Virus record (IMG/VR): IMGVR_UViG_3300025012_000046
Coordinates: 35,506-99,505 of that record
DNA length: 64,000 nucleotides
Strand: one strand, 5' to 3'
DNA from: a virus
This document shows, one piece after another, positions 1 to 64,000 of the stretch (position 1 is its first letter; each line of letters begins with the position of its first letter). The notes beneath the pieces were generated by a model. It made no database searches. It was not told the origin of the DNA and saw nothing but the letters and a program-made list of their open reading frames with translations. Both the position numbers and the translations under genes were made by a program.

Positions 1-640
1 TGGGAAGCGCGTACAATTTTTAAGTTTATTTGGCGGAGGTGCTGAAACGCTTGCTAAAGGCGTTAATATCGAAAACAGAAACCGTGTAGACGAGAATGGT
101 AACAAGCTTAATGACGACCTGACCGAAGAACAAGCGCAGCAGATTCTTGATAACTACTTTGAAAAGTATAGTGGTGTAAAACAATGTATAGATGATACCA
201 CAAAGTTTATTGAAAAGAACGGTTACTCTGTATCTATCTTTGGTAGAAAAAGGAGAATACCAGAAGTAAATGCTGAAGATAAAGGAGCTAAAGCTAGAGC
301 AATTAGACAGGGAGTGAATAGCATTTTTCAGTCTCCAGCAAGTGACAGCTTACTTTTAGCTTTGTATGATTTTCAAATATGGATAGAGGAAAATGAATAT
401 GACTTTAAACAGCTAGGTCCGTGCCACGATGCGGGTTATGGCGAAACCACTGAAGAACTTAAAGTAGAGGCTAGTGAACTACTTTTAAAGTATTTACAAA
501 CGCCACCAATACCAGTTAATATTCCTATAATAGCAGAATGTGAAGGTGGAATTTCTTGGGCCGATTTTAGTGATGATTTTGGTAATGAACTTTTAAAGGA
601 AGAAGAGGACGAAGACGAATTAGATGATGAAGCAGCATAA
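1..640 (+). CDS. DNA polymerase, family A (C-terminal part)
   Basis: Replicative DNA polymerase of the Pol I family, cut by the window edge; the reading frame is open from base 2. The fragment has 212 residues. It begins inside the O-helix motif: Lys2, Phe6 and Phe-Gly at 10-11 align with K758, F762 and Y766-G of E. coli Pol I, so the usual Tyr766 is Phe here. A fingers/palm stretch with IFGRKRRIPE follows near residues 80-90, then RQGVNSIFQSPASD near 103-115. The catalytic motif C is HDA at 142-144, where Pol I has HDE; the metal-binding Asp is kept. The C-terminus is very acidic. The HNH gene starts inside its last codons. The exonuclease domain, if any, lies outside the window; a separate 5'-3' exonuclease is encoded at 5.3 kb. 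Confidence 0.9.
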   Translation, partial: GKRVQFLSLFGGGAETLAKGVNIENRNRVDENGNKLNDDLTEEQAQQILDNYFEKYSGVKQCIDDTTKFIEKNGYSVSIFGRKRRIPEVNAEDKGAKARAIRQGVNSIFQSPASDSLLLALYDFQIWIEENEYDFKQLGPCHDAGYGETTEELKVEASELLLKYLQTPPIPVNIPIIAECEGGISWADFSDDFGNELLKEEEDEDELDDEAA

Positions 641-1172
641 AGATGGTTATTTTAATTGGATAGAGTATGAAGACCACGCCGAATTTGTAGTGTACAAAAA
701 CGAAGTTAAGTATTTTATTATAGTGGACCTTGAAGATGTGCCTAAAATAATTAACAACATAAACTCTTGGTATTTGTGTAAGCAAATAGGAGAGGTTCCT
801 AGAGTAGCAGTTAGATATGGAGAGCACGGCAAGGTTAAGCGGGATTATCTGCATAGGTTTTTAATTAAGGCACCTAAAGAGCTTATAGTGGACCACAAAG
901 ATAATAACCCACTAAATAATCGTAAACTTAATTTGAGATTAGCTGACATGTCTAATAATATGTTAAACAGGCGCGGGGCTGCTAGACAAAGCAAAACCCA
1001 GGTGAGAGGTGTATATTATGATAAGTGTAGAGATAAGTATGTGGCTGCTTTACAGGTAAATGGTGAGGTAGTATTTAGGAAACGTTTTGACACAATATCT
1101 GAAGCAATAGAAGCAGTTAAACAAGCTAGAGCTAAGTACGCGCCTTTCAGTAAAGAAGCTAGTGAGGACTAG
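624..1172 (+). CDS. HNH homing endonuclease with AP2-type DNA-binding domain
   Basis: Free-standing HNH endonuclease of the phage homing type. Of 182 residues, the central part shows the HNH core (LHRFL, then VDHKDNNPLNNR and LRLADMSNNM). The C-terminal part (VRGVYYDKCRDKYVAALQV, then FDTISEAIEAVKQAR) matches the AP2 DNA-binding fold common in these enzymes. The start overlaps the end of the DNA polymerase gene by 17 bases; a second ATG follows directly. Such genes usually cut the allele lacking them and spread into neighbouring conserved genes, here probably the polymerase. The gene is intact. No intron or intein boundary is visible in the polymerase fragment. Confidence 0.85.
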   Translation: MMKQHKDGYFNWIEYEDHAEFVVYKNEVKYFIIVDLEDVPKIINNINSWYLCKQIGEVPRVAVRYGEHGKVKRDYLHRFLIKAPKELIVDHKDNNPLNNRKLNLRLADMSNNMLNRRGAARQSKTQVRGVYYDKCRDKYVAALQVNGEVVFRKRFDTISEAIEAVKQARAKYAPFSKEASED

Positions 1173-1177
1173 GCAGC

Positions 1178-1432
1178 ATGATAACAAATAAAGAAAACAT
1201 CAACACCATCTTCGACGAAAAGTTCCGCCCAACCAAATTTGAAGCAAACCAAGACGGAGACTGCTGTACACTAGACGCATTAAATTCAATCCACCTATCA
1301 GTAGAATCAGGAGGAGCCGGTGACGTTCTTATTGCTGCTTTGCTAGGGATTCTAGGCCCACTAAGTTTTATCTTAGGTTGGTCACTACATAGTGATAAAG
1401 CAAAACAACCGCTAATAAAACGCAGAAAATAA
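1178..1432 (+). CDS. Small membrane protein, unknown function
   Basis: 84 residues, not recognised. The N-terminal half is soluble and polar (QDGDCCTLDAL). Residues about 47-68 form one hydrophobic segment (GDVLIAALLGILGPLSFILG) followed by a basic tail (KRRK), so a single-pass membrane protein is likely. It is the first of four small genes packed between the HNH gene and DNA ligase, with stops and starts touching or nearly so, so it is probably co-transcribed with the polymerase. Confidence 0.6.
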   Translation: MITNKENINTIFDEKFRPTKFEANQDGDCCTLDALNSIHLSVESGGAGDVLIAALLGILGPLSFILGWSLHSDKAKQPLIKRRK

Positions 1433-1708
1433 ATGTCAACAATACTCTGCAAAGAAAATCAAAATCTAGCTATCACCACCTCTCTACTGATCATATCACT
1501 TACGAATATGAATGTAGACCCCGCATCATTTATGCTTGAGGTGGGAGAAGAGTTGAATGCTGAAGAGTTACTAGAGTATACTAACAGTATAAGTAAGGTA
1601 CTGCTTAAGGTGTACAATAAAGATAGTGACTCGTATAAGTACTTGTGGTTAGTGAATAAAACTTTAAGAGGATGGGCCGAAAGAGGCTATTCAGTGAGGA
1701 TAGTATAA
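1433..1708 (+). CDS. Hypothetical protein
   Basis: 91 residues if the first ATG, directly after the previous stop, is used. An internal ATG at 1508 would give a 66-residue protein beginning MNVDPASFML and may be the better start, since the first 25 codons read like a Ser/Thr/Leu-rich leader. The body is acidic and helical (EELNAEELLEYTNSISKVLL). No family is recognised. It is followed immediately by the next gene. Confidence 0.5.
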   Translation: MSTILCKENQNLAITTSLLIISLTNMNVDPASFMLEVGEELNAEELLEYTNSISKVLLKVYNKDSDSYKYLWLVNKTLRGWAERGYSVRIV

Positions 1709-1984
1709 ATGAAACCTGTAGTTTTTGAAGGGCACAACATTGTGTTAGGTGAAAGCCAACCTGAGTATTTAGATTTACCTGCTCTTAGGTGTGATGATGA
1801 TTGTGATACTGTGTGGTCGTGTTGGGAACTAGATAAAAACGATATTGAAGACCTAATTAAAACTAGAAAGCTTTGGGTTGGGCAATTAACGTTTGGCTAC
1901 CCGTTTCATCCTCAAATGGTAACAACGGTAATGCCAGCAGAAGTATCAGTGGCTGTTTATAAATCACGTAATGGAGGTATGTAA
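1709..1984 (+). CDS. Hypothetical protein
   Basis: 91 residues, not recognised. It contains an acidic Cys-bearing stretch (RCDDDCDTVWSCWELD) near residues 29-44 and a Pro/aromatic segment (TFGYPFHPQM). Its stop overlaps the next start by one base (TAATG), so the two are translationally coupled. Confidence 0.55.
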   Translation: MKPVVFEGHNIVLGESQPEYLDLPALRCDDDCDTVWSCWELDKNDIEDLIKTRKLWVGQLTFGYPFHPQMVTTVMPAEVSVAVYKSRNGGM

Positions 1985-2142
1985 TGTCTGATTTGGTAAA
2001 AGTAAGCGCCACTTTGACTGCACTAGCTATGTGGTTAGTTACTAGTGCATTTTTAGTTTGCACCTTAATTGGTGCTCTTATTGTGATTGACGATTCTTGG
2101 TTAGAAATTGGAAGTAAATTGGCGCAGGATTTAAGGGGCTAA
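1984..2142 (+). CDS. Small transmembrane protein
   Basis: 52 residues. It starts at an ATG that shares one base with the preceding stop. Residues about 10-35 form one long hydrophobic helix (from TLTALAMWLVTSAF to GALIVI), with a short acidic/polar tail after it. The function is unknown. Ligase follows two bases after its stop, and the ligase ribosome-binding site (AAGGGG) lies inside its last codons. Confidence 0.55.
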   Translation: MSDLVKVSATLTALAMWLVTSAFLVCTLIGALIVIDDSWLEIGSKLAQDLRG

Positions 2143-2144
2143 AA

Positions 2145-3470
2145 TTGAAGGAATTCAAAACGCTAGAGCTTATAGCAGCAACCCCAAGTAAAAATGACAA
2201 AATAAGATTGTTGAAAGAGAATGAGACACCTGATCTTAAGAAGCTGCTCAACTACACGTATGACCGATACAAAACTTATCGTGTAAACAAGGTAGACAAG
2301 CCTGAAACATACAATATTATCCAGCCTGAGATGGGAAATGAACTTTTCAATCTGCTAGACCTTTTGAGAGAACATAAGACAGGCTCTAATGATGCCAAGA
2401 AGCTTATCAAAAGCACAATGTCTAAGTGTACCGAAGCTGGAGCTAAATGGATTGAAAGAGTATTCAAGCGCAACCTAGACATAGGAATGGATGAGAAGTC
2501 TATAAACAAGGCTTTCCCTGATCTTATCCCTGTGTTTGACGTTCAGCTGGCCTTTCCTATTGACGAGCATTGGGATAGCATCGTATATCCAGTTATCCTT
2601 GATCCTAAGCTTGATGGTATGCGGGTTATCACCATAGTTAAGGATGATAAAGTTTCCTTCTTATCAAGAGAAGGTATGGAATTTATTAACATGCAGGCGT
2701 TTGCCGAAGAGGTTAAGTCTATACGTCCCGGTACAAACTTCGTGTTAGACGGCGAGATTTACGGTGGCAAACTAAACCCTAACTGCAAGAAAGCTGTAGA
2801 AAAAGTTAAGGCAAATAAGCCCTACAAGTTTACTCAAGCTTCGTCTATGGTAAAGGATAGTAAAACTACGCCGCAAGAGATGCGCAAGTACCTTGAGTAC
2901 ATCGTGTGGGATATTATAGAGCTTGACTACTTTGAATCACAAGGTAAACGCGGAACAAACGAAGAGTGTGGTGAGCGGAGACTTAAGCTTGCTGCTCTGT
3001 TTGAACGTATCGGTGAGCGTGAGTTCAAGAATGTGAAGTACCTTGAGAATGTTGTAGCTTTCTCTAGGGAAGAAATAATAACGTATCGTGACAAGTGTAT
3101 TGCTGAAGGCTTTGAAGGCTGTATGATCAAAGCTGTTGCTGGTAGTTATGATTTCAAGCGAAGTAAATCTGTGCTTAAGTTTAAGGAATTCCATACAGGT
3201 GACTTTAGGATTAAAGTCGCTATTGAAGGTACAGGTAAGTATGAAGGTATGCTTGGTGCAGTTAAGGTGGAAGCTCCAGGTGTTGACTCTGAGATTGGTA
3301 CTGGCTTCACAGATGACGAGAGGGCTGATCTTTGGGTAGAGTGGTTGGCTGGGAGGCTTACCGGGCAGATTATTGAAGCTCTGTATCAGGAAATTACTAG
3401 TGAAGGTGCTTTGCGTTTTAGTAGCTTCTTACGTATGCGTCCTGATAAGAGCGAACCTAGTCTTTACTAA
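2145..3470 (+). CDS. ATP-dependent DNA ligase
   Basis: Seals nicks during phage replication and recombination. The 441-residue protein has the nucleotidyltransferase motifs in order: motif I KLDGMR with the adenylated Lys near residue 154, motif III LDGEIYGG near 202, motif IV EGCMIK near 325, and motif V LKFKEF near 344. An OB-fold domain follows at the C-terminus. The start is TTG, chosen because AAGGGG sits about six bases upstream and translation from it gives a normal N-terminus. It ends the operon upstream of a strong promoter at 3.53 kb. Confidence 0.95.
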   Translation: MKEFKTLELIAATPSKNDKIRLLKENETPDLKKLLNYTYDRYKTYRVNKVDKPETYNIIQPEMGNELFNLLDLLREHKTGSNDAKKLIKSTMSKCTEAGAKWIERVFKRNLDIGMDEKSINKAFPDLIPVFDVQLAFPIDEHWDSIVYPVILDPKLDGMRVITIVKDDKVSFLSREGMEFINMQAFAEEVKSIRPGTNFVLDGEIYGGKLNPNCKKAVEKVKANKPYKFTQASSMVKDSKTTPQEMRKYLEYIVWDIIELDYFESQGKRGTNEECGERRLKLAALFERIGEREFKNVKYLENVVAFSREEIITYRDKCIAEGFEGCMIKAVAGSYDFKRSKSVLKFKEFHTGDFRIKVAIEGTGKYEGMLGAVKVEAPGVDSEIGTGFTDDERADLWVEWLAGRLTGQIIEALYQEITSEGALRFSSFLRMRPDKSEPSLY

Positions 3471-3529
3471 CACACTAATTGAACACTAACATTAGTTATG
3501 TTAATTTGCAAACTCATGTTAAAATTTGC

Positions 3530-3558
3530 TTGACAAAAGGTATGGCTTGTGTTATAAT
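3530..3558 (+). promoter_or_regulatory. Sigma-70 promoter, near-perfect consensus
   Basis: TTGACA (3530-3535), 17-base spacer, TATAAT (3553-3558) with the extended -10 form TGTTATAATGC. It sits in the gap after ligase and drives the small gene at 3602 and the genes behind it. The same motif, with the same flanking bases, recurs at 6258 and 14470. Confidence 0.9.
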
Positions 3559-3601
3559 GCGGCATCTTTTGAAATTGAAATGTTAATTAGAGGTCTAACA
3601 A

Positions 3602-3739
3602 ATGATCGACTTTGAAAAAGAAGCAAGGGATTTCTGTAACAAAGGCCCAATTAGTGTTGAAACACTAGCTGAGTTGTTAGCTGCTACTTGGGACAAAGGG
3701 TATAACTACGCTGTACGATACTTTTACGAGAGGGACTAA
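3602..3739 (+). CDS. Small hypothetical protein
   Basis: 45 residues beginning MIDFEKEARDF and ending AVRYFYERD; acidic, helical, not recognised. It is the first gene behind the promoter at 3.53 kb. The start is set by AGAGG about eight bases upstream. The next gene begins at a TTG three bases past the stop, and its ribosome-binding site (GAGAGGG) lies inside this gene. Confidence 0.6.
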   Translation: MIDFEKEARDFCNKGPISVETLAELLAATWDKGYNYAVRYFYERD

Positions 3740-3741
3740 AT

Positions 3742-4221
3742 TTGGCAAAGTTTAAAGTTGGAGATAAAGTGGTATTGGCTAGAATTCTAACAGGAGACGG
3801 TACTAGTTATAATATTGGCGACTCTGCATACATAACAGATGAATTTATTAATTATAACGGCGAACATACGTATATGATTAACGATGACGAAGAGTGGAGT
3901 GAAGACGAACTAGACCTCTACGTAGAAGAAAAAGAGCCAGAAGCAGTTAAAGTAGTAGACAGTAATTCTAAAGAAATTGAGGTAGGATTTGTGCCTAAAA
4001 CAAAATTTGACGAAGTAAACAAGGCTGAGCACTACAATCAAGGCAAGTATGAAGTTATCGACGTGCTTAAGGACTGGCTCACTAAAGAGGAATTTATAGG
4101 CTTCTGTCGTGGTAATACGTTGAAGTATGTTGCTAGGTATCAGAAAAAGGGTGGAGTTAAAGACCTACAGAAAGCTGAGTACTATAACAATAAGTTGATG
4201 GAAGCTTTGGGCGAGAAATAA
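3742..4221 (+). CDS. DUF3310 protein with N-terminal SH3-like region
   Basis: 159 residues with a TTG start. The C-terminal 65 residues match the DUF3310 family, annotated in phages as a putative nucleotide kinase-associated protein: EHYNQGKYEVIDVLKDW, then GNTLKYVARYQKKGG, then LQKAEYYNNKL. The N-terminal 55 residues (KFKVGDKVVLARI, then YMINDDEEWSEDELDL) look like a small SH3/KOW-type beta barrel. It lies between the promoter and thyX, which fits a role in nucleotide metabolism, but the catalytic role of DUF3310 is not established. Confidence 0.8.
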   Translation: MAKFKVGDKVVLARILTGDGTSYNIGDSAYITDEFINYNGEHTYMINDDEEWSEDELDLYVEEKEPEAVKVVDSNSKEIEVGFVPKTKFDEVNKAEHYNQGKYEVIDVLKDWLTKEEFIGFCRGNTLKYVARYQKKGGVKDLQKAEYYNNKLMEALGEK

Positions 4222-4224
4222 CCT

Positions 4225-4881
4225 ATGGAAATAAACCTGCTACACGTAACACCTATGTCTGTGTTGGTAAAAGCAATACGCACCTGTTATGACTCACATG
4301 AAAGAAGTGATAGCGTTTGGTATACTGCTGACACTTTTGATCTTGGTCCTAAAGACAAAGCACTAATACAGCAAATTATAGACTCAGGTCACTTGTCAAC
4401 CCTTGAGCACGTCAACTTCACCTTCTATCTAAAGGGATTCTCAAGGGCAGTTCTTCAGCAACTTAGCAGGCATCGGATAACTACCCCTAGTGTTAAGTCA
4501 AGCCGGTACACGCTAAAAGAGCTTAAGAATGAGCCTCCGTTTTTGGATAAGTTTTTAAATCCTCTGACTGAAAGAGCTAGCAAATACTTGGTCTTCACAG
4601 GAGTAGAGGAAGTAGACATTTATTCGGTATGGGCGTTGGAGCACGTTAGACGCTGCGTTTCAAAAGGTATTCAGAATGATAAAGCAAAATACTGTATGCC
4701 AGATGCTTATAAAACTGACGCTACTTTAACACTGAACGTTAGGTCATTCCGAAACTTGCTTCAACTTAGAACGTCTGAAAAAGCTTTATGGGAATTTCAG
4801 GATTTGGCTCACGGTATGTTTAGTGTAGTACCTGAAGAATACAAATTTTTGATGGAAGATTGTGTGCATGGAAAACTTTAA
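4225..4881 (+). CDS. thyX: FAD-dependent thymidylate synthase ThyX
   Basis: Makes dTMP from dUMP using FAD, NADPH and methylene-tetrahydrofolate, replacing ThyA. The 218-residue protein carries the ThyX signature RHR-x7-S (RHRITTPSVKS) followed by SRYT near residue 90. Upstream is HLSTLEHVNFTF, the conserved 'SLEH' segment, and the C-terminal part has LNVRSFRNLLQLRTSEKA, which matches the substrate-binding end of the family. Together with dUTPase and ribonucleotide reductase at 18-21 kb it supplies dTTP to the phage. Confidence 0.93.
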   Translation: MEINLLHVTPMSVLVKAIRTCYDSHERSDSVWYTADTFDLGPKDKALIQQIIDSGHLSTLEHVNFTFYLKGFSRAVLQQLSRHRITTPSVKSSRYTLKELKNEPPFLDKFLNPLTERASKYLVFTGVEEVDIYSVWALEHVRRCVSKGIQNDKAKYCMPDAYKTDATLTLNVRSFRNLLQLRTSEKALWEFQDLAHGMFSVVPEEYKFLMEDCVHGKL

Positions 4882-5263
4882 CTGGTGTGGTGGTAAAATA
4901 ATAGTGTCAGACTTAGTTCCTAAAAAGTTAGTTCAAACTAAATTTCCACGCTCTAAGAAAAGGCGCATACGTGAAAAGTGGGCTAAGAGGTATACTAAAG
5001 AAGTGCCACAGGCTTTAGTTTTAAATTACGGTGATTGTATATTGCCACGCAGCATTTATAACGAGATGCAGCGTTATTGGGATAATAGGTATAAAGATTG
5101 CCTTGAGGTAGGCAACACAGTAACTGTTAGCGCAAATGAAAAGTACAGTGACACTGTTACAACAGACACGATTAAAAATGTAATGGAAATGATGAAATCT
5201 ATTGAGGTTAAAACGCCAGATACTTTGTTTAGTTGGCGTAGAATGGACGATATAATTGGCTAG
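4868..5263 (+). CDS. Hypothetical basic protein
   Basis: 131 residues from the ATG at 4868; a GTG six bases earlier is possible. It overlaps the end of thyX by 14 bases. The N-terminal half is strongly basic (KFPRSKKRRIREKWAKRY), suggesting nucleic-acid binding. The C-terminal half is acidic/helical. No family is recognised. The exonuclease gene begins inside its last codons, so translation is probably coupled. Confidence 0.6.
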   Translation: MENFNWCGGKIIVSDLVPKKLVQTKFPRSKKRRIREKWAKRYTKEVPQALVLNYGDCILPRSIYNEMQRYWDNRYKDCLEVGNTVTVSANEKYSDTVTTDTIKNVMEMMKSIEVKTPDTLFSWRRMDDIIG

Positions 5264-6227
5264 AATACTTTTAATAGATACACTCAACTCAATGTACTGC
5301 CTTTATCACAGAAAAGAAGTTAAGCCTGCTTACAACTTTATCTGTGCTGTTAGGAAGATGATAGAGGACTATTCAGTTGACAAGGTAGTTCTAAGTACAG
5401 ACTGGGGTAAGTCTGTTTATCGTGCTAAACTTCATCCTGAGTATAAAGCACCTAGAGAAGAAAAACGTAAGCAATTAACTACAACAGAAAAGGCTCAGCT
5501 TGCCAAGTTCTACAAAGAAGTAGAAAGATTAATGGAACTTGGGCCTCTGTTTGGGATGGAAACAATAAAAGGCTTTGGTGTAGAGAGCGACGATTTCATA
5601 AGTGCCATCGTAAATAACGCTGACCTATCCCAACATGAAATTATGGTTCTGTCTACTGACACAGACCTTCATCAGCTTATCAGGAAAGGTGTGATTCAAA
5701 GGTCTTACGCTAGCAAGATGAAGTTTGGAAATGACTATCTTCCAACTAATGTTTGGGTCAATAGAAAGCGCTACGTAGACATGTACGGAATTGAGCCATG
5801 GCAATATGCTCATGTTAAAAGTCTGACTGGCGATACTTCTGATAACGTTCACGGTGTGCCTGGACTTGGTAATGTTAACGCCTTGAAATTGATACAGAAG
5901 TATGGGACGTTAGAAGGAGTGCAGCAGAACATAGGCAATATACTTGACGAGATTCCTAAGTTCCCAAAGAAAGTAATACCTGAGCTAGAATCTAATTTTG
6001 CTGTGGTTGAAAAAGCATTTAAACTGATCAATCTGAATCATGAATCAGAAGCTTATCACGAAATATTTTCTATTGAGGATCAGAATAATATAACTAGAGT
6101 GTTAAACTCGTTTGACAAGTCAAACCAAGTTGATGAAGAAAAAGTAAAAGACTTCTTGTACGAAGTTGGTGCTGTAAATCGCGTAGTGGAATTTGAGAGC
6201 TTTATTAGACCGTTTTGGGGCAACTAA
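5256..6227 (+). CDS. 5'-3' exonuclease / flap endonuclease
   Basis: Removes RNA primers and 5' flaps; equivalent to T5 D15 or the Pol I 5' nuclease domain. The 323-residue protein starts at TTG (ARILLIDTLNSMY). Metal-binding acidic clusters are visible: LLIDT near residue 7, VLSTDWG near 45, VESDDFISA near 110, LSTDTDLHQL near 131, and LTGDTSDNVHGVPGLG near 190-205, the last including the helix-hairpin-helix start. As the polymerase fragment cannot show its own N-terminus, this separate gene probably supplies the 5' nuclease. Confidence 0.9.
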   Translation: MARILLIDTLNSMYCLYHRKEVKPAYNFICAVRKMIEDYSVDKVVLSTDWGKSVYRAKLHPEYKAPREEKRKQLTTTEKAQLAKFYKEVERLMELGPLFGMETIKGFGVESDDFISAIVNNADLSQHEIMVLSTDTDLHQLIRKGVIQRSYASKMKFGNDYLPTNVWVNRKRYVDMYGIEPWQYAHVKSLTGDTSDNVHGVPGLGNVNALKLIQKYGTLEGVQQNIGNILDEIPKFPKKVIPELESNFAVVEKAFKLINLNHESEAYHEIFSIEDQNNITRVLNSFDKSNQVDEEKVKDFLYEVGAVNRVVEFESFIRPFWGN

Positions 6228-6257
6228 ATTTTAAATAACAAGTAAGTTATATTTTGC

Positions 6258-6286
6258 TTGACAAACTATAATCTTTGTGTTATAAT
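6258..6286 (+). promoter_or_regulatory. Sigma-70 promoter, near-perfect consensus
   Basis: TTGACA (6258-6263), 17-base spacer, TATAAT (6281-6286), with CTTGACAAAC at the -35 and TGTTATAATGC at the -10. It lies in the 91-base gap before the 75-residue gene and the ssDNA-binding-type protein, and would explain strong early expression of the latter. Confidence 0.9.
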
Positions 6287-6318
6287 GCGCCATCTTTAAT
6301 TGAATTGAGGTCACAAAA

Positions 6319-6546
6319 ATGAATGAAGAAGTAACAGGTAGACTTGAAAATTGGTATGTAGCTAACGGGGTGGTGTGGGGCAACTTGCACGACGATGTTC
6401 GTAAGCGGTGGGACGACGGAGAACACATACGCACATCAACGGTACAAGGCTCTACCACAAATCTGAAAGAAGGTGAGGTGGTTAAAACTCGTAATTCACT
6501 TTATTTGTTGGGCAAGAAAGCAGGACTAAAATCTAAAGAAGTATAA
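6319..6546 (+). CDS. Hypothetical protein
   Basis: 75 residues, first gene after the 6.26 kb promoter, with GAGG about nine bases upstream. The middle part (RKRWDDGEHIRTSTVQGS, then VVKTRNSLYLLG) resembles small phage proteins describing 'regions requiring a GXXG turn', but I do not recognise a family. Probably a soluble early protein. Confidence 0.6.
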   Translation: MNEEVTGRLENWYVANGVVWGNLHDDVRKRWDDGEHIRTSTVQGSTTNLKEGEVVKTRNSLYLLGKKAGLKSKEV

Positions 6547-6587
6547 TTTAACTGTAATCAAACTTAATCTTAGGAGACAATTTTACT

Positions 6588-7421
6588 ATGGCAAAAGAAA
6601 CACTTACACCTGAACAAGAATTTGAGAAACTGCTTGAAGGACTTACCGAAGAACAGAAGGCTGAGCTTAGAAGGATTTCAGGTGTAAACAACGTTGGCAA
6701 TTTTGACAAAATCCCAGTGTTTAAAGTTAACACTCAGGAAGACGAAGATAAGAAGGGCAAGTCTATTAAGAAAGGCAACTTCGTTATTGGGCAGTCTATG
6801 AATAACGACGAGCTTGAGGATGCAGGTACGGACTTGGGGAGCACTTGTGAAGGCGTAATTTTTGCTGCGCCCAAGCAATACTCTTACTACCACAAAGACG
6901 CTAAGAAGCGTTGTATCAGTAATCTGATCTTCGATAGCAACGACGTGGCTATCGGTAGTACTCTTGGCTTCAAATGTGCCGACAAAACTTGTCCTCGCCG
7001 CCAAGAAGGTATTGCTAAAGAAGAAAAATGTGGTCAACAGTTTGTGGTTTATTCTCAGGTTAACGGTGAGAAGGTGGTTTCTTATCACAAGAAATCAAAC
7101 TACATGCCGATGAACGACCACCTTAAGGCTCTCGGCAGTTACCCATACATGTACACAACCAAGTTCAAGACTGCCAAAGAAAAGAACGGAAACGTTACGT
7201 ACTACGTTATTGTTCCCGAAAAAGGTAATCCGGTTCCTAGTATCGAAATGAAACAGAACCTTGACCTTGCTATGGAAACATGTAAGGGCATCAAAGCTTT
7301 TGAGCAGCAGAGAGAAACAAAGAACAAACAGCTTGCACACAAGCCTTCACAATCTACTGAAGGTCTTGGTTTTGAAGAAACTAAAACGCAAACCAAAGAA
7401 GGCGAACTGGTTTTTGAGTAA
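6588..7421 (+). CDS. Putative single-stranded DNA-binding protein
   Basis: 277 residues. Features that suggest an SSB: its own strong promoter and terminator, a position in the replication cluster, a central beta-rich domain with a Cys cluster that could bind zinc as in T4 gp32 (FKCADKTCPRRQEG, then KCGQQFVVY, residues about 128-152), and an acidic C-terminal tail ending in KEGELVFE after a Gln/Lys linker. The N-terminus is helical and charged. No diagnostic motif proves the call; a structural search would be decisive. Confidence 0.6.
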   Translation: MAKETLTPEQEFEKLLEGLTEEQKAELRRISGVNNVGNFDKIPVFKVNTQEDEDKKGKSIKKGNFVIGQSMNNDELEDAGTDLGSTCEGVIFAAPKQYSYYHKDAKKRCISNLIFDSNDVAIGSTLGFKCADKTCPRRQEGIAKEEKCGQQFVVYSQVNGEKVVSYHKKSNYMPMNDHLKALGSYPYMYTTKFKTAKEKNGNVTYYVIVPEKGNPVPSIEMKQNLDLAMETCKGIKAFEQQRETKNKQLAHKPSQSTEGLGFEETKTQTKEGELVFE

Positions 7422-7428
7422 ATAATCA

Positions 7429-7456
7429 GGGAGGGTGTAAAAGCCCTCCCTTCTTT
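7429..7456 (+). terminator. Rho-independent terminator after the SSB-like gene
   Basis: GGGAGGG (7429-7435) pairs with CCCTCCC (7444-7450) around an 8-base loop and is followed by TTCTTT. It would end or attenuate transcription from the 6.26 kb promoter and helps explain why the gene before it can be expressed strongly. Confidence 0.85.
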
Positions 7457-7471
7457 ATCTGGAGGTAAAAA

Positions 7472-7660
7472 TTGAACATACTAGAAGTTATATTTGTAGG
7501 CAGTATTTTATCTGCACTTCTGTCTACACTTAGTTATTTCAAACTAGTGGCTTTGCCAGCTTGGTTTATATGGTCGCCAACCTTTATTATAACACTGCTA
7601 GGTATTTCATTATATTTGTTAGGAATAACCGTAGATATTAACTTAATACATACAAAATAA
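7472..7660 (+). CDS. Small two-helix membrane protein
   Basis: 62 residues, TTG start with a strong GGAGGT six bases upstream. Two hydrophobic segments (IFVGSILSALLSTLSYF and IITLLGISLYLLGITV) separated by a short loop. The function is unknown. It is followed by a second small membrane protein, so the pair may act together, but there is no direct evidence. Confidence 0.55.
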   Translation: MNILEVIFVGSILSALLSTLSYFKLVALPAWFIWSPTFIITLLGISLYLLGITVDINLIHTK

Positions 7661-7672
7661 GCAGGAGATTAA

Positions 7673-7867
7673 ATGTCAAAATCAACCAATAGCAGTGGTA
7701 TAGGTTTTACCGGGCTTCTCACTATAGTATTCATTACACTTAAACTGCTAGGCTATATTAGTTGGTCATGGTGGTGGGTACTAAGTCCAATTTGGATTCC
7801 AGCAATTGTAGGTATTGTCCTGCTTGCGTTAGCTGGCGTAATATTTTATTACGCGGAGAAGAAATGA
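7673..7867 (+). CDS. Small two-helix membrane protein
   Basis: 64 residues. Two hydrophobic helices (IGFTGLLTIVFITLKLLGYI and WIPAIVGIVLLALAGVIFYY) with a Trp-rich turn SWSWWWVLSP between them, then EKK. The preceding gene has the same topology. Its TGA overlaps the next ATG (ATGA). The function is unknown. Confidence 0.55.
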   Translation: MSKSTNSSGIGFTGLLTIVFITLKLLGYISWSWWWVLSPIWIPAIVGIVLLALAGVIFYYAEKK

Positions 7868-8208
7868 ACCTTTACAGAGAAGCAAAGAAACTAAACCCAC
7901 TGCACACTCTCACTTCTGGTGACATTAAGAACTCAGATAGTGCGCTGCTTACAGAAGAAGTTGAAATGGAGCTTATTGGGCACTTCAAGCAGCCTAAAGG
8001 TTGGCAGAAGGTAAATAGTAAGTGGACTAAAAAAGAAAAGACAGATAAACGCGCAGATGTACTTTATAGTGAAACAGTAAAGACACTTAGCCAGCCTGAT
8101 ATTAACTGTCCTGTTTGTGGTGGTAGAGGGCACAAAGGTTATCTGACACGAAGCAACAAAGGGCAAGACACTAGCGGGTTTATCCTTTGTAAATGTGTGC
8201 TTAAATAA
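7864..8208 (+). CDS. Hypothetical zinc-finger protein
   Basis: 114 residues from the ATG that overlaps the previous stop; the frame is open further upstream but that part is a shadow of the membrane gene. The C-terminal part has a zinc-binding arrangement, CPVCGGRGHKGYL followed by CKC at the end, a DnaJ-like CxxCxGxG half motif. The N-terminal part is basic and polar. It touches the next gene, SbcD-like nuclease, so it is probably part of the recombination operon. Confidence 0.6.
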   Translation: MNLYREAKKLNPLHTLTSGDIKNSDSALLTEEVEMELIGHFKQPKGWQKVNSKWTKKEKTDKRADVLYSETVKTLSQPDINCPVCGGRGHKGYLTRSNKGQDTSGFILCKCVLK

Positions 8209-9234
8209 ATGCAAAAATTTGTTACTTTCGGTGACGTTCACCTAAAGATCAATCGTGACGCGCCTGTTGAGTGGTCTTTTAAGCGATACAGAGCTTTATT
8301 TAAAGAGATAATTGATCGGTGCCTTAAAGAAGAAGCTACGCTTATAATCACAGGTGACTTATGTGACTCTGCTAGGCCCACTTTATCTGAATTGAAGTTG
8401 TTATTTGAGTTCTTCCATGCTTTAAAAGACAACAAAATAAACACAATACTCATATCAGGAAATCATGAAGAAGTTAACGACAAGCTAACGCTTTATAATT
8501 ACCTGCACCTGGAGAAGTTTGGTAATAAAGATGGGGCTTCTTATATACACTACCAAGACTGGAACAGCGGGTGGGTATTTGAAGACGCTAACGGAAAGCC
8601 TGAATGCTCTATATACCCAGTGTCTCACCATGAAGTACATAATTACGATTACACTAGGGGCATAAAAGGAACAAGGCCTAGCATCCTAGTCTCACACATA
8701 AGAGCGGAAATACCTCCGTTCATTTCAGAAGAAGCTCCTATAAATGAGATAGCAAAGAACTTTGATGTTTGTATTTTTGGTGACATTCACGACGAGCTTG
8801 AGTTTGATAACGTATACTACACTAATAATCCTTTAAATTGTTGTTATGAGGTCACACCTAACTGCGGTTACACAATACTTACCGTGGATAAAGGCAAATT
8901 TAACATTCAGCGTGTTAAAACTGATCTACCTAATCTGGTTAAAATCAACACGCAAGCAGAAGCATTCGAAAATGAAGTACTTAAGCTTGACCCCAAACAC
9001 TTCTATAAAATCGAAGTAGAGGGCTTAGCCGCTGAATTAAAAGCGATACCTAAGTCTGGTATCAATTTCAAAACTGAAAAACAAATCATAGAAGAGATTC
9101 AGACTGAAGAGGCGTACCACATACCAGTAAGCGACATTAAGCACGAAACTCTTGAAGAAGAGCTTATTTGGTATATGCAGCAACTAGAAATGAACGACAA
9201 AGACATACAAGGAATGATGGATGAATTTGTTTAA
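8209..9234 (+). CDS. SbcD/Mre11-like recombination nuclease subunit (T4 gp47-like)
   Basis: Metallophosphoesterase that forms an ATP-dependent DNA end-processing nuclease with the SbcC-like gene downstream. The 341-residue protein shows the phosphodiesterase motifs GDVHLK (8-13), GDLCDSARP near 49, GNHEEV near 83, SHIRAE near 164 and GDIHDE near 193. The C-terminal 100 residues form the partner-binding region. The next small gene overlaps it by 14 bases, then the SbcC partner follows. Confidence 0.9.
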   Translation: MQKFVTFGDVHLKINRDAPVEWSFKRYRALFKEIIDRCLKEEATLIITGDLCDSARPTLSELKLLFEFFHALKDNKINTILISGNHEEVNDKLTLYNYLHLEKFGNKDGASYIHYQDWNSGWVFEDANGKPECSIYPVSHHEVHNYDYTRGIKGTRPSILVSHIRAEIPPFISEEAPINEIAKNFDVCIFGDIHDELEFDNVYYTNNPLNCCYEVTPNCGYTILTVDKGKFNIQRVKTDLPNLVKINTQAEAFENEVLKLDPKHFYKIEVEGLAAELKAIPKSGINFKTEKQIIEEIQTEEAYHIPVSDIKHETLEEELIWYMQQLEMNDKDIQGMMDEFV

Positions 9235-9445
9235 ATTTAGAGCAATAAACGACGCAAAAGATCGCACGTATGGTGTAGCCGTAAGGATATTGGGGTTAGA
9301 CTTCGCAGTTATATTTAACGGGTTCCTTGATATGTGGTATTTGTTTTATGTAAAAGCATTTGGCCAAGGCATCAGTGGGCTGTACCTACAAGTACTTGGG
9401 CTTGTGATAGTTATCGGCGCGAAAGCTGACATTCTGTATGAATAA
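9221..9445 (+). CDS. Small membrane-associated protein
   Basis: 74 residues lying between and overlapping the two nuclease-subunit genes. It is hydrophobic through most of its length (ILGLDFAVIFNGFLDMWYLF and LYLQVLGLVIVIGAK), predicting one or two membrane segments. Function unknown. The overlaps at both ends suggest coupled translation with the nuclease complex. Confidence 0.5.
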   Translation: MNLFKFRAINDAKDRTYGVAVRILGLDFAVIFNGFLDMWYLFYVKAFGQGISGLYLQVLGLVIVIGAKADILYE

Positions 9446-11342
9446 AATACTAAAGGTAGTTGCTGACGATACTTTTGCTTTTGAGCACGTTGAGTTCTCT
9501 TTTAGTAACGGTATCTGGGCTATTAACGGAGAAAACGGAAAAGGTAAATCAAGTTTGTTCTTTCTTTTGGCTCAGGGGTTCTTTAATAAGAACCCCAAGT
9601 CAACTGACATTGACGACATTAACAATTGCATCACAGGAAGACCTTCTGTTATAGAGATAGAATGGTTTAACACTGACTCTAGTGTGACGTACAAAGTGGT
9701 AAACTCTAGGAAGGCCGGGAAGATAGAAGTATGGGCAGACGAAACTAACATCTCCGGTAAGACTATCCCACAGAGCCTGAAGATTATAGAAGAGAAGCTA
9801 GGCTGTAACTACGAGAACTTCATAACACAGTGCTTTGTTGATAGCACAACCACACTTGATCTTGTAGAAAGCAGCAATGACGCACCACGTAAAGCTTTCA
9901 TCAATAAACTGCTCAAGTTTGAAGAGCTAGACGCCAAGCTGGAAGTATTTAAGCAGCGCAAGAAAAGCCTTGACTCTAGCATCGAAGCTGACAACAGGCA
10001 ACTGGCTACACTAACGTCATCTGTAGGAGAATTGCAAGAAGAGACTGAAGAAGACCTTAAGCTGGAAGAGGAGCTTAAGGCTAAGGTAACGGCTGCTGAA
10101 ACCAAATTGTCTAGTCTCAGGGAAGCTAGAGCAGTATTGCACAGTAAATTCCAAGCTACTAAAGATGAAATAGAAGCTTGGACGCAATGCAAAACTGCTA
10201 GAGATGAGATAAGCAAACTTGAGGCAGAGCTTTCTGAACTAGAGACAGTAATTACTGAAGTAGATCAGCTTGATGACTTGAAAGAAAGCAGAAAGAATTA
10301 CTACTCAGAGTTAAACCTACTAAAGATAAACGAGTCTGAGTACGTCAATAAAATTAGGGACTGTAACAACGCTATAAAAAATAAGACGTGCCCCACATGT
10401 GGGCATGATATTAACATTAAGCCTTTTGTTAAAGACTTGGTTGTTTACCAAACAACGCTTAACGACATACTCAAGTCAAAGGGCGCAGTTGAGGAGTCTC
10501 TTAATAGCATTAACGTTGACCTTAAGCTGTACGAAAAGCAGCAGGAATTATCTAATAAGCTAGATAAGCTTAAGGTACAAAGCAGTTCGCTGACTGTAGA
10601 CATTAAAGCAATTACCAAGAAAAAGGAAAAGCTACAAGAAGAGGGCAACACTTTAAACGCTGAGGTGTCAGCAAAGGAAACAGAGTTAAATGAGTACCGC
10701 AACGCTCATAGAAGAGTATTGGAGAGTAACCAGCAAGCTAAGACAATTAGAGAAGTCAATGCAAGAGTCACAGCAAACAATGAAAAGCTTAACAGAAACA
10801 TTGGAGAGCTTCAAACAAACATTGGACAGAATGAGCGACGACTGGAAGTAGTAAAAAAGTGGATAACTATACTTGGACCTAAAGGTTTCCGTGTCCACAA
10901 AATGAACAAGTTTCTTTCACAGCTTAACAAAGCTATGAAGAAGTACTCAGATATTTTGTCTAACGGTAGGATCGTCAGTAAGTTTTACGTTGACGAAGAT
11001 GGCAAGATACAGTTTAAGGTGCGAGATATTGACAAGGCCTTGCCGTTCGCATGTTGGTCTTCTGGGGAGAAGGCTAGGGTTAAGCTTAGTTGTTTATTTG
11101 CCGTACTGGAGTTGTTGGAAGATATTGGTGGCAGTTGTTTTAACATCCTATACTTGGACGAGATAGGCGTAACACTAGACCAAGAAGGTAAAGATAATTT
11201 GTTCGAAGTGTTGGCTTACCTTAAGAGCAAAGCAAAGTGTATCTACTGTATTAGCCACACACCTTTGGTAAACCCAGTTGTGTTTGACGGCAATTTCAAC
11301 ATGGAAAAAACTGACGGAATATCTAGCATTTTAGGAGCTTAG
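9438..11342 (+). CDS. SbcC/Rad50-like ATPase subunit (T4 gp46-like)
   Basis: ATPase partner of the SbcD-like nuclease in recombination-dependent replication and end resection. The 634-residue protein has Walker A GENGKGKSS near residue 34, long coiled coils on each side of a zinc hook (CPTCGHD near residue 318), an ABC signature-like CWSSGEKAR near 538 and Walker B ILYLDEIG near 570 with the catalytic Glu. Domain order and length fit phage members, which are much shorter than bacterial SbcC. Confidence 0.93.
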   Translation: MNKILKVVADDTFAFEHVEFSFSNGIWAINGENGKGKSSLFFLLAQGFFNKNPKSTDIDDINNCITGRPSVIEIEWFNTDSSVTYKVVNSRKAGKIEVWADETNISGKTIPQSLKIIEEKLGCNYENFITQCFVDSTTTLDLVESSNDAPRKAFINKLLKFEELDAKLEVFKQRKKSLDSSIEADNRQLATLTSSVGELQEETEEDLKLEEELKAKVTAAETKLSSLREARAVLHSKFQATKDEIEAWTQCKTARDEISKLEAELSELETVITEVDQLDDLKESRKNYYSELNLLKINESEYVNKIRDCNNAIKNKTCPTCGHDINIKPFVKDLVVYQTTLNDILKSKGAVEESLNSINVDLKLYEKQQELSNKLDKLKVQSSSLTVDIKAITKKKEKLQEEGNTLNAEVSAKETELNEYRNAHRRVLESNQQAKTIREVNARVTANNEKLNRNIGELQTNIGQNERRLEVVKKWITILGPKGFRVHKMNKFLSQLNKAMKKYSDILSNGRIVSKFYVDEDGKIQFKVRDIDKALPFACWSSGEKARVKLSCLFAVLELLEDIGGSCFNILYLDEIGVTLDQEGKDNLFEVLAYLKSKAKCIYCISHTPLVNPVVFDGNFNMEKTDGISSILGA

Positions 11343-11343
11343 T

Positions 11344-11532
11344 ATGTGTTTTATCTTTCATAATTGGTCTAAGTGGTGTGCGCCGGTAGACACAGGCACA
11401 CACTTTTATAAGGCACAGTATTCTGAGTGTTTAGATTGTGGTAAAATTAAGGTTAGACGCATTACTTTGTGGAAGGGTGGCAACGCATGTGCAGTGCCTG
11501 CTGAACAAATTAAAAAGGCGTTAGGTAAATGA
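11344..11532 (+). CDS. Small zinc-ribbon-like protein
   Basis: 62 residues, with Cys at 2, then NWSKWCAPV and a CLDCGK pair near residues 31-34; possibly a one-finger zinc ribbon. It resembles small phage proteins of unknown role found beside recombination genes. It overlaps the next start by four bases. Confidence 0.55.
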   Translation: MCFIFHNWSKWCAPVDTGTHFYKAQYSECLDCGKIKVRRITLWKGGNACAVPAEQIKKALGK

Positions 11533-13187
11533 AGTGGTGGGAAGTTCAACCTGAAGACGTTGCAGAGCTACTTGCGGTTACAAATTCCATTAAGGCTATT
11601 AAGTCTCACAAGGAGAAAAAGGAATTTGTAACCGTAACTGTACCTAACCTTAGACCTGAAGTTAGTTACCTGTTTTCGGTGTTTCTGTATCACTCTTTGT
11701 TTAATTCTAGGTGGGCTGTAATTGATATATCTAACTACTTCACAGTGCGCAAGAAGAATGCAAATGAGTCTACAGCTGAAGACTTTATTAAACTGCTTAG
11801 AGCGTATGATAGAAAAAAGCCTAGACTACGCAAAGACTCAAAGCTGTTCAAGTTTTTGCAGCTGTGTGATAAGCCATACTTTGATTTCTACGCTTCTCTA
11901 TTAGAAAAGAAGTTCCATGAGGGGTTGCCACTTACTGAATGCCAAGAGCTTCTAAACCTGGAAGAAGTTTCACTATCTGACATTTATGACCCAGAGGAAA
12001 AGGTAAGGGAGAACCTAGAAGCCCTTACCTTCCCAGTGGCTATTACTAGGGTTGACCACATTGAAGCTGAGTTTGTGATATTTGTCAAGCGCACAGACGC
12101 AGTATATTGCTATAAAATTGTGAATGGGCAACTTAAAACCACATGGGGAGCATTATACAACATCCGGTCCACCAGTACTATATTTGATCAGCCTGTTTAT
12201 GCTGTAGCTGGTATTAGGGTTAAGATAGATGACCCTAATTTTGCGGGAAGAAGGAAAGCTACTACAGCTATTAGAAACAAAAAGAGAAACACAACGTACT
12301 ACAAGTTCATTCCGATGGATTTGTTCAAAGACAGGACAGAGATAGAGGCTTACATTAACGGCGAAGAGGTAACTCCATTTATTGAGCGTTATAAAAATCT
12401 ACAGGAGTTCCTAGACTATAGCTTTGTATTCGGCAGCTCAGACGATTATGTTGGATTTGCGAATAGCGAACAAGACTTACAAGAAGAGGTCACTAAGCTT
12501 CTAGGCAAAAATAAACAAGGATACTTGGTATTTTACGACGAGAATTCTGTAAGAACCATGACCGTATCTGCTAAGAAGTGTGCCACAGTAGAAACCGTTA
12601 TTGACAGCTTATGGGTAGAGGGTGAAGAAGTAAAAGGCTTTATTGTTTGGCACAACGCAGAAATGCACAAGGTAGCTTTGGACTTGCCTAGTAAACACAA
12701 AGGATTGCTTAAAAATCCGCAGGCGCTTAAAACTAGAGTTTTAGACTGTATATACTTTAGAGTTAACGATAAGTGCTTTTATTTCCCGGTGCAGTTCAAC
12801 TTTAACTCAAAATTTTGGGGGAGTACTAGAGCAGGCGTGTATTTAACTTGTTGCTGTGTTTGTGGTGGAACTGAATATAAACATGATGGAAACGGTATCT
12901 GTACCTCTTGTCTGATGAATATGTATAACATTTTTAGGAGGGTTGGTCCTAACAATTGGCACAATGAAACAAGGAATCAACAAAAGAAAAGGTCAAAAGT
13001 AGGCTGGCACCACAGTATTCTGGATAACGCTAAGGTTAGGTTTCAGGGATACAGGCTTAAGGGTAGGGTAGACGGGGCTATAATGTACGTGCCAGATGAA
13101 GAGGCTCAAGCTAAGTACGAGCATGAAATATCAAAGCAGGGTTGGAATAAAAACTTAAAGAAGAGCAAAATGAAAGGTAAAATATGA
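11529..13187 (+). CDS. Large early protein of unknown function
   Basis: 552 residues, not recognised. The N-terminal 150 residues are charged and helical (KSHKEKKEFVTVTVPNL; then LLRAYDRKKPRLRKDSKL). The middle part is beta-rich. The C-terminus has a putative zinc site, CCCVCGGTEY followed after 10 residues by CTSC (residues about 436-455), then a very basic tail ending KNLKKSKMKGKI. The position between the gp46/gp47 pair and the RuvC-like resolvase argues for a DNA replication or recombination role, for instance a helicase loader or primase, but no Walker, TOPRIM or helicase motif is visible. Confidence 0.6.
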   Translation: MKWWEVQPEDVAELLAVTNSIKAIKSHKEKKEFVTVTVPNLRPEVSYLFSVFLYHSLFNSRWAVIDISNYFTVRKKNANESTAEDFIKLLRAYDRKKPRLRKDSKLFKFLQLCDKPYFDFYASLLEKKFHEGLPLTECQELLNLEEVSLSDIYDPEEKVRENLEALTFPVAITRVDHIEAEFVIFVKRTDAVYCYKIVNGQLKTTWGALYNIRSTSTIFDQPVYAVAGIRVKIDDPNFAGRRKATTAIRNKKRNTTYYKFIPMDLFKDRTEIEAYINGEEVTPFIERYKNLQEFLDYSFVFGSSDDYVGFANSEQDLQEEVTKLLGKNKQGYLVFYDENSVRTMTVSAKKCATVETVIDSLWVEGEEVKGFIVWHNAEMHKVALDLPSKHKGLLKNPQALKTRVLDCIYFRVNDKCFYFPVQFNFNSKFWGSTRAGVYLTCCCVCGGTEYKHDGNGICTSCLMNMYNIFRRVGPNNWHNETRNQQKKRSKVGWHHSILDNAKVRFQGYRLKGRVDGAIMYVPDEEAQAKYEHEISKQGWNKNLKKSKMKGKI

Positions 13188-13390
13188 ATGTTGGTGATAC
13201 AGTACGCCTAACAAAAGATATTTGGGACGATGGGTGTGATAATCATCACCCTCCAGGGTATCTAGCTCGTAAAGGGGAGATACTTGTAGTTAGAAGTATA
13301 GAACAAGGCCGTACTTGGGTTGGAGTATCACACGCTAACAGACCGGACGGGTGGTTTAATGTATACAATGGAGAATACGAAATAGTATGA
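13184..13390 (+). CDS. Small SH3/KOW-like protein
   Basis: 68 residues beginning MNVGDTVRLTKDIWD, then YLARKGEILVVRSIE and WFNVYNGEYEIV; this spacing of Gly and hydrophobic residues is typical of small SH3-like beta barrels in phages. It overlaps its neighbours by four bases on each side, so it is part of a tight operon with the resolvase. Role unknown. Confidence 0.6.
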   Translation: MNVGDTVRLTKDIWDDGCDNHHPPGYLARKGEILVVRSIEQGRTWVGVSHANRPDGWFNVYNGEYEIV

Positions 13391-13947
13391 TTATAAGCAT
13401 AGACCTATCTAAACGCTCAACAGGTGTGTGTGCGTTAGACATGAATGGGAACCTGATTGATTTTTTGCTAGTACATAATGAGCACCTACACGAAGAAGAA
13501 TTATTCATCTATAACATAAGTCAGATCGTAGATTTCAGCAGAGGCCTCGCTGCTAGGTACGTATTGGAAGGTTTTGTTACTGAAGCACTTGCGCTGCATG
13601 CTCCTAGTAAAGATAAAGATCAGTTGTTCGGGCAGTTCTGGATTCTGCAATACGAGCTAGCTAAGGAGTTTGCTACCGTACCTAGGGGTAAGATCACTGT
13701 TGCTGAGTGGAGAAGTAGTGTGCTGACTAAAGCAGAGCAGCGAGAGCTAAAGGCTGAAGATAGCAAGAATGGTTTGAAAATTGGGTGTGTACGTAAGCTG
13801 CCGGAAGATGTTAGGGAAAGGTTTGAGCACTACCTGGCTGTTAATAAAGTAAAGAGAATTGCTAGTAAAGAGCCTTTGTATGATTTATCTGACGCATATC
13901 ACATTGGCAAATATAGGTTATCTTATGGAAGAGAAAATAAAATATGA
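13387..13947 (+). CDS. RuvC-like Holliday junction resolvase
   Basis: RNase H-fold endonuclease that resolves recombination junctions and probably debranches DNA before packaging. In the 186-residue protein the first strand is IISIDLSKRSTG, with catalytic Asp near residue 6; a second acidic position is LEGFVTEAL near 58-64; and the C-terminal acidic pair is in YDLSDAYHIGKY near 167-177. These four positions follow the RuvC layout. It lies with ligase and gp46/47-like genes, which supports the call. Confidence 0.75.
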   Translation: MIISIDLSKRSTGVCALDMNGNLIDFLLVHNEHLHEEELFIYNISQIVDFSRGLAARYVLEGFVTEALALHAPSKDKDQLFGQFWILQYELAKEFATVPRGKITVAEWRSSVLTKAEQRELKAEDSKNGLKIGCVRKLPEDVRERFEHYLAVNKVKRIASKEPLYDLSDAYHIGKYRLSYGRENKI

Positions 13948-14107
13948 ATACGAGGCGCACAAACCGATAAAGCATAAGCGTATACCTTGGCCTATTTGCG
14001 CTCATTGTGGTTTGGTATACCTTAATAATGATGTTACTAGGTGGTGCGTAAGGATGGGCTGCAACGCTTCTTACCATCCTCAGTATAAGAATCAGTTCAA
14101 ATATTAG
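13925..14107 (+). CDS. Small zinc-binding protein
   Basis: 60 residues from the ATG at 13925; a longer frame exists but its N-terminus is a shadow of the resolvase gene. It carries CAHCG near 31-35 and C-x4-C (CVRMGC) near 47-52, a probable zinc ribbon, with an aromatic/basic tail. Overlaps the resolvase end by 23 bases. Unknown function. Confidence 0.55.
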   Translation: MEEKIKYEYEAHKPIKHKRIPWPICAHCGLVYLNNDVTRWCVRMGCNASYHPQYKNQFKY

Positions 14108-14116
14108 GAGTTAGTT

Positions 14117-14458
14117 TTGGAAAAGTTACCTAGAGTAAAAGAAGAAGACATAAATATTGGATGCTATACTTGCTCAACTGTATCTTCTAAGGCCAATTTG
14201 CATATGCCAATTTGTGTAGGTTTTGGAGAGGCATATGTAACTAAAGACGGTGTTAGATATTACGACGGAGAGTTAGATTGTAACAAGGGCAACCAACCTA
14301 AGACCCTGTATGAGATAGAATTGGAAGCTAAAAATTATCCTGATGCAGACTGGCAGCTAGTAATGTATAGTCCTTGCACGGAGAAGTATATCAACGGCAA
14401 GGAGAAGGTGAGTGGTTTATGGTTGAAAGTAACAAAGGCTTTGCTTAGAGCAATTTAA
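14117..14458 (+). CDS. Hypothetical cysteine-containing protein
   Basis: 113 residues from a TTG that has AGGAG seven bases upstream. Cys residues are spread (CYTC near 16-19, then single Cys in PICVG, LDCNK, SPCTE), so a metal site is possible. Not recognised. It is the last gene before the third sigma-70 promoter. Confidence 0.55.
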   Translation: MEKLPRVKEEDINIGCYTCSTVSSKANLHMPICVGFGEAYVTKDGVRYYDGELDCNKGNQPKTLYEIELEAKNYPDADWQLVMYSPCTEKYINGKEKVSGLWLKVTKALLRAI

Positions 14459-14469
14459 TAAAGTTTATC

Positions 14470-14498
14470 TTGACAAACCATTACGAATGTGTTATAAT
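14470..14498 (+). promoter_or_regulatory. Sigma-70 promoter, near-perfect consensus
   Basis: TTGACA (14470-14475), 17-base spacer, TATAAT (14493-14498), again with CTTGACAAAC and TGTTATAATGC. It gives the HExxH protease gene and the genes after it a separate strong early start. Confidence 0.9.
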
Positions 14499-14535
14499 GC
14501 TGTTACTTTAATAGATTGATATGTGGAGGTTTTAA

Positions 14536-14925
14536 ATGACAATCGTATCTACCACCAAACCAAACCAAGCATATCACAAATTCGTCGGCTTTTTAACTAA
14601 AAAATTTCCTATCAATCGGCCTAATAACATAGAAATTCGTCTAGAGGATTACAAATACATTCCTTACAAAGTCAACGGAGAGCTTACAAGAGCTTACGCC
14701 ACAATCAACGCTGTAAGGAATTCAGACAAACTTGTTATTAGGCTGGCTGTAGGAAAGAACGGACACACAATCAAAGAAAAGTTAAATTCAATTGCGCACG
14801 AATACTGTCACTGTATGCAGCACTACAGAGGGGAGGTGTTTAACACAGACTGGGACGCTAGGTTGGAACTAGAAGCAATAGAGTTTGCAAATTCAGTTGT
14901 GAGTAGTTACTATAAAATGATATGA
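14536..14925 (+). CDS. Small HExxH zinc metalloprotease-like protein
   Basis: 129 residues. The zincin motif is HEYCH in SIAHEYCHCMQHY near residues 92-104, with a downstream Glu-rich helix (ELEAIEFAN) that could give the third ligand, much as in ImmA/IrrE-type and SprT-type peptidases. The rest is a short alpha/beta fold with a beta hairpin before the active helix. It has its own strong promoter, GGAGG seven bases before the ATG, and is the first gene of its transcript, so it is made early and in quantity. ImmA-like enzymes cleave repressors; whether this one targets a host regulator or defence protein is inference. Confidence 0.75.
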   Translation: MTIVSTTKPNQAYHKFVGFLTKKFPINRPNNIEIRLEDYKYIPYKVNGELTRAYATINAVRNSDKLVIRLAVGKNGHTIKEKLNSIAHEYCHCMQHYRGEVFNTDWDARLELEAIEFANSVVSSYYKMI

Positions 14926-14938
14926 GGTCTAAACCAAA

Positions 14939-15736
14939 TTGGAAATATTTTCAGAGTTCACCACTAGCTTGGTGATACCAGATGCTCATATTGAGCCTGG
15001 GCAAGATTTAAGTAGATTTGAAAAGCTAGGAAAGCTGATAGTAGAAAGAAAGCCTAACAGGATAATATCTCTTGGTGATTTTGTAACGCTAAGTGCTTTA
15101 AGTAACTGGGATTTATCCAAGGCCGGCGTCATGGAAAACCGAAGGTACTCCTTGGATATGGAGGCAGGTAAGACTGCTATTAACCTAATGTTGTCACCAC
15201 TAAGGGAAGTGCAAGAGAAGCAGAGAAAAGCTAAGGAAAAGATTTATAAACCACGACTAGTATTCATAAAAGGGAACCATTGCAGTCGTTTACCTAGGTA
15301 CTTAGAGACTAAACCTGAGCTTAAAGACCACCTAGATATTGACAAAGATTTGCAGTTAGTTGAAAACGGATTCACTGATATAGTTGAATACAGAGACTAC
15401 ATTGAATTTGATGGTGTAAACTTCACACACGCACCACAAAACGCAGCTAATCAGCCTGTAAGCGGAAAGTACGCTATACATCGTGCAGCAGAAATGACGG
15501 CCAAGAGCTTAGTATTTGCCCACAGTCACCGTAGAGAAGCGGTAAATTACTACCGACACGGCTCTCATAACTTGACTCAAATTTATATGGCAGGGGCATT
15601 TTTTGAGCATACTGAAAGTTACGCTTATGGTGGACTTAACGCTTACTGTAGGTCATGTGCAATACTGACACACTTTGCTGAAGGTAGATTCGACGTAGAG
15701 GAAATAAGCTTAGAAAGATTGCACAGGATGTTTTAA
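14939..15736 (+). CDS. Calcineurin-like metallophosphoesterase
   Basis: 265 residues, TTG start with GAGGT upstream. The motifs are SLVIPDAHIEPG (Asp-x-His near 15-17), ISLGDFVTLSAL near 43, IKGNHCSRLPRY near 110, and late FTHAP and FAHSHRRE, each placed as in the phosphoesterase family. It differs from the SbcD-like gene in having no capping domain and no ATPase partner. Phage members are proposed to act on nucleotides, RNA or DNA; the substrate is not known. Confidence 0.85.
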   Translation: MEIFSEFTTSLVIPDAHIEPGQDLSRFEKLGKLIVERKPNRIISLGDFVTLSALSNWDLSKAGVMENRRYSLDMEAGKTAINLMLSPLREVQEKQRKAKEKIYKPRLVFIKGNHCSRLPRYLETKPELKDHLDIDKDLQLVENGFTDIVEYRDYIEFDGVNFTHAPQNAANQPVSGKYAIHRAAEMTAKSLVFAHSHRREAVNYYRHGSHNLTQIYMAGAFFEHTESYAYGGLNAYCRSCAILTHFAEGRFDVEEISLERLHRMF

Positions 15737-15756
15737 AGTATAATAGAGGCTAACAA

Positions 15757-15882
15757 ATGAAACACATATTTTTGATATTATGCTGTACCGGTTTGTTAAC
15801 ATCGTGCACAGTACAAATACCAGTTAAAAGATGTGGCGAATGTACTTGGTATCGGGTGGTGTGTGTTGAAGATTGCCGGTAG
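15757..15882 (+). CDS. Small early lipoprotein, cysteine-rich
   Basis: 41 residues, too short for most gene finders. The N-terminus MKHIFLILCCTGLLTSC is a lipoprotein signal peptide with lipobox LLTSC, so the mature chain is only about 25 residues and holds four more Cys (RCGECTWYRVVCVEDCR). It has AGAGG upstream of the ATG. A tiny outer-membrane lipoprotein made early recalls the T5 Llp protein, which blocks the receptor against superinfection, but the sequences are not visibly related; the role is inference. Confidence 0.55.
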   Translation: MKHIFLILCCTGLLTSCTVQIPVKRCGECTWYRVVCVEDCR

Positions 15883-15897
15883 ATAAAGGTAAAAACA

Positions 15898-16158
15898 ATG
15901 GAACACGCAATGAGAGAGGCTGCTGAAGCCAAGCCTAAGAAAACAAAAACCAAAAAGAAGTCATTCATTGAAAATTTAATAGGTCAGAAAATAATCATCC
16001 TTGATGACTATGGTGATCAGCTATACGCAAAAGCTGGAAAAGATATTGTACTAGTTGAGATAGATGATGTGCGTAGAGTTTACGTTATCGCTATTGGAGA
16101 AAAACAATTTGCTGTACATTACGACAACATAGGAGGAATAGGCACGCTTAGTGAGTGA
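15898..16158 (+). CDS. Hypothetical protein with basic N-terminus
   Basis: 86 residues. The first 30 are Lys-rich (KPKKTKTKKKSFIENL), possibly nucleic-acid binding. The remainder is beta-rich (KIIILDDYGDQLYAKAGKDI), perhaps a small barrel. It overlaps the HD-domain gene by eight bases. Not recognised. Confidence 0.5.
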   Translation: MEHAMREAAEAKPKKTKTKKKSFIENLIGQKIIILDDYGDQLYAKAGKDIVLVEIDDVRRVYVIAIGEKQFAVHYDNIGGIGTLSE

Positions 16159-16711
16159 GATATTTGAAGAAGAACTAAAACAGATACAGGATAATGAGAT
16201 ACGAGAGTTTACTAGGTATATACTTAGTAAAAGGCCTTCTTATTTCGACCACGTAGCAGCCTCATCTACAGGTAAATACCATAACCCAAATGAAAACGGT
16301 GTTGGAGGTTTGATTAGACACACCAAAGGGGTATGCTATATGGCTAAGGAATTTGCCAGTGTGTACAACTTCGCACCAATTGATGTTGACATTGTAATGT
16401 CTGCTGCCATTTTGCACGATATTTGTAAATATGGTATTGGTATAAAGCAGGCTCACACAACACGCGACCATGATGAACAAGGTGCAAAATATATACAGAT
16501 AATGGCAAAAACTGCCCCGCCTTGCCGTTATTTAGATGAAATATGTCGAGCAGTAGCAGCACACATGGGCAGATGGAAAGTAGGAAAAACGGTTGTATTT
16601 CCCAAAGACCTAAACGAAATACAACAGTGTCTCCACTTGGCTGATGTAGCTGCTAGTCGAAAGAAAGTAAACATAGAACTGTTTGACGAAGACACACCAC
16701 TAATAGGATAA
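16151..16711 (+). CDS. HD-domain phosphohydrolase
   Basis: 186 residues, GTG start. HD signature: GLIRHTKG (first His), AAILHDICKYG (His-Asp near residues 79-80), DHDEQGAKY (His near 98), then AAHMGRW and a late Asp in HLADVAASRKK. This is the layout of metal-dependent HD phosphohydrolases such as nucleotidases and dGTPase or cyclic-nucleotide hydrolases. The location among nucleotide genes suggests dNMP/dNTP hydrolysis, but a nuclease or signalling-nucleotide role is possible. Confidence 0.85.
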   Translation: MSEIFEEELKQIQDNEIREFTRYILSKRPSYFDHVAASSTGKYHNPNENGVGGLIRHTKGVCYMAKEFASVYNFAPIDVDIVMSAAILHDICKYGIGIKQAHTTRDHDEQGAKYIQIMAKTAPPCRYLDEICRAVAAHMGRWKVGKTVVFPKDLNEIQQCLHLADVAASRKKVNIELFDEDTPLIG

Positions 16712-16714
16712 CAA

Positions 16715-16981
16715 ATGGAAAAAGAATATTTCTGTCCCAACTGTAACGAAAACAAAACAGCATCTGTATTTGAGGGTGTAGATGGTACGCTGATTATTTG
16801 CAACACATGTGGTTCATTCGTAGAGTGTACCGCGTATCAAGACTTTGACGAGTTCTCTGTGCGAGAGATAAAGCTTCTCATAGAGCAACTTCAAACAAAA
16901 GTCACAAACATGCTTGACGAAGCTAACCAACTTCTTTTCAGAAAAGAAGCACTAAAAGATTTGATTAAGGATTATATTTAA
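16715..16981 (+). CDS. Zinc-ribbon protein with C-terminal helix
   Basis: 88 residues. N-terminal zinc ribbon CPNCNEN ... CNTCGSF (Cys-x2-Cys pairs near residues 7-10 and 29-32), then a helical region EIKLLIEQLQTKVTNML likely to be a coiled coil. Its stop overlaps the next start (TAATG). It is the first of three adjacent small Cys-rich genes. Confidence 0.6.
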   Translation: MEKEYFCPNCNENKTASVFEGVDGTLIICNTCGSFVECTAYQDFDEFSVREIKLLIEQLQTKVTNMLDEANQLLFRKEALKDLIKDYI

Positions 16982-17268
16982 TGGAACATGAGTGTGAAGA
17001 TAATGTTTGTTGTGAGTGTGAACGTGTAGAAGAGTTGGTAGAGGCATTGGGCGATTTCTTTGAAGATACTGGATTTTCAGCGTATGACGTGCTTTTTGGT
17101 ATATCTATTATCGCACATGATTTGAAAATTGAGGCTGAAGAAGAGAGTGACTTTAACTTGGCTGAGTCACTTGCGGCTGACATAGACGCCTTTGAGACGT
17201 GCTTGGATAAACTTGAGCAGAACGCTGAGTTCTTTGGAAACTGTAAGGGTTCGGGAGTGACTAACTAA
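16981..17268 (+). CDS. Acidic cysteine-containing protein
   Basis: 95 residues, strongly acidic. Four Cys lie at the N-terminus (CEDNVCCECE), the rest is helical (EELVEALGDFFEDTG; AESLAADIDAFETCLDKLEQ). It could coordinate one zinc at the N-terminus. It is coupled by one-base overlaps to the genes on either side. Its negative charge makes DNA mimicry or protein binding conceivable, but nothing specific is recognised. Confidence 0.55.
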   Translation: MEHECEDNVCCECERVEELVEALGDFFEDTGFSAYDVLFGISIIAHDLKIEAEEESDFNLAESLAADIDAFETCLDKLEQNAEFFGNCKGSGVTN

Positions 17269-17546
17269 TGGGTGTTGATTTTTATACTTGTGAGTACTGC
17301 GGAGAGGCATTTCCTGACTGCGGAGAGTACGTACACTGTGACGAGTGCTGGAGGCATTGGTGTTGTGAGGAGTGTGCAGAAAAAGACGGCGCTGTTTATA
17401 AAGAAGATGGTGATGTAGAAAGCTGCAAGTACTGTCGCTGCGAAGACGTTGATGACTATGTGTTGGTAGCGTTTATGCTACGTTACTTCAACACAACCAG
17501 AGAAGATATGGTTAAACAATATTTTAATACTAAGGGGAATAAATAA
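17268..17546 (+). CDS. Cysteine-rich zinc-finger protein
   Basis: 92 residues with 14 Cys in the first 65: CEYCGEAFPDCGEY, HCDECWRHWCCEECAE, CKYCRCED. The spacing of Cys-x2-Cys pairs with an inner His suggests a cross-braced double zinc site of RING/PHD type. The C-terminal helix (VAFMLRYFNTTREDMVKQYF) is amphipathic. No family is certain. Third of the Cys-rich trio. Confidence 0.6.
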   Translation: MGVDFYTCEYCGEAFPDCGEYVHCDECWRHWCCEECAEKDGAVYKEDGDVESCKYCRCEDVDDYVLVAFMLRYFNTTREDMVKQYFNTKGNK

Positions 17547-17547
17547 A

Positions 17548-17796
17548 TTGGAAAAAGCAGCTTTCGTAGATTTTGCTACTAGAATTATCCAGCTTGAGAA
17601 GGACAAGAAAGAAATCAGCGACGAGATTAAAGACTCCATTGCTGCGTTCGCTGAGAACAATGGACTTGAAACAGACTCAGTAAAAGATAGTCTATCGGCG
17701 TACAAAAAATACCTAAAGGACAGTGAGAAATTCTGTCTCGTAGATTCAGAACTCGCGGCTATTATAAATGCAGTCATTTATTCTGAAATCAACTAA
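17548..17796 (+). CDS. GapR/DUF2312-like small helical protein
   Basis: 82 residues, TTG start with AAGGGG upstream. The pattern RIIQLEKDKKEISDEIKD, then FAENNGLETDSVKDSLSAYK, recalls DUF2312/GapR-type nucleoid proteins (helix, short helix, helix), though the similarity is weak and the conserved basic residues are partly missing. Last gene before the structured gap at 17.8 kb. Confidence 0.45.
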   Translation: MEKAAFVDFATRIIQLEKDKKEISDEIKDSIAAFAENNGLETDSVKDSLSAYKKYLKDSEKFCLVDSELAAIINAVIYSEIN

Positions 17797-17800
17797 AGAA

Positions 17801-17973
17801 TAAGCCCTCACGCCTCTTCTCAGAAAGCGCAACACGAGGATCAGGTGAATTCTAGGTAGTAGCCTGACGGTGTTTGTAGGAGTTCACTAGGCTAATAAAA
17901 CCTGCGGTGCTAAGGAGTTTGGCGGTTTGTACTTAGCATCAGTTATAACAACCGCTATAATTTAGAGGCTTTT
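17801..17973 (+). ncRNA. Candidate structured RNA: two tandem H-type pseudoknots
   Basis: 177 bases lie between two genes of one operon without a coding frame that I can support. Two pseudoknots can be drawn. First: TCAGG (17841-17845) pairs with CCTGA (17863-17867), and TGAATTCT (17846-17853) pairs with GGAGTTCA (17879-17886). Second: GGTGCTAAG (17906-17914) pairs with CTTAGCATC (17932-17940), and its loop GCGGTT (17922-17927) pairs with AACCGC (17950-17955), 18 bases before the next ATG. A competing helix TAGCCT (17860-17865)/AGGCTA (17889-17894) would break the first pseudoknot. CCTC (17813-17816) can also pair with GAGG (17836-17839). It could be a 5' leader regulating the next gene or a processed RNA. 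I do not match it to a known class. Confidence 0.5.
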
Positions 17974-18159
17974 ATGGAAGAAAAATTCAACTACGAGTAT
18001 TTCAGAAGCAGCCAGTTTTACCAAGAGCTTCAGGCTGACATGGACAAGCTACTTGAAAAAGCATTCAACCGTGGCTTTAAATACGCATGTGCCAAGCTGG
18101 ATAAAACTTTGAAGGAAATGAAAGAAGTACAACAAATACTAGATAAGATGGAGCAATAA
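17974..18159 (+). CDS. Small helical protein downstream of the structured RNA
   Basis: 61 residues, helical and charged (YQELQADMDKLLEKAFNRGFKYACAKLDKTLKEM). It shares a pattern with the next gene (basic helix containing 'FKYACAKLDK' versus '[10 protein letters not shown]'), so the two are probably duplicates. GAGG upstream sits just after the second pseudoknot. Stop and next start overlap by one base. Confidence 0.6.
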   Translation: MEEKFNYEYFRSSQFYQELQADMDKLLEKAFNRGFKYACAKLDKTLKEMKEVQQILDKMEQ

Positions 18160-18392
18160 TGGAACCTAATGTGTGGGAGAGCCGTAAGAATTTTGTTTTC
18201 GGTATAATAGAAGACGATAAAGAACTTAGGGCTATTAAGGAGAAAGAGCTTCGTATTGCTTTTACTTGTGGTTATGACTACGCTATGCGAAGCTTAAATA
18301 AAGCGTTGGAAAATATCACAGAACTTAAAGATCACATAGAACAGTCTATTAAGGAGCAAGAAACCAAAGATGACGCTGCCGAAAATAATTAA
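18159..18392 (+). CDS. Small helical protein, paralogue of the previous gene
   Basis: 77 residues. [31 protein letters not shown] matches in pattern the preceding protein's FNRGFKYACAKLDKTLKEMKEVQQIL segment, which supports a tandem duplication with divergence. The 45-residue gene at 3.6 kb (KGYNYAVRYF) has the same 'GYxYA' core. It overlaps the dUTPase start by 23 bases. Unknown function. Confidence 0.6.
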
Positions 18393-18810
18393 AATCAAAT
18401 ACTTTGACCCAGACATGCCGCGCATAGAAAAGATTGATAAAGGTGATTGGATAGACCTTAGAAGTGCTATTAATGTAAGCCTTAAGGCTGGAGAATTTAA
18501 GCTTATACCTCTAGGCGTAGCTATGCAATTGCCTAGTGGATTTGAAGCGCATATAGCACCAAGAGGCTCCTCATTCAAGAATTTCAGTATAACGCAAACT
18601 AATAGTGTAGGTGTAGTTGATGAAACTTTTTGTGGTGACAACGATCAGTGGTTTATGCCAGTACTTGCCAACAAAGACACCGAAATAAACAAGTATGACA
18701 GAATATGTCAATTTAGGGTAGTAGAGAAGATGCCTGCCTTAGTTTTTGAAGAGGTAGATATTTTAAATAATAATGACCGTGGAAGTCATGGCTCAACTGG
18801 AATTAACTGA
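18370..18810 (+). CDS. dut: dUTP pyrophosphatase
   Basis: Hydrolyses dUTP to dUMP, the ThyX substrate, and keeps uracil out of DNA. The 146-residue trimeric-type enzyme has all five motifs: WIDLRSAI near 29, PRGSSFKN near 65, [15 protein letters not shown] near 77 (with the catalytic Asp), YDRICQFRV near 112, and the C-terminal RGSHGSTG P-loop-like motif V near 137. The first 20 residues precede the fold, and the start overlaps the previous gene. Confidence 0.95.
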
Positions 18811-18824
18811 AATGAGGATATTGA

Positions 18825-21047
18825 ATGTCATATGAATTAAATGGGATGGCCGCTGATATTTGGGCTAAAAAATATAAAGCAGATTCCGACACAACTATAG
18901 AAGATATGTGGAGAAGAACCGCCAAAGCAATGTCTTCAGTAGAGCAAGACAAAGAGTATTGGGAAAACGAATTTTACCAATTACAGTATGACTTCAAGTT
19001 CATTCCTGGCGGTAGGATAAACGCGGGAGCAGGCACACTAAATAATTATTTGTTAAATTGTGCCGTCCTGCCGGTAGAGGACTCTATAGATGGTATCTAC
19101 GAAGCTATTAAACGATCTGCGGTTATGGCCAAGTGTAACTACGGAATTGGCTTTGACTTCTCCTCGCTCAGACCTAAAGGAGATATTGTGTCAAAGGGCG
19201 GCGTGTCTAGCGGCCCTGTTAGCTTCATGCGTGTTTTTGACACAAGCGGGGCTATTATTGAAACCGGAGGTGGAAGACGCGCTGCGGCAATCGGGATACT
19301 CAGAGTCGATCATCCAGACATTCTTGAGTTTATTGATGCAAAAAGACAAGAAGGTGTACTGACTCAGTTTAACATAAGTGTAGGTATTACTGACGAGTTT
19401 ATTAACGCTGTTAAGAACAATGAAGACTTTGATCTAAGCTTTAAAGGAAAAGTATATAAGACCGTTAAGGCCAAAGAAATTTGGGATAAGCTGGTTAAGT
19501 CTGGGTATAATTATAATGACCCTGGAATTTTTTATATAGATCAAGTTAACAAGTGTAACAACGGCTATTACTTGTACGACATTGCTGCGTCCAACCCCTG
19601 TGGTGAAATTCCACTACCACCCTACGGTGTTTGTGATCTTGGTAACATAAATCTGACTAAATTTGTAGTAGACCCCTTCACTCCAGTCTTGCGAGGGACA
19701 AGCTATAAAGATGAGTGGAGTTACAATTTTAACTGGGCATCTTACGAAGATACTATTAAGACGGCTGTTAGATTTCTAGACAATGTTCTGGATGTTTCTG
19801 ATTATCCGTATAAAGAAATAGCAGACAGAGCAAAAGGGGATCGTAGAATAGGACTTAACGGAGTAGCAGGGTTAGGCTCGTTTTTGGCTATGCTAAGAGT
19901 GCCTTACGACTCAGCAGAAGCTATTGAGATAGCAAAAATTCTACAAGAATTCACAATGCGCACTGCATATAACGCGTCAGTAGAGTTGGCCAAAGAAAAA
20001 GGAGCATTTGCTAATTTTGACGCTGAAAAGTATACTAAAGCTGTGTTTATACTAAAGCACTTTACCGACTATGAACTTCTAGACGAAATTTATGATTACG
20101 GTATTCGCAACATAGCGCTGCTTACGATTCCACCTGTGGGTACTGGAAGTTTAATTGCTGGTAACATTTCAAACGGGCTAGAGCCTATATTTGCTCTTGA
20201 ATATAATCGTAACGTAAGGCAACTTGATGGCACTACTAAACAGGAGCCAGTTGAAGATTACGCGTGGAAATTATACAAACAAGCTAACAATACTGGAGAT
20301 ACTACTTTACCAACTAGTTTCTTTAAAACGTCAAGAGAAATTTCACCTAAAGCTCACGTAGATATGCAGGCTGCTTTGCAGGAATTTATTGATGGGTCTA
20401 TAAGTAAAACCGCTAACATACCAGAAAGTTTTACTATAAAAGAGTACGAAGAGTTACTTTGGTATGCCCTTGACAAAGGGTGTAAGGGCTTCACTACTTT
20501 TAGAGAAGGAACCAGAGAAGGTGTATTGGAGACTAAAAAAGAAAAGCCTAAAGTTCAACAGGAAGAGAAAATAAAGTCAGTTGAGCCAAAAAAGAAACGA
20601 CCTAGAGCACTTGACGGTAAGACCTATAAACTGAAAGATGACTTAGGCAACTTATACGTTACTATTAACGACATAGAAGAAAGAGGCAAGACTAAGCCTT
20701 TTGAAATATTTATTAATAGTAATGGCGAGAACTCTCAGTACGCTCCTTGGTACAGAGCTATGGGTAAGTTAATGTCTGCTGTTATGAGGAGAACAGACGA
20801 TTGTAGCTTCATGGTAAAGGATTTACAGTCAATATACGGGCAGCATGGCTTCTTTTCAGACGGGACTTATGTGCAATCCCAACCACAGATGGTGGGAAAT
20901 GTACTACGAGAGCATTTAGATAGCCTTAACCCTGACGTTAAAAAGGAAGTTAAGCACCTTAAATGCCCTGAATGTGGAGAGATGAGTTACGTTAAGGAGG
21001 GTGGTTGTAGTAAGTGTCTTAGTTGCTCTTACTCTACTTGTGGTTAG
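18825..21047 (+). CDS. nrdJ: Adenosylcobalamin-dependent (class II) ribonucleotide reductase
   Basis: Reduces ribonucleotides using adenosylcobalamin, with no separate small subunit. The 740-residue protein begins with the class II N-terminus containing FIPGGRI, then NYLLNCAVLPVEDS (redox Cys near residue 75), RAAAIGILRVDHPDI, NPCGEIPLPPYGVCDLGNINLT (active-site Cys and Glu near 260-275), and a late IPPVGTGSLI loop near 445. The C-terminus has the Cys pairs CPECGEMSYV and CSKCLSC used in re-reduction. No gene for a radical-generating small subunit lies nearby, which supports class II. It needs cobalamin, so the host must make or import B12. Confidence 0.92.
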   Translation: MSYELNGMAADIWAKKYKADSDTTIEDMWRRTAKAMSSVEQDKEYWENEFYQLQYDFKFIPGGRINAGAGTLNNYLLNCAVLPVEDSIDGIYEAIKRSAVMAKCNYGIGFDFSSLRPKGDIVSKGGVSSGPVSFMRVFDTSGAIIETGGGRRAAAIGILRVDHPDILEFIDAKRQEGVLTQFNISVGITDEFINAVKNNEDFDLSFKGKVYKTVKAKEIWDKLVKSGYNYNDPGIFYIDQVNKCNNGYYLYDIAASNPCGEIPLPPYGVCDLGNINLTKFVVDPFTPVLRGTSYKDEWSYNFNWASYEDTIKTAVRFLDNVLDVSDYPYKEIADRAKGDRRIGLNGVAGLGSFLAMLRVPYDSAEAIEIAKILQEFTMRTAYNASVELAKEKGAFANFDAEKYTKAVFILKHFTDYELLDEIYDYGIRNIALLTIPPVGTGSLIAGNISNGLEPIFALEYNRNVRQLDGTTKQEPVEDYAWKLYKQANNTGDTTLPTSFFKTSREISPKAHVDMQAALQEFIDGSISKTANIPESFTIKEYEELLWYALDKGCKGFTTFREGTREGVLETKKEKPKVQQEEKIKSVEPKKKRPRALDGKTYKLKDDLGNLYVTINDIEERGKTKPFEIFINSNGENSQYAPWYRAMGKLMSAVMRRTDDCSFMVKDLQSIYGQHGFFSDGTYVQSQPQMVGNVLREHLDSLNPDVKKEVKHLKCPECGEMSYVKEGGCSKCLSCSYSTCG

Positions 21048-21052
21048 CAAAT

Positions 21053-21625
21053 ATGTCTAAGTGGAAGTGGGATGAAAGTTTAACAGATTTTTTGCCTGGA
21101 GCCAATTTTAAAGATAGAACAGGTATAGTATATAGTCAACTAACTTGCTTATATCCTACAGGAAGAAAACCAAAACATACCTATTGGATGTGCATATGTT
21201 CATGTGGTAATTTTATAGAAGTTTCATCCAATAATTTACATACATATACAACTACGTCGTGTGGTTGCAGGAGAATAGGTGAAACAAATCCAAGGTGGAG
21301 TGGTTACAAAGAAATACCAGGAAGCTATCTTAAAAACTTAAAGAGCAGCGCAGAAACTCGTAATATAAAAGTTGAAATAACCATAGAAGACCTGTGGAAT
21401 AAATTAGTTGGGCAAGATTTTAAGTGTGCTTTATCTGGACTAACTATAGGATTTAAAGGTAAGCGCGGAAGCGAAAATACCGCATCGTTGGACAGAATAG
21501 ACTCCAATAAAGACTATGTTTTGAGCAACGTACAATGGCTACATAAAAACATTAATAAAATGAAATGGGATTTAGACCAAGACTTGTTTATACAATACTG
21601 TAAGCTTATAGCAAACAACAAATAA
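21053..21625 (+). CDS. HNH homing endonuclease with zinc-binding N-terminus
   Basis: 190 residues from the ATG at 21053, just past the nrdJ stop. The N-terminal part has the CICSCGNF ... SCGC zinc element also present in the HNH gene at 42 kb. The C-terminal part has the endonuclease core: FKCALSGL, then TASLDRIDSNKDYVLSNVQW and LHKNINKMKWD. Intact. It is the last rightward gene and probably homes near nrdJ. Confidence 0.85.
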   Translation: MSKWKWDESLTDFLPGANFKDRTGIVYSQLTCLYPTGRKPKHTYWMCICSCGNFIEVSSNNLHTYTTTSCGCRRIGETNPRWSGYKEIPGSYLKNLKSSAETRNIKVEITIEDLWNKLVGQDFKCALSGLTIGFKGKRGSENTASLDRIDSNKDYVLSNVQWLHKNINKMKWDLDQDLFIQYCKLIANNK

Positions 21626-21629
21626 AAAG

Positions 21630-21664
21630 AGCCGCTATAGACTGGAGGTAGGTCTATAGCGGCT
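21630..21664. terminator. Terminator hairpin between the convergent arms
   Basis: A 13-base perfect stem, AGCCGCTATAGAC (21630-21642) with GTCTATAGCGGCT (21652-21664), around a 9-base loop. Read leftward it is followed by CTTTTTATT, a clear intrinsic terminator for the late arm. Read rightward it has no T run of its own but would help stop the early arm. Confidence 0.88.
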
Positions 21665-21666
21665 TA

Positions 21667-21706
21667 TCTGTTCAGAGCACCCGAACAGAGCATAGTAAAT
21701 TTTTAA
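21667..21706 (+). terminator. Second hairpin for rightward transcripts
   Basis: TCTGTTC (21667-21673) pairs with GAACAGA (21683-21689) around 9 bases; TTTTT follows after a 12-base gap. Weaker than the first hairpin, but it lies where the rightward arm must stop before entering the late genes head-on. Confidence 0.5.
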
Positions 21707-22366
21707 GCTGCACCGTACCCAGATTCTTCATACCAAAATAGGTTTAGGTTAACAGCCGCAGCTGCCGTTCCGTTATTTATTATTCTAAAAACATAATTAG
21801 TAGAAGGCTTAAGTACCCACTCGTTGTCGTTGGAAACAGCCCCCACCAGTCCTGACTGTCCCGCCAGTACCAGTTCCACCACCAATATAATCGGCAGGAA
21901 GTATTTTACCAGCACCTAAGCTTATACCTACGTCACGCTTTACAACTACCTGACTAGCATCTGGAAAATTTCTATTTCTATTCAGCGGAGTAATTAGTGT
22001 ACCGTTTGAAACTGCGTCTGGTCCCTCTAGTATGTCTGTTACTATCTTTGGTCCATCAGTCTGTATCGAAGACGGTTTAAGATGAATGTATGGAGACCCA
22101 GCTGGAGTAGTAAACTGAGTATATGACGTAGCTCCGTTACTTATAGTATATAAGTATTGTGCGCTGTATGCTATGCCGCTATGTACATACTTATGTGCCA
22201 CGTCAATGCCACTTACAGCTTGCGTAACTAGCTCTAGCGGAAGTATAACTCCAAGCTCTCCGTTACTGTTTATTTTTACGAAGTGATATTCTCCATCTAA
22301 ATTACCAGATAGAACTGAGAATGGTCTTCCATTTCTATCGTTAGGCATTACAGTATTTTTATTCAT
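21703..22366 (-). pseudogene. Late accessory virion-like protein, frameshifted
   Basis: The frame starting at 22366 runs to 21809 (185 residues: DRNGRPFSVLSG, then GIDVAHKYVHSG). Its last residues are nonsense (GGGCFQRQRVGT). Skipping one base in the GGGGG run at about 21841-21845 continues as GGAVSNDNEWVLKPSTNYVF and ends NLFWYEESGYGAA. The combined protein of about 220 residues has the C-terminus typical of a beta-sandwich structural protein seen in other phages. The extra G may be a true mutation, a sequencing error or a programmed +1 shift. It is the last gene of the late arm. Confidence 0.65.
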
Positions 22367-22375
22367 AGATTTTCC

Positions 22376-22681
22376 TTAACTAATTACCTTAGATATAAGC
22401 GCTAGAAACTCTCTAGCGTCCTTAAACTCAATCTCTCTTTCAACCGCATCTGCTAGCCAACCATTTAAAACCTTCCACTGCTTATTATCTATCTTTTTAT
22501 GTGTAGATATTTTATCTTTAAGAGATTCATACCTCTTATACTTCAATAAACCGCTATCTTCTAAACAAACAGCCCACTTCTCGTTTAACCTGACTGCTAC
22601 GCCTTGGTATCTTGTTATTCTAAGTAAATTCCAAAACGAAGATAGTTTATACGTTATTATTTCTAGGTTTACAGTTTTCAT
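22376..22681 (-). CDS. Hypothetical protein
   Basis: 101 residues, soluble, mixed alpha/beta (YQGVAVRLNEKWAVCLEDSG, then ESLKDKISTHKKIDNKQWKV). Not recognised. ATGA overlap with the gene upstream implies coupled translation. Confidence 0.6.
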   Translation of the reverse strand: MKTVNLEIITYKLSSFWNLLRITRYQGVAVRLNEKWAVCLEDSGLLKYKRYESLKDKISTHKKIDNKQWKVLNGWLADAVEREIEFKDAREFLALISKVIS

Positions 22682-23050
22682 GGTTGTGGATTAACTATAT
22701 TGTTAACTATTTTGCTAACTTCAGCGTAAGCTTCTACCTTCTTCTTGCCGTCCTCTGCTTCTTTCTTCATAACAGCAACTTGGTCTACTACGTTAACTAC
22801 ATTAATAGCCTTTTGGGTCACAGCCTCTACTTTTGAGGTATCAGAACCTATAGCATGTATCCCACTAGTAGCCATAGCACCAGTAAACATTATTGTGGCT
22901 TCGTTTACAGGCACAGTTCCGGTTGCCATCCCGTAAACAGCTACACCAGCGGAAGCTAGTTGCACAACTCCCTTACCAGTTGACATTGGATCGCTTTTAG
23001 CATTTTTTAAAAAGTTTTTTATAAACTGTCCTATTTTTTTTTTTAAACAT
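22678..23050 (-). CDS. Membrane-associated protein, reading frame split by an A11 run
   Basis: An in-frame ATG at 22986 gives 102 residues with hydrophobic segments (VVQLASAGVAVYGMATG; TIMFTGAMATSGIHAI). However a much better start lies at 23050, with GGAG five bases upstream: MFKKK followed by an A11 run (23034-23044 on the plus strand as T11). If the run were ten bases, the frame would continue IGQFIKNFLKNAKSDPM straight into the 102-residue frame. The long A run could be a transcriptional slippage site or an assembly length error. A small amphipathic membrane protein next to lipase and lipoprotein genes might act in lysis. Confidence 0.6.
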
Positions 23051-23058
23051 ACATACTC

Positions 23059-23637
23059 CTATGCAGCTATCTTATAGTTGTTAGTGTAAGCGTAAACTCT
23101 ATTTTTATATACATTTATATTGTGGTCTTTAATATCTATCCCGCCGTCATTATCGTGTAAAATTAAGCTAGGAGCCTCTAGATGTTTATACAGCAGTTTA
23201 GGTATCATTGGTACAGGGTCATCGTCACAAATAACCCTATAGTGATTTAAAGAAGGCCCTTTGAAGAACTTAAAATACACTCTAGGACAGCCAAAGCTCA
23301 CTACAGGCTTATCAAAAGCTTCACCTAGAAGAACAGCAATTGCACCGCCAAGTGAATGTCCAGTAAAAACTACATTATCACCTAAATCTTTAAAGTGGTC
23401 TTGCAGCACTTTAAACGCGCTGATAAATCCTTTATGCCCTAAAAATCCTTTTGGAGTTTTACTTGGAAATACTCTTAAGTCTCTAGCTACGTTTTTATTG
23501 TTGTCTGTGCCTCTAATAGCAATGTAAGTAGTTCCGTTTCGTGTTGTTTTGGTGTAATAAAGGTCATCTACTTTAACGCAATTCTGGTCAAAATAGCTTT
23601 CGTAGCAAAGATCAATACACGTTATAAGATGTTCCAT
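23059..23637 (-). CDS. Class 3 lipase / alpha-beta hydrolase
   Basis: 192 residues with the complete lipase class 3 signature: nucleophile elbow FTGHSLGGAIAV near residue 90, catalytic Asp in VICDDDPVPMIP near 138, and His in IKDHNINVY near 172. TYIAIRGTDNN near 33 supplies the oxyanion loop strand. No signal peptide is visible. In phages such enzymes are uncommon; in mycobacteriophages LysB is a lipolytic esterase for lysis. The neighbouring lipoprotein and membrane genes make a lysis or envelope role plausible. Confidence 0.85.
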   Translation of the reverse strand: MEHLITCIDLCYESYFDQNCVKVDDLYYTKTTRNGTTYIAIRGTDNNKNVARDLRVFPSKTPKGFLGHKGFISAFKVLQDHFKDLGDNVVFTGHSLGGAIAVLLGEAFDKPVVSFGCPRVYFKFFKGPSLNHYRVICDDDPVPMIPKLLYKHLEAPSLILHDNDGGIDIKDHNINVYKNRVYAYTNNYKIAA

Positions 23638-23645
23638 ATTGGCCT

Positions 23646-23927
23646 CTATTTAATGACAGCACTGTTAACGCTGTTGTTTAGTAAACTGCTCCCAACTCCA
23701 GCTATCCCTGTAGGCACTGCTTCGGTTAGATTGTCGAAGAGCGAACGGTTGCCTCTGTTGTCAACTGATATTTTTACCTTGTAGTCTTGAAACTCAAACT
23801 TAGCGTCGTGCTGAGAGTTAATAACATAAGTTTCACCGGAAGGTAGCGTTATGTTAGACTGACGAGAGCCTAGCGTGGAACATCCAGTTAATGTTAGGCA
23901 TATGATTAGTATGGGTAGTGGTTTCAT
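23646..23927 (-). CDS. Late lipoprotein
   Basis: 93 residues. MKPLPILIICLTLTGCSTLG is a signal peptide with lipobox LTGC. The mature part has a beta-rich domain (TYVINSQHDAKFEFQDYKVKI) and a C-terminal helix with Gly/Ser (GIAGVGSSLLNNSVNSAVIK). It may be a spanin-like or outer-membrane lysis component; it lies directly upstream of the lipase. It could also be a host-surface modifier. Confidence 0.75.
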   Translation of the reverse strand: MKPLPILIICLTLTGCSTLGSRQSNITLPSGETYVINSQHDAKFEFQDYKVKISVDNRGNRSLFDNLTEAVPTGIAGVGSSLLNNSVNSAVIK

Positions 23928-23942
23928 ATTTATTTTACTAGT

Positions 23943-24041
23943 TCACGACTCTATATTAGAGTGGCTGTAAATTCCAAGCGTCCAGAGGCAGATAATACGC
24001 GAATACAGTGTATGGTTCTTCTTGCGGAAAGCGACTTTCAT
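23943..24041 (-). CDS. Small basic peptide gene (tentative)
   Basis: 32 residues (MKVAFRKKNHTLYSRIIC, then LWTLGIYSHSNIES). The only support is a strong GGAGGT six bases before the ATG and its fit into the 156-base gap between the lipoprotein and the large beta-helix gene. May be a leader peptide or chance frame. Confidence 0.3.
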   Translation of the reverse strand: MKVAFRKKNHTLYSRIICLWTLGIYSHSNIES

Positions 24042-24083
24042 GCTACCTCCACAGTTATGATCTTAGTTCGTACCGGCAGGGCC

Positions 24084-27000
24084 TTACCCACCATCTGTGC
24101 CTAACGTTACATCCTTCCAAGCAAAGGTAGTACCTCCGTCAGTAGATACACATATCTGTAACTGGTCGGTGCCGCTGGTCTGTTTGTGCGCCCACAACGT
24201 CAACCGTGTTGCCGCCGCGCATGTGGGGCGGGCAAAGTTAGGAGCGGTGCCCCCTTCTGTGCTGCCGGTCAATTGCATCCCGCTATCGTTGCGGAGGGTC
24301 AGGTTAATCGCCCCAGTGCTGCCTACGCTGCCCATAAGTAAGTCGGTGGGGATAGTGTCACCCGATACTGTTCCGTTGATTTTGGCGTAAAGTTGCGCTC
24401 TCATCTGATAATCAGGACTTGCCCCACCATAGGCATACCATCGGAAGCCACCTAAGATATGAGTATCAGCCATAGCGGAGGGGGAAGCCCAACTGCCTTG
24501 TGATGCTGACATGACTATCCAGGGTCCACGCGGATTAGTGGAGCTGGAACGGCCAAACCAAGGGCCGCGCGTGTTGGTTGTGCCTTCGTCAACTGTTAAG
24601 AAAGGGTGTGCATTGGTGCCAGCGGCGGTGCTTCCTGGTGCTGCCGTGCCTATGGACAGCCTGCCGCCTGATAGGCGCATTTGTTCGGTATTGTCCTCAG
24701 TGAAAGAAAGGTATCCATCTGAGGTATCAGTGGCAGTTATGGAGGTGTCGCCAGCGCCTACAGATGTTGCCGCACCTGACACGACACTTTCAACCTGATA
24801 AACCCCCGTTGTTGAATCCAAGGGGGCAATAACAGCGCCCTTATACGCGCCCAATGTCCAAGCTGCGTTACTTCTGGCACCGTTAATATTGAAGTAATCA
24901 CCAGCAGAAGCACTATCAATGGTCATGTCTGAAGATGTATTATTGACCAGCAGCGTTCGTGCTGGCTTTGTCGTATAAGTTGACCCGGTGCTAATAATCT
25001 GTGGCACTGTGTGCGCCGTCCCTCCCGTAAAAATAACCACCTTTCCAAAGTCACTTACACTAGGATTCTGACCATCGCCATAGGATACTATGGCGCTGTA
25101 TTGCATCCCCCCAGCGCCGGTAAGCTGTGACCCATCCCCAATAAACGCCGTTGCTTTGACATTGCCGCCAACTTCCAACGCTTCCGTAGGGTCAGAGGTA
25201 AATTGACTTGGATTGCCAGAACGAGCTAAATTGATACCTACATAGCCATCCTTAGTTATTCGTAGCCCTTCGGTTTCGATTGTAGAATCTGTAGGAATGG
25301 TGTAAAGAGAAGTCCGAAATGGATTGGACGTTGCGGACCATGCACCTTGAGATACAGAGTCTTGAGTGATTTTACCTACTGTAAATTTAGAATTATCAGC
25401 ATTGGTTCCTGAAGCAGTAGCCCCCTTTACCTGGAATACTCCCAACCTCATACCATCGGTAATCGCAGTGAAACTTTCTTTTGTCCCACCTGCACGTTGA
25501 AAAACATGTCTTGCGGCTCCGGCTGCGGTATCCTGAAATGAAGCTATGGCGAAGCCGGTAGAACCATTCGATGAGCCGTGTACATCATAAATAGCTTCGG
25601 TAGTGGACATATTACCAAAGGCCACCCTCCCATTACTTGCATTCACCTTCAAAGTGGAGTGGGTAAAGCCACCAGCCCCATCGGTTATCTGCACCGCTCC
25701 GGTCTGCCCACTGGACACCGCCCCGCCTGCCCCTGCCTGCCACGAACCGTCATCGCGTAAAAACTTGGTGCCAGTGCGTGTTCCAGACCCTAACCATGCA
25801 GGATTCGCGTAGGTCACATTTGCAGGGTTAGACATAAGAACCATTGAGGTCGAGCTGTTGATTATATTGGTTCCTGATATTGTTCTAAACTCGTTGAATC
25901 CAACTGTGCCAGTACAACCAGTCCCTATATTGATTCCATCGGTAAGATTAAACAGTATGTTACCTGTGATGGATGCAGAAAGAGTGTCAGTTATTTTAAT
26001 GCCTGTTGCCGCCGTACTCGCTGCACCCATGATTTCGTTGCCGGTAATAACAACATCATAAGCGTTATCTATATCAATTCCGTCAACGCCAGCGTTCCAT
26101 GCTCCTAATTCGTTGCCAGTTATCCAGATTCTACCCATACCATCACCAGCGGCATCTGATCTGATCTTGATAACAGCCCCAGACGTTCCTATGTAATTTT
26201 CAAAGGAACAGCCAGTAACCTGTAGAATGGTCAGAGCACCAACCGGGCCTTTGGTGGTTACGTTGTATTCAATAGCGGCAGTAAGGCCGTTGAACAGCTT
26301 GGAGTTTTCAATACTCAATCCACTGCCAGAAACAACATAGATAAGTTTATCCATGTTGTTGCCGCTGAACTGGCACTGTGTTATTCGATGATCGCCGCCG
26401 TCAGTGTCAGGATGGTCTATGTATAAACCGATAGCGCCAGTAGAGTTTGAGTGTATGCGACATAGGTGGAGTTTGGCAAAGTTTGCCTCATAAAGAGCTA
26501 TACCTATTTTATTATCAAGTACGTCCACTCGCACAATATCGGTATAACGAATATAAAGAGATGGATCGCCGGAATACGTCTTAGGCCCAACCGCAATTCC
26601 TGTCTGCCCTGTTCCTGGTGTACCTAATGGTGAAATAGTGAAGTCTTGTAAGGTACAGTTGAAAGATTTTATCCAAAGTATCTCACCTGCAAAATCACCT
26701 TTTATAATAGTCTTGTTGCGCCCCTGCCCTTCGATCTTGGTATTAACATCTAGGGTTTCATTGAGAACATACGTCTTCGGACCTAATACTACTTTCTTGG
26801 TAGTCCCGGCTGCAACAGATGCCTCCTTGAGTGCTGCGTAATCCACATACTGAGTGTTTACGTTAGTAATTCCGGCATTGGGCCATTTGGCTTGTGCCGT
26901 CCCTAATGTATAACCAGCAGATGCGAGGGTATGTGCTGAACCATCGCCTATGGGGTCATAGACATCTGCATAGACAATCAGCCCTACAGCGTTGAGGAGT

Positions 27001-27353
27001 TTGTACCAAAGGGGTTTTAGTAGCCCCGCACTGGTGGCTGTTGCATCTGGTATCCGGTCATCCCCACTAGATGTGTAGTGCTGTAGCGCGTGGGCTTTGG
27101 TAGCATACCCCTCCGCCACCCCATCATTCGTAGCCCTGCCCCCACCTGCGGAGGTATACGCCCCAAACCCCGCCTGCGTCTGGTAGGTGGCGGCGGCTTC
27201 CGTTTTGGGTAAGCGGTCAACGGTCGTGTAGTTTTTAAGAGCAGTATTGTCCTTAACCGGGACCCACGCTCCATCCTTACGCACATGGAGAGTAGGCGCA
27301 GCTATTGCTGCGGTACATATTAATGCTAGTGCGAGTGTGAGTAACTTTTTCAT
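24084..27353 (-). CDS. Large parallel beta-helix protein with Sec signal peptide
   Basis: 1089 residues. The N-terminus MKKLLTLALALICTAAIAAP is a typical Sec signal peptide with an AIA-A cleavage site. Residues about 200-500 are a right-handed parallel beta helix of the pectate-lyase type (repeated short Gly/Asn turns such as GIDIDNAYDVVITGNEI). Residues 540-1030 carry repeating beta segments as in long tail fibres, ending in a small C-terminal domain (LQICVSTDGGTTFAWKDV). GC content and codon choice are visibly higher than in the flanking genes. It could be a tail spike, an exported depolymerase or an adhesin. The signal peptide is odd for a virion protein built in the cytoplasm. Confidence 0.7.
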   Translation of the reverse strand: MKKLLTLALALICTAAIAAPTLHVRKDGAWVPVKDNTALKNYTTVDRLPKTEAAATYQTQAGFGAYTSAGGGRATNDGVAEGYATKAHALQHYTSSGDDRIPDATATSAGLLKPLWYKLLNAVGLIVYADVYDPIGDGSAHTLASAGYTLGTAQAKWPNAGITNVNTQYVDYAALKEASVAAGTTKKVVLGPKTYVLNETLDVNTKIEGQGRNKTIIKGDFAGEILWIKSFNCTLQDFTISPLGTPGTGQTGIAVGPKTYSGDPSLYIRYTDIVRVDVLDNKIGIALYEANFAKLHLCRIHSNSTGAIGLYIDHPDTDGGDHRITQCQFSGNNMDKLIYVVSGSGLSIENSKLFNGLTAAIEYNVTTKGPVGALTILQVTGCSFENYIGTSGAVIKIRSDAAGDGMGRIWITGNELGAWNAGVDGIDIDNAYDVVITGNEIMGAASTAATGIKITDTLSASITGNILFNLTDGINIGTGCTGTVGFNEFRTISGTNIINSSTSMVLMSNPANVTYANPAWLGSGTRTGTKFLRDDGSWQAGAGGAVSSGQTGAVQITDGAGGFTHSTLKVNASNGRVAFGNMSTTEAIYDVHGSSNGSTGFAIASFQDTAAGAARHVFQRAGGTKESFTAITDGMRLGVFQVKGATASGTNADNSKFTVGKITQDSVSQGAWSATSNPFRTSLYTIPTDSTIETEGLRITKDGYVGINLARSGNPSQFTSDPTEALEVGGNVKATAFIGDGSQLTGAGGMQYSAIVSYGDGQNPSVSDFGKVVIFTGGTAHTVPQIISTGSTYTTKPARTLLVNNTSSDMTIDSASAGDYFNINGARSNAAWTLGAYKGAVIAPLDSTTGVYQVESVVSGAATSVGAGDTSITATDTSDGYLSFTEDNTEQMRLSGGRLSIGTAAPGSTAAGTNAHPFLTVDEGTTNTRGPWFGRSSSTNPRGPWIVMSASQGSWASPSAMADTHILGGFRWYAYGGASPDYQMRAQLYAKINGTVSGDTIPTDLLMGSVGSTGAINLTLRNDSGMQLTGSTEGGTAPNFARPTCAAATRLTLWAHKQTSGTDQLQICVSTDGGTTFAWKDVTLGTDGG

Positions 27354-27367
27354 TTATATCCTCCGGC

Positions 27368-29566
27368 TTATTCTATTACGAAAGGCTGCCCTGCTGTCCA
27401 ACTCCCTGTCTGTGTTCCACCTTCGGTCTTATTCTCTATTACACGTACTTTAGGTGTATATGTTCCAGTGCTTAGTTTAGAGATTGATACGTTATACCCA
27501 GCACCTTGGAACGCTGATACATCTGAAGTCTCAGTTAGCGATACTGTTCTGCTATCAGCTATGGCAGCATCTTCATCAGCGTCAGTACCACTTAATTGCC
27601 AGATGATCTGGATAGTGTTTATTGTGTCACCGGTGCCTATGCCTGATACTGTGCCTGTAATTGTGAATGTGGTGTTACTTAGTGGTTGTACCGCGCCGAT
27701 ATAAGTGTTGGTAAGCGAAGGATCGCCTGATGCCATAAAAGACGCTGTTGGTTTTAGCGCCGTCCTGACGTTGGATAGAACAGCCGTCAATGTGTACTCC
27801 GACGGAGTGACCCTTTGTGCGGGGCTACTATGATCCCATCCATTTATGGACACGATCCGTTGAGCACACACAGCGGTTGTGGCCGCATTACCACAGGCAG
27901 ATAAAACTGTAATGCCCCTGTTGGCGAACAGTGGGTCGCCGTAGCGGTCATGTGTGGCGTAGTCAGCACCAAAAGTTTGACCACTGATCCAAGCTACCCC
28001 GCCTCCTTCCGCGCCCATGTAGCTGTTTTGACTTGCTGCGTGAGTATGCCCTACCGGATAATCCAGATTCCCTGCGGTAGTGTTAAGATATGACGCGTTA
28101 TAGTCTAGTACCAGTTGGGTCTGTGCTTGATTGGCCTGTCGGTGAATACCGGCAGTTGCGGGAGACTCACCCGAATCCCATCCCATAAAGTTGTTTTTTA
28201 CTGTTTTGAGCATCGTTACTGGCGCTAAAGTTTCGCCGGTCTGAATTAAACTGGACTTTGCACCAACGACAGTATTGTTGATAACGTCTATATCCGTGTC
28301 CGCAGCCTGAGTACCGCCGACCAACGCCCCTATACCTGCCAGCCCAATGTTGTTTTTGACCGTTGCATAGCCATTAATGACTCCTTCACCATAATCACCG
28401 GCAGGCGTATTTATACCAGTGAAAATATTTCCATCAGCAACTAACCCGTTTCCAGCTCCGTCAATTATTGCGCTTCTATCTGCTGCAATGTAATGGGGAT
28501 TTATAACTGTATCTACCAGGAACAGAGAGTTACTGATTATCATGTTCTGACGATCTTTGGTCGCAATGCCCGTCCAGCCGGTAACTGCTATATCTCGCAG
28601 CAAAGCAACCTTATCATATGTTTGCCTGTTTAATGCCAACACTGGAGTTGATAAATTGGCTTTTGCGTCTATATGCGCGTTGTAGAGATATAAATTACTG
28701 ATTGATAAGTCAGCCATTGTGGTCGTAAACACCCGCGCTGTGACTGTGCCATAATAAGTAAGGTTTGTTATGCTTCGTGTAGCTCCAACGTCTTTTACTG
28801 TTGATCCATCCATCCACAGTGGGCCGCTGGCGCTGTATGCGATAGAGTTACGTATATCTACACCACTAAGATTTATTTCGGTATCAGCCAATGGAGTTGA
28901 TATTTTCATGGTGCCACAGCCGTCGAGCAGTACGTTCGACATTCTTACAATCTGACCGGTGACTGCTGCTTTTGGCACTATATTGACGCCATGCAGGTTA
29001 CTGGCGTTTTCGCCCAAATTGAGTAGTTTCACATAGCTGAAAATTAACTGCGTCCGTTCTGCTAGACTGATTGCGCCGTTATCGTTAGGGTCGGCAGTCG
29101 TGGCTACCCCATCTATTGTGGCGAACTCTCCCGCGCCCCATCCCGTGCCAGAGGCTTTGATATAGGCATAGGTTGTTCCCGCCCCCTCTGTAAGCAATGG
29201 TCTGCCCCCCGCACCACCCTTCAATCGCAGTATGCCCCCCGGCTTCACATCGACAGTAGCTCCAGATGAGGTTACAGTTATGTTGCTGGTAGATGTTAAA
29301 TCACCAAATACATTCAAGGTTCCGCCAGTTCCGGCTGACGCAGAGATAGTAATTCCTGCAATAGTCCGCGTATCTCCTGAAGTGACCGTAATAACATCAC
29401 TGCTCCTAATGGTGATGGTGTCGGTGTCTACCGGGATAGTCCCGCTAGGCCATGGAGCGTTAGGTGTAGTGCTGTTCCAGTTCCCTGTTCCAGCGGTAGT
29501 TATAGCTGCACCCCAAGAGTTACCTGTTATGAACAGCAAAGATATAATTAAAAGGAATAATCGCAT
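27368..29566 (-). CDS. Beta-helix adhesin-like protein with Sec signal peptide
   Basis: 732 residues, signal peptide MRLFLLIISLLFITGNSWGA. It opens with a GTGNWNSTTPNAPWPSG segment, typical of secreted G8/beta-helix proteins of environmental bacteria, followed by TDTITIRSSDVITVTSGD and long beta-helix repeats. The C-terminus is a fibronectin-like beta domain (YNVSISKLSTGTYTPKVRV). It has a GC-rich composition like the preceding gene and lies 14 bases from it. May bind or cut surface glycans. No catalytic signature is certain. Confidence 0.65.
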   Translation of the reverse strand: MRLFLLIISLLFITGNSWGAAITTAGTGNWNSTTPNAPWPSGTIPVDTDTITIRSSDVITVTSGDTRTIAGITISASAGTGGTLNVFGDLTSTSNITVTSSGATVDVKPGGILRLKGGAGGRPLLTEGAGTTYAYIKASGTGWGAGEFATIDGVATTADPNDNGAISLAERTQLIFSYVKLLNLGENASNLHGVNIVPKAAVTGQIVRMSNVLLDGCGTMKISTPLADTEINLSGVDIRNSIAYSASGPLWMDGSTVKDVGATRSITNLTYYGTVTARVFTTTMADLSISNLYLYNAHIDAKANLSTPVLALNRQTYDKVALLRDIAVTGWTGIATKDRQNMIISNSLFLVDTVINPHYIAADRSAIIDGAGNGLVADGNIFTGINTPAGDYGEGVINGYATVKNNIGLAGIGALVGGTQAADTDIDVINNTVVGAKSSLIQTGETLAPVTMLKTVKNNFMGWDSGESPATAGIHRQANQAQTQLVLDYNASYLNTTAGNLDYPVGHTHAASQNSYMGAEGGGVAWISGQTFGADYATHDRYGDPLFANRGITVLSACGNAATTAVCAQRIVSINGWDHSSPAQRVTPSEYTLTAVLSNVRTALKPTASFMASGDPSLTNTYIGAVQPLSNTTFTITGTVSGIGTGDTINTIQIIWQLSGTDADEDAAIADSRTVSLTETSDVSAFQGAGYNVSISKLSTGTYTPKVRVIENKTEGGTQTGSWTAGQPFVIE

Positions 29567-29577
29567 CCTAAAGTCTC

Positions 29578-29991
29578 CTATGGTACAAGATTGGTAACTG
29601 CTATAGTGGCGCTGGGAGGCTCGTTATATACTCCGTCAGGGTATACCCACATATCACCTTCTGATGGTGAAGTCGGGGCAGACGCTCCGTATGATATTTT
29701 CGCTACTCCTGAACCGCCTACCTTTTCTATCATTGCAGTAGATAAGTTTTGTAGTGTAGTGCTTTGAGCGTCCCACTTACTTCTATCTTCGTCGGAGACA
29801 TGTGGAGCAACCCCAGCCCCACCATGCGATCTTTGCCAATTAAGAGTAGCGCTGCTCAACTGCTTATGCCTAGTGCTGGATACACTACCAGTAGGAGTTA
29901 CGTCACCTGGAGCCGCAAACGCCTGTGCCAAGCACAATAGCGCAGCAGCTGCCACAGCAAGATACGTTAATTTACCTTTTATAAATTTCAT
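29578..29991 (-). CDS. Short tail-associated protein with Sec signal peptide
   Basis: 137 residues. Signal peptide MKFIKGKLTYLAVAAAALLC, then LAQAFAAPGD with an AFA-A cleavage site. The mature part is short: RHKQLSSATLNWQRSHGGAG, then ISYGASAPTSPSEGDMWVYP, the latter a motif common in phage fibre and tail proteins ('GDMWVYPDGVYNEPP'). So phage-type structure is joined to an export signal. It lies one base from the fibre gene upstream. It may be an exported attachment piece. Confidence 0.65.
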   Translation of the reverse strand: MKFIKGKLTYLAVAAAALLCLAQAFAAPGDVTPTGSVSSTRHKQLSSATLNWQRSHGGAGVAPHVSDEDRSKWDAQSTTLQNLSTAMIEKVGGSGVAKISYGASAPTSPSEGDMWVYPDGVYNEPPSATIAVTNLVP

Positions 29992-29992
29992 A

Positions 29993-32194
29993 TTAAAGCT
30001 CCACTATCTTAAGTATCTTATTGCCTTCTTCGTCTAGTCCGACTATAAGCGTATATGTAGTGGATACTCCAGTATCCTCGTCAGGTATAACTAAGCTTCC
30101 ACTCACAGCGCTGACTATCTCTACACCTCTTAGGTTTATTAAATACCCGCTAGAGATACTGTCGGCAAAAAACACAGGCTTACTGACGTTGCCTACAGCA
30201 GAAGGCTCTACTGGAGTTAAAGTACCAGCTGTACTTTCGGACAAATAAAATACTGTTCCAGGCGCTAGCCCAACCAAACCGTCAACATACCCAGCCACAG
30301 TTAAAGTAAATGTGTCAATGTCTGCTACGCTAGAAACAATCCCAATAACATCAGCAGTGTCTGCTACGTCAGCCAAAGATTTAACATAACCTAGACCATC
30401 GTGTCTTACTAAATTTCCTATAAAAAGACCGTGACTAGCTTGTGTTATTTCTTTGCTTATAGATGTTCCGCTACCAGCTCCTAAAGCCAAGTCATCTATT
30501 TTATCTAGAGCTTTCTGCACTGTATCTTCAGAGGCAGTTAAATTACCTGCAAACCCAGAAGTAGTTACTGATATAATACTAGCTTCGTGAGTAGAGGGAT
30601 GTGTGTAGTTATTAGCACTGGCCTCTATTCCAGCAAGCTTAGTTTTCTCTGTAGCTGTATAGGCCTTGTTAGTAGTTCCATCCGTAATTATGTCAGCGGA
30701 ATGAGTCTCTGGGTGTGTATAATTATTGGCGCTAGAAGCTATACCTGCTAGTTTAGTCTTCTCTGCCGCAGTAAAAGCTTTATTATTAGTACCATCAGTA
30801 ATTATGTCAGCAGAGTGTGTAGACGGATGAGAGTAGTTGTTAGCGCTCTCAGCTATACCACTTAGCTTAGTTTTTTCAGTTGAAGTAAACGCTTTATTAA
30901 CAGTTCCGTCGGTTATTATGTCAGCAGAATGTGTAGCAGGATGCGTGTAGTTATTTGCACCATCAGATACTCCAGCTAACTTTGTTTTTTCTGTAGCAGT
31001 GAATAATTTATTGGTTGTGCCAGCAACATGGTTATCAACGTTTCTATCAGCAGCATGGTAGTGTAAAGTGCTGTCACCGCCATCAGTAAGGTCTGTCCGT
31101 TGAGTCCCAGTTATATGATGGTGGTCGTTAGCAGCGCCACCTGAAAGTCCGGTTAGCCCTTCATGATCAGTCAGGCCAGAAATATCTGCCCACTCATATC
31201 CAGTATTAGTAGCGTTTCTCTTTAAAGCCTTGCTAGCAACTGGTGTAGGAACGTCTGCTATGTCTGTTAATACAGAGCCTGTTTTACTTACAGTATTCCA
31301 TGCCTGAGTTCCGCTATGGTTAGCTCTATCTCTGTCAGTATTGTGAAAATGCAGCGTTGTATTAACACCGTCGTCTAAAGCATTTAAGTTGGTTACAGAT
31401 ATAGTTACATCGTCTATTGTAGACAGTTTTTGAGTGTGGCTAAGCGGAGTTCTAGCATCACCAAGCCTTGAATCATTGTCGCCTACAGCTATTGGGTTAG
31501 TTGGGTCACTAGCGGCAGTAGATAGTTTAACAGCGCCTGCCACCATATTAGTAGCAGCACTTGTCTCACCTGTTACGATAGTGACTACAGTAGCTCCGTT
31601 AGTAGGGTCGTCAGAAACCTGTACGCCAGCACCAGTAAAGTTTAACTTTCCCTGTGCAGGGGCACTTACACCTTCGTCTTGTATTACATGGCCACCTCCT
31701 GACAACACTATGTCATTGAGTGTGGCAAGCGGGTTTGCTAACGAAGGATTATTAGCAGCATCCAGCGCAGAATTTTGCGCTGAAGTCAGATGTAAGCTCA
31801 TATCCTGCACATGTTGTGCAAACCCAGAAGTTTCGTTAGACGCTAATGTAGCGCCAGAAGCTTTAAATGTAGCCCAAGATAAAGCATCAGCTCCCTCAAC
31901 CAAAGGCGCTATAAAGTCTTTAATCCCAATATGATTTACAGAACATTTATAGAAAGCTGTCTCAGTGGCCCTTGACGTAGGCCAAAGCTGCACTGAGAAC
32001 TCAGCGTTGCTATCTGTTACAACTTCCTGAAGTACAGAAGCAATTCTTTCCCCACTTACGCTGTCAAAGAAATCATGTGCCTTACCGTACCTATCGCACA
32101 AAGTAAACGAAACTTCTATATTTGTAAGCAGATTACCAGCAGGGTCTTTTAGTCCTGCTCCGCTATTAGATATAGTGCGCAGAGTTAATGCCAT
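29993..32194 (-). CDS. Tail fibre protein with 38-residue HxH repeats
   Basis: 733 residues, start set by GGAGG upstream. N-terminal about 120 residues (LTLRTISNSGAGLKDPAGN) are a small beta domain, followed by collagen-free fibre segments. A tandem 38-residue repeat (near residues 400-540) reads NNYTHPxTHSADIITDG ... FTxxEKTKLxGI. The HPxTH pairs may bind a metal along the fibre axis as in T4 long-tail-fibre type motifs. C-terminal part is beta-rich (GYVDGLVGLAPGTVFYLSES). A late-type promoter lies upstream (copy A). Confidence 0.85.
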   Translation of the reverse strand: MALTLRTISNSGAGLKDPAGNLLTNIEVSFTLCDRYGKAHDFFDSVSGERIASVLQEVVTDSNAEFSVQLWPTSRATETAFYKCSVNHIGIKDFIAPLVEGADALSWATFKASGATLASNETSGFAQHVQDMSLHLTSAQNSALDAANNPSLANPLATLNDIVLSGGGHVIQDEGVSAPAQGKLNFTGAGVQVSDDPTNGATVVTIVTGETSAATNMVAGAVKLSTAASDPTNPIAVGDNDSRLGDARTPLSHTQKLSTIDDVTISVTNLNALDDGVNTTLHFHNTDRDRANHSGTQAWNTVSKTGSVLTDIADVPTPVASKALKRNATNTGYEWADISGLTDHEGLTGLSGGAANDHHHITGTQRTDLTDGGDSTLHYHAADRNVDNHVAGTTNKLFTATEKTKLAGVSDGANNYTHPATHSADIITDGTVNKAFTSTEKTKLSGIAESANNYSHPSTHSADIITDGTNNKAFTAAEKTKLAGIASSANNYTHPETHSADIITDGTTNKAYTATEKTKLAGIEASANNYTHPSTHEASIISVTTSGFAGNLTASEDTVQKALDKIDDLALGAGSGTSISKEITQASHGLFIGNLVRHDGLGYVKSLADVADTADVIGIVSSVADIDTFTLTVAGYVDGLVGLAPGTVFYLSESTAGTLTPVEPSAVGNVSKPVFFADSISSGYLINLRGVEIVSAVSGSLVIPDEDTGVSTTYTLIVGLDEEGNKILKIVEL
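30575..31030. repeat. 114-bp tandem repeat within the fibre gene
   Basis: Four near-copies about 114 bases apart (phase marks at 30596 and 30710, and again near 30825 and 30939) encode the 38-residue HPxTH units. Copies differ mainly at third codon positions, so they are old and kept by selection at the protein level. Partial copies flank the array. Confidence 0.85.
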
Positions 32195-32223
32195 TAAATT
32201 AACCCTCCTAGTAAAATTTAGTA

Positions 32224-32270
32224 CCTACTATATTTATATACACAAAAACGGCAAAAATTATTAATTTTTA
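32224..32270 (-). promoter_or_regulatory. T4-type late promoter, copy A
   Basis: Leftward. TATAAATA lies at 32231-32238 on the minus strand within TTTTGTGTATATAAATATAG. Upstream is AAAATTAATAATTTTT (7-base arms, 1-base centre, 32254-32268). It fires into the fibre gene at 32194. The same block occurs at 41.75, 55.02 and 60.25 kb. Confidence 0.8.
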
Positions 32271-32741
32271 TTTTATATTTAACGGAAGTTGCATGTGCGG
32301 CCAATCTTTAAACGTCTTCCAAAATGCTCCAGCTTCAAGTCCAACTGATTGAGCAATGTTAGCAGCCTCTAAATAATCAGGAATTGAATCTTTATCTCCG
32401 TCCCACTTAACATCCCAAGTGGGCACTTTACCGTTTTTCATAATAACTATGTCAAAAGCCCTGGACTTTCCACTTGCGTCAGGAAAATGTTTGCTATTAA
32501 GTGTCTTGGTAACGGTATATTTGTTCTCTGCTGGTGTTAGCATTCCCATACCAGCTGTCTGTCTAAGTTTATTTACTTCCACTAAAGACTTTCTTCCTTG
32601 AGCGTAGTAAGCTTCCTGTTCCGCTTTGGTTCTAAGCACACAAGTAAGTGCAAAAGGAACTCCAGCTTCAGCCATCTTAGCCGCAAACTCTTTATACATT
32701 TCAAGCAACTTAGGGTGCATATCTTCAATTTTAGATTTCAT
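32268..32741 (-). CDS. Endolysin, M15-family peptidase
   Basis: 157 residues. L-alanyl-D-glutamate/VanY-type peptidase fold: LTCVLRTKAEQEAYYAQGR near 31-50, the zinc site NSKHFPDASGKSRAFDIVI (His and Asp near residues 83 and 94) and WPHMQL (His near 149). Same family as the T5 endolysin. It has no signal or membrane segment, so it needs a holin. Its stop lies inside the promoter copy A upstream element, so the promoter overlaps the gene end. Coupled to the Lys-rich gene upstream. Confidence 0.88.
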   Translation of the reverse strand: MKSKIEDMHPKLLEMYKEFAAKMAEAGVPFALTCVLRTKAEQEAYYAQGRKSLVEVNKLRQTAGMGMLTPAENKYTVTKTLNSKHFPDASGKSRAFDIVIMKNGKVPTWDVKWDGDKDSIPDYLEAANIAQSVGLEAGAFWKTFKDWPHMQLPLNIK

Positions 32742-32902
32742 TTTCTGCCCTTTTTATCTTTAGTTGCATTTTTAGTTGTAGCTTTAGAGTTCTTAGAGTT
32801 GCCTTGGTTGGTCTTTTTATTTTGACCCTTCTTAACGCCTTTCTTTTCAACATCACCCACTTTAGTCTTCTTTGTCGCCGTTTGCGCTGGTTTCTTAGCC
32901 AT
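32738..32902 (-). CDS. Lysine-rich 54-residue protein
   Basis: Not in the usual length range for gene finders. It starts MAKKPAQTATKKTKVGD and is about one third Lys, low-complexity, without hydrophobic stretches. GGAG lies eight bases before the ATG, and its TGA overlaps the endolysin ATG. A disordered basic protein could bind DNA or act as a leader that couples endolysin translation. Unknown. Confidence 0.6.
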   Translation of the reverse strand: MAKKPAQTATKKTKVGDVEKKGVKKGQNKKTNQGNSKNSKATTKNATKDKKGRK

Positions 32903-32924
32903 TTTAATTCTCCGGTGTGTTATT

Positions 32925-34085
32925 TTACTCGTAGTAAGGTATTTTCCTTACGTTTCCGTCAATTGTTATTTTTAAGTATCCAGCTGGTGTGGCCGGTAAT
33001 GCCGAAGCTGCGCCTTGTGTGGCTGAAGAGTATGTTGTGACAGAGGTTAACGCTATATCACCTGCAACCTGTAGTTTACCAGTATTAGCGTCAGTACTGG
33101 TTCCTATAAGCACGTTTTTACCTGTAGTAACCTGTAAAGCTAGAGGAGCACCAACACCTTGATTGTATGTGTAACCATCTATTATTGGTGTTGTGGCCCC
33201 TCCTGTTATCAATACTCCTGTGCCAGATGTATCAGAATTTCTTATAAAAGCAGAACCCTTTACTTGTAGTTTATCGTTGTTAATATTAGTAGCCGTGCTG
33301 ACAAGCACACTACCTGTTGGTAGAGCCAAATCACCGCTGCTATCCTTAACTGGAATCTCGTTAGCAACCGCAGTTTTACTAGCATTAAAACCGTCAACTT
33401 TATCTACATCTAACCCGCTAGCAGTTCCGCTACCGAACTTCTGGTCAAGCTTTCTTATAACTTCAGCTGTCAACCAGTATGGCCAATCAGCAGTACCTTT
33501 ATCTATCTCGGCAAGCCCAAGGTTAGGGGTGTAATAATTACAAACTTGGTATCCTGAATTTATAACAGCAGATGCTGTGTAGTTAACACTTAGCGTTAGC
33601 TTGGTATCGCTAACTACAGAAGCTACTTGATATATCACAGGGTCAAGCGAAACTTTAAAACTATTACCAGCTATTACTCCGCTAGTTGAAAATGAAGTGC
33701 CTGAGCCAAGCACAATGTTACTTACCTCGTCAGAAGTTTGCGGAGAACCGTCAGACTGTATTTGATTAGTGTCAACAACTGAATTAGTAGTAGAAGTTAT
33801 ATACTTAACATAGTTAGAATCAGTTGAAAGCTTGCGGTAAATCTTATACGAAGACGCGCCTGTTACCGCAGTCCATGTTAATATAACTGCGTCATTAGTA
33901 GAGTTGGCCACCGTAACATTAGCCGCTGAAGAAGGTAATGATTCTCCTACACCAGAAAAAACAGCTGCAACTTTATAATTATAAGTTCCGTTTGGTATGC
34001 TTCCGCCTGTTGTTAAGTTAGCAGCCACCCCTGTAGGTGCAGTTCCTTTAAAAATTGATATTGTTCCATTTGATATGTACGCCAC
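32925..34085 (-). CDS. Tail fibre / receptor-binding protein with FN3-like domain
   Basis: 386 residues. The N-terminal 110 residues form a fibronectin type III-like domain (NGTYNYKVAAVFSGVGESLP; then ILTWTAVTGASSYKIYRK). The middle part has the tail-fibre motif GLDVDKVDGFNASKTA, which starts many fibre shafts. The C-terminus ends ITIDGNVRKIPYYE, a common final strand of phage fibre proteins. It lies among tail-tip genes and may be the distal receptor-binding subunit. Confidence 0.75.
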   Translation of the reverse strand: MAYISNGTISIFKGTAPTGVAANLTTGGSIPNGTYNYKVAAVFSGVGESLPSSAANVTVANSTNDAVILTWTAVTGASSYKIYRKLSTDSNYVKYITSTTNSVVDTNQIQSDGSPQTSDEVSNIVLGSGTSFSTSGVIAGNSFKVSLDPVIYQVASVVSDTKLTLSVNYTASAVINSGYQVCNYYTPNLGLAEIDKGTADWPYWLTAEVIRKLDQKFGSGTASGLDVDKVDGFNASKTAVANEIPVKDSSGDLALPTGSVLVSTATNINNDKLQVKGSAFIRNSDTSGTGVLITGGATTPIIDGYTYNQGVGAPLALQVTTGKNVLIGTSTDANTGKLQVAGDIALTSVTTYSSATQGAASALPATPAGYLKITIDGNVRKIPYYE

Positions 34086-34102
34086 TTTAAACCTCCGTTT
34101 AT

Positions 34103-34372
34103 TTAAACGTCTACTGCCGAGCTAAGGTCATCTAGTTCTTTTAATTTTTTATACGCAAAATTAAAATGATTACCGTTAAAGTTTAAATCTAAATCAACTA
34201 CCACGTTTTTAACCTCTACTGGCTCTTTATTTAAGTCCCTAAGCTCCTTGGTTGGGTACACAGCATATTCTATGTCAAGTTTTTCTTTATCGCCGTGTAA
34301 GTAGGTTACACGCACATACGCTCCTGCTAAACTAAGTCCGTGTTTTGTAGTTACATCACAAGTTAACGCCAT
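34103..34372 (-). CDS. Small tail-associated protein
   Basis: 89 residues, beta-rich then a C-terminal helix (FAYKKLKELDDLSSAVDV). Similar small proteins sit after the central fibre gene in other siphophages and are taken as tail-tip parts. No family motif is certain. Ten bases after the 477-residue gene upstream. Confidence 0.6.
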   Translation of the reverse strand: MALTCDVTTKHGLSLAGAYVRVTYLHGDKEKLDIEYAVYPTKELRDLNKEPVEVKNVVVDLDLNFNGNHFNFAYKKLKELDDLSSAVDV

Positions 34373-34381
34373 TTTCTTCTC

Positions 34382-35815
34382 CTAGAAATCTGCCCAAGTT
34401 CCGTTTACATTTTTTCTAAATTTGTGGGTTGAGCTGTTATAATATGTTGCGCCGTTCACAGACGATACTGGGTCACTAGTCCTACTTCCAAGCCTAAGCG
34501 CTCCCGCACTTCCTGCATTAAAATCTCCACCTAAATAACTACCTGTAGCACACACCCCAGTACCTGTGTAGTAGCTTCCAGAACTTCCAGCCTGTCCTAG
34601 CACACCTATGCCGTTAGATTGTACATCAGACCTAATTCCATAAGTAGCTCCAGTATCTCCAGGTACATATACCCTAATACCAACATTTATTGTACTTGTG
34701 CCATTATTTACTATCTCGGTTGTAACCCCACCTTTAGTCTCGCCTCTGAAGGCCATATTAGACGTGTTAGCAGACCCACTTTTAATTAATATATAGTCAG
34801 TTGATACTTGACTTAACCCAATAGTTATTAACTCCTCAATAGTGTCATAACCATTATCAGCGAAAAAGTGTGCTTCTCCGTCAGCACTGCTAACAACAAA
34901 CCTTTTAGCGTTAACATCTGAACTTGTTTGCAAAGTTTTGCCAGTAATAGTATTACCAGATATATTTTCGGCATAGACATTAAACGTTGCTACGTTTTGT
35001 GCGTCTATATATGTAGACGTGTGCATTATTGTGTTTGGCACGCCATCTACGTTATCCCAGCTGATAGTGGCATTTTCCCCCATAGTAATGCCTTCGTCTC
35101 CAACAACTAAACCGTAGACCTTAGCTTGAGTAATAGCAGCGTCAGCTACTTGTAACGTTCCAACAGTAGCCTGTCTAAGAATAGCCCCATCAAACTCCAC
35201 GCTGTTAGCTTGGCGCATGTAGCAAAGGTAGTTATTAGTGCCAGAAGAGGGAGACGAAGAAGTAACCGCAATTATTATCTGATTATCGTTTAAAACAGGA
35301 GCAGCGCCAAACGCAACCGAAGATAGTGTAGCAGCTCCTGCTGATAAAGTGGCTATGATATATTTGTTATTAGCACTAGCCATTGTGCCTTGTGCTAATG
35401 TGTATGTAGCGTCGGCTCTAAATACACTTCCAGCTGTCCACTCAAGGGTAGTGCTGGCAGTTCCAGAATTTGTAAACCTGAAGATTGAATTATTAACCCA
35501 AAAATCAGTTCGCATAGTAGTATACAGCTCGTTAGGGAGAAGTTGCATATCTCCTACATAAACTGAATACTCAGCTGAGTAGTTTGTATTTTCCGGGCCG
35601 AATACATCTACTGCACCAATCCGCACGTAATAAGTTCCGCCAACATCAACTCTGTGAAAGTATGAAGTCTCAGGTCCACGGTTGATTAGTGTTGATTCAT
35701 TAGGCGTGAACCCTTGAGTTTGACTAGCGTGTATCTCGTAGTAGTCAATGTCTATCTCAGTAGAAGGGGTAAAGTTTACGCTAAATGCTCTTATAAACGA
35801 AGTTACAGTTACCAC
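34382..35815 (-). CDS. Tail-tip fibre protein
   Basis: 477 residues. The N-terminus (FSVNFTPSTEIDIDYYEIHA; TYYVRIGAVDVFG) is an FN3-type domain like the end of gpJ-type proteins, so it looks like a separated C-terminal part of the J protein. Then NNSIFRF, beta repeats and MGENATISWDNVDGVP, and a C-terminal shaft with GVLGQAGSSGSYYTGTG, finishing YYNSSTHKFRKNVNGTWADF, another common fibre tip. Probably part of the central fibre. Confidence 0.75.
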   Translation of the reverse strand: MVTVTSFIRAFSVNFTPSTEIDIDYYEIHASQTQGFTPNESTLINRGPETSYFHRVDVGGTYYVRIGAVDVFGPENTNYSAEYSVYVGDMQLLPNELYTTMRTDFWVNNSIFRFTNSGTASTTLEWTAGSVFRADATYTLAQGTMASANNKYIIATLSAGAATLSSVAFGAAPVLNDNQIIIAVTSSSPSSGTNNYLCYMRQANSVEFDGAILRQATVGTLQVADAAITQAKVYGLVVGDEGITMGENATISWDNVDGVPNTIMHTSTYIDAQNVATFNVYAENISGNTITGKTLQTSSDVNAKRFVVSSADGEAHFFADNGYDTIEELITIGLSQVSTDYILIKSGSANTSNMAFRGETKGGVTTEIVNNGTSTINVGIRVYVPGDTGATYGIRSDVQSNGIGVLGQAGSSGSYYTGTGVCATGSYLGGDFNAGSAGALRLGSRTSDPVSSVNGATYYNSSTHKFRKNVNGTWADF

Positions 35816-35829
35816 AATTACCTCTCAGT

Positions 35830-38800
35830 TTATGATATAGCAGCTGGTGCAGGGTTACTTACAGACAACGTAACAGGCGCAGAACGTCTACCTAATTTGT
35901 CAACAGGAGTTATTCTTATTGAAAAATACCTAGTTATACCGTCAGCGTGATTATCAATATGGTTATACGTATACTCTTCTACGGTTATCTTATCGTTTCT
36001 TCGTACACTGCCGCTTTGGTTTAAAATCTCAATAAGGTAGTGCTTTAACCAGCTTGATGAGTCATTAACTCCCGCGCCACCATCTTCCCCAGCTGGTAAA
36101 TTGGTAAGCGCATCAACAAGCTGCGGCTTTCTCCAAGTAAAGGCAGCATCTCTACCCACAAACACATTATCATTTCCCTGACCTTTTAACTGAAGGCCTG
36201 ACACTCCACTTAGCGTAATATTATTAGCCAGAGTTGAAGAAACAACTAAGGTTGTAAACGGGTTATTTATCAAATCTACCAAAGACTCGTTTATAGTTTG
36301 CCTAGTATTATCTTTATAAACTGAACAGGCTATAAACTGTAATGTGCCTGCTGTGCCTATATCTGGTATGAACACGTACCCAGACTTATCCACAGGCAGC
36401 TGTGTGTAAATACCTGAGCCAGCAGTTCCGTAGTTAATAATAACACCAGCCCAGTTTAGAGCTGTAGGGACTGAATAGTAGCAGTCAACCCCAACCTTAA
36501 CGTTACCAGCAGAGTCAGTGTAAGCTCTCTCTTCTACAGTAAAATTACTTACAGAAAGCTGTACTGGGTCTGGTAGTGTTGAGTAGTCATAAGTTACAAA
36601 AGTTCCAGCTCCAGTTATATCATCAGCAAGGTCATAGATACTTTCATTATATTCTACACACGAAATTTCTACTAACTCATCAGAATCTCTTTTCACAGCC
36701 AGTACTTTAAAAGGCTTAACAACGTTGGTTGTTTCGCCTACAACATAATCGTCTCCTATTGCTGGGGCTGTTGCTGGCGTGCCAGTCAATGTTACTGTGT
36801 TATATGTTCCGTTGGCTTTTGCAGTTAGAGCTAGTGTAACAGGCTCGGCACCGTTACTAGAAATCATGATAGACATTGCGTTACCGCTGTATATCACGTC
36901 ACCACTTAAAGTTAATTCTAATGTGCCAGCATTGTACCCCTCTATTTTTCCGCCGTAACCCCAAGCAGGAACATCATGTTGAATCCCAACTACATCTCCT
37001 ATAGTAGACAATAACCCATAAGTTCCTGTTTTAAATGACACAGACGTAAGTAAATTTTCTCCTGCTAGCAAAGCATACCTAGCTAGAGCTTGAGCTTGCC
37101 TATAATCTGTTACTCCAACTAAGTCTAAGGTCTTCTTTCTTTCTTCTAGCTGGGAGTTAGTATTAAGACTCTCGGCCTCTATTAAAAGAATATCTTTTTC
37201 GTAGTCTTTTTCTTTATTAATAAACTGTGCTTCGTAAGAGTTTATCATACCTCTATATGAAAGCCCAGTTTGAGTAAAGTCTTTAATATTACTCATGTTA
37301 AACAGCTGCGTAATGTTCTTTTTACGGTCTATGTCGATCCATACTATGCCTTCAGAGTAATACCAAGAAGCACGCATAACCCCACATATAGCAGTAAGCA
37401 GCTCTGGTATAGACTTAGATTCATCCAAAACTATATTCAAACTGAACCTAGGTCTAGCCGCCGCCCACTCTGCGGAAGCAGGGTCAGTTACAATTGTACC
37501 ATCATCTTTTATTCTGGTGTCGCAGTACTCAGCCATTACATAAAAATTGGCCAGCATAAGACCAAGTTTTGTTTGATCTATAGTAAAATAATTACCTGCG
37601 CCGTATCTGGTATTAGTTATTAAATCCCACAGGCACCAAACAGGATTATCCGTCCACGCTTTTGTGGCTGATAATTGACCGCTCCAATTAGCCACACCAC
37701 CGGGCATGTATCTATCGGTGCCGTTATAATCAGAGCCATTAGTACCTTCAGGGACAGCCACTTTTACACCGCTAACAACAGAAGTAATTACTGGCATGTT
37801 CCCTGAAATCTGATCTGTGGCCTTTATTCTAACACCAAGTAACGCAGTATTAACATACGCAACGTCACTATAAACTATCTCGTCTAGGTTCTTAAGATAT
37901 ATAGTGTCACCTATATTAAGATCAGCGTCATGATTGTTTGTGGTCCTAAGTACGCATATATCGTATTGGTCTAACGCTGGAAACACTAACTCCCTGGATA
38001 CAGATACCTCAGATTTACTGGCTGGAGAAGTTATGTAATTCCAGTCTGGGTAGTTGTTAGGAGCTGTGTACTCTACCCAGCTATCTGATGGAGCATCTTT
38101 TATTTTATAAAATATTTTAAAGTCTACCCTAGCAGCTCCACCGTTACTGTACAAAGCTGGTGCTGATATTATAACTTTGCAGGCGTGAACTGGTTTAGAC
38201 GTAGTTGCTACTGCTCCCATATCTTTAGTATCTTCATTAGGTGGAGCAGGCTTTGCAGCCAAAATATTGTGTGTCACCGAGTTCTCTATGCGGTTAAACC
38301 CGTACATAGAGTTCCTATTGTCAAGCGTATCAAGAGTAGTGGTTTTTAGAGTATAACCGTCTATAACTAAATAATGGCGTAGAGTTTCCCAACCATCCCA
38401 CACACCTTGACCTAACTCTGTATAAAAATAGAATTTTACTTTAAGGTCAGTGCTTAAAGTATTAAAATTAAAATCTTTTTGCAGTATAAAAGGCAGTATT
38501 CTAAGCCCCCAATTTCCGTTATTGAAAGACACTGGGTTATCTGTAGCCCCTAGTAAAGTGTCACCGGAGTAAACCTCTATCCTACTCTGTAATTCTGGCA
38601 GCGGAGAAGGGGTAGTTTCAGAGTCACCTTTATACATATCACTAGCGTACAAAGCTATCTTCAAGTTAAACTTAAGAGAGATGCCAGTTATGTCTTCACT
38701 GTTTAATAGGATACACTCAGCTAAGGTGTCACTAACACGGGCCAGTTTTATTGGGCTTGCACTAGTATCGTATAAACTAGTTGTTTCTTTAGGAGTTATT

Positions 38801-39552
38801 AAGGGCCATTGCGGTTCATTTACATTGCTACCAGTTCTCCAAAAAGCAGCTATATCTTGGTAATGTAGTATGCTTTGGTTGTTTACTTGAACAGAGTTTA
38901 CGTCTATGCTGTCAATTTCTCCTTCAGATAAACCATACTGCGCATATAGAAATTGGTCTACGCCAAGTACATCAACAAAGGCGTTTAATACATGGCCACC
39001 TACTCTATGCTTACCGTAAATTATATTTACAGGAGTGCCTGGAGTAGTAGTGTTTTTTATACCAGAAAAGCTATATGTGGCAGACGATGAATTTCCTGAG
39101 TCGTAGGTAGGAAGCTGAGGTTGGCCCATAACAAGCTCGGACATACCACCCATCGTCATTGACACCCCAGCCATTACTGCCATTTTGCCCCAGAACCCTA
39201 GTGCGGCCCACGACAAAGAGCCAGCAGAAAGAAAAGCTGCGGCTATAAGAACAACTCCTACTATTATTTTTCCTATACCACCTGAGCCTTCAGGAACGTC
39301 TCTTCCAAACTCAAGCACATCTTCAGAACTAACCTTCTGCCACAAACAATCTGAGTAAAGTAAATACTCGTTATTCAACTTTAAAGAAGTTTTGTTGGAC
39401 TCTTCACCAGCGTCTGCTACTAAAAATACGTACAGTTGTGGGTAATCACAAAGTAACTTCTCAAGGCACTGAGATAAAGTCGCTCCATCAACAACTACCG
39501 CTTCCTTAAATGAAACGTATTTTTTAAATTCTGGGGAAAATTTTACTAACAA
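35830..39552 (-). CDS. Central tail tip protein, lambda gpJ-like with gpI-like N-terminus
   Basis: 1240 residues. N-terminal 85 residues resemble lambda gpI (ubiquitin-like), followed by hydrophobic Gly/Ala helices (GKIIVGVVLIAAAFLSAG; MAVMAGVSMTMGGMSELVMG, residues about 95-140) and then the gpJ body starting YSFSGIKNTTTPGTPVNIIYG near 170, the diagnostic 'pvpliYG' entry. The last 150 residues are FN3-like. It forms the tip that contacts the receptor and begins DNA ejection. Fusion of I and J functions is inferred from the N-terminal layout. Confidence 0.88.
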   Translation of the reverse strand: MLVKFSPEFKKYVSFKEAVVVDGATLSQCLEKLLCDYPQLYVFLVADAGEESNKTSLKLNNEYLLYSDCLWQKVSSEDVLEFGRDVPEGSGGIGKIIVGVVLIAAAFLSAGSLSWAALGFWGKMAVMAGVSMTMGGMSELVMGQPQLPTYDSGNSSSATYSFSGIKNTTTPGTPVNIIYGKHRVGGHVLNAFVDVLGVDQFLYAQYGLSEGEIDSIDVNSVQVNNQSILHYQDIAAFWRTGSNVNEPQWPLITPKETTSLYDTSASPIKLARVSDTLAECILLNSEDITGISLKFNLKIALYASDMYKGDSETTPSPLPELQSRIEVYSGDTLLGATDNPVSFNNGNWGLRILPFILQKDFNFNTLSTDLKVKFYFYTELGQGVWDGWETLRHYLVIDGYTLKTTTLDTLDNRNSMYGFNRIENSVTHNILAAKPAPPNEDTKDMGAVATTSKPVHACKVIISAPALYSNGGAARVDFKIFYKIKDAPSDSWVEYTAPNNYPDWNYITSPASKSEVSVSRELVFPALDQYDICVLRTTNNHDADLNIGDTIYLKNLDEIVYSDVAYVNTALLGVRIKATDQISGNMPVITSVVSGVKVAVPEGTNGSDYNGTDRYMPGGVANWSGQLSATKAWTDNPVWCLWDLITNTRYGAGNYFTIDQTKLGLMLANFYVMAEYCDTRIKDDGTIVTDPASAEWAAARPRFSLNIVLDESKSIPELLTAICGVMRASWYYSEGIVWIDIDRKKNITQLFNMSNIKDFTQTGLSYRGMINSYEAQFINKEKDYEKDILLIEAESLNTNSQLEERKKTLDLVGVTDYRQAQALARYALLAGENLLTSVSFKTGTYGLLSTIGDVVGIQHDVPAWGYGGKIEGYNAGTLELTLSGDVIYSGNAMSIMISSNGAEPVTLALTAKANGTYNTVTLTGTPATAPAIGDDYVVGETTNVVKPFKVLAVKRDSDELVEISCVEYNESIYDLADDITGAGTFVTYDYSTLPDPVQLSVSNFTVEERAYTDSAGNVKVGVDCYYSVPTALNWAGVIINYGTAGSGIYTQLPVDKSGYVFIPDIGTAGTLQFIACSVYKDNTRQTINESLVDLINNPFTTLVVSSTLANNITLSGVSGLQLKGQGNDNVFVGRDAAFTWRKPQLVDALTNLPAGEDGGAGVNDSSSWLKHYLIEILNQSGSVRRNDKITVEEYTYNHIDNHADGITRYFSIRITPVDKLGRRSAPVTLSVSNPAPAAIS

Positions 39553-39944
39553 ATTAAACCTCTCTTGTACCTAAAAACAGAGTGAATTATTTGGCTGTAT
39601 ACACCTACCAAGTAAGAATGACAAAACGTGCCGCTTTCTAGTGTGTGTAGAAAGTATCCATCGTTTATAACTACGCCTAGATGTTTTGGGTAGTTAGACT
39701 CATTTATTAAAATAACGTCGCCAAACTTAGTATCTGGTACTTTTTTGAACCCAAATTTAGTGTATAGCCTTAATATCTTTTTTGCGTCTGTAAGCTCCCA
39801 GTTTTTAGCATAATCATCGCAGTCTGGTAGTGTTACATTAAACTCATTTTTATAGATAAGTTTTACTAACCCAAAACAATCACACCCACTGAAGTCTGCT
39901 CCAAGGTGTTTATTCGGTATACTCAGATACTTTACGTAGTTCAC
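39546..39944 (-). CDS. NlpC/P60 tail assembly peptidase
   Basis: 132 residues. Catalytic Cys in SGCDCFGLVKLIY near residue 23 and His in YPKHLGVVINDGYFLH near 87; third position His near 96. This is the second half of lambda gpK, here a gene of its own. It overlaps the gpJ-like gene by seven bases. Could act in tail assembly or local peptidoglycan cleavage during entry. Confidence 0.85.
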   Translation of the reverse strand: MNYVKYLSIPNKHLGADFSGCDCFGLVKLIYKNEFNVTLPDCDDYAKNWELTDAKKILRLYTKFGFKKVPDTKFGDVILINESNYPKHLGVVINDGYFLHTLESGTFCHSYLVGVYSQIIHSVFRYKRGLIC

Positions 39945-39967
39945 AAAACCTCAATAAAATAAAATAG

Positions 39968-41053
39968 TTAGAATAGTATGCGCCTAACACCACTTGCTGG
40001 AACTCCAACGAACCCACCAAACCTAGCAACGTTACTGTGGGCTTCACAATCAGTTATATCTTTCTTGCAAGTAGACAAAGCACCAACATACCCACACTCA
40101 GCAGATTTATACCGCCAATAACAAAGATGAGTAAACCTGCGCCTAGGAAGTCTAACAGAGAAATCCATAGAAGGCTCAAGATTAAACTGAACGGCAGACT
40201 CGGTTGCGGTGTATGAATCTATTACATAAAATTCTTCTGTAAACGAGGTGGTGCTGACATTTACATTTGGTATAGGAAAAATATTATTGTAGTCGTCAAT
40301 TAACGCTACGTATTCAACCTGAAAAACGTCTTCAGTTGTAGTTCCAAAATCAAACCTTAAACTGTCTATTACACTGGTTGCCCAATCGCTCCCGCCAGCT
40401 GTTAGTTGAGACATATCTAGGGTTATCTCTATGGTGTTGCTAAAATTCTCTGGCTCTGCGAAATCCTTTTTATAAGACTCAGATGCACCATGCCCTGCTG
40501 TGTGGTAATATAACGTACCTTGCCAGCCACTGCCTGCTAATCTTTTGACTCTCACCTTAACATTTTTGTAAACAGAACCAGTTACTGATAATCCAGTAAT
40601 ATAAAACATTGGGTCAGTTGACGTGGATGTTACTATCACACCGTATGGGTCTGTGGTTAGCGTTGCACCAAATCCGCCCCAGCCATTAGCTGTGTTATCG
40701 AAATACCATCCGGTATTGTAAACTTTATCTAAGAATTTAGCGAATACAGTTTTTATACTTATAGGACAATTTCTAAGTCCATTGTAGTTTTCTATGAATG
40801 ACTGTATGGTTCTGTCTGCGTTAGCTACAACTACGTTAGCTTTGCTAATGCTGCCGTCTCCGTTTATTTCCATGCCGTTATATTTAACCGGAAACTTAGT
40901 GTAAGTTATTCCGTTGTACTGAACATCATCATTATAGGCAACTACAGTCAAATCTGTGTCCTGATTTATAGATACAGTTATCAGGTGCAAAAGTGGCTCT
41001 TGCTCACTAGCAACAGCCTCTTCTTTAAATAGCGTAGTAAGAGTTCTAGGCAC
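39968..41053 (-). CDS. Minor tail protein L-like
   Basis: 361 residues. The N-terminal half is the beta-rich tail-hub-like domain (LLHLITVSINQDTDLTVVAY; then ITYTKFPVKYNGMEIN). An insert with a carbohydrate-binding-like beta sandwich is at about 115-250. The C-terminus has the gpL Cys set CYWRYKSAECGYV, then CKKDITDCEAHSN and RFGGFVG, the proposed iron-sulfur site of lambda gpL. Order L - JAMM - Cys peptidase - J is as in lambda. Confidence 0.8.
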   Translation of the reverse strand: MPRTLTTLFKEEAVASEQEPLLHLITVSINQDTDLTVVAYNDDVQYNGITYTKFPVKYNGMEINGDGSISKANVVVANADRTIQSFIENYNGLRNCPISIKTVFAKFLDKVYNTGWYFDNTANGWGGFGATLTTDPYGVIVTSTSTDPMFYITGLSVTGSVYKNVKVRVKRLAGSGWQGTLYYHTAGHGASESYKKDFAEPENFSNTIEITLDMSQLTAGGSDWATSVIDSLRFDFGTTTEDVFQVEYVALIDDYNNIFPIPNVNVSTTSFTEEFYVIDSYTATESAVQFNLEPSMDFSVRLPRRRFTHLCYWRYKSAECGYVGALSTCKKDITDCEAHSNVARFGGFVGVPASGVRRILF

Positions 41054-41357
41054 TTATATATCTCCACTTACTTCCAGCAACTATTAGAAAATCGTAATTT
41101 AGTCTTTTCTGGCACGCTAAGTCATCTTTGGAGGGTTCAGGATCGCCGTTAACGTGGCTGTGGTAAATACATCTTATTTCTGGCTTAGTGTTCAAAAGCT
41201 TGAACCATTCAGTTTTGTCGAAGATAAATGTGTGGTTGGTTGTAGAAACATTTTTTATCTCTACTATAGAGTTGTCTTTTAGTACCACTCCACATATCTC
41301 TTTTGTTTTAAGTGAAGCTAGCCATTGTATTTTTTCTATGGTGTCTTTTGAGCACAC
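41046..41357 (-). CDS. JAMM (Mov34/MPN) tail assembly metallopeptidase
   Basis: 103 residues. JAMM motif: Glu in KEICGVVL near 20, HSHVNGDPEPSKDDL near 67-81 (His-x-His-x7-Ser-x2-Asp). This is the first half of lambda gpK, split from the NlpC/P60 part, which lies two genes downstream. Starts inside the previous stop (ATG/TAG overlap) and ends inside the L-like gene start. Confidence 0.88.
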   Translation of the reverse strand: MCSKDTIEKIQWLASLKTKEICGVVLKDNSIVEIKNVSTTNHTFIFDKTEWFKLLNTKPEIRCIYHSHVNGDPEPSKDDLACQKRLNYDFLIVAGSKWRYISA

Positions 41358-41740
41358 TAGAATACTTCCTCCAGCTTTATACCTACTTCATATAAAGGGG
41401 TGTTTGCGTTGTGCATCTTGTAGTTTCCGACGAAGTTTTCCATTGAAAAATGTACGACGAAATTAGAATTGGTCACAGGATCGACCCAGTTGAATGACTT
41501 CACAGGGCCATTACAAAAGATGTAGAAGTCCCGCAGAGTTTTGTACTCGGTAGCATTAAGTGCCAAATAAGAAAACTCAAAAGTGTTCTTTGCTCTGCCT
41601 CTAGCTCTGCGTTGGCTGTGACCTGCGTCGAACTCGCTGATAATGGTGCTAGTTTTAACTCCATAATCTATTGGCCGGGACGGTCTCGGCATTGCCTTGC
41701 CAGTCGTAGAATCCGTAACAGGATAGTTTGGTATTGCCAT
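41357..41740 (-). CDS. Minor tail protein M-like
   Basis: 127 residues: RGRAKNTFEFSYLALNATEY, then FNWVDPVTNSNFVVHFS; resembles the small distal-tail / gpM-type ring proteins, with late strand YEVGIKLEEVF. First gene after promoter copy B, leading the tail-tip group. Confidence 0.7.
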   Translation of the reverse strand: MAIPNYPVTDSTTGKAMPRPSRPIDYGVKTSTIISEFDAGHSQRRARGRAKNTFEFSYLALNATEYKTLRDFYIFCNGPVKSFNWVDPVTNSNFVVHFSMENFVGNYKMHNANTPLYEVGIKLEEVF

Positions 41741-41749
41741 AAAAATTTA

Positions 41750-41797
41750 CCTCTACTATATTTATATACACAAAAGTTGTAAAAATTATTAATTTTA
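41750..41797 (-). promoter_or_regulatory. T4-type late promoter, copy B
   Basis: TATAAATA at 41759-41766 (minus strand) in TTTTGTGTATATAAATATAG, with the AAAATTAATAATTTTT element upstream. It lies nine bases before the ATG of the gpM-like gene, so the leader is very short. The decayed HNH gene sits just upstream. Confidence 0.8.
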
Positions 41798-41812
41798 GTT
41801 TGCGTAGTAAAG

Positions 41813-42732
41813 TTAGGCTACTAGTTTAGTGTTTATGAACTCTATGAATTGCTCTCTTGTGTTGTTACCATAACCATAAGTTTTATGAAATTCTACGTGA
41901 CATTTCTTACATAAATAAACTCCATTATTAACATCTGTTCTAAGCTCTGGGTTACTTCTATAGCTTTCTAAGTGGTGCGCGTTACCATTATGTGTATATT
42001 TACCACAACATTGGCAAATGTTTTTGTACTTTTTGTATATTATTAGTGTCCATTCTTTATACTCAGGTATTGCGCGCCTATCAATTCTATCCTCTTCAGT
42101 TAAGTTTGAATTATACTGTGGTGTAGTGACCCAGTGTGCGTTCTGCTGTACTCACTCAGTCTTTTCGCACTAAGTTCTTTTTTATGACAACTACAACTAA
42201 CGGTTCCGCCGCTGGTTAATTGTCCAGTAACTACATTTATAACGTTTCCACAATCACATTTTACATCCCACCTGCTACCACCTTTTCCGTTTGATTTATA
42301 CTCCTTTATTACTACTAATCTACCAAATCTTTTTCCTAATAACTCCACGCCTGCTGGACCTTTGCGCATACAACCACAAGACAACATTTTTCCAGAATTC
42401 AAATGTCCAGTATATATTTCCTTTACGTTACCACAATCACATTTACATACCCAATATGACCTTTTCTTACCGCTGACTGTATACTCAGTTCTAGTAATAG
42501 CCACTAACATACCAAAACGCTTACCAGTTAAGTCATATCGTTTATCTTTTGTTAAGCAACCACATGAGCGTACATTTCCATGTTTTAATGTTCCGGCACT
42601 TACTTCCTTAACCGCGCCACATTCACACTTACATACCCAATACGCTATCTTTTTCTTTCTAGTAACGCCTTTATAAAGTACTGTTAATCTACCAAAAACT
42701 TTTCCGGTTAAATCTGTAGCAACATCACCCAT
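41813..42732 (-). pseudogene. HNH homing endonuclease, frameshifted
   Basis: The first frame (210 residues, 42732-42100) has three zinc-binding repeats of the form WVCKCDCG ... GxLxSG ... SCGC, starting near 33, 94 and 158. It stops at 42100 after nonsense. The HNH core continues in another frame to 41813: NLTEEDRIDRRAIPEYKEW, CQCCGKYTHNGNAHHLESY, NNGVYLCKKCHVEFHKTYG. One missing C in the sequence near 42118 would join the two (GSLHPQYNSNLTEEDR). Total about 306 codons if repaired. It lies between the tape measure and the late promoter copy B. Confidence 0.8.
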
Positions 42733-42734
42733 CT

Positions 42735-45700
42735 TTAATTCCCCTGCATTATTCCTTTAATTTGTCGGTATAATACATCCCTTTTGCTTAACGAAAACGA
42801 AACTGTATTTATAATCTCAGGCCCAGTGGTACGTGGCACTGATTCTATATCAGCTATGTTATAAATATTGAGAACCCACGGCTGCTCACTTTTACCGCTG
42901 CTAGCACTAGCACTCACCCCACTAACACTGCCCCCAGCGGCAAATCTCTTAACGCGCCCTGCATTAAGTTCCTGCATAAAGTCAACACCGTACTTATCTA
43001 CTGCCGAAGCTCTTACTATGAATTCTTTCGGCATAGCTAGGATAGGCACAGAGTCTTTTCCAGGTATTCCACCAGTCACAACGCCACCGTCAGCAAACTG
43101 GGCAGGAGACAACCCATTAGCCCCTAGTGTGAAAGTTCCGGCACTTGTGGAAGAAGTCATTGGGCTGCCGCCCCCGCCAGAGCTAGCAGTAGCCATCCCT
43201 ATCAACTGCTGAACAGCGTACACCACCATCATCTTTACTATGTACTTCTGCAAAACATCAGCTATGTCTTTAAGTATATTTCCTATTCCGTCCTTAAAAG
43301 AGCGCCACGCATTTTCTCCCTTACCTAAAGCGTCTATCATCCCATTTACTGCGCTCTCAGTAGATGTTTCTAGGGTATTGGTGATGTTGTAGCCAAGGTC
43401 TTCGGTCATGGATGCAGCGTCACCAAAACCTCTATTTGCTTTGTACATGCCTTTTTTAAAGTTTGTGCCAAAGCTGGTGTCTTTAAGTTCTGTTTGCTGC
43501 TTTAGAAGCTGTGAGTTGAGATTTACTATCTCTTCCATCTTGTCACGTATATTTATATAACGGCGCTCATTTTCAGATAGTTCAACCCCTTCTTCTTGCT
43601 TTTTACGCACAGATTCCTCTGACAATCCTAAAACCTTAAGATCGTTCTGGTACGATTTAACCTTCATATCGCCTGAATCTATCTGCGCTTGTAATATCTG
43701 TATGTCAAGGTTACGTATTTCTTCAGCTGTCTTAGCCTGCTCTTTCTGTAAATTTAGTGCTTGTGCTTCAGTTCTAAATCTACGCTCAGCTTGTTTCTCG
43801 TAGTAATCTGAAGTTAAACCTGACTTTTTATTTAGTTTGTAACCTAGAGGATTTGCCTCAGAACTAATATCAGCGTCAATTTTCTTGTCTAGATTTTCCA
43901 AAGCTTTAGTGTAATCATCAAACAAATCGTCGGTAGCGCCAGCAGACAAAAATCCCTCAACTATACTCTTTCTATCATCGGAGTATTTAGCTTCTACTTT
44001 TTTACGAATCTCAAGTTTGGCTTCTTCAAACGCAGATTGTTTTTCTTCGTATGTTTTTGTTGTGTCAGTTAAAACATCTTCAAGCGCTTTTATCCTAGCG
44101 TTAGCTTCACGCTCCTGAGTTGAATATTCCAGCTTCTCAACTTCTGACAGGAACTTATCTTTGTTTTTCTGTACATCTTTCAAGTAATCAAGATAATTTT
44201 TAGCAGCTTCTTCTTTAGCTTTTTCTAGTTCCTTTTGTCTTTCTTTTGCTGCGTTAGTTACTGCGTCTCCAGGCTCTATTTTTCCTTTTTTCTTGCTACT
44301 AAAATCATCGTTAAAACTCATAAGTCCGGTCATTGGGTCTACCTGACCGAATGTACCTGCTTGACTAGCTGATAAAGATTGCCACTGCTTAACTGTTTCT
44401 ATATACTCCTTCATCTTCTTTAATGCTGTGGTTGGATCGTCGTTATATTTTTCACCCAACTTATTAAAATACCTGTTACGTGCGCGTGTCTCTTTAGGAG
44501 CGCCTGCTAGTTCAGACTCTAAATTACTTGCGTTTGTCTCTGCTTTTTTAAGCAAGTCTCCGTAGAAGTTATAGCTGTTAACTCCTATCCTGGCCCCAAT
44601 ACGCTTGTTCTCTATTACTTTATCTTGTGCTTCATTTATTTGGTCTAGTAAATCCTTCTCTTTATTCAGGCCACTAAGATACTCAGGGTGGTTTTTTATC
44701 AAGTCATCTAGTGCTTTTCGCTGCTCTACAGTAAGTTGATTATACGTTACTTTAGATACACCTGTAGCGGTAATGCTCAGCACAAAGCTGTTCATGCTAT
44801 CTTCAGCCTGCTTTATTTTATCAGCGGTTTTTCCTATTTGTGATGTGTAATCTTCAAGTTCTTTTTTAGAACGTCTCTGTGAAGCACCAAATAAAGTTAT
44901 TGCCGCTGAAGCAGCCCCAAGCCCTAGTGTTAATGCAGCTACCCACGGATTTAGTTTTGTGAATATTGCTGTTGCCAGCCCTAACGCTTGGATAGTCTTA
45001 GTCAGATTTACTATCATAGGTATTAGCGCCATTGCAGCCACACTTATGGCAGACAAGGCCAACACAAACTTTCCGCCGTCAGTATTAAGCCCAGCAACGA
45101 ATGTTCTTAGTAACCCAAACGCAGCAGCCAAAGGACCACTTAGTATTTTTCCAATATCATTTACTGCAATTACAAATTCCTGTTTAACCACGTTCATCTG
45201 GTTTCTAACGCCTTCCATAGCTTTCATGTTAGCTATGAGTGTGGCGTTAGTTCCAGTTACTGCTTCTGTCATTCTTCTAAAGCCGTCTGAACCTACATTT
45301 AGTGTAGTTACTAGCGCCCTTGCCACACGCTTGTCTAGAGAAGACTGTATTTCTTGTAGTGTAAAGTCTGCTTTTTCAAGCTCCTTAACTACATCGGCAA
45401 AACTATTTTTGGCCGGATTTATAGCGTCTAAATTTACGCCTCGCTTTTCAAGTAAAGCACTAAACCTGCCTTTGGGCGCTACCAGATTAGATAAAAGTTG
45501 CGACATACCAGTACCTATAGTACTGGACATAATACCTTTTTGTGATATCGCAGATACTATACCAAGCGACTCTTCTAAGCTCATGCCCATAGCTGAAGCT
45601 TCGTTAGCTATATAGTTAAAAGCAGTACCAAGGCCACCGGCTTCAAGTTTAGAACTGTTTAACGCTGCGGTAAGTGCATTAGCCACGCGCATACTGTCTT

Positions 45701-46976
45701 TAGCTTCTATCTCAAAAGCATTCAGAGATGTAGTCATAAGTTTTACGGCTTGATCTGGTGTAGCACCTGCTCCTGTAGCAAACATAACTGTTGCTTTGGT
45801 AACATCAGGCATCTGATTTGCATTAACGCCAGCCTGTGCCAACGTCTTCATAACGTCCATAATGCCTTGCGCTGTGAACTTGGAGCTAGCTGCTAAGTTC
45901 AAGGCTACACGCTCAAGCCGCTGCATCTCTTCTACTGAAGCTCCAGAGATAGCTGCGGTATCATGTAAGGCTTGGTTCAAGTCCAACACAGAAGATATAG
46001 AATCTCTTATCTGTGTAGTCATTGCAAACAGTATAGCACGGACACTGTAGAATCTTGCTTCTAGGTTTAGAAGATTAAGTAGACCTCCGTTAAAACCTTT
46101 CATACTCTGTGTAGCTTCTACAATTGCGCCGTTTACATACTTAAACCCTTGTCGCCCTAACCCCTGTAAAAAAGCTTCTGCCTGTTTAGCCTGCGTTTCT
46201 ATATCTTTTGACCACTGCGTTGATACAGGGCCACCAGTTACTTTTCCTGCTTTGTTTGATGCTGAAAATACCTGATTAGCGTAGTTAACGCTGGCAGCAT
46301 GTTCAGCCCACGCCCTTTTTACTATCGCAGCTTCTTCGTCTGCGTCAGCTTTTGCTTGGGCTTTTCGATTATTAGATTCATCTCTTAGTACACGCTTACG
46401 TTCAGCGGCAGCATCCTTAAAAATCTTATTAGCGTAGTTAACGCTGGCTTTGTATTCGGCCCATATCCTATTCTGAAATGCTGCTTCTTCTGCTAAAGCT
46501 TGTTTATTCTCAGACTTTTTAAAAGCTGCTTCTCTTGCTTCCTGATACTTTGCGTAAGCTCTGAGAGAAGTATTAAGTTGCTTCTCTTCTTCAGACAACT
46601 GACGCAGCCTTGCCTTAAATACTTGATCGTTAACCTTTTGCTGATCTTCAGCAGCTTTCTTAGTAGCGGCAGTTTTTTCGTTAAGTCCTTTTTTAGTAAT
46701 GTCTAGGTCTTTCTGCACATACTTCTGGACTTGCTCTATGTCAAACATTTCCTTGAGGCGTTCTTTAGTTTTGGCTGTAGTAGTGCCCCACGCCTTGTTT
46801 AGAAGTTCTACTTGTGTAGTAGTAGCCTTAAACGTATCGTTGATCTTAGTAACGTCTACTAGTTTAGACAAGTCACCAAAAGTATTTTGCAGTTTACTTT
46901 TGATTTGACTTAGGTTAGCGTCAAGCTCCTTAAGATCAAAATATAATTGTATCCCTAAGCGTTCATTAGTAGACAT
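42735..46976 (-). CDS. Tape-measure protein
   Basis: 1413 residues. N-terminal coiled coils (KKAAEDQQKVNDQVFKARLRQ), a TP901-type core near 340-600 (GASVEEMQRLERVALNLAAS; GIMDVMKTLAQAGVNA; GTAFNYIANEASAMGMSLEE), hydrophobic helices near 640-700 (FVLALSAISVAAMALIPMIV), more coiled coil, and a Gly/Ser-rich C-terminus (MATASSGGGGSPMTSSTSAG). A short internal duplication (EEAAFQNRIWAEYKASVNYAN and EEAAIVKRAWAEHAASVNYA) lies near 160-240. It sets tail length and forms the ejection channel; length predicts about 210 nm. Confidence 0.92.
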   Translation of the reverse strand: MSTNERLGIQLYFDLKELDANLSQIKSKLQNTFGDLSKLVDVTKINDTFKATTTQVELLNKAWGTTTAKTKERLKEMFDIEQVQKYVQKDLDITKKGLNEKTAATKKAAEDQQKVNDQVFKARLRQLSEEEKQLNTSLRAYAKYQEAREAAFKKSENKQALAEEAAFQNRIWAEYKASVNYANKIFKDAAAERKRVLRDESNNRKAQAKADADEEAAIVKRAWAEHAASVNYANQVFSASNKAGKVTGGPVSTQWSKDIETQAKQAEAFLQGLGRQGFKYVNGAIVEATQSMKGFNGGLLNLLNLEARFYSVRAILFAMTTQIRDSISSVLDLNQALHDTAAISGASVEEMQRLERVALNLAASSKFTAQGIMDVMKTLAQAGVNANQMPDVTKATVMFATGAGATPDQAVKLMTTSLNAFEIEAKDSMRVANALTAALNSSKLEAGGLGTAFNYIANEASAMGMSLEESLGIVSAISQKGIMSSTIGTGMSQLLSNLVAPKGRFSALLEKRGVNLDAINPAKNSFADVVKELEKADFTLQEIQSSLDKRVARALVTTLNVGSDGFRRMTEAVTGTNATLIANMKAMEGVRNQMNVVKQEFVIAVNDIGKILSGPLAAAFGLLRTFVAGLNTDGGKFVLALSAISVAAMALIPMIVNLTKTIQALGLATAIFTKLNPWVAALTLGLGAASAAITLFGASQRRSKKELEDYTSQIGKTADKIKQAEDSMNSFVLSITATGVSKVTYNQLTVEQRKALDDLIKNHPEYLSGLNKEKDLLDQINEAQDKVIENKRIGARIGVNSYNFYGDLLKKAETNASNLESELAGAPKETRARNRYFNKLGEKYNDDPTTALKKMKEYIETVKQWQSLSASQAGTFGQVDPMTGLMSFNDDFSSKKKGKIEPGDAVTNAAKERQKELEKAKEEAAKNYLDYLKDVQKNKDKFLSEVEKLEYSTQEREANARIKALEDVLTDTTKTYEEKQSAFEEAKLEIRKKVEAKYSDDRKSIVEGFLSAGATDDLFDDYTKALENLDKKIDADISSEANPLGYKLNKKSGLTSDYYEKQAERRFRTEAQALNLQKEQAKTAEEIRNLDIQILQAQIDSGDMKVKSYQNDLKVLGLSEESVRKKQEEGVELSENERRYINIRDKMEEIVNLNSQLLKQQTELKDTSFGTNFKKGMYKANRGFGDAASMTEDLGYNITNTLETSTESAVNGMIDALGKGENAWRSFKDGIGNILKDIADVLQKYIVKMMVVYAVQQLIGMATASSGGGGSPMTSSTSAGTFTLGANGLSPAQFADGGVVTGGIPGKDSVPILAMPKEFIVRASAVDKYGVDFMQELNAGRVKRFAAGGSVSGVSASASSGKSEQPWVLNIYNIADIESVPRTTGPEIINTVSFSLSKRDVLYRQIKGIMQGN

Positions 46977-47020
46977 TTTAGACCTCTGAATTTGAATGTC
47001 ATTTTCAATTTATAAACAAA

Positions 47021-47070
47021 AATATGGAGATGAACTGCGGGTTCATCTAGTCCCTGCTCATCTCCATATT
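47021..47070 (-). terminator. Long-stem terminator after the 67-residue membrane gene
   Basis: AATATGGAGATGA (47021-47033) pairs perfectly with TCATCTCCATATT (47058-47070), 13 base pairs, with a nested GAAC/GTTC inside. Read leftward it is followed by TTTGTTTATAA. It separates the small membrane gene from the tape-measure gene. Confidence 0.75.
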
Positions 47071-47071
47071 T

Positions 47072-47275
47072 TCACTTATACTTTTTCTTTTCTAAAGCAA
47101 TTATTACATTAGCTGCTACTACTGCTATTGTTAGTATAAGCAAGGCAACGGGCCATAACCCAGTAAACGCCAAGAATAGCAGTAACAATATTACTATAAA
47201 AACAATAACCGGGTCTTGTCCCAAAGGCAGCGGAGTCATCTTACCCTTACCAACCAAATTAAGCCACCGTAACAT
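47072..47275 (-). CDS. Two-helix membrane protein, moron-like
   Basis: 67 residues. Two membrane segments (VIVFIVILLLLFLAFTGLW and VALLILTIAVVAANVIIAL) followed by EKKKYK. GGAGGT seven bases before the ATG. It has its own extended -10 promoter and a terminator and so is a separate transcription unit in the tail module. Genes of this layout (morons) often alter the infected cell, for example by superinfection exclusion; that role here is inferred. It could also be a holin-like protein. Confidence 0.7.
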   Translation of the reverse strand: MLRWLNLVGKGKMTPLPLGQDPVIVFIVILLLLFLAFTGLWPVALLILTIAVVAANVIIALEKKKYK

Positions 47276-47298
47276 AGCACACCTCCTTTTTAAAAGAG

Positions 47299-47326
47299 AT
47301 TATACCATGTTTCTCATTATAGGCAA
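47299..47326 (-). promoter_or_regulatory. Extended -10 promoter of the moron-like gene
   Basis: Minus strand: TTGCCT (47321-47326), 16-base spacer, TGGTATAAT with TATAAT at 47299-47304. It starts transcription about 20 bases before the gene. Confidence 0.65.
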
Positions 47327-47397
47327 GCTACCAGTCAAAACAAAAATTTAAACCGTTTCTAGCTCTCTGTGCGTCTCTATTTATTATGAAATAGATG

Positions 47398-47694
47398 CTA
47401 TTCTTCAGCGTATTGTGGATAGATTTGAGCAAAGTTTGAACCAAGGCTTTTCTTGAGTTTTGCTATCTGTTCTTCTGACAATTCTATCTCTGAGCCGTCA
47501 GCTAATCCGTACTCCTCGTCATTCTTTTTTCCGCCTAGGGCTGCTGACACAATTTCGATAAATATTTCAACACCAGTATTAAACTTATCAGCGTAATCTT
47601 TTTGTTTGTGTTTGTAAAACTTTAATATCTGGTCCCAAGAAAACATCCACTTAAACCTTTTGAACGCTGTTGGGTTGTAACCAGCTAAGTGCAT
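47398..47694 (-). CDS. Tail assembly chaperone, -1 frame extension (gpT-like)
   Basis: 98 residues from an internal ATG, but its frame is open far upstream and overlaps the end of the previous gene in the -1 frame. The part before the ATG already reads like coding sequence (KDKDEEITYDLLI), so it is probably made as a fusion to the upstream chaperone by -1 frameshifting, as lambda gpG-T. Contains FSWDQILKFYKHKQKDYADK, as in gpT-type proteins. It lies between the G-like gene and the tape measure, the usual place. Confidence 0.8.
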   Translation of the reverse strand: MHLAGYNPTAFKRFKWMFSWDQILKFYKHKQKDYADKFNTGVEIFIEIVSAALGGKKNDEEYGLADGSEIELSEEQIAKLKKSLGSNFAQIYPQYAEE

Positions 47695-47711
47695 TATAAG
47701 CAGGTCGTACG

Positions 47712-48113
47712 TTATTTCTTCGTCTTTGTCTTTTCTTTTTCTGACGCTTGGTTGGCAATCTCCTTCTGTGCTTCGGAGATTGCTAACATAAAATTTGTTA
47801 TAATCTCCTGTACAAGCATAAATGTATTGATAACATCAAGCGTTGACCTACCCTTGCAGGATATTTCATTTACAAGCTTGCCTTCTTCGTCGTATTCAGA
47901 TAGAAGGATTGTTCCAAGTTTGCTGAACTGTGAAACCATAGTCAACAGGTCTGTTTTTATCTCACCAGAAATTGGGTCAATTATTCCACCTTGTCCAGCA
48001 AACTCTTTCAGTATTGCTTCTGTCTTTCCCCAAGGCACGTTAACAGTTTCCCACTTATTCCCAAATAAAATTTGATACTCTGTTTCAGATACTTTCTTAA
48101 ACTTTTCAGACAT
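47712..48113 (-). CDS. Tail assembly chaperone (gpG-like)
   Basis: 133 residues; chaperone for the tape measure, not part of the virion in lambda. N-terminal beta domain (YQILFGNKWETVNVPWGK), then helical (TFMLVQEIITNFMLAISEAQ) and a Lys-rich end (EKEKTKTKK). Two candidate slip sites for the -1 shift are seen: a perfect X-XXY-YYZ heptamer A-AAT-TTT at 47790-47796, and an A-rich stretch (GAAAAAGAAAAG) at about 47729-47741. The second is nearer the stop and keeps both flanking reading frames natural. Confidence 0.8.
   Translation of the reverse strand: MSEKFKKVSETEYQILFGNKWETVNVPWGKTEAILKEFAGQGGIIDPISGEIKTDLLTMVSQFSKLGTILLSEYDEEGKLVNEISCKGRSTLDVINTFMLVQEIITNFMLAISEAQKEIANQASEKEKTKTKK
47729..47796 (-). 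promoter_or_regulatory. Candidate -1 programmed frameshift region (tail chaperones)
   Basis: Recoding region at the 3' end of the gpG-like gene. AAATTTT (47790-47796, minus strand) sits in the zero frame as A-AAT-TTT. A second, A-rich site lies around 47729-47741 with two A-AAG tetramers. The -1 frame is open through both into the gpT-like part. Confidence 0.6.
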
Positions 48114-48153
48114 TACTACCTCCGGTATTTCTAATATTAAAGTTTTAAATAAA

Positions 48154-48174
48154 GCGGGGTTATAATAACCCCGC
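48154..48174 (-). terminator. Terminator after the tail tube gene
   Basis: GCGGGGTTA (48154-48162) and TAACCCCGC (48166-48174), nine pairs with a three-base loop; leftward it is followed by TTTATTTAAAACTTT. It would reduce read-through into the chaperone genes, so tail tube protein is made in excess. Confidence 0.85.
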
Positions 48175-48179
48175 TATTA

Positions 48180-48207
48180 AGTATACCACAAAAATTCAGT
48201 TTGTCAA
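48180..48207 (-). promoter_or_regulatory. Sigma-70 promoter next to the terminator, leftward
   Basis: Minus strand: TTGACA (48202-48207), 16-base spacer, TGGTATACT with -10 TATACT at 48180-48185. The -35 context CTTGACAAAC is the same as in the early promoters. Its start point would fall inside the terminator hairpin, so transcripts begun here do not form the hairpin and can enter the chaperone genes. Confidence 0.65.
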
Positions 48208-48215
48208 GTAAATTT

Positions 48216-49211
48216 TTAGTGCTCGTAATCCCCTTCATAAAACACTTTTGTATTAGTCAGCCATGTATTTGAAACAACTGCACCGCCAGAAACCTGAGTT
48301 TGTCGTGCAGCGTTAAGTGACCACGACTGGGCACTGTAGGAGTTAGTAGGCGCAAACTCAGGGAAAGTTTCAAGCTTAGCAGAAGGAACATAGTAGCTAT
48401 ACAGAGTTCCGTCAGAAGCTGCCAACATAATCTCGCAAGCCACTGCCCCCATCTTAGAGTCGTTAATAACAGAACTCATCAGCGAACGAAGATGGTCAAT
48501 GTTAGTGTTGGAAAATTCACTAGCTGTGAATGACACTGCAACGGAAGTCTTTGTAATTACTGATGAATATGTTTCAGCCGGAAACCCTGCCTCAAAAATC
48601 TCTTGACTATCAACCTTCGGGCTGAACTTGCTATCCCTAAGCGCTCCAGCGCTTTCATTAGCCTCACTAAAAATAGAGTAAGGGCAGATGATGTTAGTCT
48701 GAATACTGTCCTGAGCAGAACCAGAAACAACTGGGATGATGAAGGTCTGTCCGACAACGCCACCAGCTGTTACGTTACCAGAAACCAGTACTCCAGAGGT
48801 AGTAGCTGATTCAATATTCAGGTTTTTATTAGTGAGCGGAAGTGCCACATCTTCTTCTACGTAACCTGTAGGAGAGAAAATGTCTGCGGTAGCGCCTGCC
48901 GCAGCGCTCAATGTTTTAACTCTGATTATGAACGCTCCGTCTCTAGTTCCGGTATACGTGCCAGAAGCAGCAAGGGTACTAGTAATACCTGTGTTCGAAA
49001 GTGTAGTGCTTGGAACAACAATCTTAACAGAAGTAGAACCATCAACCCCTGTTACTGTAGAAATAGTACTATCAGGAACCTGACGTACTGCTTTAATTAC
49101 CGCCGTGCCTGCTGCTCTTACAGAGGGGGGGCTAAGGCGTACCTGGGCCACGCCTAAAAGGACTTTACCAGCATCGACCGGAACTGGCTGAAATTTCTTT
49201 GCTACCGCCAT
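48216..49211 (-). CDS. Major tail tube protein
   Basis: 331 residues. N-terminal KKFQPVPVDAGKVLLGVAQV, C-terminal Ig-like/beta parts; middle Thr/Ser/Gly-rich with two repeats of a beta domain. Located between the tail terminator-like gene and the chaperones and closed by a strong terminator. This fits the main tube subunit. Assignment rests on position, size and Thr/Ser/Gly-rich composition rather than a sharp motif. Confidence 0.75.
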   Translation of the reverse strand: MAVAKKFQPVPVDAGKVLLGVAQVRLSPPSVRAAGTAVIKAVRQVPDSTISTVTGVDGSTSVKIVVPSTTLSNTGITSTLAASGTYTGTRDGAFIIRVKTLSAAAGATADIFSPTGYVEEDVALPLTNKNLNIESATTSGVLVSGNVTAGGVVGQTFIIPVVSGSAQDSIQTNIICPYSIFSEANESAGALRDSKFSPKVDSQEIFEAGFPAETYSSVITKTSVAVSFTASEFSNTNIDHLRSLMSSVINDSKMGAVACEIMLAASDGTLYSYYVPSAKLETFPEFAPTNSYSAQSWSLNAARQTQVSGGAVVSNTWLTNTKVFYEGDYEH

Positions 49212-49226
49212 GATTATCTCCTTTAT

Positions 49227-49640
49227 TTAATTGCCTTTATACGACAATCCTATAGTTAAACTTCGTCTCAAACCACCGTTAGACCTTTCTACTACTGGGC
49301 CTAGCGTTGGAGATGTTACCCGCATTTTTCCTACTTCCAAGGTACTGTCTACATCGTATATATCTATTGGCTGTCCTTCTTCAAACAACACAATCAACTG
49401 ACTTATTAGTTTTGCTAAAGTTCTACTGCTATCTATATCTTTATTTTTTACGTTAGCGTGAATGAAAACTAACAACTTAGGCTGTACTCCTAACACAGAC
49501 GAGAGCGGGTCACACACGATCCAAGAGTCAACAGTACTATAATCAGTTAAAAATGGACTCTCTACCACAGGTACGTTAGAATTAACAGAAAGGTACTTGA
49601 ATAAAGATGCCTCTATATTTTCTTGTGTTATAGCAGCCAC
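49227..49640 (-). CDS. Tail terminator-like protein
   Basis: 137 residues, helix then beta (ENIEASLFKYLSVNSNVPVV; KLLVFIHANVKNKDID; LRRSLTIGLSYKGN) as in tail completion proteins of the lambda gpU kind. It sits before the tube gene, as expected. No motif is decisive. Confidence 0.65.
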   Translation of the reverse strand: MAAITQENIEASLFKYLSVNSNVPVVESPFLTDYSTVDSWIVCDPLSSVLGVQPKLLVFIHANVKNKDIDSSRTLAKLISQLIVLFEEGQPIDIYDVDSTLEVGKMRVTSPTLGPVVERSNGGLRRSLTIGLSYKGN

Positions 49641-49671
49641 TATAGTATAACCTCGTTTTTATATACAGTAA

Positions 49672-50359
49672 CTATTGCTGTGTTTCATAAGCTGCACGTC
49701 TCTCTGCCCAAACTTTTTTCTGTGCATCTCTTAGTTTTTGAACATGCCACTCTGGTAACTTCCTGCCAAGTTGTGTCTGTCTAGACTTTTCTTTAGCAGC
49801 TTCACTCATAGGCCTGCCTCTTCTTGCTTCTGATAATTTTCGCTTAGTTTCTTCACTAGCTTTTTTTACCTGTATTAGCCTCACGCAGTTTCTGCCTATG
49901 TTCGTCAGACCGTTCTTTACCTTTATTTGCTACTGATATTTTTGCCTTTGTTTCGTCAGCACACGGACCTCTTATTTTGCCTAAATTAATTTCGCGTAGT
50001 TTTTGTTTCTGTTCTTCAGACATTACAAAACCTGAATTGCCTGCGCCTCCAGTTGCTGAATTTACTAAACTAGCCCCTAAAAATTTTAAATAACTAATCC
50101 AAAATATCTCAGCTACTTCCCACTCTTCTGAGCTAACTACTTCAAGCTCAATTATACTTGGTGTAACTCCACATTTAACTAAATTATTTAACCAATTTGT
50201 TCTGTGATTGGTTTCTCTTTTTATTGCTTTTAAATGACTACGCAAACGCTCTTTAAGTGATTGCACTGTCTTGCCTATATATCTTACCTCATTATTACGT
50301 GGGTCTAATAAAGCGTAAATAGTAGTGTTTTCACATCTCAATATTAATACCTTCCCCAT
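49672..50359 (-). pseudogene. GIY-YIG homing endonuclease, frameshifted
   Basis: First frame: 167 residues, GIY-YIG core TTIYALLDPRNNEVRYIGKT (residues 12-31), KERLRSHLKAI, EIFWISYLKFLGASLVN, then NUMOD3-type Lys-rich repeats ending NTGKKS. Second frame, 49884-49672, continues KKASEETKRKLSEARRGRPM. They join if the A7 run (49861-49867) had six bases. It overlaps the end of the neck gene by 16 bases. Confidence 0.8.
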
Positions 50360-50913
50360 CCAGAATTTTCTATAGTTTTGTTTACCCTGCGCCTAACTTC
50401 CTCTACAATTTCATCTTTATTATCTACGAATATTTTATTAGCTATAGTGAATAAAGCTCTCTTAGGCCAACCCCCACCAAAACCAACTAGATCACCTAAA
50501 GTGTCACCGTATTCTGTGTTGATAGCTCTCTTATATTCTTCTGGGTTTCTACTTCCGTCTATCCCCGCGAAATCTCCGTACCTACCGACAGCTTGCTTAG
50601 TTTCTCCGGTATCTTCCCATATAGTCAAAGCAGCAGTGCTTGTTCCATTTTTATACGCTTTATAAGCCATAGTAAATGGTGCTAACCCTGCCCACCAAGA
50701 CCTAGCTGTTCCTAATTCAAAATCCAAAAAAACTGAGCCGCCACTTCCTTTAACCGATCCCATAGCCGCCGCAACTACATTCTTGTACTCATCCAGCAAA
50801 TGAACTTGATAAGATAAAACAGGAGATTTTTCATTTTGTAATTCCCTTGCTATTTTCTCTAGCCTCTGGGTAATTCTATTTAAATCGCTCTTTTTAACCC
50901 TAAGTTCAAACAC
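50344..50913 (-). CDS. Head-tail joining (neck) protein
   Basis: 189 residues. Helical N-terminus (LNRITQRLEKIARELQNEKS), Gly-rich middle, and C-terminal helix (VDNKDEIVEEVRRRVNKTIE). Similar in plan to HK97 gp10-like neck proteins. Position between connectors and tail terminator supports this. The call is by context. Confidence 0.6.
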   Translation of the reverse strand: MFELRVKKSDLNRITQRLEKIARELQNEKSPVLSYQVHLLDEYKNVVAAAMGSVKGSGGSVFLDFELGTARSWWAGLAPFTMAYKAYKNGTSTAALTIWEDTGETKQAVGRYGDFAGIDGSRNPEEYKRAINTEYGDTLGDLVGFGGGWPKRALFTIANKIFVDNKDEIVEEVRRRVNKTIENSGWGRY

Positions 50914-50916
50914 TAC

Positions 50917-51546
50917 CTACCTCTTATCAAAATCGCAATAACAAACCCAAAGTCCAACCAAAGAAGACTTGTCAATATTCTCTATCTGTAGAACATCTCC
51001 GTTGTCTGTTTCTATACGATCATTTATTTTTACGCCAACTTTACTTTGAAGCACTACTTTTATCTTATTATCAGGGTTAAGGCCTTCTACGTATTCTGAT
51101 ACGCCAAAGCTTTGAGGGTTAACCATTAACTTCACATTACTAGCTAGTATGGTGAAACCTGTAGTTGATCTTCCAAAAAAGTCTGGTGTTGCGTCTCCTA
51201 TTCTTCTAATAGTAGCTACAGCACTTACTTTGTATAAAGTTGCATCTTTGTATGCGTAAGTTCCGTTACTGCCACCACCAAATATACCCTTTACGTCCAT
51301 AACAAGATAGTAAGAACTGTCTACTCTATCTTGTATCAAGTCACCATTCTGTACGTCAGAGTTTCCTTCTAGTCTGCAATCATGCACCTTAGTTCGCACA
51401 AAAGGGCTAGCCGCAGCAACGTTTACTTCGGCGTAGCCATAACTATAACTATCACGATCAACATTATAAATGCGAGGTAGCCCATTGTAGACCCCGTTGT
51501 TATTCTTTAATCGCCTGAGTGAAACATTGTATGCGAACTTTGACAT
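50917..51546 (-). CDS. Head closure-type protein
   Basis: 209 residues, beta-rich (VGVKINDRIETDNGDVLQIE near 170, resembling the barrel of stopper proteins). N-terminus starts MSKFAYNVSLRRLKNNNG. Lies after the gp6-like connector, so head closure or stopper is the best guess. Four bases from the next gene. Confidence 0.6.
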   Translation of the reverse strand: MSKFAYNVSLRRLKNNNGVYNGLPRIYNVDRDSYSYGYAEVNVAAASPFVRTKVHDCRLEGNSDVQNGDLIQDRVDSSYYLVMDVKGIFGGGSNGTYAYKDATLYKVSAVATIRRIGDATPDFFGRSTTGFTILASNVKLMVNPQSFGVSEYVEGLNPDNKIKVVLQSKVGVKINDRIETDNGDVLQIENIDKSSLVGLWVCYCDFDKR

Positions 51547-51575
51547 GTATTACCTTTAGTGTTAAGTATAATTTA

Positions 51576-51583
51576 CATTTATA
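51576..51583 (-). promoter_or_regulatory. Possible late promoter -10 (TATAAATG)
   Basis: In the 102-base gap before the head-closure gene. One base off TATAAATA, about 30 bases upstream of the start. Its AT-rich upstream part with palindromes differs from copies A-D, so this may be a variant promoter or chance. Confidence 0.4.
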
Positions 51584-51589
51584 GTGGTT

Positions 51590-51639
51590 TTTGTAAATTA
51601 TGTTTTACATAAAGAACATTTTGTAAACTATTAGTTTAC
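51590..51639. repeat. Repeated GTAAA/TTTAC elements upstream of the connector gene
   Basis: A palindrome GTAAACTATTAGTTTAC (51623-51639, arms of 8 around one base) and two direct copies of TTTTGTAAA about 29 bases apart, one with an inverted TTTAC. It lies in a non-coding gap; may be an operator or DNA-binding protein site, or remnants of terminators. Confidence 0.5.
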
Positions 51640-51648
51640 GTTGCTGTG

Positions 51649-52224
51649 TTATACTATAATAAAACGTTTGTATTTATCCAAAACCCTAGCCACTGCCGGT
51701 GTAATGTCCACTTTGTCATATTCAACTTCGTCCTGCTCAAAGCGCTCTTTATTTACACCTATATTCTCAGTGGTAACTCTATTAAAATATCTAACTACCA
51801 TTTCGGTAGCTGCCATCTTAAGTGACGATGGTATTTCAGAGTAACCGCCAGTGAAGCTTACTGTTACATTTTGAGTTCCAGCTGTGAAAGATGTTAAGGT
51901 TGCACTACCGGGTTTAAAATACAAAATACCTTCGTCGTCTATCGAAAGTATGTCTGCTGTTACGTCTGTTACTGCTCCTGAAGAATCTGATACGGTAACA
52001 GACGATACATTAGATATTGGATATACTTTAAGGTCAAACTGAGCAAGCCCTGTGCCGTTATACTTTTTGTCTGTGTAATCTTGTGCAAGTACATGCCAGC
52101 CACAATAATCTTCTATAAGACCGTCTACCATCTCAATCAACATTTCTACCTGTATAGTAGATAGTTGGTCAAGCTCTTCTTTATTCAAAAAATGTTGTAC
52201 TGTTTCAGTATCAGTAAACGACAT
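51649..52224 (-). CDS. Head-tail connector (gp6-like)
   Basis: 191 residues. Helix bundle N-terminus (ELDQLSTIQVEMLIEMVDGLI) followed by beta-rich insert (VSSVTVSDSSGAVTDVTADI; GILYFKPGSATLTSF), then helix (IPSSLKMAATEMVVRYF), the form of HK97 gp6 / DNA-packaging adaptor proteins. Located after the capsid as in HK97-type modules. Confidence 0.75.
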   Translation of the reverse strand: MSFTDTETVQHFLNKEELDQLSTIQVEMLIEMVDGLIEDYCGWHVLAQDYTDKKYNGTGLAQFDLKVYPISNVSSVTVSDSSGAVTDVTADILSIDDEGILYFKPGSATLTSFTAGTQNVTVSFTGGYSEIPSSLKMAATEMVVRYFNRVTTENIGVNKERFEQDEVEYDKVDITPAVARVLDKYKRFIIV

Positions 52225-52524
52225 TTATTTTACCTTTTTAGGTCTGCCAACTTGTTTAGTTTCTATTTTAAGGTTTGATTCCAAATTAATTATCTTAAGT
52301 TTATCTTCAGGTGTTTCTATGTTAAATTCTTTAGTAGCGCTAGGTTTTTCTGTGTTGTCATTTGTAGGTTTTTCTGTTGTAGCTATAACTTCAAAATCTG
52401 CTGGGAATGTATCTACCAGATATTGTTTTTGTTCTTCTGTTATTTCAGGTCTATTTGTGGTTTCTTCTCCAGGTTCAAGTGAGAAGAACCTGTTTGAATA
52501 ATTTACTTTACTTTTGAGTTGCAA
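52225..52524 (-). CDS. Small head-region protein with basic tail
   Basis: 99 residues, acidic and Thr-rich N-terminal and middle part (TEEQKQYLVDTFPADFEVI), ends QVGRPKKVK, an AT-hook-like GRP element. May be a minor head protein. First gene after the capsid terminator. It abuts the connector gene. Unknown role. Confidence 0.55.
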   Translation of the reverse strand: MQLKSKVNYSNRFFSLEPGEETTNRPEITEEQKQYLVDTFPADFEVIATTEKPTNDNTEKPSATKEFNIETPEDKLKIINLESNLKIETKQVGRPKKVK

Positions 52525-52554
52525 GGTTGTCTCCAGTTATTTTATATTAAAGGC

Positions 52555-52577
52555 GGGAGGGGCATTGCACCCCTCCC
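52555..52577 (-). terminator. Terminator after the major capsid gene
   Basis: GGGAGGGG (52555-52562) pairs with CCCCTCCC (52570-52577) with a 7-base loop; followed leftward by GCCTTTAATATAAAATAA. Helps explain high capsid expression. The loop sequence is CATTGCA. Confidence 0.8.
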
Positions 52578-52590
52578 TAGTTGGCAGGTA

Positions 52591-53940
52591 TTAAATGTTG
52601 TAGCCCACTGCGCAGAACTTCGCGGTATCAGAGCCAACTCTTTCGAAGTCAAGTCTCTGACTGCCGATGAGATTAGTGGTTTGAGAGAGCGGGTTTCTCC
52701 ATAATTCGAGGGAAAATTCAGTTCTATCTCCCCACAAATAACCATTCTTGTTAACAAGTACGCAGGTCTTTTTGGTCGCAGTGTTAGAATCCCAAACGCC
52801 GGAAGCATTCAGAAGACCAAGTGCGTCAGCAGCGTCAGTAGCCCCAGCAGGAAGCAGTTCAGTTACAATAATTGGGATACCGTCAAGACGGCCAAGCTCA
52901 CCGTTCTGGATAACTGCACCAGCACCGTACTGATACAGGAACTGATACCCAGTGAAACCAAGACACGCATTGTACTGTGCCATGTCCATAATGTAGGCAA
53001 TATCACCCGGCTTCTTACCGTACTTGCCCATCTGGGTACGAAGTGCGCGGAGGTTATCAGCGGTGAAACCTGAAGCAGCGCCGAAGTCTACTTTAGCGTT
53101 CAAGTTCATAGCATCCCTACGGATACCATTAACCAGACTACGAACGTCGCTAGCGGCAGGTACTTGACCGGAAGCATAAAGCTTATTACCACTAATCTCA
53201 CCATTAAGACACATGGTTTCCTGAGCAAGTGCGAAGGCCTCAATCAACTGAGTACGTAGGAAGTTAAGAGCCGGAACAAGAGAGTCCTGCTCAAACTCGT
53301 CGGTCATCTCAACGATTGCCATGATTTTCTTAGCGGTGAACACCAGTTTATCAGTGGTCGGCTTTTTCTTATCTACTGTAACACCTTCGGTGGTAGCAAG
53401 GGCTATGATCCTACCGGGATTGAATGGCAGGGTATAGGTAGGAGCAGGCATCTGAATCCTACGGAACAGCTTAGCGATTTCAAGGTTAAGCCAGATTTCT
53501 TCGTAAAGAGTAGAACTAAATGCTTCAGGAATCCACTCAGCACCAGTTCCAGTCCCGCCAGTAGTCATGGCATCAACTGCATCAAAAGTAGCAGCAGTTT
53601 TAATTGCGTCAGCATACATCGGGAGAGCTTTGATCCTATCGAAAGCAGCCTGATTGAATGCCTTAGTGTTAACATCGTGGCACAGCGCTTTGGCAAGGAA
53701 AAGTTCATCAAGACGAGTCTCTACTTCAGACTTACGCGCCTTGTCGAACGTCGCACCCTTCATCTGTGCAATTTCAAACTGGTGCTTCTTCTCAGAAAAC
53801 TCCTTCTGTACCTCTGCCAGTTTGGATTGAAGCTCCTTAACTTCACCGGAAGTAGCCCCAAACTCGTCAAATTTTTCTTTAATAGTCAGAGTAAGCTGTG
53901 CTACTGCTTTCTCAAGTTGTTCAACAATTGCTTTATCCAT
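52591..53940 (-). CDS. Major capsid protein, HK97 family
   Basis: 449 residues. N-terminal 110 residues are a coiled-coil delta domain (EQLEKAVAQLTLTIKEKFDE; LQSKLAEVQKEFSEKKHQFE) that is removed by the protease during maturation; the cleavage point is probably around the AATFDAVDAMTTGG stretch near 115-125. The HK97-fold follows (EWIPEAFSSTLYEEIWLNLE; GKKPGDIAYIMDMAQYNACL; FSLELWRNPLSQTTNL). It is strongly expressed, with a terminator behind it. Confidence 0.92.
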   Translation of the reverse strand: MDKAIVEQLEKAVAQLTLTIKEKFDEFGATSGEVKELQSKLAEVQKEFSEKKHQFEIAQMKGATFDKARKSEVETRLDELFLAKALCHDVNTKAFNQAAFDRIKALPMYADAIKTAATFDAVDAMTTGGTGTGAEWIPEAFSSTLYEEIWLNLEIAKLFRRIQMPAPTYTLPFNPGRIIALATTEGVTVDKKKPTTDKLVFTAKKIMAIVEMTDEFEQDSLVPALNFLRTQLIEAFALAQETMCLNGEISGNKLYASGQVPAASDVRSLVNGIRRDAMNLNAKVDFGAASGFTADNLRALRTQMGKYGKKPGDIAYIMDMAQYNACLGFTGYQFLYQYGAGAVIQNGELGRLDGIPIIVTELLPAGATDAADALGLLNASGVWDSNTATKKTCVLVNKNGYLWGDRTEFSLELWRNPLSQTTNLIGSQRLDFERVGSDTAKFCAVGYNI

Positions 53941-53962
53941 TTTAAATCTCCTTTTATTATAC

Positions 53963-54988
53963 TTACTCTACAGTAAGCTCTTTAGTTGTATTTTCCAGAC
54001 TTTCCAGAAGGGACTTGAAACTCTCAGATGTTTCTGTATCATCATTCTTAGCGTCTTCGATTGCCTGACGCTTTTCTTTAATTTCATCTTCAGAGAAGCC
54101 TTTAGCCTCATCTACAGTGACACTAAGCTCCTCTGCAAGTGCTTCAAACTCTTTTTCCTTTGCTTCGGCAACAACACGCTCAGTTTCTTGTTTCTCAGCG
54201 TCGGCCTTAGCAGCTTCGATCATCTTCAACTCTGCTTTAACAATTGCAGCAATGAACTGTTTAATATCTACGTCAACAGTTTCGTCTAGTTTCTCTTGAA
54301 GGCCAAGAGACTCAAGCTTTGCTACATCTTCGGCAGAGAGGGTATCCCTGAATTTTACCTTCATGTCGGTATCCTCTTCTTGATTTTGATTTTTATTTTC
54401 AGTTGATTGTGAAAAATTTTCTTGTGCTCCTAGTTCGCCACCGTATATTCCGTTGCCATCTAGTGACTTTATAATTGAGAAGCCTGACTCAGTGTTACAC
54501 GGCAGGGCCACCAAACTAACTTCAAAAAGTAGCGCTTTGGTGATAAACCAAACATCACGCTGTCCTATCTTTTTCCATTCTCCGGCAACTGTCCTGAAGC
54601 CCACTGAGAAGTATGAAACCAAGCCCTTGGAAACTTTATACCAGTCTTTCTCTTCCATAGCTTGTTTGTGTACTTCAGCCTCAATCTCCAAACCTTCGTC
54701 TTTTTTAGTAGCTTTAGTACCCTTGCCACACGTATAATTTCTATTATGCTGCCAAAGAAGTTGCGGATTTTTGTTCCACAGTTTCAGATCAAAACCGTTA
54801 GGAACTATAACATCTCCTACTAAGTCAACGAACGCTCCCATTCCTTCTTCGTCCATAGTGCCGCAGTAGTTAGCCCAACCCTTAATCTTTATAATATCTT
54901 CTGAGTCACTATCTTCCTTCATACTAAAAGGAACATATACTTTAAACTCTTTAGTTTCCATTTCTTCTTTTTTAGTTTTTGCCATCAC
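53963..54988 (-). CDS. Head maturation protease with scaffold-like tail (S78 family)
   Basis: 341 residues. The first 185 are the HK97-type prohead protease: LKLWNKNPQLLWQHNRN (His near 78) and KGLVSYFSVGFRTVAGEW (Ser near 129), EVSLVALPCN. The C-terminal 130 residues are acidic helices (AEDVAKLESLGLQEKLDETV; then KEKEFEALAEELSVTVDEAK) and serve as scaffold, a known fusion. Directly behind promoter copy C. Confidence 0.88.
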   Translation of the reverse strand: MMAKTKKEEMETKEFKVYVPFSMKEDSDSEDIIKIKGWANYCGTMDEEGMGAFVDLVGDVIVPNGFDLKLWNKNPQLLWQHNRNYTCGKGTKATKKDEGLEIEAEVHKQAMEEKDWYKVSKGLVSYFSVGFRTVAGEWKKIGQRDVWFITKALLFEVSLVALPCNTESGFSIIKSLDGNGIYGGELGAQENFSQSTENKNQNQEEDTDMKVKFRDTLSAEDVAKLESLGLQEKLDETVDVDIKQFIAAIVKAELKMIEAAKADAEKQETERVVAEAKEKEFEALAEELSVTVDEAKGFSEDEIKEKRQAIEDAKNDDTETSESFKSLLESLENTTKELTVE

Positions 54989-55022
54989 AGTATCCTTTAC
55001 TTTGTAAGGCTTAAAATTACTG

Positions 55023-55070
55023 CCTCTATTATATTTATATACACAAAAGTAGCAAAAATTATTAATTTTT
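55023..55070 (-). promoter_or_regulatory. T4-type late promoter, copy C
   Basis: TATAAATA at 55032-55039 (minus) in TTTTGTGTATATAAATATAA with the AAAATTAATAATTTTT element upstream, 34 bases before the protease ATG. Drives protease and capsid. Confidence 0.8.
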
Positions 55071-55094
55071 TATTGAAAAAATTGAAAATATTTT

Positions 55095-55810
55095 TTAAGC
55101 TGCTAGTTTAATTCCATGTTCGCTTAGCTTTTCTTCAATAAAGTTGAGTAGTTGTAGTAAATAAGCTTCTCTTTCTGGAGTAATAAAATTTATCTTAGTT
55201 TCGTAGGTGATTGGGTCTTTTGCGTTCTTACTTATGTTGCAATTCTGACATAGTATTTGTATGTTTTCTGGCCCATTATACTTATACTTACTCTTTGGGT
55301 ATATATGGTCTACGTGGCCCTTGGCTCCTTTTTTAGAAAAGACATAACCACAATATACACACTTACCTGATTGCTTTTTATAGGCTTCGTGTATATCCTG
55401 CCCAGTTATTACACCTATAAAGTTTTCCTTGTTAGCTAGTTCTTTATTATTATACGCTATACGTGCTTCTCTATTTTCTTGGTAATATTCTCGCTGTCTT
55501 TTATTACGTTCTGGTTTTGTTTTATGCCAATATTTATTGTTACGTTCATTTATCCAGTCTTTGTTCTTTTCGTGATACTCTTTTTGCTCAGCTAAACGTC
55601 TCTCTTTATTGTTAGCGTAGAATTTTCTGTCAGACCTACGCTCAACTTCAGGATTCTCTTTTCTATACTCCACCTTCTTAGCGTATTCACATACTTTACA
55701 TATGTAGTAGGTATATTATTTTTAACTCTATAATCTTCTACAGGTTTATTTTCACCACAACAATTACATATTTTCTTTCCATCAATTACTTTATTTATAA
55801 TTCTACTCAA
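55095..55810 (-). pseudogene. HNH homing endonuclease, frameshifted
   Basis: First frame: GKKICNCCGENKPVEDYRVK (zinc motif) then breaks at PTTYVKYVNTLRR (about 55700). The rest continues in the other frame from an in-frame start at 55673: EYRKENPEVERRSDRKFYAN with a Lys/Glu/Tyr-rich coil, then HNH core KCVYCGYVFSKKGAKGHVDH, IYPKSKYKYNGPENIQILCQ and NCN. A missing T near 55703 would restore TTYCKVCEYAKKVEYRK. It lies between portal and protease, just upstream of promoter copy C. Confidence 0.8.
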
Positions 55811-55818
55811 TGTTGTAA

Positions 55819-57270
55819 TTACTCCATCTCTCTGAGATATTTAGTTAGTTCTTTTAACTTATTAACTGAATCATACATAACGTAATCAATTTCCTTTTTA
55901 GGTTTAGCAGCAGGGTTGCCACTAGGAGTAGCCGCAGGTTTAGGTGCATTACTTCCTGCCCCTTGTTCACCTACAGACTCAAGTGGCAATAGCGCGTTTC
56001 CAAAAAAACTGTTAGAAATCAATAACTTATCAGCATTAGGATCAGATTCTTTAGGCTGACCGATAATACTTCTTGCCTCATTAGGCTTAAGAACTGAACA
56101 CCCCATAAGTGTCTCTATGTATTTAGCAACTTGAACTTTATCATCTGCCAAAGCTGGAACTGATGTTAAGTCAAAAGTAAAATATGCCTTTCCTCCACCA
56201 AAAACTACGTCTCTAAGTCCTTTGTTTATTGCTGTTTCAATTCTCTTTATCCTGGGAACTAGCGCTCCACGCCACCAAGCAGTTAATGCGGCTTTTCCTT
56301 CCTCGCCACCAGCCTCAGTTAAGTCACCTAGAACTATAGCAGGGGTTCTGTACAAATTAAGAATATCTGAAGTGCTAAGCTCCTTTAATGCTTTAACGTC
56401 AAGGTCTTTTAATCCAGACGCAATAGGTACATACTTCAGACCGCCTTGCAAAATAGCTGTTTTATAAGCATTATTTGTTCCTTGGTGTAATCTAGTCCAC
56501 TCACTTCTAAGCTTATTAAGTATAGTCTCACTAACTGTATTTTCAGTTTGAAGTACACCAAGTGGAACAGCACCATTAGAAAAGAAAGCGTTAGCGTAAG
56601 TTAACCTGTTATTCTCCAGAGACAATACTTTCGTTGCGGCTTTTAACGGACTTGCACCGAAATACGGGTCTTCTGGGTCTGAATACCTGATATGTATTAT
56701 TTCTTCGGGCTTATATGGTGTCTGATTACCATTTATGTAGTACCTATACTCTTTAACTTTTATTTTAGCATCAGGTATAATAGCAACGTTAGGTGTCTGT
56801 AATACGTAAAGTTCAAGTGGTGAGCCTTTTTCTATTGCGATAAAACAGTTTCCAAACAAATCTAAGTTAATACATATCTTTTCTAAAAACTCCTGTGACC
56901 CTTCATACGGATTAGGAGTTCTAAACACGTTATGAAAGTCATGTTTAGTATCTTCTACCTTCTCTCCACCCTTTACTTTGTATACCTTTATATCAAGAGA
57001 AGAAATAGCGTCAGCAATAGCGGTAACTACGCCACGGACCACTGGATAACTATTGAACGCATTAAGTGGTGCTTTATAGTTCTCAGTTGGAGGCAGCCCA
57101 GAGGCGTATTTAGTTCTACCAATACCTTGGTAGTTTACATCACTTGAGCGGTCAGCTTTTTCACTTAAGTCTATTGGTTGAGACGACTTTTGTGAAAATA
57201 TTACGTCTAAATCTGGAGCTACTTCAGGCACACTATCTTTAAACCAAAAATCTTTACTAAATATATTCAT
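55819..57270 (-). CDS. Portal protein, HK97 family
   Basis: 483 residues. Motifs: PLNAFNSYPVVRGVVTAIAD (near 70), FHNVFRTPNPYEGSQEFLEK (near 112), IIHIRYSDPEDPYFGASPLK (near 192), GLKDLDVKALKELSTSDILN and RTPAIVLGDLTEAGGEEGK (near 305), as in HK97 gp3-type portals. C-terminal Pro/Ala-rich tail. Forms the DNA entry ring. Located between terminase and protease, with an HNH insertion at its 3' side. Confidence 0.92.
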   Translation of the reverse strand: MNIFSKDFWFKDSVPEVAPDLDVIFSQKSSQPIDLSEKADRSSDVNYQGIGRTKYASGLPPTENYKAPLNAFNSYPVVRGVVTAIADAISSLDIKVYKVKGGEKVEDTKHDFHNVFRTPNPYEGSQEFLEKICINLDLFGNCFIAIEKGSPLELYVLQTPNVAIIPDAKIKVKEYRYYINGNQTPYKPEEIIHIRYSDPEDPYFGASPLKAATKVLSLENNRLTYANAFFSNGAVPLGVLQTENTVSETILNKLRSEWTRLHQGTNNAYKTAILQGGLKYVPIASGLKDLDVKALKELSTSDILNLYRTPAIVLGDLTEAGGEEGKAALTAWWRGALVPRIKRIETAINKGLRDVVFGGGKAYFTFDLTSVPALADDKVQVAKYIETLMGCSVLKPNEARSIIGQPKESDPNADKLLISNSFFGNALLPLESVGEQGAGSNAPKPAATPSGNPAAKPKKEIDYVMYDSVNKLKELTKYLREME

Positions 57271-57296
57271 TTAAGTTTCCTCGTAGAAACATTTAT

Positions 57297-58820
57297 TTAC
57301 ATTTTTACGTAACCAGCCTCGTACATAGCCATTTCGTCTGCGGTCAGATCGTAATCTTTATCTGCGGCTGAGTTGAAGATGTTTACAGCTATACGTTGAT
57401 TTTTACCGTAAGAATATAGGCCGTACCTAGCAGCGTCGGCGCAGTCCCAGTCGGATTTGCGGTCTAGGTCAGCACACCAAGGCTTTGCCCCTTTTGAATT
57501 ACTACTTTCCATAGTAACTTTTGCTTGATTCTCTTTCCACTTCACAGTTAATAATTGTCTTATAGTTTCTGGGCACCTATCCTCAAGCACTATCAACTTT
57601 GACTCACCAGTAGCCTCTGACTTCTGGTAACACAAGCTATTTAGAAACTGTACTGTTTCGCGCATATTCTTTTCAGAGCTATTATAGTAAAAGCCATGCT
57701 CAGCTAAGTCAGCTATACTTTGTGCTGCCGCAGGGTCTGCGTACCGCAGGTCCGGTTCTCTGTCAACAAACTCATTTTCTAGTTCTGCCATATTTACAGC
57801 ATGTTGCGGTGTAGTGGTTTTATTTTTATTGTACTCTGCAAAGAATATATACGTGTCTATTTCTTCTACGTAAACAAAATAAAGAGAACTAGTATAATGG
57901 TTAAACCCTGTGTCCAGCGTATTTACTACTATATTATGCCGTATCCACGTTTCAAGGTGAGGATAGTATTCTGAGTTCCTTACGTTATTTTCGTGACTAA
58001 ATTCATAGAATACCCTACCAGCCCCCGCTGTAAACAATCCAAGTATTTCCTGTTCGAAAACATCAGGTGGTAGTGTTCTTCTTGCATTCTCTATCCACGC
58101 TTTAGGTATAGTTGGGTTACATGCTGTAGGTAAATTAATAGACCAATACCTACTAAAATCTGGGTCTTTGCTTATGCCATAATTGTAGTAAGTGTTTAGC
58201 CAGCCGTCCTCTGGGCTTGAAATAAGGATGGACCTGGAATAACTACTATAATCTGCGGTCATCGGTACTAGTACTTGCTCGTACAAAGTTTTATGAAATT
58301 TCTTAGCCTCATCCAATATAAGCAAACTTACTGCGTTACCAAGTCTACTCTCTACGTTTTCCACTGAAGCTACTGTTAATCTAGCCCCATTAGCAAGTTC
58401 AAGTTCTCTATCTTTTTTACGGTCAACCACTATTTCTATTTTAAGCTTTACTATAATCTCTCTTATTTGCTTAAAAATAATATCGCAGTTGTCTAGTGTG
58501 TAAGAAGCAAGCAGGACGTGGCTGTACGGGATCATAAGCTCCTGCGCGCCCAGTACACTAGCAAACCAGGATTTCCCAAAACGACGACCACAAACCGCTA
58601 CAATAACATCGTAAGCATAATCAAAGTCTAAATCTATACCGTAATGTTGTGCTCTGAGTATAGTCTCTTCTCTAGGTGGAATTCTTTCCTCATAAGCATT
58701 CAATATCTCAACTTGGCCTGGATGAGGCTCTTCGCCTATCATCTTCATAAACGCAAAACTGTTTATCTTACCTTTAAATTGCAAGTATTCTTTTATTTTA
58801 GGGTTTATTATTTTATTCAT
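57297..58820 (-). CDS. Terminase large subunit
   Basis: 507 residues. ATPase: VAVCGRRFGKSWFASV (Walker A, near residue 80), LLILDEAKKFH (Walker B, near 166), ILISSPEDGW (coupling motif near 198). RNase H-like nuclease: VNTLDTGFNHYTS (Asp near 292), ADPAAAQSIADLAEHG (near 350), DWDCADAARYGLYSYG (near 472). Motor for DNA packaging. The small subunit is not seen in the window. GIY-YIG gene lies just upstream. Confidence 0.93.
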   Translation of the reverse strand: MNKIINPKIKEYLQFKGKINSFAFMKMIGEEPHPGQVEILNAYEERIPPREETILRAQHYGIDLDFDYAYDVIVAVCGRRFGKSWFASVLGAQELMIPYSHVLLASYTLDNCDIIFKQIREIIVKLKIEIVVDRKKDRELELANGARLTVASVENVESRLGNAVSLLILDEAKKFHKTLYEQVLVPMTADYSSYSRSILISSPEDGWLNTYYNYGISKDPDFSRYWSINLPTACNPTIPKAWIENARRTLPPDVFEQEILGLFTAGAGRVFYEFSHENNVRNSEYYPHLETWIRHNIVVNTLDTGFNHYTSSLYFVYVEEIDTYIFFAEYNKNKTTTPQHAVNMAELENEFVDREPDLRYADPAAAQSIADLAEHGFYYNSSEKNMRETVQFLNSLCYQKSEATGESKLIVLEDRCPETIRQLLTVKWKENQAKVTMESSNSKGAKPWCADLDRKSDWDCADAARYGLYSYGKNQRIAVNIFNSAADKDYDLTADEMAMYEAGYVKM

Positions 58821-58828
58821 AATTAAAG

Positions 58829-59692
58829 TTAAGCTGCCTTTTTAATGCTATTTATTATTTCGGTATGCTTTTCTTTCAGATATTTAAAGTACTTTTTCTC
58901 AGCTTCCCTGCGCATTGAAACTGCTTCGTCATAGTTAAGTGAAAAGCCCAAATACGTTGAAACGCCATCTACAGTTATTACGGCTTGCCAACCCTTTCCA
59001 GCTTTAGCTACGCCAAAAACCTCGCCATTTTCACATTTCTCAATTGTTTTTAATATGTTACTAGATATTCTTAGTTGCTGCATTTCCTTAGTAACAACAG
59101 GCTTAGTATATTTTCTTGGTTTATCAGATTTTCTTTTAACCTTTCCTTTATTTGCTGCACTAATTTTTCTTTTAGTTTCTTCAGTGTGTGGTCGTCCGGG
59201 CTGGCCTTTCATACGCTCACTTATTGCTTTACGTTGTTCTTCCGGCATAGGTCCGTACGTTATACCCTTGTGCCCTTCTGATATAGCTCTCACCTGTTCT
59301 GGACTTAACTTCCTTCCAGTTAAGGTTTTACTTATTTTCTGTCTTGTTTCTAGCGAAGGCTTCCATCCTTTATTACCCTCGCCACCCTCCACATAATTAG
59401 TAATTGGATGTTTTTGTTCTCTGTAATGTTTTATCCAAAACCGTTCAAAAAACTCCCACTCTTCGTGGTATTTGTAAAAAACAGGCTCAAGTATTACAAA
59501 CTCAGGGCGTACTCCTTCAGATAGTAGTTTTAAAATCCAATTATTTTTATATGATTTTCTTTTGCCAGCTTTTGCTTCTTTTATGTGATCTTTCAGTCTA
59601 CTGAAAGGGTCATTTGACTTTCCAACATAACGCACAACTTCAGGTTCTCTAGGATCAACCAACTTGTAAATATATGTTATTCGTTCTTTCAC
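58829..59692 (-). CDS. GIY-YIG homing endonuclease, NUMOD and AP2 domains
   Basis: 287 residues, intact. Core TYIYKLVDPREPEVVRYVGK near residue 6 (catalytic Tyr, Arg) and KSNDPFSRLKDHIKEAKAGK; NYVEGGEGNKGWKPSLETR. NUMOD3 repeats near 115-200 (RQKISKTLTGRKLSPEQ; KRKISAANKGKVKRKSD). C-terminal AP2-like domain (WQAVITVDGVSTYLGFSLNY). Probably targets the terminase gene, into whose 5' side it is inserted. Confidence 0.88.
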   Translation of the reverse strand: MKERITYIYKLVDPREPEVVRYVGKSNDPFSRLKDHIKEAKAGKRKSYKNNWILKLLSEGVRPEFVILEPVFYKYHEEWEFFERFWIKHYREQKHPITNYVEGGEGNKGWKPSLETRQKISKTLTGRKLSPEQVRAISEGHKGITYGPMPEEQRKAISERMKGQPGRPHTEETKRKISAANKGKVKRKSDKPRKYTKPVVTKEMQQLRISSNILKTIEKCENGEVFGVAKAGKGWQAVITVDGVSTYLGFSLNYDEAVSMRREAEKKYFKYLKEKHTEIINSIKKAA

Positions 59693-59732
59693 TCTTAAAT
59701 TTACTCTCAGTCAAAAAGTAGTCAAAATTAAG

Positions 59733-59784
59733 GCGGGACTGTAGGGTGACTAAATCCTACACGGCTTGCAATCCGCTGTCCCGC
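59733..59784 (-). terminator. Branched hairpin / terminator after the coiled-coil membrane gene
   Basis: GCGGGAC (59733-59739) pairs with GTCCCGC (59778-59784); inside is TGTAGG (59740-59745) with CCTACA (59756-59761), and CGG/CCG further on, so it can form a three-way junction. Leftward is followed by T-rich sequence (TTTTGACTACTTTTT). Most likely a terminator, but unusually elaborate. Confidence 0.6.
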
Positions 59785-59790
59785 AACCTG

Positions 59791-60231
59791 TTATTTACCT
59801 ACCTGCTCAACCTTCGTATGGTTATTAAAGTCATTTTGCATCTTATTCACTGCAAATACAAAACCAACACCAGACAGAATAAAAGCAGTAATTATACTGG
59901 CCAGTATAGTGTTACGTATAAACTTTATTTCATTCCTAGTCTCTTCTAAAGTTTTTACTCTAAGTTCCTGCTCTTGCACCTTAAGCTCTTGTATATTTAT
60001 CTTCTCACTAAGCGCATCTATTTTATGAAATAGTTCTCTATGTGTCTTAGATGCTTCTTCTAGTACTTTGTTTATATTCAATACTTGGTTCAGCGCTTGT
60101 TCTATCTTTGGAATATACTCAGATAGTTTACTGATGAACGCCTTAATGTCGTCTATCTTTCCGTCTAAGTTTTTTATCTGCTCAGCTTGCTTAAGGTGTT
60201 CGTCGCAGTGTTCCATGTATATAGACCTCAT
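59791..60231 (-). CDS. Coiled-coil membrane protein (XhlA/holin-like?)
   Basis: 146 residues. Residues 10-105 are one long coiled coil (LDGKIDDIKAFISKLSEYIP; NINKVLEEASKTHRELFHKI; VQEQELRVKTLEETRNEIKF), then one membrane helix near 110-128 (TILASIITAFILSGVGFVFA) and a short tail. This plan is like XhlA-type lysis accessories, though longer. Behind promoter copy D, it is among the first late products. Holin function is inference. Confidence 0.6.
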   Translation of the reverse strand: MRSIYMEHCDEHLKQAEQIKNLDGKIDDIKAFISKLSEYIPKIEQALNQVLNINKVLEEASKTHRELFHKIDALSEKINIQELKVQEQELRVKTLEETRNEIKFIRNTILASIITAFILSGVGFVFAVNKMQNDFNNHTKVEQVGK

Positions 60232-60249
60232 TGAATTAAAATAAAAGTA

Positions 60250-60296
60250 CCTACTATATTTATATACGCAAAAACAGCAAAAATTATTAATTTTTA
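60250..60296 (-). promoter_or_regulatory. T4-type late promoter, copy D
   Basis: TATAAATA at 60257-60264 (minus) in TTTTGCGTATATAAATATAG with the AAAATTAATAATTTTT element upstream overlapping the stop of the glycosyltransferase gene. 19 bases before the ATG of the membrane protein gene. Confidence 0.8.
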
Positions 60297-61039
60297 TTCC
60301 ATATTTTTTTCTTGTAGTTATACTTTTCTTCGTCTAGTACCCAATCTTTAATGCTAAGTTCTGGATTATTATACGGAAATATGTATTTTTCGTCTCCTGG
60401 TGTCCCGCCCCACTTACTTACAAAGTAGTCACCATTCATAAAAAAGTTATTATTGTTAGCTGAGCCATAGTTCTCATCAATTCGTATTGTGGCTGAGCCG
60501 TAATGTTCAAACTTAGTTTGATCACCTACGTAATCCCACTTAATTCCAGATAAAAGTACGCGGTAATGATAGTCGTTGTCTTCCCAGTAGCAGGGGATAT
60601 ACGACAGGTCAAAGTCACCAACTACTTCATAGCATTTTTTAGTTATACACCAACAGTTCCAACTATACTCTCTGGTAACAGCAAAGTCTAGACCTTGACT
60701 TTCAATTTCATTTATAAAACCAACTAAAAAGTCATCCCTAAATTCTGTGTCAGAACCAACCACTACCAGCGCGTCAATGTCTTCGTTATCTTCAAAGGCT
60801 ACTTGTAGCAGCCTGTTCCAACTCCCAGAGCAACCATAGTGGTCACTGTCTCCGAAACCACCAACGCCAATCTCATTAAAAACTTCACGCTCTATTACAT
60901 CTTTAAACACTTCTTCCCACTTATATCCATCAAAGTAAACTAGCCTGTCCACCAAAAAATCCAGTTTAGGCCAGCTTCTGATACACTTCTCTAAAAGTTT
61001 AGGATTACTAAACGCGGCTGTTGCTAGTAAATATCTCAC
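60287..61039 (-). CDS. Glycosyltransferase family 2-like protein
   Basis: 250 residues. GT-A fold features: N-terminal YLLATAAFSNPKLLEKCIRS, GCSGSWNRLLQVAFED, then VVVGSDTEFRD (DxD-like metal site in SDTE near 95) and YWEDNDYHYRVLLSG near 150 (ED-Y motif). Fits a nucleotide-sugar dependent transferase. Part of a four-enzyme sugar/radical SAM cluster; target unknown. Confidence 0.75.
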   Translation of the reverse strand: MRYLLATAAFSNPKLLEKCIRSWPKLDFLVDRLVYFDGYKWEEVFKDVIEREVFNEIGVGGFGDSDHYGCSGSWNRLLQVAFEDNEDIDALVVVGSDTEFRDDFLVGFINEIESQGLDFAVTREYSWNCWCITKKCYEVVGDFDLSYIPCYWEDNDYHYRVLLSGIKWDYVGDQTKFEHYGSATIRIDENYGSANNNNFFMNGDYFVSKWGGTPGDEKYIFPYNNPELSIKDWVLDEEKYNYKKKIWNKN

Positions 61040-61761
61040 TAAAACACCTCTGGGTCATTTTCATGTGCTTTGCATTCCGCTACTATTTGTTCTTCAGTTA
61101 TACGGTGATGCTGAATGGTTAGTCCTTTGTTTAAGTTTGACTGTGACTGTCGTTCTTTCCTGTTCTTAATCCTACGCTCTATCACATAAGAAGGATCGGC
61201 CATACTCCAATGAGCACCTTCATAACCCCATCCAAAGTAGTTTTCATAATGCGCGAAGTGTTTGTCGCCCAGCCAGCACTCATGTATACCAAGACCCCAA
61301 CTAAAATTGTCCATTCTACCAAATACTACGTTAGGCTTTATGTACATAGGATCAAGATAACCATGTACACGTTGGTTCTTAATAGGCTTATTTATATCTA
61401 AATCTACGTCTGTATAGTGCCTAAAAACATTATAAAGCCTAGTAAACGTGACAGGATTTTCGTCTAGCGCGTATTGGTAGTTAAATATAAATTCATCAGA
61501 ATCCACTAAAATACACCTATCTGCGTCAACTTTTTTATAGAACGCATTGAAATGCGCAGTCTTTAGTATATCGTCCATTCCGTCAGGAAATGTGTATTCG
61601 TAAACTTTCACATTATTATATCTTTCGACTATTTCAAGTGTTTTGTCGTTAGTATCCGAATCAAGGAACAAGTGTATTTTATCTACATATTTGTAATGAT
61701 TTAAAAAGAAAGGAGCAAGAAACTCCTCGTTGTACCACATGGTCATAATTTGCGTGTTCAT
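61039..61761 (-). CDS. Glycosyltransferase, GT-A type (GT2/GT92-like)
   Basis: 240 residues. IMTMWYNEEFLAPFFLNHYK (nucleotide-binding strand), FLDSDTNDKTLEIVERYN, then RCILVDSDEFIFNYQ (DSD metal site near residue 87-89), and a late HWSMADPSYVIERRIKN. Stop of the next gene touches. Different from the 250-residue enzyme and probably adds a second sugar. Confidence 0.8.
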   Translation of the reverse strand: MNTQIMTMWYNEEFLAPFFLNHYKYVDKIHLFLDSDTNDKTLEIVERYNNVKVYEYTFPDGMDDILKTAHFNAFYKKVDADRCILVDSDEFIFNYQYALDENPVTFTRLYNVFRHYTDVDLDINKPIKNQRVHGYLDPMYIKPNVVFGRMDNFSWGLGIHECWLGDKHFAHYENYFGWGYEGAHWSMADPSYVIERRIKNRKERQSQSNLNKGLTIQHHRITEEQIVAECKAHENDPEVF

Positions 61762-61762
61762 G

Positions 61763-62308
61763 TTAGCCTTTATATTTTACCCAACTAAAGTCACAAAATG
61801 TTTTGTCAGGGCCATTAAAAAAGAATTCATCTACTGCCTGTGTTATACCGCCGTAGCAACTATTATAATCATGGCCGCCAATAATTCCCCCAACTTTTAC
61901 TTTTGGCCAGTATAACTCTAACTCGCCCTTAACATGCCCATACTCGTGGCAACTGTCTATATAAATAAAGTCTAAGCTATTATCAGAAAACTTATCATAA
62001 ACTTCTAGTGAATTTCCTTTTACTTTTTCTACTTTTCCGTCAACCACCCAGTCAAACATATTGGTGTCAAAAGTTTTCTCAACATCTTCCAGGTCGTACT
62101 GGACAGTAGTTATATCATTTTTATCTAACCCGTTTTGCCATGCGTCTACTGCATACAACTTATTTATTTTTAAGCTTGACATGAACATTGTGGTGCTTTC
62201 TCCAGCAAAGCACCCAATCTCTACCATAGTTATACTAGTAGGCAGCAGTTTAATAAGATCATACAAACCATCTCGCATACAGCCGCTAGGCCTCATCACA
62301 TCTATCAC
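61763..62308 (-). CDS. SAM-dependent methyltransferase (class I)
   Basis: 181 residues. Motif I VEIGCFAGESTTMFM near 29-43, acidic loop YAVDAWQNG near 53-57, DFIYIDSCHEYGHVKGELE near 112, GGIIGGHDYN near 139: the layout of Methyltransf_24-type enzymes that often modify sugars or polyketides. Within the sugar cluster it may methylate a glycan, capping it. Overlaps the radical SAM gene by four bases. Confidence 0.82.
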   Translation of the reverse strand: MIDVMRPSGCMRDGLYDLIKLLPTSITMVEIGCFAGESTTMFMSSLKINKLYAVDAWQNGLDKNDITTVQYDLEDVEKTFDTNMFDWVVDGKVEKVKGNSLEVYDKFSDNSLDFIYIDSCHEYGHVKGELELYWPKVKVGGIIGGHDYNSCYGGITQAVDEFFFNGPDKTFCDFSWVKYKG

Positions 62309-63189
62309 AATTCCCCCTTAAACCCTAAACCCTCACCACAAGTAGTATCGTCTGCAATATCTCCGCGATAATTACCAGGAGTCCAGTTGGGTATAGCTTG
62401 TTTTATTTCGTCTAAAGTTATTTTTCTATCAAACAGTTCCACGTCTGACTCAGACAGTTTGTTAAGACCCTTATCCTTAAACATTTGAAGTAAATTTGGC
62501 GTAAATTTCTCAGTTTTCTTTTTTATAAGCTCACGCTCCATAGGAATAGCCATACCACACAAACCACACAACTTGCGTACTTGCTTTTCATATGTTTCTG
62601 GTTCTACCTTCCACCAACCGTCAACCACAGGCCAAGCGTTAGCGCCATCAAAAAAAATGTAGTCTAGTGCTGCTCCGACTTCACACCAATACGCTCCGTA
62701 GGCATTGACCGTTCCACACCACTGTTCATCTACCCAACAGTTATTGATAAGTGTATTCCTAAGCTCCTCGTCATCTATTACTTCATCAATAGCAACAGTT
62801 AGTGGTTGGTGCTTACAAGTGTTCTCTTGAAACTCGTTATGCTCGTTATACGCGATAAAACTAAACGTTTCATCTATAACTGGTAAGTACTCTCTGTATT
62901 TAGGCCCACCTGAAGTCCACAGGTAGCACTTCTCTTTTGGAAACTTTTTTCTAAGTATTTCACAAAACTCTATAAAATTTGGATGTAGTACTGGCTCTCC
63001 ACCTATAATGCCTATTATGTTAGGCCAGTCTTTCAGCGTATCAGTGGCAGTCTCAAACTGCTCTATAGTCATGTGCTTACGCTGATCTTTTCTTAGGTGT
63101 CTATTGTACCGTGAACAGTAGAGGCAGCTATGCCCACAATAATTCGTGATATCCAGCTGCATTGTCCATTTTTCTTTAATGATTTTCAT
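62305..63189 (-). CDS. Radical SAM enzyme
   Basis: 294 residues. [4Fe-4S] motif Cys-x3-Cys-x2-Cys (NYCGHSCLYCSR near residues 18-25), then GIIGGEPVLHP (GGEP, SAM site near 62) and a strand YLWTSGG. More Cys in the second half (CWVDEQWCG, YWCEV, CGLCGM) could hold an auxiliary cluster as in SPASM-type proteins. Such enzymes do epimerisation, dehydration or peptide modification. Next to a methyltransferase and transferases, a sugar-modifying role is inferred. Confidence 0.85.
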   Translation of the reverse strand: MKIIKEKWTMQLDITNYCGHSCLYCSRYNRHLRKDQRKHMTIEQFETATDTLKDWPNIIGIIGGEPVLHPNFIEFCEILRKKFPKEKCYLWTSGGPKYREYLPVIDETFSFIAYNEHNEFQENTCKHQPLTVAIDEVIDDEELRNTLINNCWVDEQWCGTVNAYGAYWCEVGAALDYIFFDGANAWPVVDGWWKVEPETYEKQVRKLCGLCGMAIPMERELIKKKTEKFTPNLLQMFKDKGLNKLSESDVELFDRKITLDEIKQAIPNWTPGNYRGDIADDTTCGEGLGFKGEL

Positions 63190-63192
63190 AAC

Positions 63193-63264
63193 TTACAAAC
63201 ACCTCAAATAAAAGTCGATAAGCATTAAAATTGTTGTTACATAGTCATACTGCCACGCTAGCAT
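63193..63264 (-). CDS. Tiny peptide gene (tentative)
   Basis: 23 residues, MLAWQYDYVTTILMLIDFYL followed by RCL. Strong GAGGGGG six bases before the ATG; overlaps the end of the glycosyltransferase gene and precedes the radical SAM gene by three bases. Could be a leader that couples translation. It is not clearly a modified-peptide precursor. Confidence 0.3.
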   Translation of the reverse strand: MLAWQYDYVTTILMLIDFYLRCL

Positions 63265-64000
63265 GTTACCCCCTCAACTACAACAGAGTCTTCAACCAAC
63301 ACTCTGTCAATAAGTTTCTCAAATTCACTACAAGCAAAGTCCCAATTAAATTCTTTACTATTTGCAAACTTAATTGCCTCAGTAGCGTATTTATCCCGCT
63401 TAGTCTTATTGCTAATCATCTCTTTCATAGCGTTAGCAAAATCATGGGGAGTCACTATTGGGCGCATAAAAGGCCCAGACTGGCCCCCAAGATAAACCTT
63501 CTGTGCCGGAACAAGGATACCGTGATCTTTAGTCATAAGCTCTATACTTCCAGCACCTTTGACTCCTATTTGTGGAAGTCCAGCAGCCATACTTTCTAAA
63601 TTTCCTAATTCAAAACCTCCACCAAAACAAGTACTTACGAAACAATCTCCTAAATTATAGACCTCATTTATACCTTCGTCGGTGAGTCCAGCATCAGCTT
63701 TAGCAGAACTATTATTGGTAAATATAATTCTATCTGCCGGTGCGTCTACTTGGTCGATAACGTCCAACAAATTCCACCCAGTATCCTGTACCATACATCC
63801 CAACACAAGCCAACTATTTCTATACTTCTTGTTAACTTCCTTAAAAGCTTGTATAAGCGTAGGCTGCTGCTTTCTAGGAGAATTCCTGCCTACGTAAACA
63901 AACACAAAGTCATTTTCTGGTATACTATACTTAGACCTTAGTTCTGCTTTATTGTCCAACGGCTTGTAGGTGTCTAAGTCAACTCCATGGAGTTGACTTA
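63258..64000 (-). CDS. Glycosyltransferase family 4 (C-terminal part, cut by window)
   Basis: About 247 residues visible, the frame is open to the window end (HGVDLDTYKPLDNKAELR before the TTG at 63959), so the start lies outside. GT-B C-terminal domain: FVYVGRNSPRKQQPTLIQAF, SWLVLGCMVQD, then GDCFVSTCFGGGFELGNLES (donor-site Glu motif) and MAAGLPQIGVKGAGSIELM. Retaining-type transferase likely acting first in the sugar cluster. Confidence 0.85.
   Translation of the reverse strand, partial: SQLHGVDLDTYKPLDNKAELRSKYSIPENDFVFVYVGRNSPRKQQPTLIQAFKEVNKKYRNSWLVLGCMVQDTGWNLLDVIDQVDAPADRIIFTNNSSAKADAGLTDEGINEVYNLGDCFVSTCFGGGFELGNLESMAAGLPQIGVKGAGSIELMTKDHGILVPAQKVYLGGQSGPFMRPIVTPHDFANAMKEMISNKTKRDKYATEAIKFANSKEFNWDFACSEFEKLIDRVLVEDSVVVEGVTC
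63975..64000. repeat. 26-base perfect palindrome at the window end
   Basis: TAAGTCAACTCCA followed directly by its reverse complement, ending on the last base of the window. It overlaps the glycosyltransferase frame (HGVDL). May be a true site or a contig-end artefact. Confidence 0.6.

Follow-up and report, generated by a model that had tools for sequence, protein, structure and literature searches.

A radical SAM enzyme paired with a PF13704 glycosyltransferase in a candidate protein-glycosylation cassette of an uncultured phage

Known phage cassettes and the organization of the locus

Virion glycosylation has so far been shown in few cultured phages. In mycobacteriophages, glycans are found on the capsid and on the tail tube (Freeman 2023, as cited in PMC12619734), and in the mycobacteriophage Corndog a methyltransferase and glycosyltransferases (GTs) are encoded between the portal and the protease, for which the authors suggest a function in capsid modification (PMC4351075). 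Corndog-type (Cluster O) cassettes comprise an O-methyltransferase and several GTs within the structural operon. A comparable arrangement occurs in the cultured Synechococcus phage S-CBS4 (NC_016766, gp014-gp016), in the order portal, GT4, galactosyl transferase, SAM methyltransferase, HNH, small genes, protease and capsid. The cassette described here resembles both: GT and methyltransferase genes in or next to a structural operon, as in the Corndog type, were found in the window (the whole stretch of 64,000 nucleotides analysed), next to TerL, and PHROGs identified structural flanks in all ten other phage loci tested, although the cluster of L015 is divergent from TerL. However, the Corndog-type cassette comes from other hosts, and a radical SAM enzyme and a PF13704 GT have not been reported in it, whereas here these two form a conserved and even fused core pair. 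Likewise, while S-CBS4 has homologues of the window's GT4 (27% identity) and galactosyl transferase (33% over 85 aa), it lacks both the radical SAM enzyme and the PF13704 GT, and its methyltransferase shows no match to ours.

The window ends with the final base of a 99.5-kb IMG/VR record, and its terminal part (60287-64000) contains five ORFs, all on the minus strand. The initial annotation had described them as contiguous or overlapping genes for GTs, a radical SAM enzyme and a methyltransferase, and Pfam and PHROG searches confirmed that all five are real, contiguous and correctly typed. From the record end inwards they encode the C-terminal ~245 aa of a GT4-type enzyme (63258-64000; Pfam Glycos_transf_1, 3.5e-12; phrog_2170, 1.5e-25), a radical SAM enzyme of 294 aa (62305-63189; Radical_SAM, PF04055, 2e-9), a SAM-dependent methyltransferase of the MT24 family with 181 aa (61763-62308; Methyltransf_24, 2.1e-19), a GT-A enzyme of the Glyco_tranf_2_4 (PF13704) type with 240 aa, hereafter GT2_4 (61039-61761; Pfam, 1.4e-6), and a second, GT-A-like enzyme of 250 aa (60287-61039), which lacks a Pfam GT match and was recognized only by a PHROG (phrog_29879, 'galactosyl transferase', 1.9e-12). 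The genes from the radical SAM enzyme to the second GT-A (62305-63189 through 60287-61039) touch or overlap each other. A gene for a coiled-coil protein that has a single hydrophobic segment (59791-60231) and a minus-strand GIY-YIG/NUMOD3 homing endonuclease gene (58829-59692; NUMOD3, 6e-10; GIY-YIG, 5e-6) separate this cluster from the gene for a T5-like terminase large subunit (TerL; 57297-58820, minus strand; phrog_2, 1.8e-29). This T5-like TerL (27-28% identity) is matched across 80% or more of its length by 774 phage records, all of them below 60% identity.

Because the record ends at the last base of the window, the GT4 gene is cut, as had been annotated, with its N-terminus running off the end. 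Measured against the complete GT4 of L015 (447 aa), to which it is 58% identical over 240 aa, it is short of about 200 N-terminal residues. The last 26 bp of the record, TAAGTCAACTCCATGGAGTTGACTTA, form a perfect palindrome, which is probably an assembly artefact, and hence the first residues of the truncated GT4, 'SQL', are probably not real. A candidate late-promoter motif, TATAAATA, was found 11 times against 6.3 expected, a number reached in 5 of 100 shuffles and not significant, and a scan for sigma-70 promoters and terminators across 54-64 kb of the window gave results close to background.

Conservation of the radical SAM and PF13704 glycosyltransferase pair

A single query with the radical SAM enzyme recovered just one relative, and alignments were needed to recover the rest. 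These were grouped into 36 clusters at 90% identity and ranked by score, the window being additional to this count. A PF13704 GT is encoded within ~2.2 kb of the radical SAM gene in 20 of the 21 best-scoring clusters, as against 1 of the 15 more distant ones. When three loci that had been found via the GT search are left aside the count is 17 of 18, and addition of the window makes it 18 of 19 close homologues. The two domains are fused in a single protein in the viral locus L072 and, separately, in the bacterial loci L125 and L135; in L017 it is the MT24 and GT2_4 domains that are fused. The gene order radical SAM-MT24-GT2_4 is shared by the window, L008, L009, L011 and L023. These observations show that the pairing of the radical SAM enzyme with a PF13704 GT is near-obligate across unrelated phages and bacteria. 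In some podovirus-like contigs (L027, L034), a radical SAM gene without a neighbouring GT is flanked by what appear to be the scaffold gene and the capsid gene, and the radical SAM proteins of L013 and L014 have only the N-terminal core in common with that of the window.

The pair of radical SAM enzyme and PF13704 GT, often together with an MT24 enzyme, is found again in numerous uncultured phages that are unrelated to one another, in most cases within head or tail operons, and is evidently a mobile module. Among cultured phage records none had a full-length match to the pair: in tblastn searches GT2_4 returned zero matches and the radical SAM enzyme matched only in its N-terminal core, at a coverage of at most 43%. 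All five gene types recur in two related phage contigs, L015 and L016, which bears out the earlier view of a set that travels together over one of scattered remnants. The second GT-A is 54% identical to its homologues in both contigs. The methyltransferase is more variable: enzymes with 25-33% identity to that of the window occupy the same position in L008, L009 and L011, the MT24 of L015 and L016 is a different one, and the fused methyltransferase of L006, considered as a possible orthologue, is not detectably orthologous. Given the last two observations, the methyltransferase of the cassette is exchangeable.

Predicted chemistry of the core enzymes

The solved structures closest to the model of the radical SAM enzyme are SpeY and BtrN, of the spectinomycin and butirosin pathways respectively, which are dehydrogenases of small-molecule aminocyclitols, i.e. 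sugar-like alcohols. In BtrN the twitch site contains four cysteines (PMC6231123, PMC9012708), of which one lies before and one after a β-hairpin and two past the second helix (PMC6231123). The enzyme from the window has the radical SAM motif CX3CX2C (Cys18/22/25), which is invariant in 35 of 35 homologues, and beyond it four further cysteines that are equally invariant (Cys151, 169, 208 and 211; 35/35), besides Cys158, which is present in 23 of 35. The extra cysteines remarked upon in the initial annotation are thus a conserved feature. An AlphaFold2 model (pLDDT 86.8, pTM 0.85) recovered SpeY (8e-9) and BtrN (8e-7) as the best PDB matches in Foldseek searches (probability 1.00, TM-scores ~0.42-0.55), and the placement of the extra cysteines relative to the modelled helices 170-180 and 197-208 fits the published description of BtrN (PMC6231123). 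SpeY, BtrN and our enzyme would hence have in common the fold, the RS-cluster motif and four cysteines for one fully ligated auxiliary cluster. Unlike them, the phage protein has a GT as its partner, shows only 14-16% identity to them and falls below the cut-off of every curated NCBIfam model; a PDB profile search likewise gave an alignment confined to the N-terminal core. Based on the cysteine set and the modelled fold, we predict a four-Cys twitch-type dehydrogenase, which gives a more definite form to the "unusual chemistry" that had been proposed for it.

Its partner GT2_4 is a member of PF13704, scoring 29.1 bits against a gathering cut-off of 27.5. The best PDB matches of its AlphaFold2 model (pLDDT 80.8, pTM 0.84) are the glycocin S-glycosyltransferases SunS and ThuS (Foldseek, 4e-7), which are soluble, peptide-acting GT2 enzymes. 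Since identities to these closest solved folds are 11-17% and the TM-scores are moderate (~0.48 for SunS/ThuS, ~0.5 overall), the substrate class read from such matches is a guess.

The likeness to SunS and ThuS raises the alternative that the radical SAM enzyme acts directly on a virion protein, oxidising or crosslinking a side chain, with the GT using or accompanying this modification. Consistent with it, peptides are the substrates of many SPASM/twitch enzymes (PMC6231123), and in contigs of the L027/L034 type the GT-less radical SAM gene overlaps the apparent scaffold gene and precedes the capsid gene. However, the best structural matches are dehydrogenases of small molecules, the first core strand of the model begins at residue 9, which leaves the enzyme without an N-terminal peptide-binding domain, and a GT is nearly always present beside its close homologues; we therefore regard direct protein modification as rather unlikely.

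Candidate targets of the glycan

The initial annotation suggested that the genes could build a modified glycan, a reading that our analysis upholds, on a virion protein, the host surface or DNA. Of these the virion is now favoured. The late position that had been adduced for a virion or surface role is a weak argument: in the window TerL is near and on the same strand, but in L015 the cluster lies on the strand opposite to TerL and portal, continuing co-directionally into PhoH and small genes, so that the timing of the cluster is not conserved in the lineage. The company of PhoH and small non-structural genes in L015 would suit remodelling of the host's LPS or capsule glycans, for instance in superinfection exclusion, and phage GTs with such surface-remodelling roles are known (PMC12619734). 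Yet copies of the cassette are located within head and tail operons, and by simple hydropathy none of the five proteins has a segment above 1.4. In 19 phage neighbourhoods the only polytopic membrane proteins were the tape measure and one epimerase, an apparent false positive. Serotype-converting gtr systems require membrane components, and polytopic membrane proteins of this kind were not found in the operon by simple hydropathy. Host-surface modification is disfavoured on this account, and we consider it unlikely.

Hypermodification of the phage DNA with sugars appears quite improbable. Diverse DNA glycans are attributed to virus-encoded GTs (Pyle 2024, by its title as cited in PMC12619734), and the best PHROG match of the MT24 gene is labelled 'DNA methyltransferase'. 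Against this, for the one route to a reactive base that was covered, no thymidylate-synthase/hydroxymethylase gene (PF00303) was found in the 99.5-kb, possibly incomplete record, control genomes being positive; the sole thymidylate synthase in the record is ThyX, and the bacterial relatives sit among protein-glycosylation genes. A radical SAM enzyme, a GT and a methyltransferase also make up a common RiPP toolkit, and a 23-aa ORF (63193-63264) between the GT4 and radical SAM genes might be taken for the precursor of a glycosylated, methylated peptide made by a small RiPP or natural-product cluster carried on the phage. This ORF is missing from L015 and L016, where the abutting genes leave no room for it, so no conserved precursor was found; a transporter or protease was not seen either, and the cassette resides in structural operons, making such a cluster very improbable.

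We accordingly favour, with somewhat better than even confidence, the reading that the five genes constitute a cytoplasmic protein-glycosylation cassette, most likely modifying a virion structural protein. GT2_4 would attach the first or an inner sugar, the acceptor being a short glycan or the side chain of a protein, while elongation would be the task of the GT4 and the second GT-A, and O-methylation of a hydroxyl that of the MT24 enzyme. The radical SAM enzyme would use a 5'-deoxyadenosyl radical to remove a hydrogen from a carbinol carbon of the sugar that its GT partner handles, with the auxiliary [4Fe-4S] cluster accepting the second electron to yield a keto-sugar, in a BtrN/SpeY-like chemistry. 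The product would be a methylated and oxidised, non-host glycan on capsid or tail subunits, which might help the virion to adsorb or to withstand host defences or proteases, and could be diversified among close relatives through allele replacement. The prediction of an oxidised and methylated glycan from a radical enzyme partnered, or even fused, with a GT would, if true, represent a new protein-glycan chemistry and a testable way for phages to vary their surface.

The bacterial relatives also point to a protein target, since their clusters are apparent protein-glycosylation gene sets. In L132, from the Geobacterales group, the radical SAM enzyme, GT2_4 and a GT41 enzyme are encoded together, and the TPR/GT41 OGT-like clusters of L132, L133 and L136 resemble the phage cassette as sets for soluble protein O-glycosylation with a homologous radical SAM enzyme. 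The structural-operon location in unrelated phages together with these bacterial clusters is stronger evidence for a protein target than late position. As a more tentative proposal, the radical SAM/GT pair might be a dedicated machine for oxidising a sugar on, or destined for, protein, one that serves phage virions as well as proteins of the bacterial surface, flagellin for example. The close bacterial relatives L006, L131 and L132 showed no adjoining flagellin within the stretch read. Flagellin and flagellar genes, along with GT41, do adjoin the radical SAM gene in L133 and L136, also of the Geobacterales group, whose enzymes differ in belonging to a distant clade without a GT2_4 partner.

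Conservation of the five-gene cluster

The initial annotation's five glycan-related genes (60287-64000) are present on the minus strand where it placed them, at the end of a 99,505-bp IMG/VR virus record whose final 64 kb form the window. Pfam and PHROGs identify them as a GT4 glycosyltransferase (63258-64000), a radical SAM enzyme (62305-63189), a Methyltransf_24 protein (MT24; 61763-62308), a Glyco_tranf_2_4 glycosyltransferase (GT2_4; 61039-61761) and a galactosyltransferase-type GT (GT-A; 60287-61039). These genes touch or overlap, apart from a 68-base space between GT4 and radical SAM, and a T5-like terminase, portal and major head protein lie farther along the same strand. An HNH endonuclease gene between the portal and the next structural gene (55095-55810, minus strand) seems to be broken into two frames, with 55095-55673 in one and 55592-55810 in the other, and is perhaps a decaying homing endonuclease. 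The GT4 gene is truncated where the record ends in a perfect 26-bp palindrome (63975-64000), probably an assembly fold-back.

The relative L015, a 113-kb contig whose TerL and portal share 48% and 55% identity with those of the window, and its sister L016 each have the five gene types (GT4, an MT24-type methyltransferase, radical SAM, GT2_4 and GT-A) together, which thus form a set rather than scattered genes. A 23-aa ORF, MLAWQYDYVTTILMLIDFYLRCL (63193-63264, minus strand), whose start overlaps the GT4 stop, lies between GT4 and radical SAM; it is absent from L015 and L016, and this lack of conservation argues against a RiPP cluster, a highly improbable reading.

The radical SAM-GT2_4 pair in viruses and bacteria

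A search broadened step by step with alignments recovered dozens of viral and some bacterial radical SAM relatives, forming 36 clusters at 90% identity. The radical SAM and GT2_4 genes are linked more tightly than the others: GT2_4 lies within ~2.2 kb in 20 of the 21 top-scoring clusters (17/18 on excluding three that came, with bias, from a GT2_4 search), and in just one of the 15 more distant ones; the window adds a further instance. The two are fused in a viral protein (L072, 553 aa) and in bacterial ones (L125/L135, 574 aa), while viral L017 encodes MT24-GT2_4 as one protein and bacterial L006, adjoined by a giant Ser/Thr-rich repeat protein, joins GT2_4 to a long TPR/methyltransferase-like C-terminus. 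The order radical SAM-MT24-GT2_4 is common to the window and four other loci (L008, L009, L011, L023). As different phage groups share few genes outside the cassette, the module moves between lineages.

The radical SAM gene occurs in 10 of 147 genomes related to an Oryzomonas MAG. Close bacterial versions have GT2_4 adjacent (L131, L132, L134) or fused (L135); L131 also has an MT24 protein, and L132 a GT41 (OGT-type) one (E 1e-106). Alongside two distant-clade versions are GT41 proteins and flagellar genes: by Pfam, flagellin and FlbT in L136 and FlaF in L133, which also has a near-identical flagellin judged by eye. These settings appear to be soluble protein-glycosylation surroundings. That the cassette remodels a host envelope glycan is distinctly unlikely, as a simple hydropathy check found no polytopic membrane protein among the five and no convincing one in 19 phage neighborhoods.

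Predicted chemistry

The structures nearest to the radical SAM model (pLDDT 86.8) are the twitch dehydrogenases SpeY and BtrN (BtrN reaction: PMC9012708), and those nearest to the GT2_4 model are the peptide S-glycosyltransferases SunS/ThuS; at identities of 11-17% and TM ~0.5, these matches support fold class, not substrate. Four extra cysteines, invariant in 35/35 radical SAM homologues, are positioned as in BtrN, whose auxiliary cluster is fully ligated and thought to accept the second electron (PMC6231123). From these likenesses and the cysteine set we infer that the radical SAM enzyme would oxidize a sugar, coupled to protein-directed glycosyl transfer by GT2_4; GT4 and GT-A may extend the glycan, and methylation may occur, before or after oxidation/transfer. 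Hypermodification of phage DNA with sugars is very unlikely, for no PF00303 enzyme was found in the 99,505-bp record, which has ThyX instead. Direct oxidation of a virion protein by the radical SAM enzyme is unlikely; what favors it is mainly that in podovirus-like contigs (L027:6560-9402, L034:5055-8891) the gene stands by itself, flanked by apparent scaffold and capsid genes and overlapping the upstream gene, with no GT found nearby.

Genomic position, precedent and diversification

In most phages the cassette lies between head and tail genes, and a portal, major head, head-tail adaptor or major tail protein was confirmed in 10/10 phage loci tested. This position favors the protein target. 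The structural placement is less clean in the window's own lineage: in L015 the cluster's genes head away from TerL, with transcription continuing into PhoH and small genes, so the initial argument from late timing is not robust. Neighboring genes include a sulfotransferase, sulfatase and SDR epimerase (L017:1711-13867) and LicD with a cytidylyltransferase (L005). In L044:6781-13685, NeuB, UDP-GlcNAc 2-epimerase and a CMP-sugar-type cytidylyltransferase adjoin a distant-clade radical SAM, a group that reads as a viral nonulosonic-acid pathway. Another phage glycan cluster (L021:10223-13360) has a sulfatase-type gene plus SDR epimerases.

By tblastn, neither a GT2_4 match nor a full-length radical SAM match was found in 50,697 phage records. 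The nearest cultured cassette is that of S-CBS4 (portal-GT4-galT-MT-HNH-protease-capsid), and the nearest precedent discussed in the literature is Corndog (PMC4351075); hence we call the window cassette a putative new form of virion-glycosylation cassette.

Around the cluster, L015 and L016 (compared over L015:5357-10359 and L016:1-6337) are 86-94% identical in DNA. Their GT4, MT and GT2_4 proteins are 92-98% identical, with radical SAM at just 56% and GT-A at 65%, and the L016 cluster carries insertions, two HNH-type ORFs, between its genes. The contrast looks like allele replacement, which selection may have caused. Elsewhere (L014:7321-11431, L013:3003-7794), a tail-region protein with ~25 tandem 'YSDHTNTGY'-like repeats is directly followed by three tandem radical SAM/SPASM-type genes, and looks like a virion protein modified by radical SAM enzymes.
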